From: Alicyclobacillus sp. | GTDB taxonomy: Bacteria; Bacillota; Bacilli; Alicyclobacillales; Alicyclobacillaceae | DNA: 36,520 bases | Assembly (NCBI RefSeq): GCF_023511815.1 | Contig: NZ_JAIMAV010000022.1 | Span: 1 to 36,520, forward strand | Reading direction: 5' to 3' | Shown here: in pieces, positions 1 through 36,520 of the stretch | Layout: every line of letters begins with the position of its first letter | Position numbering within the stretch: position 1 is the first letter of the stretch | The notes under the pieces: model-generated | What the model saw: the letters and a program-made list of their open reading frames with translations, nothing else | The model's database searches: none | Told to the model about the DNA's origin: nothing | Made by a program: the position numbers and the translations under genes

Positions 1-614
1 TCATCATCATCAATCTTTGTAGTCTCTGTAAGTAATCTCTGGTATTGCTGTTCTGCTATAGAACTCCGAGGTTTCGTTTTAGAACTCCGGAGTTCTGAAT
101 CAGAATCTCGAAGTTCTATTTCAGAACTTCGGAGTTCTGTTTTAGAACTTCGAAGTTCATCGGCTGTTTGTACGATAAAGTCCAACGGAACACGATAGCC
201 CTCCAGGCTATAGCCCAATCGCAACAGTGACCGTTGAATGAACCCGATGTTAACACGATACTGATATGTCTTGTCCATCTTGTTCTTCGGGTTACGCCTT
301 TGTTCGATGAACCCGGCGTCTACGAGGGCCTTGATGTGCTTCATCATGTTAGATTTCGAAAGGCCGAGCATAGTCTCTTCAGAGAGATCTTCTGCTTTCT
401 TGTACATCCAGCCTTCGCAGAGTTCCATGTTCAGTTCTTCACCACGGTCCTGATAACGCTGTCGCTCTTCGAGAATGAATTTGTCAAAGTCCTCTACTCG
501 TTCCGACCAATAGAGGAATTGATTAAGTATGATCGCGTCAATGTGATTTCCAGTTAGAGCCACCAACTCTTCTTTGATTACGGCGCGCTTAAGGCGTGAG
601 GTTTGCGGCGTCAC
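1..614 (-). CDS. Winged-helix protein of phage/ICE replication-associated type, 3' end outside window
   Basis: The frame stays open from a GTG at 614 to the left edge, giving 204 visible residues without the C-terminus. Residues 8-50 are basic then acidic (RLKRAVIKEELVAL, then NQFLYWSERVEDFDKF). Residues about 70-122 look like a winged helix-turn-helix (GLSKSNMMKHIKALVDAGFI, then a basic wing). From residue 153 five seven-residue units follow (ELRSSKT, ELRSSEI and variants), then a QYQRLLTETT-like stretch. From memory, this architecture resembles uncharacterised replication-region proteins of Bacillus/Geobacillus phages and integrative elements; I could not search. GTG 614 was chosen for the purine-rich GGGGTGG just upstream and for lying downstream of a promoter at 691-719; a GTG at 623 is possible. 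GC content is clearly lower than in all other genes here, which suggests transfer. The role in replication is inference. Confidence 0.72.
   Translation of the reverse strand, partial: MTPQTSRLKRAVIKEELVALTGNHIDAIILNQFLYWSERVEDFDKFILEERQRYQDRGEELNMELCEGWMYKKAEDLSEETMLGLSKSNMMKHIKALVDAGFIEQRRNPKNKMDKTYQYRVNIGFIQRSLLRLGYSLEGYRVPLDFIVQTADELRSSKTELRSSEIELRDSDSELRSSKTKPRSSIAEQQYQRLLTETTKIDDD
60..158. repeat. Five tandem 21-bp units with palindromic cores, in frame inside the winged-helix gene
   Basis: Units begin at about 60, 81, 102, 123 and 144. The core AGAACTCCGGAGTTCT (81-96) is a perfect 16-bp palindrome, GAACTTCGAAGTTC (145-158) is a perfect 14-bp palindrome, 123-138 has one mismatched pair and 102-117 is weaker. 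The period is exactly seven codons, so the protein carries a heptad-like repeat. The DNA could serve as iterons or an operator array as well as coding; that dual role is inference. Confidence 0.85.
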
Positions 615-669
615 ATCACCCACCCCGCTTTCGTTGCGAATCCACGGGCGAGTGAGTGCGCCGGCATGA

Positions 670-698
670 TTGACGTGGTAACATGTGTGGGATATAAT
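670..698 (+). promoter_or_regulatory. Strong sigma-A-type promoter reading right, with no obvious gene
   Basis: TTGACG (670-675) and TATAAT (693-698) are separated by exactly 17 bp. This is close to the sigma-A consensus. It reads towards the composition break at about 770 and no convincing coding region follows, so it may be what remains of a divergent gene of the acquired segment. Confidence 0.6.
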
Positions 699-719
699 GA
701 GGAGTGTATATTTACACAA
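691..719 (-). promoter_or_regulatory. Candidate promoter for the winged-helix gene
   Basis: Read on the minus strand, TTGTGT (714-719) and TATATC (691-696) are 17 bp apart. The expected start of transcription is about 70 nt upstream of the GTG at 614. Its -10 overlaps the -10 of the opposing promoter, so the two would compete. Confidence 0.45.
704..717. promoter_or_regulatory. GTGTA-N4-TACAC dyad, candidate operator
   Basis: The inverted repeat GTGTATATTTACAC lies between the -35 and -10 of the leftward promoter and just after the -10 of the rightward promoter. A protein bound here could control both. No regulator is identified; the winged-helix protein is one possibility. Confidence 0.35.
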
Positions 720-832
720 ATATCCTTTATTGACAGATTATATATTATCGGACGTTATATGAAGGCGTCGCACAGGCCGTGCGCCTGCGTGGAATCCCAT
801 CACACCGCCCACCCGACGTTCTCTGGCGGACC

Positions 833-861
833 CCGCCCCGGTTCACGAGGCACCGGGGCGG
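833..861 (-). terminator. Hairpin downstream of korB, likely terminator
   Basis: CCGCCCCGGT (833-842) pairs perfectly with ACCGGGGCGG (852-861) around a 9-nt loop, about 80 nt past the korB stop. There is no T-run, so termination efficiency is uncertain. Confidence 0.45.
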
Positions 862-943
862 ATACGTCCTTCGCGAGGGATCCCGTGCGATCACGATTCC
901 CGCCGATCGGCGTGCGCGCCGGATGCGCGGGATCACCGGCGCG

Positions 944-1774
944 TCACGCCAACGTCCGCCGGAGCCACGCGCGCAGGTCCGCGGCGGGGCGCGTATCGGC
1001 CAGTCCCGCTTCGACGCGGGCGGCCACCGGGCGATTCCGCTGCCATAGGACGCCGATGGGAAAGGGGTGATGGGCCAACAGCCGGACGAACGCCTCATCC
1101 GACTCGGCCGGGGTCTCCTGATAGAACACGGATTGCCGGTAGAACTCGTATCCGTTGACCTTGTTGAACACCACGCAGGGGCTGAACACGTTGACCAGGG
1201 CGAAGCCCGGGTGGGTGATGGCCTCGCGAATGAGGTTCACCAGATGCCGGATGTCGCCGGAGAATCCCTGCGCGATGAAACCCGCCCCCGCCGACCAGGC
1301 CAGCCGCAGTGGGTGAATCGGTTCGTCCGCGTTGCCGTGGGGACTGGTGGACGAGCGATACCCGACCGGGCTGGTCGGCGAGGTCTGTCCCTTCGTGTTT
1401 CCGTACACCCCGTTGTCCATCACGATGTACGTCACCGGAAGATTGCGCCGCACCGCATGGACCAGGTGCCCGACGCCGATGCCATAACCATCCCCGTCCC
1501 CGCCCGCGGCGATCACGGTGACGTCGGGCCGCGACGCCGCGATGCCCTGCGCCACCGGCAACGCTCTCCCGTGCGTCGTGTGGATCCCGTATCCCCCGAA
1601 GTAGTGGCTGATCTTACCGCTGCATCCAATGCCCGAGACCAAAACCGCCTGCTCGGGTGGAATCCCGAGTTCGTGCAGGGCGCGTTGAATCGCCTTGAGC
1701 ACTGCGTAGTCCCCGCATCCGGGACACCACGTCGGCCGATTGCCGTTCTCGTACAGCTTGAGATCCGTGGCCAT
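944..1774 (-). CDS. korB: 2-oxoacid:ferredoxin oxidoreductase, beta subunit
   Basis: 276 residues, the usual size for a KorB-type subunit. It carries thiamine diphosphate and catalyses oxidative decarboxylation of a 2-oxoacid to acyl-CoA together with KorA. Visible features are the N-terminal cysteine motif PTWCPGCGD, a further cysteine in IGCSGK, the TPP/Mg motif GGDGDGYGIG followed by MDNGVYG, and a late cysteine in FSPCVVFNK. Four cysteines of this layout bind one [4Fe-4S] cluster in the family. The ATG at 1774 follows the korA stop (TGA 1776-1778) after one base, so translation is probably coupled. The substrate (2-oxoglutarate or pyruvate) cannot be settled from sequence; the korAB arrangement favours 2-oxoglutarate. 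Ferredoxin is the expected electron acceptor and none is encoded nearby. Confidence 0.93.
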   Translation of the reverse strand: MATDLKLYENGNRPTWCPGCGDYAVLKAIQRALHELGIPPEQAVLVSGIGCSGKISHYFGGYGIHTTHGRALPVAQGIAASRPDVTVIAAGGDGDGYGIGVGHLVHAVRRNLPVTYIVMDNGVYGNTKGQTSPTSPVGYRSSTSPHGNADEPIHPLRLAWSAGAGFIAQGFSGDIRHLVNLIREAITHPGFALVNVFSPCVVFNKVNGYEFYRQSVFYQETPAESDEAFVRLLAHHPFPIGVLWQRNRPVAARVEAGLADTRPAADLRAWLRRTLA

Positions 1775-1775
1775 G

Positions 1776-3503
1776 TCACGCCCTCCCCTCGCCCATCGCC
1801 CGCCCCGCCAACGATCCCTCGAGGGCGGAGAGAAATTCTTGCACCGTGTAGTGCTCTCCGTCAAAGCGGCGCAGGGACCGCATCCGGTGCCCGGAAATCG
1901 CCCGCTCGACCAGCTCGGCCAGCTGTCCGCGCGCGTTGTACTCCACCACCGCGACCGTTTCCGCCCCCGCGGCCGCCCGCCGGATGGCGTCCACCGGCAC
2001 CGGCCAGAGCTGCCGCAACATCACACCGCGGTATCGGTCGGGACGCAGTGTTACCGCCGCATGGATCAGTTCTCCGAACGCGCCCGTGCCGACGAGACAG
2101 ATGGGCGCCTGCGGGGAGCCCACGACCGTCAGCGGCCGCCCGTACGCAACATGATCCACTTTCTCGAGGCGCCGCCGGTGCAACGACGGCCGAACGGCCG
2201 TGAAGTCAGGTTCCATCCACCCCCGCTCGTCGTGCTCATCCCCGCTGGCCACGTGACCCCCGCCCCGCACCCCGGGGACCGTCCGCACCGGCCCGCCCTC
2301 CTCCGGTGCGAACCGGCGGTACCCGGTGACCTCGGCGGGAGGCAGAAGGGTCCGCCCGCGGTCCACAGGGACACGCTCCAACACCTCGCACACCCGGTCC
2401 CAGGGCACGCTGATGCGCCGGAGGGCGAGATCGAGATCGAGCGCCACGAGCACAGGGCACTGATGCAGATCCGCCAGATTCAGGGCCTCCTGCATCACCT
2501 GCAGGCAGTCCAACACCCCGGTGGGCGCCAGGACCACCCGGGGGAACTCCCCGTGGCCCGCGTGGATGAGATGGCGCACGTCGCTCTGCTCCGTCTTGGT
2601 CGGCATGCCCGTCGAGGGACCGCCGCGCTGATTGTCGACCACCACCAGCGGGACCTCGATGGTCGCCACGTACCCCAGACCTTCCGTCATCAGGTCCATG
2701 CCCGGGCCGCTCGTCGCGACAAACGTCCGCATGCCGGCGTAACTGGCCCCGATGGCCATGTGGATGGCGGCGATCTCATCCTCCACCTGATACGCGCGCC
2801 CCCCCACCTCCGGCAACCACTTCATCATGTATTCGAGGATCTCGGAGGCCGGCGTGATGGGATACCCGCAGTAGATGCGAACCCCGCCGTGCAGCGCCCC
2901 CAGACACAGGGCGTCATTCCCCGACAGCGTCACCGTATCGGGCGGCGCCACCGCGTCGTCGGTCCCCGTGCCCTCGATCGCCACCGGGTTGAACGCGGCC
3001 GCCGGTGGGCACGCCGATGCCCCCGGCCCTCCCCTCGCCCGTTCGTACCCTCGGCGCAGCGGATCCAGGGAGACGGGATGGTGGAAATGTTCCTGCGCGG
3101 CCCGCTCCACCTCCGCCAGCGCCAGGCCCAGTTTGCAGCTGACCACCCCGAGGGCCCACAGATTGAATCCGAGAGAATCGAGCGACTCGCGCTGGCCGGA
3201 TGGGATCCATTCGACCGACGCGGCGCCGAACCATCCGGATGCGTCCCGCACGCGGTGCCGATACCGCGCCGCGGCCGCTTCATCCCACACCACCGCCACA
3301 TCGACGGCCTCGCTGCGCGCGGGGGCCTCCCCGCCCGCCCCTTCGTCCACGTATGCCTCGAAGCTGGTCAGGCCCCCGCGGATGATGGTGGAAAAATCGC
3401 GCCATGTGCGAAACCGCCGCCCTTTGGCGCGCAGAACCTCGGACAGGATGGCGCCCGCCGTCTCGACGCCCTGACCCGTGTAACCACAGATGGCGATGAC
3501 CAT
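1776..3503 (-). CDS. korA: 2-oxoacid:ferredoxin oxidoreductase, fused gamma-alpha subunit
   Basis: 575 residues. The first ~185 residues form the gamma domain (GYTGQGVETAGAILSEVL, then RGGLTSFEAYV). From about residue 200 comes the alpha (pyrimidine-binding) domain with GVRIYCGYPITPASEI, QVEDEIAAIHMAIGAS and SGPGMDLMTEGLGY. A gamma-alpha fusion is the normal form of KorA in the two-subunit enzymes. The ATG at 3503 was chosen because AGGAGG lies 8 nt upstream; the frame is open further upstream but that part is not protein-like. It is the first gene of korAB. Two palindromes lie upstream (3526-3554). With KorB it could link the TCA cycle to ferredoxin reduction. Confidence 0.93.
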   Translation of the reverse strand: MVIAICGYTGQGVETAGAILSEVLRAKGRRFRTWRDFSTIIRGGLTSFEAYVDEGAGGEAPARSEAVDVAVVWDEAAAARYRHRVRDASGWFGAASVEWIPSGQRESLDSLGFNLWALGVVSCKLGLALAEVERAAQEHFHHPVSLDPLRRGYERARGGPGASACPPAAAFNPVAIEGTGTDDAVAPPDTVTLSGNDALCLGALHGGVRIYCGYPITPASEILEYMMKWLPEVGGRAYQVEDEIAAIHMAIGASYAGMRTFVATSGPGMDLMTEGLGYVATIEVPLVVVDNQRGGPSTGMPTKTEQSDVRHLIHAGHGEFPRVVLAPTGVLDCLQVMQEALNLADLHQCPVLVALDLDLALRRISVPWDRVCEVLERVPVDRGRTLLPPAEVTGYRRFAPEEGGPVRTVPGVRGGGHVASGDEHDERGWMEPDFTAVRPSLHRRRLEKVDHVAYGRPLTVVGSPQAPICLVGTGAFGELIHAAVTLRPDRYRGVMLRQLWPVPVDAIRRAAAGAETVAVVEYNARGQLAELVERAISGHRMRSLRRFDGEHYTVQEFLSALEGSLAGRAMGEGRA

Positions 3504-3525
3504 GCACAGACCTCCTCTTTGACAA

Positions 3526-3554
3526 CGGATCGATCCGCAAGAGATCCGATCTCT
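3526..3554. promoter_or_regulatory. Two short palindromes upstream of korA
   Basis: CGGATCGATCCG (3526-3537) is a 12-bp perfect palindrome and AGAGATC-C-GATCTCT (3540-3554) is a 7+1+7 dyad. Both lie within 52 bp of the korA start. They could be operator sites. I see no convincing -10 box to anchor them. Confidence 0.3.
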
Positions 3555-3581
3555 GAACCGGGACAATCCACGGGATCCTCT

Positions 3582-3620
3582 GAAAACAACACGCACACGG
3601 GGCCGGCCTGGCCCCCGTCC
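3582..3620 (-). terminator. Terminator after yhaN
   Basis: On the minus strand a GC-rich stem (ACGGGGGCC with GGCCCCGT, one bulge) is followed by a T-rich run GTGTTGTTTTC. It separates the yhaON unit from korAB, which therefore needs its own promoter. Confidence 0.5.
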
Positions 3621-3719
3621 GGCCGGCGGGGTCCGCGTCCGCTGCGGCCATGCGCGCACAGCCGAAGGCTTCATGCCGAGCCGGACGGTGCAAAGGGCTC
3701 CCCCGCCAGAGCCGGTTTC

Positions 3720-6700
3720 TCAGGCGGTCGTCTCCGACGGCAGCGGTGCCCGGTACCCGCTGAGGTCATATCCGCGCACCAGGCCCGAATCGGCCATTCG
3801 CAGGGCCATGGCGTACACGGACCGCTGATGCGTGAAGTAGATCACCTGGGTCCGTTCCGCCAGGCCCTGCAGGACCCGCATGGTCGCCTGCGCGCGGTCG
3901 TCGTCGAAGTGGACCAGGATGTCGTCCATGAGCAGCGGCAGCGGTTCGGACGTCTCCAGATGCTGTTCGACGAACGCGAGGCGCAGCGACAGAAACAGCT
4001 GATCCCGGGTTCCGTCGCTCATCTCGTGCACCCGGCAGGTGCTCCCGTCTCGCCGTCTGGCCACAAGGACCGGGGTGTCCTCCTCGTAATCCACCAACAG
4101 CCGGTCATAACGGCCGAGCGTGAGCTGTTCGAAGAACGTCCCGGCCACCTCCAGGATCCGGAACTGGTTCTTCCGCCGAAACTCATCGATGGCGCGCTCC
4201 AACAGGCGGCGGGCGAGTTCCACGCGCAGGTACTCCCCCCAGTACCGGTCCACCTCGGCCAGGTGGTGCTCCGCCTGTTGCGCCATGTCGGCGGCGTCCG
4301 CGCGGCTTCCGTCCCGCGCGGCCAGTTCCTGTTCACAGGCCCACAGCCTGCGTTGCGCCTCCTCCATCCGCGCCTCCAGCGCCCGTGTCTCGTCCAGGAT
4401 TTGGTCGATCCGGTCCTGGACCTCCTCCGCCGCGCCGGCTTCGGCCATCTCCGCGCGCAGCACATCCACCTCCAGGCCGTCCCCGCTCTCCCTGGCGTTC
4501 TGCTCCTCCCGCCGCCGCTCCTCCTCCAGGTGTTTGCGGCGCTTGGATCGTTCCACCACCGCGCGCAGAGCGTCCTCGTCGGGGCAGCGGAACCGGGCCA
4601 TCCACGCGGCGATCTCCTCCTGCACCCCGGAGAACTCCGTCCGGCGCTGTGCGAGGTTCTCCTCCAGCGCCGCCAGATCGCGAAGCATCTGCTCACGCCG
4701 AGCCGCCTTGGCAGCCGCGTCGTTCAGCCGGGCGTCGACCTCGCGTACCCACCTGGCGCACTCCGCCTCGGACACCAACGGTTCCCCGAGCCGATCCGCG
4801 AGAAGCCGAACGTCCGTCTCGAATGCCCGGCAGGTCTTCAGACGGAGGTCGATCTCGGCTCGGACGCGGCGGGCCTGATCGAGGTGATCGAACATCGCCC
4901 GCACCCGGGACACGTACTGCGCGGCGATGTCCGGATCGGCCGGCAAGGAAGGATGCGCCTGGCGCAGCGCCGTCCACGCCGCCGCCACGTCCGCCTCCTC
5001 GGCCTCGGCCTGGCGCAGACGCCGCTGGGCGGTGGCGCACTGTCGCTCGGCATCCTGACGGCGGTCCTCCAGAGCGAGCCGCATACGCTGGCGGTCTTCC
5101 TCCTCCTGCACACACCGTTCGCAGACCTCCAGCCATTCCGCCCACGACGCCGGCGCGGTCCGCGGCATCCTCTCAAGCCGCGCCATCTCATCCGCCAGGT
5201 CCCGGATGTACCCGTCCCGGCGCCCCTCGAGGGCATCCCGTTCGGCCAAAAGGTGAGACAACTCCTGCATGCCCTCGCGAACGGGGCGCCAGCACTCCGC
5301 GAGCCACGCCTTCATCTCGGCGGGCGGCAACGGGGTGATCCCGGCCGGCCGCCACACCTCTGCCCAGCGGACCTCAAGCTGGGCGAACGCCTCCCGGCTC
5401 GCCTGCCAGGCGGCCTCGCCCTCACGAACCGCTTCCTCACGGGCCCGGCGTTGACGCATCAGTTCGTCTCGCCGCGTCACCCGCTCCGACTCCGCCCGCA
5501 GCCGGTCGGCCACGGCATCGGCGTGCGCCACCGCCCGTTCGTACACGTCCGCCATCTCAAGGGGATCTCCGAAAGACGGGGCCTCCTCCGGATGGAGCCA
5601 CACCCGTCGGATGGACCGCCAGCGCTCGTCGCGCTGGTGACGCGACGCAACCAGCTCCGCCTCATCCGGAACGTGGCCGGCCTGCTCCAGCGCCTCCAGT
5701 TCCCCGCACACGCGCGCGAGATCCTCCCGGCGTCGCAAAAGATCGGAGGCGGTCGTCTCCAGCGCGCGGGTCGCGGCCGTCCAGTCCCGTTCGAAGCGCT
5801 CGACCGTCTCCCGCAGGGGAACCGGTAACCCGGCGAGCGCCTCCCACGGCCCCGGCCACACCGTCTGGGTCTGCACCAGGCGTTCGATGGCCTGGCGCCT
5901 CGCCTGCACATCGCGATCCCGCCGGCGCACCTCCTCCTCCAAATTCCCCTCCCGGCGCGCCCGCCGGACGAGATCCCGCAGCCTTGCCACGTCACGCGGC
6001 GGACCCACGCGCGCGATTTGCTCCGCAACGTGAGCAAGGGCCTCCGTGGCGTCGTCCACGTGTTCGCGTTCCCTCGCGACCGCCTGCCGGGCGCTGCGCC
6101 ACCGTTCCGCCAACCGCTGGATCTCCTCCCCCAGCGCAAACGGCAGGCGCAGTCTCTCCGCCGCATCCAGCGGGACGTCCGGCGCCAACGAATGGAGCAT
6201 CGATTCGGCCTCCCGCCGATGGCCATCCAGCGCCGCGGACAGCCGTGGGAGATCGTCCCGGACAAACGACTCGTACTGGGCCAACCGCTCGTTCAGGGCG
6301 GCCACGTCCTCCCGGTTCGCCAACAGGGCGGTGTCCACCTCCATGGCGTCCACCTCCGCATGCCTGCGCGCCAAATCGGTGAGGAGAGCGTCCACCTCCC
6401 GCCCAAGCGCCTCGCGTCTGTCCAGGGTGAGGAGGATGCGGTGGTCCTGCTCGTCGGTCAGCACCACCGCCTCGCTCAGCTCGGCCAACTGCGCCGCCAG
6501 TGCGTCCAGACGCGCCATCACGCCGCGCACGCGCTGCACGCGCTGAAGCCGTGCCTCCTCTCGCCGCAGGGCCGTGCGCTGTGCGCGCCACGCGTCCAGA
6601 TCCCGTTGCAGCGACCGGGTCTCGTCGCGCAGGCGATGCCAGTCCTCTCCCTTCACCGCGTGCGCGCGGACCTTTGCCTCGGCCTCCCGGTACGCGCGAA

Positions 6701-7268
6701 ACGCCCGGTTGACCTGGCCCGCCGCGTTCCTCGCGAAGTTCGGCCTGCACAGGTCGTCCGCCCGGGCTTTCAGTTCGTTCAGGCAGCGCTGCAGGTGCTG
6801 CACACCGCCTCCCGCCTCGAACAGCGTGACGCCCGCGTGTCCGTCCGCCTGAAGCAGGCGCTCGCCGCCCGCGCGCAGGCGGGCGTGATCGAACCCGAAG
6901 AGCAGCATGAACCGCTCCCGGTCATAGCCGCACAACCACTCCGCCACATGCTCCCGGGTCAGACCGGATTGCGCGCCATCCGCGAGAACCAGGGAGGAGT
7001 AGTACTTCTTCCACTGCAGGACCAACCGGCTTCCATCGGCCCGTTCGAGGACGCCGCCGATCCGCTGCTGGGTGGTCGGATACAGCGCCTTCATGGCGCC
7101 CTCGATGTTGCCCCCGAACAGGACGTCGAGCATCACCTGCAGAAGGGTGCTTTTCCCGGTCTCGTTGGGGCCGTACAACACATGCAAGCCGCCCGGTCGA
7201 TCCCCGAAATCGAGATCGAACACATCGTGGTGCAGGACCCGCTCCACATGAATGCTCCGGATGCGCAC
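3720..7268 (-). CDS. yhaN: YhaN-like SMC/Rad50-type ATPase
   Basis: 1182 residues. Walker A GPNETGKST sits at residues 33-41. A long heptad-rich, Arg/Glu/Ala-rich coiled coil covers roughly residues 190-1000. The C-terminal ATPase half has the ABC-type signature region SDGTRDQLFLSLRLAF and Walker B PLLMDDILVHFDDDR. It resembles B. subtilis YhaN, partner of the nuclease YhaO, and by family acts like the SbcC/Rad50 half of a DNA end-processing complex. I start it at the GTG at 7268: AAAGGAGG lies about 9 nt upstream, and the GTG follows the yhaO stop with one base between. The upstream part of the open frame overlaps yhaO in another frame and is not protein-like. It lacks a clear zinc-hook CxxC in the coil, as expected for YhaN rather than SbcC. 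Confidence 0.88.
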   Translation of the reverse strand: MRIRSIHVERVLHHDVFDLDFGDRPGGLHVLYGPNETGKSTLLQVMLDVLFGGNIEGAMKALYPTTQQRIGGVLERADGSRLVLQWKKYYSSLVLADGAQSGLTREHVAEWLCGYDRERFMLLFGFDHARLRAGGERLLQADGHAGVTLFEAGGGVQHLQRCLNELKARADDLCRPNFARNAAGQVNRAFRAYREAEAKVRAHAVKGEDWHRLRDETRSLQRDLDAWRAQRTALRREEARLQRVQRVRGVMARLDALAAQLAELSEAVVLTDEQDHRILLTLDRREALGREVDALLTDLARRHAEVDAMEVDTALLANREDVAALNERLAQYESFVRDDLPRLSAALDGHRREAESMLHSLAPDVPLDAAERLRLPFALGEEIQRLAERWRSARQAVAREREHVDDATEALAHVAEQIARVGPPRDVARLRDLVRRARREGNLEEEVRRRDRDVQARRQAIERLVQTQTVWPGPWEALAGLPVPLRETVERFERDWTAATRALETTASDLLRRREDLARVCGELEALEQAGHVPDEAELVASRHQRDERWRSIRRVWLHPEEAPSFGDPLEMADVYERAVAHADAVADRLRAESERVTRRDELMRQRRAREEAVREGEAAWQASREAFAQLEVRWAEVWRPAGITPLPPAEMKAWLAECWRPVREGMQELSHLLAERDALEGRRDGYIRDLADEMARLERMPRTAPASWAEWLEVCERCVQEEEDRQRMRLALEDRRQDAERQCATAQRRLRQAEAEEADVAAAWTALRQAHPSLPADPDIAAQYVSRVRAMFDHLDQARRVRAEIDLRLKTCRAFETDVRLLADRLGEPLVSEAECARWVREVDARLNDAAAKAARREQMLRDLAALEENLAQRRTEFSGVQEEIAAWMARFRCPDEDALRAVVERSKRRKHLEEERRREEQNARESGDGLEVDVLRAEMAEAGAAEEVQDRIDQILDETRALEARMEEAQRRLWACEQELAARDGSRADAADMAQQAEHHLAEVDRYWGEYLRVELARRLLERAIDEFRRKNQFRILEVAGTFFEQLTLGRYDRLLVDYEEDTPVLVARRRDGSTCRVHEMSDGTRDQLFLSLRLAFVEQHLETSEPLPLLMDDILVHFDDDRAQATMRVLQGLAERTQVIYFTHQRSVYAMALRMADSGLVRGYDLSGYRAPLPSETTA

Positions 7269-7269
7269 C

Positions 7270-8523
7270 TCAGTCGGCCTCCTTTCCGAGAAGCGACAGG
7301 AGGAGCGCTTCGGCGTCCGCCAACAGCGGCGCGACATCCTCCCGCGATTCCATCCACACGATGCCGCGGGACTTGAGCGCACTGCCCATGCGGTTCTGGA
7401 TGTCCCGGGCATGTCGCAGAAAATCATCCAGGAAGGTGTCGTCCTCCCCCGCCGAGGCGACCGAAGCCAACAGCGCGGCCAAGGCGTCCTGCTGACCGGG
7501 GGTCACCGCCGCGCGGGTCTCGGGCAGGGTCTCCACCTTCACCTTCTCCACCCAGATGTCATCGCCCGCGGTCATCTGCGCGGCGTTCCGGACCTCCGAC
7601 AGGAACCGTTGCACATCGTTCATCAGCCTGCCGTGAAGGGAGGTCCGCCCCGTCAGACGTACCCGCAACGCCAGCGGACTGCCCGGATTTTCGGCGACCA
7701 TCCGCCCCATTTCGCCACAGACCGCCGCCAGAAAATCTTCCTCCGTACGGGCGCCGGTCAGATTCACCTCGCAGACGTACCAGCGCAGCACGTCCAGCGT
7801 GCGATGTTCCAACCGGACCGCATCCCCGTCGACCGTGACGAGGGTGCAACCCTTCTCCCCGGTCTCCCGGATGTTGCGCCCCTGCAGATTGCCGGGATAG
7901 ACCACGAACGGACGCTCGTGCAGAATCTGCCGCCTGTGGATGTGGCCGAGGGCCCAGTAATCGTACCCCTTGTGCACCAGGTCATCGACGCGGCAGGGGG
8001 CGTACGTCTCGTGTCCTTCCTGTCCCTCCGCCGAGGTGTGCAGGACCCCGATGTTGAAAGCACCCGGAATCGGGGCCGGGTACGCCAGCGCCAGATTCTC
8101 CCGCGTCTCCCGCTGCGCAAAGCTCTGCCCGTGAATGGCAACGCCCAGTTCGTCCAGCCGGCAGGTCTGCGGGGCTTCGGCCGGAAACTCCACCACGTTG
8201 TCGGGCAAAACCAAACGTTTGGTGATCTGACTCGCCGCGTCATGGTTGCCGCGGATGAGAAACACCCGGATGCCCTCCGCCTGCAGTCGCGCCATACAGC
8301 GGCTGAAGAACAGGCCCGTCGAGTAATCCGGCCAGTCGCCGTCGTACACGTCGCCCGCAATGATGAGAAACGCCACACGCTCCCGGATGCACAGATCCAC
8401 CAGTGCGTTCAGGGCGCGACGGGTGGCGGAACGAATGGCGTCAACCGGCGCGTCCTCCCATGCCGAGAGCCCCCGCAAGGGGCTGTCCAGATGCAGGTCG
8501 GCCGCGTGAACAAACTTGAACAT
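7270..8523 (-). CDS. yhaO: YhaO-like metallophosphoesterase, DNA repair exonuclease
   Basis: 417 residues, against about 400 for YhaO and SbcD/Mre11 relatives. All calcineurin-type metal motifs are present: HAADLHLDSPL at residues 6-16, IIAGDVYDGDWPD, RGNHDAAS and GHIHRRQ. The expected activity is Mn-dependent DNA nuclease action on ends or gaps, driven by YhaN. The ATG at 8523 directly precedes the DLHLDS motif and follows a GGAGGGG ribosome binding site. Only one base separates its stop from the yhaN start, so the two are co-translated. The third B. subtilis gene of this locus, yhaM, is not in the window. Confidence 0.9.
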   Translation of the reverse strand: MFKFVHAADLHLDSPLRGLSAWEDAPVDAIRSATRRALNALVDLCIRERVAFLIIAGDVYDGDWPDYSTGLFFSRCMARLQAEGIRVFLIRGNHDAASQITKRLVLPDNVVEFPAEAPQTCRLDELGVAIHGQSFAQRETRENLALAYPAPIPGAFNIGVLHTSAEGQEGHETYAPCRVDDLVHKGYDYWALGHIHRRQILHERPFVVYPGNLQGRNIRETGEKGCTLVTVDGDAVRLEHRTLDVLRWYVCEVNLTGARTEEDFLAAVCGEMGRMVAENPGSPLALRVRLTGRTSLHGRLMNDVQRFLSEVRNAAQMTAGDDIWVEKVKVETLPETRAAVTPGQQDALAALLASVASAGEDDTFLDDFLRHARDIQNRMGSALKSRGIVWMESREDVAPLLADAEALLLSLLGKEAD

Positions 8524-8592
8524 GGAGCCCGCACCCCTCCGGTTCGTCGTACCGTTCCCTTCCACTCTATCACACCGGTGGAGAGGAACGGT

Positions 8593-8619
8593 AGCCCCCG
8601 GACCATTCGTCCGGGGGCT
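8593..8619 (-). terminator. Strong hairpin between the alpha-beta oxidoreductase and yhaO
   Basis: AGCCCCCGGAC (8593-8603) pairs perfectly with GTCCGGGGGCT (8609-8619) around a 5-nt loop. It follows the oxidoreductase stop at 8689 on the minus strand. There is no T-tract. A weaker GGGACC/GGTCCC stem lies closer to the stop. Confidence 0.55.
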
Positions 8620-8688
8620 GAGACGAAGACGGATTCGCGGCCACGGAACGGGACCGCATTCTGGTTGGTCCCGTTCGCGAGACGTCCT

Positions 8689-10992
8689 TCACAAATCCGG
8701 ATGTTCGTGTTTGGCGCGCAACCGGCGCCAGCGGCGCTCCACCTCTGCTTCGAATTGCTCCAACAGCGCCCGGTTTTCAGGTCGGAGCATGTGTCGGGTC
8801 TTGCCCATCCTCTTCAGCCAATCGGATACCGGAATTCGTTCCCCTTTGGCCTCCGGATCGTAGGTGATGGTCGTTTTCCCGTGCTCCACCTCGTACAACG
8901 GGAAGAAGCAACACCGGACGGCCGCGCCGACGATGACGTTGCCCTGATCATCCGGCGATTGCCAGTTGAGCGGGCACGCAATCAAAATTTTTCCGTACAC
9001 CAATCCCTCGTGCTTCGCGTACCACTGCGCCTTGGCCGCTTTTTGGATGAGATCCTGCGGAAACGCCTCGCTTCCCGTGAACACGTACGGAATGTTCGCA
9101 GCCGCCATGATCTGAGGTGTATCCTTGTGTGGGAAGGATTTCCCCTGCCCCTTTTCACCGACGCCGGAGGTCGACGTCCGGTGTCCGAGCGGCGTTGAAT
9201 AGGACAGTTGGGCGCCGGTATTCATATACCCCTCGTTGTCGTATTCCAGGATGATCATGCGGTGGTTTCTCAGCGCCGCCCCCAGCGCTGGACCCATGCC
9301 GATGTCCATCCCGCCGTCGCCGGTGACCATGATGAACGTGATGTCGTCCCCCACCGGAATCTCCCCGCGGCGCTTTTTCTCCCAGAACATCTCAACCAGG
9401 CCGGATAAGGTCGCCGCCCCGTTCTGGAACAGATTGTGCAAATACGTGACCCGATGAGAGGTGTAGGGGTAACCCGTCGTGGTCACCATGGCGCAGCCGG
9501 TCTGATACAACACCACCACGTCACCCTCGATGCCTTTTAGGAACGTCTCCACACCCGGGAAGATGCCGCAACCAGGGCAGGCCCCGTGTCCGGGCGCCAG
9601 ACGCCGGGGTTTCGCGGTGAGCGCGCGCAGATTGGGTGCTTTCACGCGGAGACGACCCGTGGATTCATCCCGATCGACCGAGATGAACCCGGTGGTCTGC
9701 TCACGGGTCAGGGGCGGCAGGCCGGGAGCGAATGGCACGGCGTCTTCGTCGCCCGGTTCGACCCCGTAGTAATCAAACGAGGGTACGTCCGCCCCCTGCA
9801 GCCACCCGAGGCACTCACCGAACAGATTCATCGCGTCCTGCGGGTAAAACTCGCGGCCGCCGAGGCCAAAGACGCGTGAGAGGACATGGACGGGTGCGTG
9901 GATCTCCTGCAGCGCCGCCTTGACCTCATGGGTCAGGTTCGGCCCGTGTCCACCGTACGAATCCGCGCGTTCCGCCACCAGGACCACTCTGACGTGGGCA
10001 AGTGCTTCCTGAACGGCTCGCAGCGGAAAGGGCCGAATGAGGTTCGGCGAGACAATCCCGGCCCGGACACCGCTTGCGCGGAGCTCATCGACCGCCGCGC
10101 GCGCGGTCTCAGCGGCCGAATTGAGGATGAACAGAGCCACCTCCGCATCCTCCATCCGATACAGGTCCAGGGGACCGTAGAAGCGCCCGGTGAGAGCCGC
10201 GTACTCCTCCGCCACCTCTTGGAAGACCTCCCCCGCCCGGTACATGGCGAGAGACTGCTGATATTTGTTGTTGATAAAATCTGGCTCGTTCATATAGGGA
10301 CCCACCGTGACCGGGTGGCGAGGATCCAGGGTTGTCACCGGCGGTTCCGGCACCGGACCGACGAAGTTTTGAACGGTCTGCCGATCACGGAAAAATTTTA
10401 CCCGGCGCTTCGCGTGCGACGTGAAAAATCCATCGTAAGCGACGATCACGGGCAGGCGAACATCGCGATGCTCGGCCACCCGTAGCGCGATGAGGTTCAT
10501 GTCGTAGACGGCCTGCGGGTCACGCGCGAGCAGAATGGGCCAGCCGATGTTGAGCCCGTAGTACAGATCCGAATGATCCCCATGGATGTTCAACGGCCCC
10601 GAAACCGAGCGTGTGACCAGGTTCAGCACCATGGGAAACCGTGTGCCGGATTGAACGGGCAGGTTTTCCAGCATGTACAAGAACCCCTGCGCAGAGGTGG
10701 CATTGAAAACCCTGCCGCCGCCGGTGGAGGCCCCATAGCAGATTCCCGCGGCGCCATGCTCTCCGTCCGCCGGAATCATGACGATGTCGTGTTCCCCCCG
10801 AACTCGCATCTCATCGAGATATTCCGCCACCTCGGTGGACGGCGTGATCGGAAAGTACCCCATCACATGGTAGTTGATCTGAGCGGCTGCCTTGGCGGCC
10901 ATCTCGTTGCCCGACCTCATCTCTTCCAGTTCAAGCGGTTTCCCTTCAGCCGGTGGTTGAGTGGATGGATGATCGAGAAGACGCATGCTCAT
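8689..10992 (-). CDS. 2-oxoacid (pyruvate-type):ferredoxin oxidoreductase, fused alpha-beta subunit
   Basis: 767 residues. The N-terminal part is the alpha domain (GYFPITPSTEVAEYL, PADGEHGAAGICYGAS, SAQGFLYMLENLP). The domain II region PFPLRAVQEALAHVR with ERADSYGGHGP follows around residues 320-350. From about residue 465 comes the beta domain with CPGCG (first Cys at 472), QTGCAMVTT, the TPP motif GDGGMDIGMGPALG and a late cysteine in ILIACPLNW. This alpha-beta fusion complements the gamma-delta fusion just upstream to make a complete enzyme. The ATG at 10992 overlaps the upstream stop as ATGA and sits after GGGAGGTG. Domain details favour pyruvate or a related 2-oxoacid. The enzyme is distinct in architecture from KorAB 5 kb away. 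Confidence 0.88.
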   Translation of the reverse strand: MSMRLLDHPSTQPPAEGKPLELEEMRSGNEMAAKAAAQINYHVMGYFPITPSTEVAEYLDEMRVRGEHDIVMIPADGEHGAAGICYGASTGGGRVFNATSAQGFLYMLENLPVQSGTRFPMVLNLVTRSVSGPLNIHGDHSDLYYGLNIGWPILLARDPQAVYDMNLIALRVAEHRDVRLPVIVAYDGFFTSHAKRRVKFFRDRQTVQNFVGPVPEPPVTTLDPRHPVTVGPYMNEPDFINNKYQQSLAMYRAGEVFQEVAEEYAALTGRFYGPLDLYRMEDAEVALFILNSAAETARAAVDELRASGVRAGIVSPNLIRPFPLRAVQEALAHVRVVLVAERADSYGGHGPNLTHEVKAALQEIHAPVHVLSRVFGLGGREFYPQDAMNLFGECLGWLQGADVPSFDYYGVEPGDEDAVPFAPGLPPLTREQTTGFISVDRDESTGRLRVKAPNLRALTAKPRRLAPGHGACPGCGIFPGVETFLKGIEGDVVVLYQTGCAMVTTTGYPYTSHRVTYLHNLFQNGAATLSGLVEMFWEKKRRGEIPVGDDITFIMVTGDGGMDIGMGPALGAALRNHRMIILEYDNEGYMNTGAQLSYSTPLGHRTSTSGVGEKGQGKSFPHKDTPQIMAAANIPYVFTGSEAFPQDLIQKAAKAQWYAKHEGLVYGKILIACPLNWQSPDDQGNVIVGAAVRCCFFPLYEVEHGKTTITYDPEAKGERIPVSDWLKRMGKTRHMLRPENRALLEQFEAEVERRWRRLRAKHEHPDL

Positions 10993-12008
10993 CGTATGTT
11001 CACCTCCCGCTCGTGAAGCCGGTGCGCCACGCGGTGTTCCAGCACGTACGCGTCCGATTCTGCGATGGTCGACAGGGCATGCGTCGGACAAGCCACCACG
11101 CACTTCTGGCAACCTTTACAGTACTGGTAATCGATCCCGACGAGATACTGGAACACGCGCCCCCGGCCGTTATCTCGCGATTCCCAAACGAAGCACGCGT
11201 CCGGACACACCTGGTCGCAGGCCGCGCAGTGGATGCAGGCGTCCAAATCCAGAGCCGGGATGAAGCCCTGTCGAGATGCGCTGAGGTCCCGGGCGACGGA
11301 GTTGCCGGCACTCGGAATCGCACCGCCGATCCATTGGGTTTTGTACCCGAGCACGGGAGACACCCGGGACTGTGGGGCTTTGTCCAATCCGGACGCGTCG
11401 CCACCGGTTCCCTGGGCTTCCCGCACCTGCGCAAGCCCTCCCTCAAACGTCCGGAGATTGGCGTCCAACAGATGCGCGTATCGTTCCGAGAAGACTTCCT
11501 CGATGCCGCTTCGCACCGCGTTAGGATCCAACTGCGGCACCACGTGGCAGAGGGCACCGAGCATCGCGGTGTTCAACCGGGCGCCCTCCCGATGGGCGAT
11601 GCCGAGGGCATCCACGCAAGCGATGTGAATGTCCGCACGCTTCACCTGGCGCCGCACCTCGTCCGGGGACCGTTTGGTATTGACCACCAACGTGCCGCCG
11701 GGACGCAGCCCCGACAGGGTGGACGGTGAACGCAGGAGAGCCTCATGAAACACCGCCACCACATCCGGTTCGTCGACGGGGTAGGTTCCTCGAATCTCCA
11801 CCTCCGGCGGGGCGAACCGGATGAACGCTTTCACCGGAGTCCCTTTCTTCTCCGAACCGTAGGACGCTGCGTACCAACCGTTCCATCCCTGACGAAGCAC
11901 ACCCGATTCCGACAAGATTTTGGCAGCCAGGTTGGCCCCCAAGCCGCCAATGGATTCCATCCGGATTTCGAGAAACGAATGGGCGTTTTGAACAGACGGT
12001 TCATTCAC
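10989..12008 (-). CDS. 2-oxoacid:ferredoxin oxidoreductase, fused gamma-delta subunit with two 4Fe-4S clusters
   Basis: 339 residues. The gamma domain is N-terminal (RMESIGGLGANLAAKILSE, then WYAASYGSEKKGTPVKAFIR). The delta domain has two ferredoxin motifs: C258-x2-C261-x2-C264-x3-C268 and C297-x2-C300-x2-C303-x3-C307. The family role is CoA binding and transfer of electrons to ferredoxin. The GTG at 12008 was chosen for the GGGGGTGATC ribosome binding site just upstream. It overlaps the alpha-beta gene by 4 nt, so the subunits are made together. An inverted repeat at 12059-12100 may control it. Confidence 0.9.
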   Translation of the reverse strand: MNEPSVQNAHSFLEIRMESIGGLGANLAAKILSESGVLRQGWNGWYAASYGSEKKGTPVKAFIRFAPPEVEIRGTYPVDEPDVVAVFHEALLRSPSTLSGLRPGGTLVVNTKRSPDEVRRQVKRADIHIACVDALGIAHREGARLNTAMLGALCHVVPQLDPNAVRSGIEEVFSERYAHLLDANLRTFEGGLAQVREAQGTGGDASGLDKAPQSRVSPVLGYKTQWIGGAIPSAGNSVARDLSASRQGFIPALDLDACIHCAACDQVCPDACFVWESRDNGRGRVFQYLVGIDYQYCKGCQKCVVACPTHALSTIAESDAYVLEHRVAHRLHEREVNIR

Positions 12009-12058
12009 GATGGATCACCCCCAATCCCGCGACCGCGGGGACTTGAAACAGCTGGGGA

Positions 12059-12100
12059 GAACTGTACCCACCCTGACGGTGAGCAGAACTGGTACAGTTC
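12059..12100. promoter_or_regulatory. Inverted repeat GAACTGTACC ... GGTACAGTTC upstream of the gamma-delta gene
   Basis: GAACTGTACC (12059-12068) is repeated inverted and perfectly as GGTACAGTTC (12091-12100) 22 bp away. The right half is itself part of the tighter dyad GAACTG-GTA-CAGTTC (12086-12100). The left half contains a possible -10 (TACAGT on the minus strand). This looks like an operator over the promoter of the oxidoreductase operon. The binding protein is unknown. Confidence 0.5.
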
Positions 12101-12163
12101 AAGCGTAATCCCCGAGTCCCGGCGGGGTAAGGTGAATTCGGGTGTTCTTTGAATAGGCAGAAA

Positions 12164-12183
12164 GGACCACCCCGGGGTGGTCC
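12164..12183 (-). terminator. Perfect 20-bp palindrome after the nitrilase gene, likely terminator
   Basis: GGACCACCCCGGGGTGGTCC is a perfect 10+10 palindrome. On the minus strand it is followed by TTTCT. It lies about 90 nt past the nitrilase stop. Confidence 0.5.
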
Positions 12184-12273
12184 GGTTGGTGGCCCGACGG
12201 AAAGAAGGGAAATTGAGAAGGGGAATCAAAACCTGTCGGGGCAGGGGGGCACCGGCTCCTCAACCTGTTTCGG

Positions 12274-13227
12274 TCACCCGTCGATGCGGACGTTGGTCCT
12301 CGGACGCTCGTTGACGACCAGCGTGAACACATCGGGCCTGGCGTAGTGGCCTGTGGCATCAAAATCAAAGCGCGCCTCCTCTATCTGACGGAGGTCGAGA
12401 TCCGCGTACAGAATCCCCTCCTTATGATACAGCGGTCCCGCGAGGTACGCGCCGAGCGGGTTCACGACGGCGCTACCGCCCCGGCACATCTCGTCCGGCA
12501 GCTTGTCGAGTTCGTGATAACTCGCGAGATCCCGCGGGTACATCTCCTTGGTGACGTACTGGTTGCAGCCGATGACGAAGCATCGGCCCTCGCATGCAAT
12601 GTGCTGCAGCGTCGCCTGCCACGAATCCCGGGCATCGGCGGTCGGGGCGATGTAGAGATCGATCCCTTTGTCATACATGGCGGCACGCGCCAGTGGCATG
12701 TAGTTCTCCCAACAGATGAGACCCCCGACGCGCCCGAACGGCGTGTCGATGACGGTCAGGGTGCTCCCGTCCCCCTCGCCCCAAATCAAACGCTCGGATG
12801 CCGTCGGTTTCAGTTTCCGATGCCGGCCGAGCAAGGTCCCGTCCGGGCCGAAATACAGCGTGGTCCCGTACAGCGTGCCGCCGGTTCCATGATCCGCCCG
12901 TTCAATGACGCCCATGACGACGTACGCCTGTACCCGCGCGATGGCCTCGGACAGGGTGTCGAGGGCGGGGCTCGGCACGCTCACCGCGCTGCGCCAATAG
13001 CGTCCAAAGTCCTTTCGTCCCTCCGGACTGCGCTGTCCCACCGCCGTCCCGAAGGTCAACCCGCGCGGATAGCCGGACAAAAACGCCTCCGGAAACACAA
13101 TGAGCTGTGCTCCCTGTCGTCCGGCCTCCTCCAACAACCGGCACGCCTTTTCCACACTCGCCTCCTGATCCATCAATACGGAAGCCGCCTGGATGACCGC
13201 CACACGAACCTCGTCCACCTGCCGCAT
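12274..13227 (-). CDS. Nitrilase (carbon-nitrogen hydrolase family)
   Basis: 317 residues, typical of bacterial nitrilases. The catalytic triad is visible: Glu47 in VFPEAFLSGYP, Lys138 in RHRKLKPT, and Cys172 in GLICWENYMPLAR. The CWEN context is that of true nitrilases (nitrile to carboxylate plus ammonia) rather than amidases or carbamoylases. The enzyme would be cytoplasmic and forms oligomers or spirals in the family. The ATG at 13227 follows GGAGGGATGTGCG. The natural nitrile cannot be inferred; releasing ammonia or detoxifying aromatic or aliphatic nitriles are both possible. It stands alone, with a promoter and a stem-loop upstream and a terminator downstream. Confidence 0.9.
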   Translation of the reverse strand: MRQVDEVRVAVIQAASVLMDQEASVEKACRLLEEAGRQGAQLIVFPEAFLSGYPRGLTFGTAVGQRSPEGRKDFGRYWRSAVSVPSPALDTLSEAIARVQAYVVMGVIERADHGTGGTLYGTTLYFGPDGTLLGRHRKLKPTASERLIWGEGDGSTLTVIDTPFGRVGGLICWENYMPLARAAMYDKGIDLYIAPTADARDSWQATLQHIACEGRCFVIGCNQYVTKEMYPRDLASYHELDKLPDEMCRGGSAVVNPLGAYLAGPLYHKEGILYADLDLRQIEEARFDFDATGHYARPDVFTLVVNERPRTNVRIDG

Positions 13228-13283
13228 CGCACATCCCTCCGCAGGACCTGAGTGGTTGGATGAACATCGCATCGGAGTGTTTG

Positions 13284-13307
13284 ACGAGACGCCCCATGTC
13301 GTCTCGT
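13284..13307. promoter_or_regulatory. Stem-loop in the presumed nitrilase leader
   Basis: ACGAGACG (13284-13291) pairs with CGTCTCGT (13300-13307) around an 8-nt loop. It lies between the candidate -10 at 13335-13340 and the nitrilase start. It could be an operator dyad or an RNA hairpin in the leader. Confidence 0.35.
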
Positions 13308-13334
13308 GACACGCTCAGACCCGTCTGTAAATTC

Positions 13335-13340
13335 ATTATA
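13335..13340 (-). promoter_or_regulatory. Candidate -10 box of the nitrilase promoter
   Basis: Read on the minus strand this is a perfect TATAAT. No good -35 stands 16-18 bp upstream, so it may need an activator or be used weakly. Confidence 0.35.
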
Positions 13341-13442
13341 ACGACCTGCACGATGGATGGGCGTTGCTCGTCCGGAAGCCGCATGATACGCTGTCCGCAG
13401 AAAAACGCGGGCCGAGCCGCGCGCCGAAGGAGAGATGATCCG

Positions 13443-14114
13443 ATGCATCCGGCAAACCGTCGTCCGGCGGGGTGGCTGATCCCCGCCCTGCTCGCCGTTT
13501 CGCTGGCCGGTTGCGGCACAAATGCCCCGTCGCATCCCGCTCCGAGCGGGGGTGGTCATGCCGCGGCAGTGCAGAATGGGCCCGCGACCGATGGCGCCGA
13601 GGCGGATCGCCATTTTCCGGCCAACCAACCGTTCCAGAACCGGCTGGATGCGCTCCCCACCACCCCGGCGAATGTCCCCAACGCCAAACCGGCCGATCCG
13701 GTGTTGTACGGCGCCCTGCCGGTGGTGACCCCGGATGGGAGGCAGGAGACCCTCCACCCTGCGGATCGACCTGTGGTGTTTCTGGCCTATTGGTGCCCGC
13801 ACTGTCAACGGACACTCGTACTGTGGGACCAACACTGGTCCGAGCTTCCGGTAAAACCGGTGATCGTCGCGACGGGCTTCCAGTCGGGGACTCCCCTGGC
13901 GGACGCGCGGCGGATTGAGGAAGATGAAATCCGCGGTCTGCATCTGCAACACATCCAGTTTGACGCATACCTGTTGGACGCGGATGAGGGGAAGCGTGTG
14001 ATACAGGCCTATCCGCAGGCCGTGTACGAACTCGACGACCAACTTCTCACCCTGACCGGCGAGCGGACACTCGATGTGTGGAAACAGGTGTTCTCGGGCA
14101 CCGTGCGGGGATAG
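13443..14114 (+). CDS. Thioredoxin-fold lipoprotein
   Basis: 223 residues. The signal peptide has a basic start, a hydrophobic core and a lipobox LAGC, with Cys24 as the lipidated residue. A low-complexity linker rich in Pro, Ala and Gly follows up to about residue 85. The C-terminal domain has a thioredoxin-like active site WCPHC (Cys118 and Cys121) after the beta strand PVVFLAYW. It is therefore an extracytoplasmic, membrane-anchored thiol-disulfide protein. Whether it reduces, oxidises or carries a metal is unknown. The ATG at 13443 follows AAGGAGAG by 8 nt. It is divergent from the nitrilase gene and has a GC-rich hairpin just downstream, so it is probably monocistronic. Confidence 0.85.
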   Translation: MHPANRRPAGWLIPALLAVSLAGCGTNAPSHPAPSGGGHAAAVQNGPATDGAEADRHFPANQPFQNRLDALPTTPANVPNAKPADPVLYGALPVVTPDGRQETLHPADRPVVFLAYWCPHCQRTLVLWDQHWSELPVKPVIVATGFQSGTPLADARRIEEDEIRGLHLQHIQFDAYLLDADEGKRVIQAYPQAVYELDDQLLTLTGERTLDVWKQVFSGTVRG

Positions 14115-14130
14115 GCATCGGCGAGCATGC

Positions 14131-14166
14131 GGGGCCGGCCGGGGGGCACGTCGCCCCGCCGGCCCC
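14131..14166 (+). terminator. GC-rich hairpin after the lipoprotein gene
   Basis: GGGGCCGGC (14131-14139) pairs with GCCGGCCCC (14158-14166), and an inner GGGG/CCCC extends the stem. It begins 17 nt past the stop codon. There is no T-run. Confidence 0.5.
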
Positions 14167-14202
14167 CGTCACCATGCCTGACGGCGTCGTCAGTTCTGTG
14201 GC

Positions 14203-14313
14203 GTGCCCTCCTGCTGCAAATTCTGTTTCATGTGCGGTGCGGGTTTGCGTGACTGGACCCGGGAGCTGTGCCCCGCCTGCGAACTGGTGTGCGTCGAATT
14301 CGCCTTCGGATAA
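14203..14313 (+). CDS. Possible 36-residue cysteine-rich mini-protein or zinc-ribbon remnant
   Basis: The frame from GTG 14203 to TAA 14313 encodes seven cysteines in 36 residues, including CFMCG, then 14 residues later CPAC. This spacing matches small zinc ribbons (CxxCG ... CPxC). No ribosome binding site precedes the GTG, and a stop (TGA) lies eight codons upstream. It may be a real short protein with an unusual start, a decayed fragment of a larger zinc-ribbon gene, or chance. Confidence 0.22.
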   Translation: MPSCCKFCFMCGAGLRDWTRELCPACELVCVEFAFG

Positions 14314-14541
14314 TTGTACGTCTTGCTGTTACCCACCTGTGTCCCTCCGTCTCCAGGGCCGAACCGGCCGTGATGTCACGGTTAGCATGGCAAGCTCAAC
14401 GCTGTTCATTCACGACCGCCGTTTCAAAGGGGCAGGGCGTCCGCGCTGCCGGCTCGGCGCTCCACCCTCGCAGAGGGCGCTTCCACCTTGGGTTCGGCCT
14501 TGGAACGAAGCCATCGGCGGGCCAATCCGAACAGCCGCCGC

Positions 14542-15987
14542 TCAGCGGACCGTCACAAGTCCCAATCCCTCCGCCACGCGGGCGCCGTACTCTTCGTCCG
14601 CACGCCGGAAGTGTTCCAGCATTCGCAACTGGATGTCCCGGTGGGCGAGCCGAAGGGATGACACGATGTTGTCGATGAGGTCCGCCCTTTCGTCGGGCGG
14701 CAGCAGGCGATACAGGTCCCCGGCCTGCGTGTAGTGATCGTCGTTGGGATACCGATGGCTCGCGGCCGTTCCCGACACCGCCAGCGCCGGAAACGCGGCG
14801 TCCGGCACCTGTACCGGACCACCAAAGCTGTTCGGCTCGTAGTTCACCTGTCCGCCTCCGTTTCCGTCAAAGCGCATGAACCCGTCTCGCTGATAGTGGT
14901 TGACCGGCGACAGCGGCCGATTGACGGGCAGGAGCGCGTGATTGACGCCAAGGCGGTAGCGATGCGCATCGGCGTACGCGAACAGCCTTCCCTGCAGCAT
15001 CTTATCCGGAGACGGTCCGATTCCCGGCACGAAATTCGCCGGGGAGAAAGCCGCCTGTTCCACCTCGGCAAAGTAGTTCTCCGGATTCCGGTTCAACACC
15101 AGCCGGCCGACCGGGATCAGGGGGTAGTCCTTGTGAGACCAAACCTTGGTGACATCGAATGGATCAAACCGGTACGTCTGCGCATCCTCCAACGGCATGA
15201 TCTGCACGTACAGGGTCCAGGACGGATACTCGCCGCGCTCGATGGCCTGATACAGGTCCCTCGTCGCATGATCCGGGTCTTCCCCGGCGACGCGCACCGC
15301 CTCCTCACGGCGGAAGTTCTGTATCCCCTGATCCGTTTTGAAATGATATTTCACCCAGACGGCCTCACCGCGGTCGTTGTACCACATGAACGTGTGGCTG
15401 CCGTACATGTGCATGTGGCGGTAGGACCTGGGGGTCCCGCGGTTGCTGAACAGAATGGTGATCTGGTGCATCGCCTCAGGGGAATGAGACCAGAAGTCCC
15501 ACGCCATGTTCGGATCCCGCAGACCGGTCGCCGGATGGCGTTTCTGGGAGTGGATGAAATCCGGAAACTTCAACGGGTCGCGGATGAAAAAGACCGGCGT
15601 GTTGTTTCCGACCAGATCATAGTTTCCCTCTTCGGTGTAGAACTTGATGGCGTTGCCCCGCGGATCTCGTTCGGCGTCCGCCGAGCCCTTCTCCCCCGCG
15701 ACGGTCGAAAAACGGATGAACACCGGTGTGCGCTTCCCGACCTCGCTCAGAAATTTCGCCTTGGTCCAGCGGTTGACGGGATGCGTGACCTCAAAGTATC
15801 CGTAGGCGCCCGCACCCTTGGCGTGCACAACGCGCTCCGGGATGCGCTCGCGATTGAAGTGCGCCAGTTTCTCCAGCAGGTGGACGTCCTGCATCAACAC
15901 CGGGCCTCTCTGTCCGGCGGTCTGGGAGTTCTGATTGTCCGCCACGGGAGCGCCCGACGCGGTCGTGAGTCGCTTGGGCTCGTTCAT
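14542..15987 (-). CDS. katA: Monofunctional haem catalase, small-subunit clade
   Basis: 481 residues, the size of the small-subunit catalases. The distal His55 is in RVVHAKGAG and the distal Asn128 is in [15 protein letters not shown]. The proximal haem-ligand tyrosine is in [13 protein letters not shown] near residue 340. It converts hydrogen peroxide to water and oxygen in the cytoplasm. The ATG at 15987 follows GGAGGTG by 6 nt. A near-perfect Per box lies 19 nt upstream of the start and perR is the next gene upstream, so induction by peroxide through PerR is very likely. No gene follows on the same strand for 427 bases. Confidence 0.96.
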
Positions 15988-16005
15988 GAAGGCACCTCCA
16001 TACGA

Positions 16006-16026
16006 GATTTAGACTAAGTCTAAATC
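16006..16026. promoter_or_regulatory. Per box upstream of the catalase gene
   Basis: A 21-bp dyad centred at 16016 contains TTAGACTAAGTCTAA (16009-16023). The known Per box is TTAGAATNATTCTAA; the two differences are symmetrical. The site is just upstream of the ribosome binding site, fitting repression of catalase by PerR bound to metal. Confidence 0.85.
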
Positions 16027-16180
16027 AAACTATATCACAACCGCGTGTATCCGCAAGTGGGCAGGTAGATCAAGAGAAAAAATAGATGATGGGGAAGTCG
16101 GGACGCATGAGGGGACATGCAAGGAATGGGAGCGGACCGCGACGGCCAATCGGCGTGGGCATGTGATGAGGTGGAAAGAT

Positions 16181-16209
16181 AAAAAACGGCATCCACGCAC
16201 CCGACGCCG
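16181..16209 (-). terminator. Rho-independent terminator of perR
   Basis: On the minus strand CGGCGTC pairs with GATGCCG (one G-T pair, 9-nt loop) and is followed directly by TTTTTTATC. It begins 3 nt past the perR stop and keeps perR transcripts out of the catalase promoter. Confidence 0.75.
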
Positions 16210-16212
16210 CCG

Positions 16213-16632
16213 TCAGGAATTCAGGGATGCCTTCATGGTTCGGTTGCGCTCCTTGCACGCCGAGCACAATCCGTGAATGACGAGATCCATCTCTTCAATG
16301 TGGTACTGGGTGTCCTCACCAACCTGCAGCACGAACGCCTCCGGGATGGGGGTGAACACCTCGTCGACGCGGCCACAGGAACGGCACACGATGTGGTGAT
16401 GCGGCTCTGTCCGGGCGTCGTACCGGCTGACCGATTCCCCCACCTTCAATTCCTTCAGCAGCCCGTTTTCCGTCAGATAGCGGAGGGAATTGTACACGGT
16501 CGCGTACGAGATGCGGTGTCCCTGTGCATGCAGGCGTTCGAGGATGTCGGCCGCCGTGGGGTGATCCTTCCCGCAAAGGACGGTCTGGTACACCAGTTCG
16601 CGCTGTTTGGTCAAAGGTCTGTGGGATTCCAT
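16213..16632 (-). CDS. perR: Peroxide-sensing Fur-family repressor PerR
   Basis: 139 residues. An N-terminal winged helix (TAADILERL, then ISYATVYNSLRYL) is followed by the metal domain. Structural zinc cysteines are Cys83/Cys86 and Cys123/Cys126. The regulatory metal ligands align with those of B. subtilis PerR: His24, Asp72, His78, His80 and Asp90 or Glu91. Asp72 at the position where Fur has Glu supports PerR rather than Fur. The ATG at 16632 follows GGGAGGTG. With iron bound, peroxide oxidises the ligand histidines and releases the protein from DNA. Location next to catalase with a Per box supports the call. No Per box is evident at its own promoter. Confidence 0.9.
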   Translation of the reverse strand: MESHRPLTKQRELVYQTVLCGKDHPTAADILERLHAQGHRISYATVYNSLRYLTENGLLKELKVGESVSRYDARTEPHHHIVCRSCGRVDEVFTPIPEAFVLQVGEDTQYHIEEMDLVIHGLCSACKERNRTMKASLNS

Positions 16633-16662
16633 GGTGCACCTCCCTCCTCACATCGTTTTTTC

Positions 16663-16691
16663 ATTGTACGGCTCGCCGACCACCTTGACAA
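16663..16691 (-). promoter_or_regulatory. perR promoter
   Basis: On the minus strand TTGTCA (16686-16691) and TACAAT (16663-16668) are 17 bp apart, each one base from the sigma-A consensus. The leader to the perR ATG is short, about 25 nt. Confidence 0.65.
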
Positions 16692-16809
16692 CCGAACACC
16701 CCCACAGGATGGCCAAACGAGAACGTGCAACCCCACCGGGGCGCATGGGAGATGACCTTTTTGGACCTCGGTGGTAAGCTCGTGTGGGATGTATGGGAGG
16801 AGAGGTACG

Positions 16810-17157
16810 GTGAAACCGACCCGCCTGACCGTTTTATACGACGCCGAGTGCCCGCTCTGCCGCCGGGCCGCCGCCTGGTTACAATCGCGGGATCCCAAAG
16901 GAGTGCTCGAGTTCCTTCCAGCGCAGCGATCCGACGAAGTTTCCGCCTGCCCGCTGGATCCCGAAGCGGTCCTGGAGCAGATCCATGTCGTATCGCCGGA
17001 GGGCGAGCTGCGGACCGGGGCGGACGGCGTGGTGTGGGCCCTGAGCCAGCTGCCCCGTTACGGATGGCTCCGCGCCGTGTATGCCATCCCCGGCGTTCGT
17101 TCCATCGCGCAGGCCGTGTATCGGCGCGTGGCCGAAAACCGGCTGCGATTCCGGTGA
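16810..17157 (+). CDS. DCC-family thiol-disulfide oxidoreductase-like protein (DUF393)
   Basis: 115 residues, the usual length of the family. The defining motif is at the start: YDAECPLCRRAA with Asp11, Cys14 and Cys17. Domain neighbours in the family suggest a thioredoxin-like redox protein, but no reaction is established. The GTG at 16810 follows GGAGGA by 8 nt; an ATG at 16771 in the same frame has no ribosome binding site. It is divergent from perR and converges on the precorrin-2 dehydrogenase gene, with 10 nt between their stops. Confidence 0.85.
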   Translation: MKPTRLTVLYDAECPLCRRAAAWLQSRDPKGVLEFLPAQRSDEVSACPLDPEAVLEQIHVVSPEGELRTGADGVVWALSQLPRYGWLRAVYAIPGVRSIAQAVYRRVAENRLRFR

Positions 17158-17167
17158 GGACACGGCG

Positions 17168-17674
17168 TCACCCGCCCTCCTGCACGGACTTTTCTTGACG
17201 AAGAAGCGACACAAACCGGTTGCCGCCATCGGCGAGATCCTGCTCCAGCGCCTCGCGAAGCCGTCGGGCCAAGCCCGGATGGCGGCCTTCGGTCGAAACG
17301 GACACCGTGACAGACCGGTGATGAACGCTGGCGGAGAACATGCACGAGCACGTGTCCGCATCGTCGACGACGTTGACCCACACACGGCGTTCGTTGGCCT
17401 CGCGGGCCACCTCGCGATTGACGTCCGTCCGATTGGAGGCGGCCACCACCAGCCAGGCATCATGGAGATCCCCCGGATGATACGGCCGTCTCACCCACTC
17501 CACAACCCCGGCCCGTGCCCATTCGACCACCGCCTCCACCGCTTCCGGACTGACCACCCGGACCCGGGCTCCGGCCCGAAGCAGTTTCTCCATCTTGCGG
17601 GCCGCCACCCGGCCGGCCCCCACCACCACGCATGTCCGTCCCGCCAGCCGCAGCATCAATGGAAAGCCCCTCAC
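17168..17674 (-). CDS. Precorrin-2 dehydrogenase / sirohydrochlorin ferrochelatase-like
   Basis: 168 residues, somewhat short for this family (about 200). The N-terminal Rossmann motif is VVVGAGRVAARKMEKLL, followed by VVAASNRTDVNREV and VNVVDDADTCSCMFSA, all typical of CysG-N/Met8/YlnF proteins. It oxidises precorrin-2 to sirohydrochlorin with NAD and may insert iron, the last steps to sirohaem. The GTG at 17674 gives a natural start (RGFPLMLRL); an upstream in-frame GTG at 17710 overlaps a TACAAT box that looks like the promoter -10. Other sirohaem or haem genes are not nearby. The C-terminal chelatase region is shortened, so ferrochelatase activity is uncertain. Confidence 0.85.
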   Translation of the reverse strand: MRGFPLMLRLAGRTCVVVGAGRVAARKMEKLLRAGARVRVVSPEAVEAVVEWARAGVVEWVRRPYHPGDLHDAWLVVAASNRTDVNREVAREANERRVWVNVVDDADTCSCMFSASVHHRSVTVSVSTEGRHPGLARRLREALEQDLADGGNRFVSLLRQEKSVQEGG

Positions 17675-17877
17675 ACCGTCGCCCCCTCGCTCTGGAGTTG
17701 ATTGTACCACGCGTGCATCCGGCGCCTCCGCGAATGCCGGGGACGGGCCGGGTGGCTCCTCGCGCCAACGGTGGGTATCCGCCGCGCTGCAAACCTGCTA
17801 TACTGCGAATAGTGCGGATTCACCATTCCCGAAATGCCACGCAATCCTATGAAATCCGTGAACAGGAGTCGTTGAAC

Positions 17878-19041
17878 ATGAAACCATTGGCTACCATTCC
17901 CGCCGCACTGCCCCCGCAGGGAGTCCGCGTGATCATGGACCTCGCCTGGCAGGTGCCAGACTGCATCCACCTCGAGGTGGGCGAACCTGACTTTCCCACG
18001 CCGGAACACGTGGTCGAGGCGGCCGTCGAAGCCGCCCGCGCCGGATTTCACAAATACACCCCGAACGCGGGGATTGCGGAGTTGCGGGAGGCCATCGCCG
18101 AGAAGATGCGGCGGTACAACCGGATGGAGGTCACCCCGGATCAGGTGTGCGTGCACCCCGGCGCGGTCACGGGCATCGCCAGTGTGCTCATGGCCTTGGT
18201 CGATCCCGGTGACGAGGTGTTGGTCCCGGGCCTGTCGTGGCCCAACGGCGAGATGAACGTTCGGCTTTTGGGCGGGGTGCCGGTGCACTACAGCCTGCGG
18301 CAGGAAAACGGATTTCTGCCGGATCCGGAGGAGTTGGAGCACCTGGTCACGCCCCGGACGAAGGCGATCCTCATCAACACCCCGGGCAACCCGACGGGCG
18401 CGGTGTTCGACGAGGTGACCGTGCAACAGCTGGTCGACTTCTGCCGCCGGCACGACCTGTGGCTCATCTCCGACGAGATCTATGAGGCCATCGTGTTCGA
18501 CCGGCCCCATCTGAGCCCGGGCCGGTTTGCGCCGGAACGAACGGTGACCATCTCCGGATTCTCCAAGGCGTTCGCCATGACCGGATGGCGCCTCGGCTAC
18601 ACCGTGGCCCCGCCGGAGGTGGCGCGCGTCATCATCAAATTGCAGGAGCCGCTCATCTCCAGCACCAACAGTGTGACGCAGAAAGCGGGGGTGGCCGCGC
18701 TCACCGGTCCGCAGGACGTGGTGGAACACATGCGGCGGGCCTACCAGGCGCGGCGGGACCTGGCGGTATCCCTGCTGCGCGCACACGACCTGTACCGGTA
18801 CACCCCTCAGGGCGCGTTCTACATCCTGATGGACGTCTCGCGCTACAGCGACGACTCGTACGCCGCCGCGAAGGCGATCCTCGCCGAGACGCACGTGGCG
18901 GTCGCGCCGGGCGAGGCGTTCGGACGGGATGGCCGCGGGCTGGTTCGCATCTCGCTCGCCAACAGCGAGACCAACGTCCGGGAGGGCATCACCCGCATCT
19001 GCCGGTTTTTGGCCCGTCAACCGGTGCCGGCCGCCCATTGA
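17878..19041 (+). CDS. PLP-dependent class I aminotransferase
   Basis: 387 residues, the standard size for fold-type I aspartate-type aminotransferases. The PLP lysine is Lys230 in SGFSKAFAMTGWRLGY. Asn170 in NTPGNPTG and Asp199 in ISDEIYE are the other cofactor contacts. The arginine that binds the substrate carboxylate is in LVRISLAN near the C-terminus. It transfers an amino group between an amino acid and a 2-oxoacid; the specificity (aspartate, alanine, aromatic) is not evident. The ATG at 17878 follows CAGGAG by 10 nt. A TATACT upstream may be its -10. It ends in a hairpin shared with the convergent SDR gene. Confidence 0.9.
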   Translation: MKPLATIPAALPPQGVRVIMDLAWQVPDCIHLEVGEPDFPTPEHVVEAAVEAARAGFHKYTPNAGIAELREAIAEKMRRYNRMEVTPDQVCVHPGAVTGIASVLMALVDPGDEVLVPGLSWPNGEMNVRLLGGVPVHYSLRQENGFLPDPEELEHLVTPRTKAILINTPGNPTGAVFDEVTVQQLVDFCRRHDLWLISDEIYEAIVFDRPHLSPGRFAPERTVTISGFSKAFAMTGWRLGYTVAPPEVARVIIKLQEPLISSTNSVTQKAGVAALTGPQDVVEHMRRAYQARRDLAVSLLRAHDLYRYTPQGAFYILMDVSRYSDDSYAAAKAILAETHVAVAPGEAFGRDGRGLVRISLANSETNVREGITRICRFLARQPVPAAH

Positions 19042-19090
19042 CGCCCTCCTTGCGCCCCCCGGCCTCCGCGCAAAGACCCCGGTGAACAGG

Positions 19091-19115
19091 CGGCCTCCCG
19101 TGCTTCGGGAGGCCG
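19091..19115. terminator. Bidirectional terminator between the aminotransferase and SDR genes
   Basis: CGGCCTCCCG (19091-19100) pairs perfectly with CGGGAGGCCG (19106-19115) around TGCTT. The flanking genes converge here, with stops at 19041 and 19123, so it can serve both. Confidence 0.6.
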
Positions 19116-19122
19116 TTACCAC

Positions 19123-19914
19123 TCACAGACTCTTGACCATGCCCCCGTCGACCAGGATCGCCTGCCCGGTGATGTACCCGTTGGCGGCCGAACCGAGGAA
19201 CAGCGCCAGCGCGGCGAACTCCTCCGGGGTGCCGTAGCGCCCGAGCGGGATCTGCGCCATGCTCTGCCGCGCGACCTCTTCCACGCTGGTCCCCAGTTGG
19301 CGTGCCCGGTTCGCGTCCAGCTGCGCCACCCGGTCCGTCGCGATGCGCCCGGGGCCGATCACGTTGACGAGGATGTTGTCCGGTGCGAGTTCAATCGCGA
19401 GGCTCTTGGACAGCCCCAGGATACCGGCTCGGTACGTGTTCGACAGGATGAGGTTGTCAATCGGCTGGCGGATGGACGACGAGGTGAAGTTCACAATGCG
19501 CCCCCACTGGTTTTTGCGCATGTGCGGAAGCGCCCGCCGGGTGGCGCGCACCACACTCAGCAGCGTCAGCTCGTGGGCGGCGACCCACTGCTCCTCCGTG
19601 ACGGTGTCGAAGTTGCCCGGCGGCGGGCCGCCCGCGTTGTTGACCAAAACGTCGACGCCCCCGAACGCCGCCTCGGTTTCCGAGAACAGCCGCTCGATGT
19701 CCTCCGCTCTGGACACGTCCGCCGCACAGAAGCGGACGGAACCGTTGCCCGTCTCCTGCTGAATCCTGGCCTGCGCCTCCCGCAACGCCGCCTCGCTGCG
19801 GCTGGTCAACATCACGTTCGCCCCCTCTGCGGCGAACGCCTTGGCCGTCGCGAATCCCAACCCTTTGCTCGACGCCAACACCAGCACCGTTTTGCCCTGA
19901 ACACCGAAGTCCAT
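19123..19914 (-). CDS. Short-chain dehydrogenase/reductase with a non-canonical active site
   Basis: 263 residues, Rossmann fold. The cofactor motif reads ASSKGLGF in place of the usual TGASSGIG, while LVNNAGG is normal. The active-site serine region is VNFTSSSIRQ. Where the family has YxxxK before AGVxGLxKSLA, this protein has LSNTYRAGILGLSKSLA: the tyrosine position is Ser and the lysine position is Arg. The closest type I recall are the FabG-like proteins with SN-xx-RA at this site, which have no clear reaction. The C-terminus GQAILVDGG is normal. The ATG at 19914 follows GTGGAGG by 8 nt. It is divergent from the aconitase gene. A 3-oxoacyl-ACP reductase name would be unsafe. Confidence 0.85.
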   Translation of the reverse strand: MDFGVQGKTVLVLASSKGLGFATAKAFAAEGANVMLTSRSEAALREAQARIQQETGNGSVRFCAADVSRAEDIERLFSETEAAFGGVDVLVNNAGGPPPGNFDTVTEEQWVAAHELTLLSVVRATRRALPHMRKNQWGRIVNFTSSSIRQPIDNLILSNTYRAGILGLSKSLAIELAPDNILVNVIGPGRIATDRVAQLDANRARQLGTSVEEVARQSMAQIPLGRYGTPEEFAALALFLGSAANGYITGQAILVDGGMVKSL

Positions 19915-20048
19915 ACGGCTGCCTCCACTCTGAAAGTTTCCAACTCTATGGTCCTCTATCACTATACGCCCCGCCCACGGCGTGTTTCAACCCGTGAATG
20001 GCTTCGTCGGCCGCACACGCCCCCCGACCTTCGTGCATAATCCCTGCG

Positions 20049-20081
20049 CATTGGAACAATGATACGTTTGATCCAATCAAA
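20049..20081. promoter_or_regulatory. Two adjacent dyads in the aconitase leader
   Basis: CATTG-GAA-CAATG (20049-20061) and TTTGAT-CCA-ATCAAA (20067-20081) are both inverted repeats with 3-bp centres, 19 bp apart. The second overlaps the AAAGGAGG ribosome binding site. They could be operator sites or an RNA structure that hides the ribosome binding site. Confidence 0.4.
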
Positions 20082-20093
20082 GGAGGGTGGCCG

Positions 20094-22139
20094 ATGGGAG
20101 ACAGTCTGGCCATGAAAATCCTGCGCGAACACCTCGTTTCGCCGCCGGACACGCTGAAGCCGGGCCGCGAGATCCTGATTCGGGTGGACCACACCCTGAC
20201 CCAGGACGCGACCGGCACGATGGCGTATCTGCAGTTCGAGGCGATGGGCGTTCCCCGCGTGCGCACGCGCCGGTCCGTGAGTTATGTGGACCACAACATG
20301 CTTCAGACCGGCTACGAGAATATGGACGATCACGTGTTTCTGCAGACGTTCGCGGCCAAATACGGGGTCTACTTCTCCCGCCCCGGCAACGGCATCTGCC
20401 ACCAGGTGCATCTGGAGCGCTTTTCCGAACCCGGCCTGGTGTTGCTCGGCTCCGATTCGCACACCCCCACCTGCGGCGGTGCGGGTATGCTCGCCATCGG
20501 GGCGGGCGGACTGGACGTCGCCGTCGCGATGGCCGGCGGGCCCTTTGGACTCCCGATGCCGAAGATCGTCGGCGTCCACCTCAAGGGCCGCCGGCAGCCC
20601 TGGGTGGCCGCCAAGGACATCATCCTCGAGATGCTGCGGCGCCTGACCGTCAAAGGCGGTGTCGGGAAGATCTTCGAGTATTACGGGGAGGGTGTGATGG
20701 ACCTGACCGTCCCCGAGCGGGCGACCATCTGCAACATGGGTGCGGAGCTCGGCGCCACCACCTCCATCTTTCCCAGCGACGAGATCACCCGGGCGTACTT
20801 CCGCAAGCAGAACCGCGAGGCGGATTGGCGCGCCTTGGCGCCCGATCCCGACGCCCGCTACGACGAGCACATCGAGATCGATCTTTCCACCCTGGAGCCA
20901 TTGGTGGCGCAGCCGCACAGCCCGGACAACGTGGTGCGCGTGCGCGACATTGAGGGCCTGCCGTTGGATCAGGTGTGCATCGGGTCGTGCACCAACTCCT
21001 CCTTTCACGATCTGGCCATCGCCGCCCACGTGCTCAAAGGCCGCCGGGTCGCCAGCAACGTCTCCATGACACTCACCCCGGGATCGCGCCAGGTGTTTGC
21101 GACCATCGCGCGCAACGGGATCCTCGCCGATCTCATCGCCGCCGGCGCGCGCGTGCTCGAAGCGGCCTGCGGTCCGTGCATCGGGATGGGGCAGGCGCCG
21201 AAGTCGGGGGGCATCAGCCTGCGCAGCTTCAACCGAAATTTCGAAGGCCGCTCCGGGACGCCGGACGCCAAGGTGTATCTGTGCAGCCCGGAGACCGCCG
21301 CCGTGTCCGCGCTGAAGGGTGTGCTGACGGATCCGCGCGATTTCGAAGGGCCGTATGTGACCGAGCGCGAGCCGGAGGTGTACGACACCGACGACGAGGG
21401 GATGATCCTGCCGCCCGCCGAAGACCCGGAATCGGTGGAGATTGTGCGCGGTCCCAACATCAAACCGCTGCCGACGCGGGGGCCGCTCGAGACCGACATC
21501 CGGGGCCGCGTGTTGCTGAAGGTGGGCGACAACATCACCACCGACCACATCATGCCGGCGGGATCGAAGATCCTTCCCCTGCGCTCCAACATCCCCGCCA
21601 TCAGCGAGTACGTGTTCGTTCGAGTCGATCCGAAGTTCCCCGAACGCGCGAAGCGGTACGGCGGCGGGGTGATTGTCGCCGGCAGCAACTACGGCCAGGG
21701 ATCCAGCCGCGAGCACGCGGCGCTGGCGCCGATGTACCTGGGCGTCAAGGCCGTGATCGCCAAATCGTTTGCCCGCATCCACCGCGCGAACCTGATCAAT
21801 TTCGGCATCCTGCCGTTGGTGTTTCAGAACGAGGCGGACTACGACCGCATCCAACAGGACGAGGAAATCTCCATCGAGGACGCACCCGGGCAGTTGAAGC
21901 GCGGTGCGGAGATCCGGGTCAAAACCTCCTCCGGACAGGAACTGATCGCGCGCTGCGAGGTGTCGGAACGGCAACGCGACATTCTCCTGTCGGGCGGACT
22001 GCTCAACCACGTCAAGCTCAGCCAGGGCGGCGGCAAGGGAGCGGAGGACGCGGCCGCGCACCTCGGCACCGCGACGATGATCTCAACCAACGGGCAATTT
22101 CGCCCCGGTAAACCCAAGGTGGAGGAGGTCCCGGTATGA
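20094..22139 (+). CDS. Aconitate hydratase, Aquifex-type
   Basis: 681 residues, much shorter than the ~900-residue AcnA of most Bacilli. It converts citrate to isocitrate in the TCA cycle. The [4Fe-4S] ligands are Cys299 (IGSCTNSS), Cys359 and Cys362 (ACGPCIGMG). Other aconitase motifs are LLGSDSHTPTCGG and, in the swivel domain, GSNYGQGSSREHAALAP, with the domain break near residue 500. The ATG at 20094 follows AAAGGAGGG. Its stop overlaps the start of the next gene as ATGA. The compact form matches the aconitase subgroup named after Aquifex; a homoaconitase-like activity is less likely. Confidence 0.92.
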   Translation: MGDSLAMKILREHLVSPPDTLKPGREILIRVDHTLTQDATGTMAYLQFEAMGVPRVRTRRSVSYVDHNMLQTGYENMDDHVFLQTFAAKYGVYFSRPGNGICHQVHLERFSEPGLVLLGSDSHTPTCGGAGMLAIGAGGLDVAVAMAGGPFGLPMPKIVGVHLKGRRQPWVAAKDIILEMLRRLTVKGGVGKIFEYYGEGVMDLTVPERATICNMGAELGATTSIFPSDEITRAYFRKQNREADWRALAPDPDARYDEHIEIDLSTLEPLVAQPHSPDNVVRVRDIEGLPLDQVCIGSCTNSSFHDLAIAAHVLKGRRVASNVSMTLTPGSRQVFATIARNGILADLIAAGARVLEAACGPCIGMGQAPKSGGISLRSFNRNFEGRSGTPDAKVYLCSPETAAVSALKGVLTDPRDFEGPYVTEREPEVYDTDDEGMILPPAEDPESVEIVRGPNIKPLPTRGPLETDIRGRVLLKVGDNITTDHIMPAGSKILPLRSNIPAISEYVFVRVDPKFPERAKRYGGGVIVAGSNYGQGSSREHAALAPMYLGVKAVIAKSFARIHRANLINFGILPLVFQNEADYDRIQQDEEISIEDAPGQLKRGAEIRVKTSSGQELIARCEVSERQRDILLSGGLLNHVKLSQGGGKGAEDAAAHLGTATMISTNGQFRPGKPKVEEVPV

Positions 22140-22669
22140 TTGCGAAGGAAGTGATGATGCAGGCGCCGGTCGTGCTCCATCCCGAGATGACGGTCGGCGA
22201 CGCCCTGGCCGACGCCGCCCAGTCCGAGCTGGATGTCCTGCCGGTGGTCGATGGCACCGGCCGCTACATGGGCACGGTGCCCAAATCCTCGCTGGTGGAC
22301 AATGCGGCCGACGCGGGGCGCAAGGTGTCGACACTGTGCTGCTCGGATGCCCTGTTGTGCGCGCCGGAGGCCGCGATCGAACACTTTCAGCACGACGCAT
22401 CGAGCGCCGTCCCGCACCGCACCATCGTGGTCGTCGGCGAAGATGGCCGCTTTCACGGCGTGATCCCATCGGTGCACTGGGCCGTCGACGAAGCCAAGGT
22501 GCAGAGCGGTCACCCGCGCTCCCCGCTGGAGGTCCGCACTTCCAACATGCATCTCATCTGGCGCTGCCTGGAGTGTGGCGAGCTGGCCAAGCGGAACGAC
22601 GGCATCCCCGCCGTCTGCCCCAGCTGCGGCGCCGATGCGGGGCAGTTCTGTCTGCACACCGAGGACTGA
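22136..22669 (+). CDS. CBS-domain protein with C-terminal zinc ribbon
   Basis: 177 residues. Residues 1-120 hold two CBS repeats (AKEVMMQAPVVLHPEMTVGDAL and a second ending in HGVIPSVHWAV). After a short linker the C-terminus is a rubredoxin-like ribbon, WRCLECGELAKRNDG and VCPSCG, with Cys144, Cys147, Cys161 and Cys164. Three further cysteines (68, 69, 75) lie between the repeats. CBS pairs commonly bind adenine nucleotides; the ribbon would bind zinc or iron. The start ATG overlaps the aconitase stop, so the two are made together. A role in sensing energy or redox state for aconitase is inference. Confidence 0.85.
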   Translation: MIAKEVMMQAPVVLHPEMTVGDALADAAQSELDVLPVVDGTGRYMGTVPKSSLVDNAADAGRKVSTLCCSDALLCAPEAAIEHFQHDASSAVPHRTIVVVGEDGRFHGVIPSVHWAVDEAKVQSGHPRSPLEVRTSNMHLIWRCLECGELAKRNDGIPAVCPSCGADAGQFCLHTED

Positions 22670-22704
22670 TCCCCCACCGAATCCAGGCCGTCCGCGGGTC
22701 ATCG

Positions 22705-23745
22705 TCATCCCCCGGCCCGCGGCGGCCTCCCCGCCTCGGAACCGAGCCGCCGCCACTGCGCGGCGATGGATCCGATGCCCGCAAGCGTCTCGCGCGCCTG
22801 GCGGGCGAGCGCGTCCGGCGGATGCCGGTGACTGCGCAGATCCTCCTCCATCCGCTGCAGAATCCACATCAGGTGCACGAACGCGTACGCCAGGTACCCG
22901 CGCAACCACCGGTTCCGCCGCCACGTGGGCGGAGCCGCCTCCGGGTGGCGGCTGCGGTACCGGGCCAGGGCCCACAGCCGGCGGGCGACCCGCACCTTGG
23001 GTGCGGTCGGGCTGGTGACATCCAGCCACTGAAACAGATCAAAGTAGGCGTGACGGACATGCACGAATTCCCAGTCGATCACGACCGGACATCGCCCGGC
23101 CGGGTCCCAGACGACGTTGCCTGGATGCAGGTCGCCATGGTAGAGGACCTCCGGCAGGCCGCGGATCGGATAGATCGGATCGCGCTTCAGCCGGAACCAC
23201 AGGCCTCGGGCGAACCGTCCGACCCGCATGCCTACCCGAACCTCCCACCGATCCAGAACCGCCAATGCCTCGGTGTCCATCGCGGCCGCCGCGACGTCGG
23301 CGTAGGCGGGTGTGTGTGACCGGGGCGGGCAACCCCGCGTCCGCAGCGCCTCCAGGATCGGCGCTGGATGGGTGCGGTGAATTCGCACCATCTCGTCGAT
23401 CACCCTGCCCGCCTCCCGCTCTCCCCACCGCATGCCCACCCATCCCGCGTCCCGATACATCAGCCATCCGGGGTCCGCATCTCGCCAGGCCATCAGCGTC
23501 CCCCGGGCCAGCCCCGCCTCCGCCAGGGTTGTGTGGATCACCCGTTCGCGGGTCACCCGTTCCGCGCTCGCCACCCGCTTGACGATGCGCCCATGGCCGT
23601 CCGGCCCAAGCCATCGTTCCACCTGCACGTGCGGCGCGTCGTACAGAGGAATTCGCCGCCACCCCGCCGGGGGTTCGAGCCCCGCATCAAGGCTCGCCCG
23701 AGCCGTACACCGGAACCGCTGGTCCCCGAACGCCTCCCGTTGCAT
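22705..23745 (-). CDS. Aminoglycoside phosphotransferase-fold kinase, substrate unknown
   Basis: 346 residues. The kinase-like fold is marked by YHGDLHPGNVVW (catalytic Asp205, metal-binding Asn210) and VVIDWE (Asp224). A lysine in RIVKRV (Lys56) is the probable ATP contact. Many proteins of this fold in spore formers are CotS-type coat proteins or choline/fructosamine kinases, not resistance enzymes. The ATG at 23745 follows GGGAGGGGG by about 6 nt. It lies after a strong terminator, and its stop is only 35 nt from that of the convergent CBS gene. I cannot name a substrate. Confidence 0.82.
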   Translation of the reverse strand: MQREAFGDQRFRCTARASLDAGLEPPAGWRRIPLYDAPHVQVERWLGPDGHGRIVKRVASAERVTRERVIHTTLAEAGLARGTLMAWRDADPGWLMYRDAGWVGMRWGEREAGRVIDEMVRIHRTHPAPILEALRTRGCPPRSHTPAYADVAAAAMDTEALAVLDRWEVRVGMRVGRFARGLWFRLKRDPIYPIRGLPEVLYHGDLHPGNVVWDPAGRCPVVIDWEFVHVRHAYFDLFQWLDVTSPTAPKVRVARRLWALARYRSRHPEAAPPTWRRNRWLRGYLAYAFVHLMWILQRMEEDLRSHRHPPDALARQARETLAGIGSIAAQWRRLGSEAGRPPRAGG

Positions 23746-23766
23746 ATGGCCCCCTCCCCCGGCATC

Positions 23767-23794
23767 AAAAGAGCGGAGGAATCGCTTCCTCCGC
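23767..23794 (-). terminator. Terminator after the glyS unit
   Basis: GCGGAGGAA (23773-23781) pairs with TTCCTCCGC (23786-23794) around TCGC, followed on the minus strand by TCTTTT. It ends the transcript of glyS and the 62-residue gene. Confidence 0.75.
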
Positions 23795-23823
23795 CCGTGG
23801 GGTGTGACACCGTCGTCCATTCG

Positions 23824-24012
23824 TTACCGCGAGTGCCTTGCCAGATGCGGGACGTTCGCCCGATGGATCTGCTTCCACGGGATGGGCGTCAGACCGGTGC
23901 TGTCGGCCATCAGGTTGCGTTTGTCCACAAGCGATTCGTACACGCCATTCTTCTGCAAGGCGCCGTAGAACGTCAGCTCGGCATTGTGATTGTCCGTGTG
24001 CTGATTGGACAT
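23824..24012 (-). CDS. Small protein of unknown function (62 residues)
   Basis: The ATG at 24012 follows GGGGGTGG by 7 nt. The protein is soluble, with a His/Asn/Asp-rich start (SNQHTDNHNAE), then LTFYGALQKNGVYESLVDKR and TGLTPIPWKQIHRANVPHL. It has no cysteine, membrane segment or motif I can name. It follows glyS by 53 nt and shares its terminator, so it is probably co-transcribed. A good ribosome binding site and protein-like composition make it likely real. Confidence 0.65.
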   Translation of the reverse strand: MSNQHTDNHNAELTFYGALQKNGVYESLVDKRNLMADSTGLTPIPWKQIHRANVPHLARHSR

Positions 24013-24065
24013 GATTCGCCACCCCCGGTGACATCGTTCCCTCCCGGGGCGGGCGGTATGCAGCG

Positions 24066-25445
24066 TCACAGCCGCACGTGTTCGCGCAGCCAGTCCTTCA
24101 GCTCGGCGATGGGCACGCGCACCTGATCCATCGAATCGCGGTCTCGGATGGTCACCGCCCGGTCCTCTTCGGACTGGAAATCGTACGTGATGCAGAACGG
24201 CGTTCCGATCTCGTCATGCCGCCGGTATCGCTTCCCGATGGACCCCGAGTCGTCGTAATCCACGTGGAACTCCTGAATGAGTTCCTTCCAGACCGCCTGC
24301 GCGCCGTCCGCCAACTTCTTGGACAGCGGGAACACGGCCGCCTTGTACGGCGCGAGCGCCGGGTGGAAGTGAAGGACCGTGCGCACGTCCCCATCCTCCA
24401 GGGTCTGCTCCTCGTAGGCGTCCGCGAACACCGCGAGCAGCAAGCGGTCCACCCCGATGGACGGCTCGATGCAATACGGAATGAACGGGTCGCGCCCCTC
24501 CACAACCACCTGAAAATCCTCGTGCGAATACGCCTGATGCTGACTGAGATCATAGTCCGTACGGTTGGCGACACCCAACAGCTCGCCCCAGCCAAAGGGG
24601 AACTTGTACTCGACGTCGGTCGTGGCCTTGCTGTAATGCGACAGCTGTTCCTTGGCGTGATCCCGAAGCCGCAGATTCTCCTCCCGAAGTCCGATGGCCC
24701 GCACCCAGTCGTAACAGAATTGGCGCCAGTGCTGAAACCAGCGGACATCCTCGCCCGGCTCGCAGAAAAACTCCAGCTCCATCTGTTCGAACTCGCGCGT
24801 GCGGAACGTGAAGTTCCCCGGGGTGATCTCGTTGCGAAAACTCTTCCCGATCTGCCCGATGCCGAATGGGAGTTTTTTTCTCATGGTCCGCATGACGTGC
24901 TTGAAGTTCACGAAGATGCCCTGGGCGGTTTCGGGACGCAGAAAGATCTCGTTGGCGGCGTCCTCGGTCACCCCCTGGAAGGTGCGGAACATCATATTGA
25001 ACTGACGCACCGGTGTGAAATCGTGTGCGCCGCAGTCGGGACAGCGAATGTTCAATTCTTCAATGAGCGCGTCCATCTCGTGAAACGGCATGCCGTCGAC
25101 GATGCGCTCCTCGCCCCGTTGCGCCAACGCCTCCTCAATGAGCTTGTCCGCACGATGCCTCGCCTTGCAGGCGCGGCAATCGACCATGGGATCATTGAAA
25201 TTTCCCACGTGCCCGGAGGCCACCCACACCTGCCGGTTCATCAGGATGGCGGTATCGAGCCCGACGTTGTACGGAGACTCGTGGATGAATTTCTGCCACC
25301 AGGCGCGCTTGATGTTGTTCTTCAACTCTGCGCCGAGCGGACCGTAATCCCAGGTGTTCGCCAACCCGCCGTAGATGTCGGACCCGGGGAAGATGAATCC
25401 GCGGTGTTTCGCCAGCGCGACCAGTTGCTCCATCGTTACGGCCAT
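24066..25445 (-). CDS. glyS: Glycyl-tRNA synthetase, homodimeric (alpha2) type
   Basis: 459 residues, normal for the bacterial class II alpha2 GlyRS. Motif-type regions include [18 protein letters not shown] near the N-terminus, the zinc-ribbon-like CRACKARH and [32 protein letters not shown] (motif 2 region) and [13 protein letters not shown] (motif 3). The anticodon-binding domain is at the C-terminus ([15 protein letters not shown]). It charges tRNA-Gly with glycine and ATP. The ATG at 25445 follows GGAGGACACAAC. The upstream gap is too short for a T-box leader, so it is controlled otherwise. Other Bacilli often have this form in place of the glyQ/glyS tetramer. Confidence 0.95.
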
Positions 25446-25477
25446 GTTGTGTCCTCCGTTCCTACAGCTTAAAGGCT

Positions 25478-25506
25478 ATAATACTGGATGTACCGGCGGG
25501 GTGCAA
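25478..25506 (-). promoter_or_regulatory. glyS promoter, with -10 overlapping a plus-strand -10
   Basis: On the minus strand TTGCAC (25501-25506) and TATTAT (25478-25483) are 17 bp apart. The same bases read as TATAAT on the plus strand (25477-25482), which may serve the HAD gene, although its -35 is poor. The two promoters could not fire together. Confidence 0.45.
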
Positions 25507-25566
25507 CGAATCCCGGCGGATCCACCCAGCGGAGGCTGGGGAAGAATTCAACAAGGAGCGAACGAC

Positions 25567-26352
25567 ATGACCCGGATTCGCGCGGTGTTTCTGGACATCG
25601 ACGGGACCCTCGTCCACAACGGCGTCCTGATGGAGAGCGCGGTCGATGCCATCCTGCGGCTGCGCCGCCATCCGGACCTGCGGGTCGCGCTGTGCACCGG
25701 GCGATCCATCCTGCACACCGTCCCTCTGCAGCACCGGCTCGGCGTCACAAGCGCCGTCTACTTCAACGGGGGACTGGCCGTGGACGGCGATACCACCGTG
25801 CGCAGGAGTCCGATGGAGGCGGATGTGGTGCGCCGACTGGTGGCGTGGCAGGCGGAGTTCCATCTGCCCGTGATCTGGCACACGGTGGACGCCGCGCTGA
25901 TCACCCGCCCCGTCCCGGAACGCCACCGGCCGATGATGGAAGCCTTCAACTTCCCGGAATTGAAAACGGTGCGCGAGTCGGAGCTGACGGATGATCCGCC
26001 GGAGGTCTATCAGGTGAATGTGTTCGCCACCGCCCACTGGGACCAGAAACTCCAGAACGATTTCCCGGAGTGCCTGCTGTACCGATGGCACGCGGAGGGT
26101 CTGGACCTCCAGAAACGAGGATGCGACAAGGTCCTGGGTGCAAAGGCCCTGCTCGCCACGTGGCAGATCCCCCCGGAGGAAGCGCTGCACATCGGAGACG
26201 GGGGCAACGATGTCGGGATGTTTCGCGGCCTCGGCCTCGGCATCGCCATGGGAAACGCGCCGCAGGAGGTCCAGGAACAGGCCGACCTGGTCACCGCACC
26301 CGTCCATGAGGACGGTGTGTACCGCGCCCTGGAACGAGCGGGCCTCATCTGA
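25567..26352 (+). CDS. HAD-superfamily (Cof-type) phosphatase
   Basis: 261 residues. Motif I is FLDIDGTL with Asp10 (nucleophile) and Asp12. Motif II is the threonine in CTGRS. Motif III is the lysine before LLATW, and motif IV is IGDGGNDVGMF. A type IIB cap domain lies between motifs II and III. Relatives dephosphorylate sugar phosphates, pyridoxal phosphate or flavin mononucleotide; the substrate here is unknown. The ATG at 25567 follows AAGGAGCG. It is divergent from glyS and converges on yneA. Confidence 0.9.
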   Translation: MTRIRAVFLDIDGTLVHNGVLMESAVDAILRLRRHPDLRVALCTGRSILHTVPLQHRLGVTSAVYFNGGLAVDGDTTVRRSPMEADVVRRLVAWQAEFHLPVIWHTVDAALITRPVPERHRPMMEAFNFPELKTVRESELTDDPPEVYQVNVFATAHWDQKLQNDFPECLLYRWHAEGLDLQKRGCDKVLGAKALLATWQIPPEEALHIGDGGNDVGMFRGLGLGIAMGNAPQEVQEQADLVTAPVHEDGVYRALERAGLI

Positions 26353-26417
26353 GCCCGGGACTCTCCCGCCGGGGTGCGCGAATGTTGACGAAAAAGATCG
26401 GACGTTCGGGAAAATTC

Positions 26418-26762
26418 TCATTCCCGCGGCAATCGGGCCGCCTGTGGCAGGGCCAACCGCTGCCCGGGCACCAGACGGGCGCTGGTCAAATGGTTCTCTT
26501 GCATCACGGCCCAAACCCCCTGATCCATGGGCGTTCCGGGCATCTCCCTCGCCACCACGGTCCACAGGGTGTCCCCTGGCCGAACCGTGTACCACATCGG
26601 TTCGGCGCCCGCCTGTGCGGCGCGCGCATGCAACCCCCATGCACCGCACCCGACGAGGACCGCCAGCATCAGCCCCAGCCTCCATCGCCTGCCGCCGAAT
26701 GCCCGCCGCCCCGCCCCCACGTTCCGTCGTCCGTCCAACCGACCTTCCGGTGTCCGTCCCAT
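26418..26762 (-). CDS. yneA: YneA-like SOS cell-division inhibitor with LysM domain
   Basis: 114 residues. A basic N-terminus is followed by one membrane segment (about residues 28-46) and a LysM domain, YTVRPGDTLWTVV to LVPGQRLALP. That order, and the divergent position next to lexA, match YneA, which delays cell division during the SOS response in Bacilli. The ATG at 26762 was chosen because GGTGGTGA precedes it; a GTG at 26774 would place the start against a LexA box. Three LexA boxes lie in the shared upstream region. Confidence 0.82.
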   Translation of the reverse strand: MGRTPEGRLDGRRNVGAGRRAFGGRRWRLGLMLAVLVGCGAWGLHARAAQAGAEPMWYTVRPGDTLWTVVAREMPGTPMDQGVWAVMQENHLTSARLVPGQRLALPQAARLPRE

Positions 26763-26774
26763 CCGATTCACCAC

Positions 26775-26788
26775 CGAACATGTGTTCT
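26775..26788. promoter_or_regulatory. LexA box 1 (yneA-proximal)
   Basis: CGAAC-ATGT-GTTCT matches the Bacillus box CGAAC-N4-GTTCG except for the last base. It lies 12 bp from the yneA ATG. Confidence 0.8.
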
Positions 26789-26803
26789 GGTTTTACGATA
26801 ACG

Positions 26804-26817
26804 CGAACACACGTTCC
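26804..26817. promoter_or_regulatory. LexA box 2 (middle)
   Basis: CGAAC-ACAC-GTTCC matches CGAAC-N4-GTTCG except for the last base. It is 29 bp from box 1. Confidence 0.8.
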
Positions 26818-26833
26818 TGTCAAGCGCCGGATA

Positions 26834-26847
26834 CGAACAAATGTTTG
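26834..26847. promoter_or_regulatory. LexA box 3 (lexA-proximal)
   Basis: CGAAC-AAAT-GTTTG has one mismatch in the right half. It overlaps the -35 box of the lexA promoter, fitting autorepression. Confidence 0.8.
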
Positions 26848-26873
26848 CACCGCTTTGGCGGACATGGTATACT
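26845..26873 (+). promoter_or_regulatory. lexA promoter
   Basis: TTGCAC (26845-26850) and TATACT (26868-26873) are 17 bp apart. LexA box 3 overlaps the -35. The lexA GTG is about 30 nt past the -10. Confidence 0.7.
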
Positions 26874-26903
26874 TTGGCCAAAACGACGAACGGAGGTCCG
26901 CCC

Positions 26904-27545
26904 GTGGCCAACCTGACGCGCCGCCAGCAGGCGATTCTCGAATTCATCCGAAAAACTGTGCGCGAGAAAGGATACCCGCCCTCCGTTCGTGAGATCGGGG
27001 AAGCGGTCGGGCTCGCCTCGAGTTCAACCGTGCACGGTCATCTGGAACGGCTGCAGGCCAAGGGGTACCTGCGCCGCGACCCGACCAAGCCACGCGCCAT
27101 CGAACTGTTGGACGCGCAGGAATCGGACGCGGCCCCGGCCCCGGTCCGCTCCGACGTTCCCGCCGGGGTGGTGTTCGCACCCGTCGTGGGGCGTGTGACC
27201 GCCGGCGCTCCCATCACGGCGGTGGAGGACATCGAGGACTATCTGCCCCTTCCCGAGGGGCTGGTGCGCGGGGACGAGGTGTTCGTCCTGCGCGTTCGCG
27301 GAGACAGCATGGTGGATGCCGGCATCCTCGACGGAGACTTCGTCATTGTTCGCCGTCAATCCACGGCCGACAACGGAGATATCGTGGTGGCGATGACGGA
27401 GGAGGACGAGGCGACCGTGAAGCGGTTTTTCCGTGAGCGGGACCATATCCGGTTGCAGCCGGAGAACGCCTCCATGGCGCCGCTCCGATACCGGCAGGTC
27501 ACCGTTCTCGGCAAGGTGATCGGGGTCTTCCGGGCGGTCCGTTGA
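26904..27545 (+). CDS. lexA: SOS repressor LexA
   Basis: 213 residues. An N-terminal winged helix ([24 protein letters not shown]) is followed by the self-cleavage domain. The cleavage site is Ala100-Gly101 in VTAGAPITA. The catalytic pair is Ser135 (GDSMVDAG) and Lys173 (ATVKRFF). RecA filaments stimulate cleavage and induce the SOS genes. The GTG at 26904 follows CGGAGG by 8 nt; upstream in-frame starts fall inside the promoter. It is divergent from yneA, and three LexA boxes lie between them. Confidence 0.97.
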
Positions 27546-27666
27546 CCGGCCCGGGTTCTTTGAATGGTATCGCGGTTCGGTTCGCGACCGCAATGCCGGG
27601 TCATACGCCGGGGGATACGATGAAACGCAGGCCCCGGTGCGGGCATCAACCATCCATCGCGATCAA

Positions 27667-27691
27667 GCCGCCTCCGCACACCGGAGGCGGC
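27667..27691. terminator. Hairpin between lexA and glnA
   Basis: GCCGCCTCCG (27667-27676) pairs perfectly with CGGAGGCGGC (27682-27691) around a 5-nt loop. It lies in the 194-base gap between the converging lexA and glnA genes and can serve both. T-runs are absent on either side. I see no gene in this gap. Confidence 0.5.
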
Positions 27692-27739
27692 CGACCGCGT
27701 TCTCGTCAAATCCCGAACAACCTCAATTCCCGAACCACC

Positions 27740-29077
27740 TCAATACGTGTTGAGGTACTGCTCCCGCTCCCATTCGCTGACCTGGGTTCGGTACAGGTTC
27801 CACTCGATGCGCTTGGCTTCCACGAAATGCGTGAAGACGTGTTCGCCGAGGGCGTTGACCAACACCTCGTCGCGGCTGAGTTCCTCCAGCGCCTGCCCCA
27901 GGTTCTCCGGGAGACTCCAGATCCCCGCCTCCTGCTTCTCGCGCTCGGTCATCACGTAGATGTTGCGGTTGACCGCCGGCGGCAGAGACAGCTGGTTGCG
28001 GATGCCGTCCAGACCGGCCGCGAGCATCACCGCGATGGTGAGATACGGATTGCCCGACGGATCCGGGCTGCGGACCTCGATGCGCGTGCTCATGCCGCGC
28101 GCTGCGGGGATGCGGACGAGCGGCGAACGATTCTTCGCGGACCAGGCCACGTAGCTCGGCGCCTCGTAACCGGGCACCAGGCGTTTGTACGAATTCACCA
28201 ACGGGTTGCAGATGGCGGTGAATCCGCGAGCATGCGCGAGGATCCCGGCGAGGAAATGGCGACAGGTGGTGCTCAGGCCCAGTTCATCCCGCTCGTCATA
28301 AAACGCGTTCTGCCCGTTTCGGAACAGGGACAGATGGCAGTGCATCCCCGAACCGTTGATGCCGAACACCGGCTTTGGCATGAAGGTCGCATGCAACCCG
28401 TACTGGCGCGCGATGGTCTTGACGACCAGGCGGAAGGTGGCGATGTTGTCGGCCGCCTCCACCGCGTCCGCGTACTTGAAGTCGATCTCGTGCTGACCCG
28501 GTGCCACCTCGTGGTGCGACGCCTCGATTTCGAACCCCATCGCCTCCAGGGTCAGCACAATCTCGCGGCGGCAGTTTTCACCGAGATCGAGCGGGGCCCA
28601 GTCGAAGTAGCCGCCCTCGTCGTTGACCTCCTGCGTCGGCCGCCCGTTCTCATCCATCTTGAACAGGAAGAACTCCGGCTCCGGCCCCACGTTGAACGAA
28701 TCGAAGCCCATCGCCTTGGCCTCCGCCAGCACCCGCTTGAGCACCCCGCGCGGGTCCCCGGGAAACGGCTGGCCGTCCGGCAGGTGGATGTCGCAGATCA
28801 GCCGCGCGACCCGCCCCTGGCCGGAGTCCCACGGGAAGATCAGCCAGGTGGACAGGTCGGGGATGAGATACATGTCCGACTCCTCAATCCGGACGAAGCC
28901 CTCGATGGACGAGCCATCGAACATGATCTTGTTGTCGAGCGCCTTCGGCAGCTGATCCACCGGGATCTCGACGTTCTTGATCACGCCGAACAGGTCGGTG
29001 AATTGCAGGCGTATGTAGCGAACGTTCTGGTCTTTCGCAATCTGAAGAATCTCTTCCTTGGTGTGCTTTTCGCGCAC
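27740..29077 (-). CDS. glnA: Glutamine synthetase, type I-alpha
   Basis: 445 residues, against 444 for B. subtilis GlnA. Signature regions include [47 protein letters not shown] and NRSPLVRIP. The enzyme makes glutamine from glutamate, ammonia and ATP. In Bacilli it is feedback-inhibited by glutamine and, in that state, activates GlnR binding. I chose the GTG at 29077: GAGGAGG lies 8 nt upstream, whereas the ATG at 29083 would leave only 2 nt, and the GTG gives the expected length. It follows glnR by 80 nt, with a hairpin between. Confidence 0.97.
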
Positions 29078-29111
29078 CGGCATGCCCTCCTCTGCCATGA
29101 TTCGACGGACA

Positions 29112-29132
29112 GGCCCCGCCCTGTGCGGGGCC
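29112..29132 (-). other. Hairpin between glnR and glnA
   Basis: GGCCCCGC (29112-29119) pairs perfectly with GCGGGGCC (29125-29132) around a 5-nt loop. It lies in the 80-base gap between the two genes and has no T-run. It could act as a processing or partial-termination site that sets the ratio of the two products. Confidence 0.4.
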
Positions 29133-29157
29133 GCCCGCGCCCTGCCCATGGGCCCCG

Positions 29158-29544
29158 TCACGGCTTGCGCCGCAGCAGCCGGGACAGGTCCCCCTGGAAC
29201 TCCGAATCCGCCCCTCGCGACGACGGCTCCAGCACCTGCGACTCCATCCAACGAAACACTTCCCTGTCGGACGGCTCCGCGGACCGGCCGGGCGGCGTCT
29301 GTCTGTTCTTCTCGAAATACGCCCGGACCCCGGCCATGTTCATGCCGGAATCCAACAGCTCCCGCACCTGCAACAGCCGCTCGACGTCCAAAAACGAGAA
29401 CAGCCGCTGGTTCCCCTGCGATCTCGCCGGTTTCACCAGGCCATGCTGCTCGTAATACCGGATTTGCCGCGCCGACAGACCGGTCAGCTTCTGGACCACG
29501 CTGATGGAAAACACGGGCATCTCCTTGCGCGTGTTCAGGTCCAC
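29158..29544 (-). CDS. glnR: Nitrogen repressor GlnR (MerR family)
   Basis: 128 residues. The MerR-type DNA-binding domain is [24 protein letters not shown] and [14 protein letters not shown]. The C-terminal tail QGDLSRLL resembles the autoinhibitory tail of GlnR, through which feedback-inhibited GlnA acts. It represses glnRA and other genes when nitrogen is plentiful. The GTG at 29544 follows CGGAGG by 8 nt. The order ynbB-glnR-glnA is that of Bacilli. Confidence 0.93.
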
Positions 29545-29564
29545 GGGGCATCCCTCCGAGCGTT

Positions 29565-29583
29565 CCTTACGCGTATCTTAACA
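29565..29583 (-). promoter_or_regulatory. Possible GlnR site, one good half
   Basis: On the minus strand TGTTAAGATACGCGTAAGG begins with the canonical half-site TGTTA, but the other half does not match TNACA. A TAAGAT here could be the -10, with TTGTGG 18 bp upstream. It lies about 25 nt upstream of glnR. Confidence 0.35.
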
Positions 29584-29605
29584 CCCGCCCCGTGGCGCCC
29601 ACAAG

Positions 29606-30919
29606 TCAGGAATGTTGACGCTGTGCGAGTCCCGCGGCGCGGGCGCCATCCGGCGTCATCCGGCCTTCCGCGCGGTCTTGCGCCAGCACGGCCTCGGCGA
29701 TCCGTTCGAGCGCAATCACCACATGCTCCAGCGTCAGGCCCCCCTGCATGTAGCCGGTGTACGGCGGCCGCATCGGCCCGTCGGCGGACAGCTCCAGCGA
29801 CCCGCCCTGGATGAACGTCCCCGCCGCCATCACCACCTGGTCTTCGTAGCCGGCCATCGGCGCCGCCTCGAGGCGCACAAAGGCATCCACCGGTGCGGCC
29901 GACTGCACCGCCTGGCAGAACGCCAACAGAGCCCGCGGGTCCCCGAAGCGCGCCGACAGGATCAGGTCGGACCGCGGCTCCTGCCAGCGCGGTGAAACCT
30001 CGAACCCCAACCGCTCCAGCACGCACGCGGCCAGGATGGACCCCTTCAGCGCCTGGGCGACGGTGTGCGGGGCGAGGAACAGACCCTGGTAGAACAGGCG
30101 CAGCACGCCGAGGGAAGGCCCCGCCTCCAGGCCGATGCCGGGGGCCGTCAGCTGTTCGGCCGCCCGCTGCACGTACTCCGCGCGCCCGGCGACGTAGCCG
30201 CCGGTCGGTGCGACCCCGCCCCCCGGATTCTTGATCAGCGACCCCATTACCAGGTCCGCCCCGGCGTGGGTCGGTTCGCGGTCCTCGACGAACTCGCCGT
30301 AGCAGTTGTCGACCATCAGGACCAGGCCATCGCCCAAGGCAGACCTCAGGGCGCCAAACGCCGCCTCCAGGTCCCCCACGGACAGGGCCCGGCGGTCGCT
30401 GTACCCGCGGGAGCGCTGGAAGAACACCGCCCGCGTGCGCGGGGTCAGGGCGTCCATCACGCGCCGGATATCCACCCCGCCGTCCTCTGTCAGCGGCACC
30501 ACCGTGTGCGAGACGCCCCACTCGGCGAGGCTGCCCGGCGCCGGGCGCAGACCGACCACCGATTCGAGCGTGTCGTACGGAGTCCCCGTCGCGAACACCA
30601 GGTGATCCCCCGGGCGCAGCACCCCAAACAGGCCGAGACGCAAGGCGTGCGTACCGGAGATCACCTGCGGCCGCACCAAGGCCGCCTGTGCGCCGAACAC
30701 CCGCGCAAAGACCCGTTCCAGCTTGTCGCGCCCCTCATCGCCGTACCCGTATCCGGTCGATCCGTTCAGGTCGTGGGCGCCCACCCCCTCCGCCCACAGG
30801 GCCTCCAGCACCCGCCGTTGGTTCGCCAGCGCCAGTTCGTCGACCTCCGCCCACCGTTTTTGCACCTCGCGGCGGCAGGCGGCGACCAGGCGCATCGCCT
30901 CTTCCCGAACCGTCGTCAA
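29606..30919 (-). CDS. ynbB: YnbB-like PLP enzyme (methionine gamma-lyase family, 'aluminium resistance' type)
   Basis: 437 residues, close to B. subtilis YnbB. The PLP lysine is Lys230 in GSLIKNPGGGVAPTGGYVAG. Other conserved parts are GSTGYGYGDEGRD, PQVISGTHALRLGLFGVLRPGD, TGTPYDTLE and VDNCYGEF. The family is fold-type I, often labelled methionine gamma-lyase, but the reaction is not settled. The TTG at 30919 overlaps the hflX stop as TTGA and has GGAGG 9 nt upstream. An ATG nine codons later lacks a ribosome binding site. It ends the operon that begins with spoVK; glnR follows after 61 nt. Confidence 0.88.
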   Translation of the reverse strand: MTTVREEAMRLVAACRREVQKRWAEVDELALANQRRVLEALWAEGVGAHDLNGSTGYGYGDEGRDKLERVFARVFGAQAALVRPQVISGTHALRLGLFGVLRPGDHLVFATGTPYDTLESVVGLRPAPGSLAEWGVSHTVVPLTEDGGVDIRRVMDALTPRTRAVFFQRSRGYSDRRALSVGDLEAAFGALRSALGDGLVLMVDNCYGEFVEDREPTHAGADLVMGSLIKNPGGGVAPTGGYVAGRAEYVQRAAEQLTAPGIGLEAGPSLGVLRLFYQGLFLAPHTVAQALKGSILAACVLERLGFEVSPRWQEPRSDLILSARFGDPRALLAFCQAVQSAAPVDAFVRLEAAPMAGYEDQVVMAAGTFIQGGSLELSADGPMRPPYTGYMQGGLTLEHVVIALERIAEAVLAQDRAEGRMTPDGARAAGLAQRQHS

Positions 30920-32208
30920 TTCGCTCGTCCTCCCGTCACCATCACGTGGAACCGGGCGCTTCGGGCGAGAATTCGGCGGCACAGGCGGTCCGCCAAGCGC
31001 CGCGGCACCCGGACCACCGCCTCGGCCTCGCCCGCCCCCGCATCCTGCATCGCCGTCACCGCTCCCGCTCGGGCGATCTCCCGCCACACGGCCTCTTCGC
31101 CCAGCGGCCCGGTCACGCGTACCTCGACCGGATCGAGCGCGAGGAGCCGATCCACCGTCTCGTACAACTCCGCGAGCCCCCATCCTGACGCGGCGGATCC
31201 GTACAGCGACACCACCGCCTGCCGGTCGGGAGCCGGACGGTGGCCCGCCTGATCCATCTTGTTGAACCACGTCAGCACCGGCTTGTCCAACGCCCCGATT
31301 TCCCCGAGCACCCGATACGTGGTCGCCAGGCGTTGCTCCACCGGCGCGGTGGCGTCCACCACGTGGACAATCAGGTCGGCCGCCCGCACCTCCTCCAGCG
31401 TGGCGCGAAACGCGTCGACCAACAGGTGCGGCAGATCTTGCACGAACCCGACGGTGTCCATCAACACCAACTCGCCCGCGCCGAGGCTGCGGACCCGGCG
31501 CGCCACCGGATCGAGCGTGTCGAACAGCCGGTCGTGGCCGGTGGCCACACCGCCCGCCCCGCGGTCCTTTGTCCACCGGGCCAGCAGGGTTGTTTTGCCA
31601 GCGTTCGTGTACCCCACCAGCGCGACCAACGGTACCGCGGCGCTCCGGCGGGCGCGCTGAACCTCCCGCGTGCGCCGTACCTCGGAGAGCTGCTGGCGCA
31701 ACCTGTCGATGCGCTCGCGGATGCGCCGCCGGTCCATCTCCAGCCGGGTCTCGCCCGGACCGCGGGTTCCGATGCCGCCTCCCAGCCGCGAGAGTTCCAC
31801 CCCGCGTCCGGTCAGCCGCGGCAGCAGGTACTGCAGCTGCGCGATTTCAACCTGCAGGCGGCCCTCCCGGGTGCGGGCGCGCAGGGCGAAGATGTCGAGG
31901 ATCAGCTGGGTGCGGTCCATGACGCGCCGGTCCAGCGCCGCTTCCAGATTGCGCACCTGGGCGGGGCTCAGCTCGCCGTCGAAGATGACGAGCTCCGCTT
32001 CGCACGCCTCTGCCTGCTGGCGGATTTCCTCAATCTTCCCCCGTCCCAGGTACAGGGCGGCGTCGATGCGATCCCGCGACTGGACGCACACCGCACACAC
32101 CTCGGCGCCCGACGCCTCGCACAGCCCTCGCAATTCCTCCACCCGCTCCGAAAACGTCCGCTCCGGTTCGCCCGTAACCCGGCGCACGCCGAGCACCACT
32201 CGCGTCAT
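30916..32208 (-). CDS. hflX: Ribosome-associated GTPase HflX
   Basis: 430 residues. The N-terminal HflX domain has DGELSPAQVRNLE and DRTQLILDIFALRARTREG, followed by GGGIGTRGPGETRLEMDRR. The G domain starts at Gly199 (GYTNAGKT), with DTVGF (G3) and NKMDQ (G4). In the family it binds the 50S subunit and splits or rescues stalled ribosomes, mainly under stress. The ATG at 32208 is 8 nt past the preceding stop, with only a weak ribosome binding site, so translation is probably coupled. The upstream part of the frame is not HflX-like. Confidence 0.93.
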   Translation of the reverse strand: MTRVVLGVRRVTGEPERTFSERVEELRGLCEASGAEVCAVCVQSRDRIDAALYLGRGKIEEIRQQAEACEAELVIFDGELSPAQVRNLEAALDRRVMDRTQLILDIFALRARTREGRLQVEIAQLQYLLPRLTGRGVELSRLGGGIGTRGPGETRLEMDRRRIRERIDRLRQQLSEVRRTREVQRARRSAAVPLVALVGYTNAGKTTLLARWTKDRGAGGVATGHDRLFDTLDPVARRVRSLGAGELVLMDTVGFVQDLPHLLVDAFRATLEEVRAADLIVHVVDATAPVEQRLATTYRVLGEIGALDKPVLTWFNKMDQAGHRPAPDRQAVVSLYGSAASGWGLAELYETVDRLLALDPVEVRVTGPLGEEAVWREIARAGAVTAMQDAGAGEAEAVVRVPRRLADRLCRRILARSARFHVMVTGGRAN

Positions 32209-32216
32209 TCCCTGCG

Positions 32217-32453
32217 TCAACTCCCGCCATCTCGTGCCAGTCCGTCTCGTTTCGCCTGTCCATTGTACCACGCGCCCGCGGGCACATCACAGATCGGGCA
32301 GACACCCTCGCGCAACGCGCGCTCGCGCAGGGCGATCGGCGCCTCCGCAAGCCCGAGGGATCGCCCCAAACGAATGCCCGACCGCCGTCCGGCCGCAAAC
32401 GCGGCGGCGGCGACGGCCAAGGACACCAACACCCCGATCCACCACCCCATCAC
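32217..32453 (-). CDS. Small one-pass membrane protein with CPIC motif
   Basis: 78 residues. One membrane segment (about residues 3-22, WWIGVLVSLAVAAAAFAAG) is followed by a basic stretch and a cytoplasmic tail with CPICDVPAG (Cys52, Cys55), then a charged end. A single CxxC suggests metal or redox binding as a dimer. The GTG at 32453 overlaps the preceding stop and has GGAGG 9 nt upstream; the ATG at 32450 is the next codon. I do not recognise the family. Tight packing with the UbiA-like gene and hflX suggests joint expression. Confidence 0.7.
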   Translation of the reverse strand: MMGWWIGVLVSLAVAAAAFAAGRRSGIRLGRSLGLAEAPIALRERALREGVCPICDVPAGAWYNGQAKRDGLARDGGS

Positions 32454-33064
32454 CGCGAATCCCCTCCCTCATCCGCGTCCCACAGGCGGACGGTGGTCAC
32501 CTCCGAGAGCACGGTCAACACCGCCAACGCGACGAACGCGAGGGCCGTGTCCTTCGCGTCCAGCACCACCGCCGCGCACAGCGCCAGCAGCACCAATAGC
32601 GTCGTCTCGACCACCCCGATGCGGATGGCCAGGTTGCGTTGCCCGGTCAATCGATCCCGCGCGGCGTCCGAAAGGTCGTCCGTCCAGTCGATCACGGCGG
32701 CCACCGCGATCGCCCACAACGCCGTTTGCCACCCGGCGGTGAGCCCGGCGAGGGCGACGGCCGCGAGCGTCTCCACCCAGGCGGGCAGACGGGTGGGCAA
32801 CCGCTCCCGCAGTTGGTGGAACATGCCCACCGCGTAGCTGGCGAAAAAAAGGGCGCAGGCGAGCCGAGGATCGATGGCCGCGGCCAGGAGGCCGACGGCC
32901 AACCCGTACGGCAGCAGGGCCCGCCCAAACCGGGCGGCCAGGGTGCGTTCTCCGCGCAGGATGTCGTATTCGGCGTCGAGGTGATCGTCCATCAATTTGA
33001 TGGCCGCCCCGATGAGCAACAGCGCGGCAAACGGCGCGACCCACTCATGCAAAGCGCCATACAA
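32450..33064 (-). CDS. Short UbiA-like membrane prenyltransferase
   Basis: 204 residues, against 280-300 for most UbiA proteins. Both Asp-rich motifs are present: MDDHLDAEYD (Asp26, 27, 30, 34) and DWTDDLSD (Asp126, 129, 130, 133). About five to six hydrophobic segments lie around and after them. Family members join a prenyl diphosphate to an aromatic or lipid acceptor in the membrane. The first motif lies very near the N-terminus, so one or two helices typical of the family are missing. The ATG at 33064 overlaps the GTPase gene by 20 nt and follows GGGAGGTG. Substrate unknown. Confidence 0.7.
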   Translation of the reverse strand: MYGALHEWVAPFAALLLIGAAIKLMDDHLDAEYDILRGERTLAARFGRALLPYGLAVGLLAAAIDPRLACALFFASYAVGMFHQLRERLPTRLPAWVETLAAVALAGLTAGWQTALWAIAVAAVIDWTDDLSDAARDRLTGQRNLAIRIGVVETTLLVLLALCAAVVLDAKDTALAFVALAVLTVLSEVTTVRLWDADEGGDSR

Positions 33065-33668
33065 CCCGCTTCACCTCCCGGAACCCGGTGCCGTGCAGGG
33101 CGGAGATGGGCAGGACGCGCTGCTTCGAATAGCGCCTGCACAAATACCGGTAACCGTCCAGCGCTCCGGAAAGGTCCATCTTGTTGGCGAGGATGACGTA
33201 CCCACCGCGCCGCAGGCCGAAGGACGCGATCTGCTCTTCCAGCGCGTCCCATCCCGCCGGCCCACCCTCCCGTCCGGCGATCCCCCGCCCGATGGCACCG
33301 GCATCCACCATGTGCAGGATCAGATCCGCGTCCATCATCGCCTGCAGGGTCTGTGCCATCGACTCGCGCAAGGGTCCGTCCGGGTGAATCCCCGCGACCA
33401 GACCGGTGGTGTCGGTCAACAACAGCTGCCGAGCGGTCTTGCCCGAGGGAAACTCCAGCGCGATGGACTGGAGGCAGCGGGTTCGGTGCGGATGCGCGTC
33501 CGAGAGCGATGCCTCCGCGTCCGCGACGGACAGGCGGCGGCAATCCGTCCGGCCGTCCGCCTCCTGCACCAACAGGCGCAGTTCCCGCATTCCCATGTAG
33601 CGGGCGAAATGGATGCAGAACAGCGTCTTGCCGACATTCGCCTTGCCGACCACCAGGCTCCGCTTCAC
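33045..33668 (-). CDS. Small GTPase of uncertain family
   Basis: 207 residues that are almost all G domain. G1 is GKANVGKT at residues 8-15, G3 is DTTG at 86-89, G4 is NKMD at 162-165 and G5 is SALHG at 189-193. The region between G1 and G3 (residues 20-80) is long and basic, and I cannot place it in Era, Der, YsxC or Obg. The GTG at 33668 overlaps the spoVK stop as GTGA; GGAGG lies 10 nt upstream. The position between spoVK and a membrane enzyme suggests a role in sporulation or the envelope, but that is inference. Confidence 0.8.
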
Positions 33669-34642
33669 GGCGAGATCCCCTCCCATTGAAAGTCCTCCGG
33701 ACGCAGCGTCATCAACTGTTCCCGGCTCGGACGGGGGCTGTCGAAGAGCCGCACCGCCTGCAGGCGAATGGCCTTCTCCACCAGGTTGCGGACGTAGCGC
33801 GCATTGCTGAATCCGGGTCCGCCCGCGACCAAGAGGACGCGCTCCAGGTGCGTGCGCAGCTTCGCCTCCGCCTCCGCCGAGAGCTGGTACTGCCGTTGTT
33901 GCGCGGTGCGCCTGGCGATTTCGAGCAGGGCGGCCGCGTCGTAGTCGGGGAACGTGATATGAATGGGAAACCGGCTGGGCAGGCCCGGATTGGTCGCGAG
34001 AAACCAGTCCATCTCCGCCTCGTACCCGGCGAGGATGACGATGAACTCGTTGCGGTGGTCCTCCATTCCCTTGACCAGGCAGTCGATGGCCTCCCGGCCG
34101 AAGTCCTTCTCGCCGCCGCGGGCGAGCGAATACGCCTCGTCGATGAACAGCACCCCGCCGAGCGCCTTTTTGACGGCCTCGCGCGTCTTCTGGGCGGTGT
34201 GCCCGATGTACTCGCCCACCAGGTCCGCCCGCTCCACCTCCACCAGGTGGCCGCGCTCCAACAGGCCGCAGGCGTGGAACATCCGGGCCAGCATCCGGGC
34301 CACGGTCGTCTTGCCGGTGCCGGGGTTTCCTTTGAACACCATGTGCAGGACCACCGGCTCGCTCTGCAGGTGCTGCTGGCGGCGCCGCTCCTGCATGTAC
34401 AGATAGGCGAAGATCTCGCGGACCACCGATTTCACCGGATCGAGCCCGACGAGCTGATCCAGCTCCGCCAGAATGGCGCCGAGCGCCTCCTTGGTCACCT
34501 TGGGTGCGGCGGGCGCGTCCGCCTCGGTGCCGCCGGAAAGGCGCACCAGCGCCTCCTGCAGGGCGATCTGGCCCTGCCGGTATTGATCGATCACGAAATC
34601 CGCGGGCCGCCGCGGAAAGGGTGTACGCGGGTGCACAGGCAA
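33665..34642 (-). CDS. spoVK: Stage V sporulation protein K, AAA+ ATPase (CbxX/CfqX family)
   Basis: 325 residues, like B. subtilis SpoVK (about 320). Walker A is GNPGTGKT at residues 105-112 and Walker B is LFIDEAYS at 164-171 (Asp168, Glu169). LPSRFP holds the arginine finger. The family remodels protein complexes; SpoVK is needed for spore maturation in the mother cell. The TTG at 34642 was chosen for GAGGTGATC 7 nt upstream; a GTG two codons later is possible. It heads the spoVK-ynbB gene string. No clear sigma-E promoter was recognised upstream. Confidence 0.9.
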
Positions 34643-34749
34643 ATCGGATCACCTCACCTCCCCAACCCGACATCCCGGGCGGGGTGTTTCGGCGCGCACG
34701 ATAACCTATGCACCGAGGGGAATCTGGGTGATCGCCCAAAGACGAGGGC

Positions 34750-34776
34750 GGACGGGGATCCGTTTGGGCCCCGTCC
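34750..34776 (-). terminator. Hairpin after the SpoVAF-like gene
   Basis: GGACGGGG (34750-34757) pairs with CCCCGTCC (34769-34776) around an 11-nt loop, 14 nt past the stop codon on the minus strand. There is no immediate T-run. It separates the gene from spoVK. Confidence 0.5.
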
Positions 34777-34789
34777 GATTGCGGAAGTG

Positions 34790-36310
34790 TCAGCGGGCGC
34801 CGCGGCGCAGCGGTCCGCGGCGAAACAGGACGTTCGTGAGGGCGTTTCGGTTGGCCACCGTCTGCATCGGCGGCCGGAACAGGATCTGACGAAACCCGTG
34901 GTGCCACTGAAACGGGACGAGCGGCCACAGGTACGGCAACCCGAACGATTCGGTGTGAAGTAACAGGACGAGCCAACTGAGGACGGAGATGACGAATCCC
35001 CAGCCGCCGAACAGCGCCGTCCAGGCGATGGTCCAAAACCGCGCCATCTGGTTGGCGCTGCCGAGTTCATAGGAGGCCATGGCCAGCTGCGCGATGGCGA
35101 CGAGACCGCCGTACACCATGACCTCCTCCTGGACCAGATGAATCTTCACCGCGAACTGCCCGAACAGCATGGCCGCCAGGACGCCGATGGCGGAGGCGAG
35201 TTCCTTCGGCGAGTTCACGACCGCCAGCTGCAGCATGTCCAGCCCGAACTCCGCCAGCACCAGCTGCGCCCACAGGGGCAGCGGAAAGGACTGATCCGCG
35301 CGCATGAACGACAGCCATTTCGGCATCAGGTCCGGATGGGCGTTGAGCAGAAGAAACACGCCCGGCAAAAACACATGCACCACCAGAGCGACGAGGATCA
35401 CCATGCGCATGTACGTCCCGACCATGGGATACGTCTGGTACTCCTGCGGATGCTGCAGGTGGTGAAACAGGCTGGTCGGCAGAATGATGACGTTGGGGCT
35501 GGTGTCCACGACGATGACGATTTGGCCCTCCAACAGCGCGGTGGTCGCGACGTCCGGGCGCTCCGTCAACCGGACCAGCGGATACGGATTCCACCCGACG
35601 CCGGCGAGATGCTCCACGAGCGTCTGCTGACCCATGAACAGCGCGTCCACCTCGATGGCCCGGAGCTTCTCCCGGACATGTCGGACCAGCTTCGGATCGG
35701 TGACCCCCTCGATGTACAGCATGCACACGTCGGTCTTGGAGTTTTTGCCGATCTGCATCAGCTCATCGCGCAATCGGGGTTCCCGCAGTCGCCGCCGGAT
35801 CAGGGCCGTGTTCATCAGCATGGTCTCCGTGAACGCGTCGCGGGCGCCGCGGACCGTCCGCTCCAGGTCCGGCGTGCTGATGCTGCGCATCGGATAGACG
35901 CGGGTGTCGATCATCAGCGCCTGATCGAATCCGTCCAAAAACGTGATCAGAGGCCCGGAGAGGATGAAGTGAATCGCCTTGTCCATCCGATCCAGCGCCT
36001 GGACCTGGACGAACGCCACCTGATGCGTCAGGTGATCCATCAGCTCCTGCATGGTGAACGGTTTGTCGGCCCTCTCCTCGACGAAGGATCGGACGCACTG
36101 GTGCAGGTCGCGGAGGATCAGCACCATGTTGTTGGTCATGAAATACCCGTTGGAGACGTAGGACATCATGCGGATGCCGCCGAACGAGAACGGTTTGGCG
36201 ATGATGTCCCAGCTCGTCCCGATGCCGATGTGTTCGTTGACGTAACGGACGTTGTCCTCCAGGTGTGGCGAGATGCGGGTGGCCTCCGTGGTCTTCGTCC
36301 CTTCTGCCAC
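34790..36310 (-). CDS. SpoVAF-like spore germination protein (GerA family)
   Basis: 506 residues, against about 490 for B. subtilis SpoVAF. The N-terminal soluble domain (about 1-270) has FSFGGIRMMSYVSNGYFM and SKTDVCMLYIEGVTDP. The sequence ERPDVATTALLEGQIVIVVDTSPNVIILPT and about five membrane helices (from about residue 300) follow, ending near GFRQILFRPP. This is the GerXA-like SpoVAF type, placed in the inner spore membrane and forming a channel-like oligomer in the family. The GTG at 36310 has GGAGG 10 nt upstream. Here it stands alone beside spoVK, not in a spoVA operon. A sigma-G-like promoter is visible upstream. Confidence 0.88.
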   Translation of the reverse strand: MAEGTKTTEATRISPHLEDNVRYVNEHIGIGTSWDIIAKPFSFGGIRMMSYVSNGYFMTNNMVLILRDLHQCVRSFVEERADKPFTMQELMDHLTHQVAFVQVQALDRMDKAIHFILSGPLITFLDGFDQALMIDTRVYPMRSISTPDLERTVRGARDAFTETMLMNTALIRRRLREPRLRDELMQIGKNSKTDVCMLYIEGVTDPKLVRHVREKLRAIEVDALFMGQQTLVEHLAGVGWNPYPLVRLTERPDVATTALLEGQIVIVVDTSPNVIILPTSLFHHLQHPQEYQTYPMVGTYMRMVILVALVVHVFLPGVFLLLNAHPDLMPKWLSFMRADQSFPLPLWAQLVLAEFGLDMLQLAVVNSPKELASAIGVLAAMLFGQFAVKIHLVQEEVMVYGGLVAIAQLAMASYELGSANQMARFWTIAWTALFGGWGFVISVLSWLVLLLHTESFGLPYLWPLVPFQWHHGFRQILFRPPMQTVANRNALTNVLFRRGPLRRGAR

Positions 36311-36342
36311 GCACGTGCCCCCTCCCACAGACAGTCTCCTGA

Positions 36343-36373
36343 TACTGTTGCCGGGGAGAAGGCGGGCCATGCA
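36343..36373 (-). promoter_or_regulatory. Candidate sigma-G promoter for the SpoVAF-like gene
   Basis: On the minus strand TGCATG (36368-36373) and CAACAGTA (36343-36350) are 17 bp apart, similar to the forespore sigma-G boxes TGHATR and CATAMTA. The start of transcription would be about 25 nt upstream of the GTG. The spore-specific gene makes this plausible. Confidence 0.45.
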
Positions 36374-36391
36374 CACCAAAACGAGATGCAC

Positions 36392-36432
36392 AACAAAATA
36401 CAAAGGAGCAGCACGTCCTTTCGTGCCGCTCC
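36392..36432 (-). terminator. Terminator of the tRNA-Ser gene
   Basis: On the minus strand GGAGCGGCACG pairs with CGTGCTGCTCC (one G-T pair) and is followed by TTTGTATTTTG. It begins 11 nt past the tRNA 3' end. Confidence 0.7.
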
Positions 36433-36443
36433 TGTCTCATATC

Positions 36444-36520
36444 TGGCGGAGTGAGACGGATTCGAACCGTCGATACGCCTTTTGGGCGTATACTCGCTTA
36501 GCAGGCGAGCGCCTTCGACC
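36444..36520 (-). tRNA. tRNA-Ser(GCU), 5' end outside window
   Basis: Read on the minus strand, the anticodon stem is CTCGC/GCGAG with loop CTGCTAA, giving anticodon GCT (36500-36502) for AGC/AGU codons. The long variable arm has a TACGCC/GGCGTA stem, as expected for serine. The T arm is GACGG-TTCGAAT-CCGTC. The 3' acceptor strand is followed by discriminator G and an encoded CCA. The D arm and 5' acceptor strand are mostly beyond the right edge. Confidence 0.95.

Follow-up and report, generated by a model that had tools for sequence, protein, structure and literature searches.

Directly behind spoVK in the stretch of Alicyclobacillus sp. DNA analysed here (36,520 nucleotides, referred to below as the window) lie three genes encoding an Era-like GTPase, a short membrane protein related to the UbiA superfamily (mini-UbiA) and a one-pass membrane protein with a CxxC motif. 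The order spoVK-GTPase-mini-UbiA-CxxC recurs within the Alicyclobacillaceae and, outside this family, in five more of the families sampled from the class and in Clostridia-type genomes. We are highly confident that this trio is a functional partner of SpoVK in sporulation, a link that is much safer than the chemistry proposed for it below. The features concerned are the following:

33665 to 34642, minus strand: spoVK, encoding an AAA+ ATPase (325 aa; matches to TIGR02881 at 4.8e-122, AAA and AAA_lid_6)
33045 to 33668, minus strand: gene for an Era-like GTPase without KH domain (207 aa; GTG start)
32450 to 33064, minus strand: gene for the mini-UbiA membrane protein (204 aa; TTG start)
32217 to 32453, minus strand: gene for the CxxC one-pass membrane protein, of no known family (78 aa; coordinates with the GTG start)
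30916 to 32208, minus strand: hflX, a neighbour that is probably outside the module
34702 to 34729, minus strand: sigmaK-type promoter motif ACC-N16-CATAnnnTA, 59 bases from the spoVK start
32975 to 32989, minus strand: first Asp motif of mini-UbiA, DDHLD (residues 26-30)
32666 to 32680, minus strand: second Asp motif of mini-UbiA, DDLSD (residues 129-133)
32289 to 32300, minus strand: CPIC motif of the CxxC protein (residues 52-55)

The overlaps re-read from the window are the same as those given in an earlier note on this DNA: 4 nt between spoVK and the GTPase gene, 20 nt between the GTPase and mini-UbiA genes, and 4 nt between the mini-UbiA and CxxC genes if the latter starts at GTG (1 nt with the next-codon ATG at 32450), followed by a spacing of 8 nt to hflX. 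The gene names and motifs given there were also correct, and the GTPase, left unplaced there, is assigned here to an Era-like fold. The best NCBIfam model for the window SpoVK is TIGR02881 (spore_V_K), matched with 406 bits, slightly under a cut-off (422.95) that only 45 of the 270 sample genomes matching at E ≤ 1e-80 exceed; the window HflX matches TIGR03156 with 414 bits, over the cut-off. Neither a sigma70-type promoter nor a terminator-like site was found between positions 30800 and 34900. Elsewhere the window holds two oxoacid:ferredoxin oxidoreductase (POR_N) genes (1776-3674 and 8689-11112) and a catalase gene (14542-15987).

Among the window's genome and 60 relatives, mini-UbiA was found in 35 of 61, all 35 belonging to the window's family (37 genomes); in the two family members without it (G008 and G014), the GTPase match stops at a contig end. 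With start codons chosen by script, the overlap between spoVK and the GTPase gene is 4 nt in 32 of 35 own-family loci (window included; 10 or 19 nt in the others) and that between the GTPase and UbiA genes is 20 nt in all 34 loci carrying UbiA. Conservation of the overlaps throughout the 35 loci indicates that the arrangement of these genes is more than chance. One own-family sequence (L047:5575-6183, genome G013) is a mini-UbiA with degenerate Asp motifs and without an adjoining CxxC gene or hflX, perhaps a dying copy. No mini-UbiA was found in the 18 genomes of the sister family; nine of the loci with a GTPase match were examined there, and all nine have the order spoVK-GTPase-hflX.

To analyse the relation to spoVK, we used a single fixed set of 398 genomes from the phylum, in which spoVK (E ≤ 1e-80; 270 genomes) served as the marker of spore formers. 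The mini-UbiA profile matched 93 genomes at E ≤ 1e-5, or 92 after dropping G603, whose match (E 1.4e-6, 310-aa frame) is an ordinary UbiA and which likewise is without spoVK. The GTPase set consists of 103 genomes selected by hand (matches at E ≤ 1e-16 outside frames of ~430 aa); the other 105 of the 208 genomes matching the GTPase profile were left out as HflX, judged by frame length for the matches listed (E of about 5e-15 or better), and HflX-sized matches were found in genomes lacking spoVK too (e.g. G620 and G723). Of the mini-UbiA genomes 91/92 carry spoVK, as do 102/103 of the GTPase genomes, and each of the two genes was found in only 1 of the 128 genomes without spoVK (Fisher P = 6e-17 for mini-UbiA and 1e-19 for the GTPase, relatedness of the genomes being ignored). 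In the sole exception, G602 (95% complete, 110 contigs), spoVK was not found at 1e-10 either. The UbiA gene lies no more than 300 nt behind the GTPase gene in 88 of 92 genomes, and in the other four at a distance of 338 to 2955 nt. The GTPase gene follows spoVK at no more than 300 nt in 44 of the 50 pairs with listed coordinates. Of the remaining six pairs, three are separated by 5.8-8.5 kb, one has its genes on opposite strands at a distance of 17 kb, and two are divided between contigs. The GTPase-UbiA pair is intact away from spoVK in four genomes (G478, G516, G434 and G493). As an outcome that would speak against its proposal, the earlier note had named a trio found mostly in non-spore formers or away from spoVK; with spoVK as the marker, the opposite was observed, since the trio tracks spoVK and mostly adjoins it.

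The block also extends well beyond the window's family. The surveys described here overlap (the same genome may appear under an L and a G number, e.g. L109/L178), so that their counts are not additive. When the GTPase profile was run against 398 genomes of the class, 55 matched at E ≤ 1e-15, and 20 of these loci, mostly from other families, were read: the block is complete or almost complete in five families (f14, f29, f36, f37 and f44), and two (f19 and f22) have spoVK-GTPase but neither membrane gene. In one locus (L158) only a UbiA fragment is present and in another (L161) 1.2 kb separate spoVK and the GTPase gene. A mini-UbiA profile scan that covered named genomes gave 47 loci, 26 of them Alicyclobacillaceae-like and 21 from Clostridia-type genomes or Bacillota MAGs, including Dethiobacter, Syntrophomonadaceae and Sporomusaceae. 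In 46 of the 47, spoVK or its C-terminal half stands ahead of the GTPase gene, the exception (L126) being on a 6.9-kb contig, and the CxxC gene is present in 46 of the 47 as well; in L122 the order is GTPase-CxxC-UbiA, the two membrane genes being swapped yet together. Two frames appear extended by eye, which may reflect fusion or assembly error: the UbiA frame of L127:5827-6858 runs into a CxxC-like tail without cysteines, and the CxxC frame of L126:4528-6333 into an AMP-ligase-like protein. Among 40 phylum loci chosen by hand from the 103 GTPase genomes to span families, spoVK (or its C-terminal half) adjoins the GTPase gene in 39, and the two membrane genes were both found in 30.

On the basis of this distribution we reject a recent local insertion beside spoVK. 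The word 'inserted' in the earlier note, which suggests such an event, is doubtful: the arrangement appears to be old and the loci without the trio may be derived. Since the trio occupies the same chromosomal place in many families, its loss from lineages without it is more likely than repeated insertion. Twelve such spoVK loci, chosen by hand, read spoVK-hflX-ynbB-glnR-glnA in five cases, spoVK followed by ynbB in five, hflX-ynbB-glnA in one and no known neighbour in one; the first of these orders is that of the Bacilli loci L231 and L233. As hflX stands 3' of spoVK in 6 of the 12 loci without the trio and is absent beside the trio in several relatives (e.g. L064-L069), it is probably not part of the module. 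On the other side, the CxxC gene is followed in Clostridia-type genomes by dapF-like genes (9 loci, 7 distinct genomes) and by dapL-like aminotransferase genes (11 loci, 9 distinct genomes); in L110:6871-9007 the two genes match DAP_epimerase and Aminotran_1_2.

The GTPase matches Pfam MMR_HSR1 with 31.9 bits, over the cut-off, and its AF2 model (pLDDT 92.5) has Era as nearest solved fold (7c1o; Z 19.5, rmsd 2.4, 164 residues). It contains the motifs GKANVGKT, DTTG, NKMD and SAL, which we take to be G1, G3, G4 and G5, respectively, and which are present in Era. However, it matches the Era model with only 27.7 bits against a cut-off of 237 and ends after the G domain, whereas Era has a KH domain; it is also set apart from Era by its tie to spoVK and the membrane genes.

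Proteins of the UbiA superfamily are about 290 aa long with nine transmembrane helices. Mini-UbiA shares with these prenyltransferases (PF01040; MenA, CtaB and the archaeal 4od4 and 4tq6) the two Asp motifs, the membrane helices and weak but repeated profile matches, yet has only 204 aa and 6-7 hydrophobic helices and is tied to spoVK. The window protein matches PF01040 with 31.2 bits (1.8e-7), below the cut-off of 34.2, and 35 of 47 aligned members (the window protein being one of the 47) reach E ≤ 0.01, with 9.5e-10 as the best value. The Asp motifs are near-invariant in 92 aligned rows, which include a few duplicate genomes (L118/L187, L124/L180) and do not include L047: D26 and D30 are Asp in 92/92 and D27 in 89/92; D129 and D133 are Asp in every row but that of the fragment L158 (91/92), D130 in 85/92 and D137 in 81/92. 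At D34, which closes the first motif, 72/92 rows have Asp; the replacement in the other 20, together with the degenerate L047, suggests that some copies may not be enzymes. In the genome's own canonical UbiA proteins, inspected by eye, the leading residue is Asn in the first motif of 3/3 and in the second of 2/3, whereas mini-UbiA has Asp at these places. Alignment of the mini-UbiA profile with a single canonical UbiA protein, one on the right strand, gave no match in hhalign. Judged by the profile matches, mini-UbiA is a distant relative of the UbiA superfamily, and we do not file it as a member.

The AF2 model of mini-UbiA (pLDDT 92.7) consists of long helices (residues 2-29, 42-64, 66-84, 95-110, 112-132 and 151-196). 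Its structural matches are weak, namely CrtE (7my7, Z 7.3, the best), AfUbiA (4tq6, Z 6.8) and ApUbiA (4od4, Z 6.6), Z values within the range that the tool calls common for helical proteins; in Foldseek E exceeds 0.1 and the TM score to ApUbiA is 0.43. Isoprenoid synthases or UbiA proteins nonetheless make up 43 of the best 50 structural matches, including the first 33. The trans-isoprenyl diphosphate synthases (CrtE, FPPS), which are soluble and larger, have two DDxxD motifs, as does mini-UbiA. In contrast to them it is a membrane protein; the polyprenyl synthetase family is absent from its listed Pfam matches, and PDB profile matches reach only E about 0.1 or worse. Among 30 carriers of mini-UbiA chosen by hand, four (G432, G471, G611 and G643; 98-100% complete) have no PF01040 match at E ≤ 1e-3, that is, no canonical UbiA, and on this ground we reject menaquinone or heme O prenyl transfer as a general role of mini-UbiA. 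An undecaprenyl-PP phosphatase was set aside as well, since active sites of UbiA type face the cytosol. A putative UbiA prenyltransferase gene of C. difficile, CD0982, is found in a table of sporulation sigma-factor targets in the available part of PMC3789822.

The CxxC protein has one hydrophobic stretch and gave no match in Pfam or NCBIfam, its relatives giving only scattered weak Pfam matches. C52, C55 and G26 are invariant in 38/38 sequences, and the two residues between the cysteines vary in Clostridia-type copies. By likeness to the Rad50 zinc hook and other CxxC zinc knuckles, its single CxxC could pair with a second copy around zinc; unlike the hook, it is a one-pass membrane protein, and its profile matches to zinc knuckles, including the Rad50 hook (1l8d, E 0.93), are insignificant.

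We took the sigmaK consensus to be ACC-N16-CATAnnnTA. The sole exact match on either strand of the window, at 34729-34702, is located just before spoVK. A spelled-out consensus was not found by literature search, and in the available part of PMC517825 it is given as a logo. That part also reports two promoters for B. subtilis spoVK, the dispensable sigmaE promoter P1 and the sigmaK promoter P2; in the window it is a sigmaK-type motif that stands before spoVK. In relatives, a similar site scoring at least 8 is present upstream of spoVK in 26 of 89 (0.9 in shuffles). In this test relatedness among loci is ignored, and Alicyclobacillaceae contribute 15 of the 26 strict sites. The same type of site was found upstream of none of the inner genes or HflX (GTPase 0/105, UbiA 0/91, CxxC 0/88, HflX 0/62; together 0/346), and upstream of YnbB, GlnA and GerA in 1/76, 0/49 and 0/14, respectively. 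With a looser threshold, 52 of 90 spoVK genes have the site (10.1 in shuffles) and 38 of 90 fail. Because the motif stands before spoVK and not before the inner genes, the block from spoVK onward is likely to be transcribed late in the mother cell, and late mother-cell expression is a prediction in which we have good confidence. A sigmaE promoter was considered and rejected: there is a small excess, only upstream of spoVK (9/90 against 3.4 ± 1.9 in shuffles, which reach up to 10; 12/93 at P ≤ 0.05 with a cruder score), and no such promoter in the window.

In nine genomes (L099, L177, L119, L202, L218, L219, L220, L225 and L230), among them A. fastidiosus, A. suci, A. sacchari, A. tengchongensis, a Sporomusaceae MAG and four others, a serine-recombinase element about 3 to 15 kb long interrupts spoVK, A. 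sacchari having two copies in tandem. The element sits at about residue 190 of spoVK in eight cases and near the Walker A motif in one. The four recombinases checked match Pfam Resolvase, Recombinase and Zn_ribbon_recom, and some elements seem by eye to carry metabolic genes. Two further loci (L221 and L222) have the C-terminal half of spoVK only, with a recombinase, and in G023 spoVK is in two parts on contigs C12 and C19, possibly another element; three recombinases searched against the spoVK-GTPase intervals of G516 and G478 gave no match. A near-match to the sigmaK-type motif is kept in 7/7 of the N-terminal halves checked. Like the skin-type elements of sigK, gerE and spsM, these split a sporulation gene and carry a serine recombinase, and we consider them candidate skin-like excision elements; they are a separate observation, made in related loci and not in the window. 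Unless excised, such an element parts the trio from the spoVK promoter region, which fits a need for the trio in the mother cell only; the split would be tolerable if the operon were needed only after the putative excision. A rearranged spoVK was not found in our literature search; the word spoVK was not found in the available parts of PMC5595907 and PMC13141910, the latter of which describes a sigK-integrated prophage in Alicyclobacillus.

According to the available text of PMC10659427, B. subtilis SpoVK, of which the first gene of the block encodes the counterpart (TIGR02881, 406 bits), is located at the mother-cell face of the outer forespore membrane, where it is reported to act as a chaperone activating MurG, which makes lipid II for the cortex. 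The legend of its Figure 3A refers to operon drawings around SpoVK relatives with a 'zinc-binding' label, so that the present arrangement may be drawn there; neither 'UbiA' nor 'prenyl' occurs in the text available. Searches of the open PMC literature listed no paper on the trio. The window spoVK differs from that of B. subtilis in carrying the trio behind it, and to our knowledge B. subtilis is without the trio. Together with the 179 of 270 spoVK genomes that have no mini-UbiA, this indicates that SpoVK action in itself does not require the trio. That the trio forms a membrane-bound unit acting with SpoVK in sporulation, as the earlier note proposed, is suggested by the linkage and the promoter motif.

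A diphosphate-lipid type of site in a membrane protein, combined with linkage to the gene of the SpoVK chaperone, points to the polyprenyl-linked part of cortex synthesis. In the reading that we tentatively prefer, spoVK and the trio would form a single mother-cell operon, transcribed late from a sigmaK promoter, and the role of the trio, at the outer forespore membrane, would be to handle a polyprenyl lipid on behalf of the cortex. We picture mini-UbiA as a minimal enzyme in the membrane, of the isoprenoid-synthase kind, whose Asp motifs would hold Mg2+ and a (poly)prenyl (di)phosphate at the mother-cell face of that membrane; it would produce a polyprenyl lipid, alter one or pass one on, and this lipid would serve the synthesis of cortex precursors or be adapted to it. 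The Era-like GTPase would be a switch that times the activity of the module, and the CxxC protein would connect the components as a small anchor, either zinc-binding or redox-active. We infer mother-cell expression, the membrane site, the substrate class and the switch and anchor roles; polyprenyl-lipid chemistry for the cortex, taken on its own, is plausible but carries, if anything, slightly less confidence than this reading.

Two other explanations retain the partnership with SpoVK and differ in what mini-UbiA does. It might make a separate prenyl product, such as a spore membrane terpenoid or a prenylated small molecule or protein, instead of a lipid of the cortex pathway. The DDxxD pair and the isoprenoid-synthase-like fold suggest a class of substrate and not a product, and UbiA-family proteins use many acceptors; however, the reported client of SpoVK, MurG, acts at a lipid-linked step of peptidoglycan synthesis (PMC10659427, available text), and the diaminopimelate-pathway-like genes behind the CxxC gene in the 9 and 11 loci mentioned above lend weak support to a peptidoglycan setting, so that we regard a separate product as a serious if unlikely possibility. 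Alternatively, mini-UbiA might be a non-catalytic sensor or scaffold: by binding the diphosphate of undecaprenyl-PP or of lipid I/II, it would serve as a checkpoint at the forespore membrane and there, jointly with the GTPase and the CxxC anchor, recruit SpoVK or gate it. Its reduction to 6-7 helices and the loss of D34 in 20/92 rows are compatible with such a role, for which the available text of PMC10659427 provides a precedent in a known checkpoint that acts on SpoVK and lipid II via SpoVID. But D26, D30, D129 and D133 hardly vary at all across the phylum as sampled, beyond what would be expected of a pure scaffold, and a sensor of this kind seems rather improbable to us.

The remaining explanations deny the trio its place in SpoVK function. 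Given that the GTPase fold is closest to Era (Z 19.5) and that hflX often follows the trio, the GTPase could act on ribosomes as HflX does, the cluster adapting translation late in sporulation with the membrane genes as passengers. The GTPase (207 aa) is without a KH domain, though, 92 of the 103 GTPase genomes also have mini-UbiA, and hflX is missing beside the trio in several loci; we consider this very unlikely. There might also be no functional link at all, the trio merely being located in an old conserved chromosome stretch (spoVK-hflX-ynbB-glnR-glnA). The distances of SpoVK, GTPase, UbiA and YnbB do correlate alike (r = 0.77-0.84 over 43 loci), so that co-inheritance is not special to the trio. 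Against this, the trio genes are nearly absent without spoVK (1/128) and the GTPase-UbiA pair stays together in the four genomes where it lies away from spoVK, leaving hardly any room for mere neighbourhood.

The favoured reading, a polyprenyl-lipid module acting with SpoVK, can be extended to a bolder one, which we offer as speculative and would not expect to hold in full: with mini-UbiA, a new class of isoprenoid synthases may have come to light, minimal in size, embedded in the membrane and equipped with two DDxxD motifs, which would stand between the UbiA proteins and those prenyl diphosphate synthases that are soluble. Under the control of an Era-like GTPase together with a zinc-linked anchor, mini-UbiA would, with the SpoVK chaperone, make or channel a dedicated polyprenyl carrier for the spore cortex.

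Endospore survival rests on the cortex, and the supply of its lipid-linked precursors on the mother-cell side is poorly known. The trio, which probably helps to build the spore wall, accompanies spoVK in a third of the sampled genomes that bear this gene (91/270) and, being missing from B. subtilis as far as we know, would be invisible to work on that organism. It would explain part of the SpoVK step in other spore formers.
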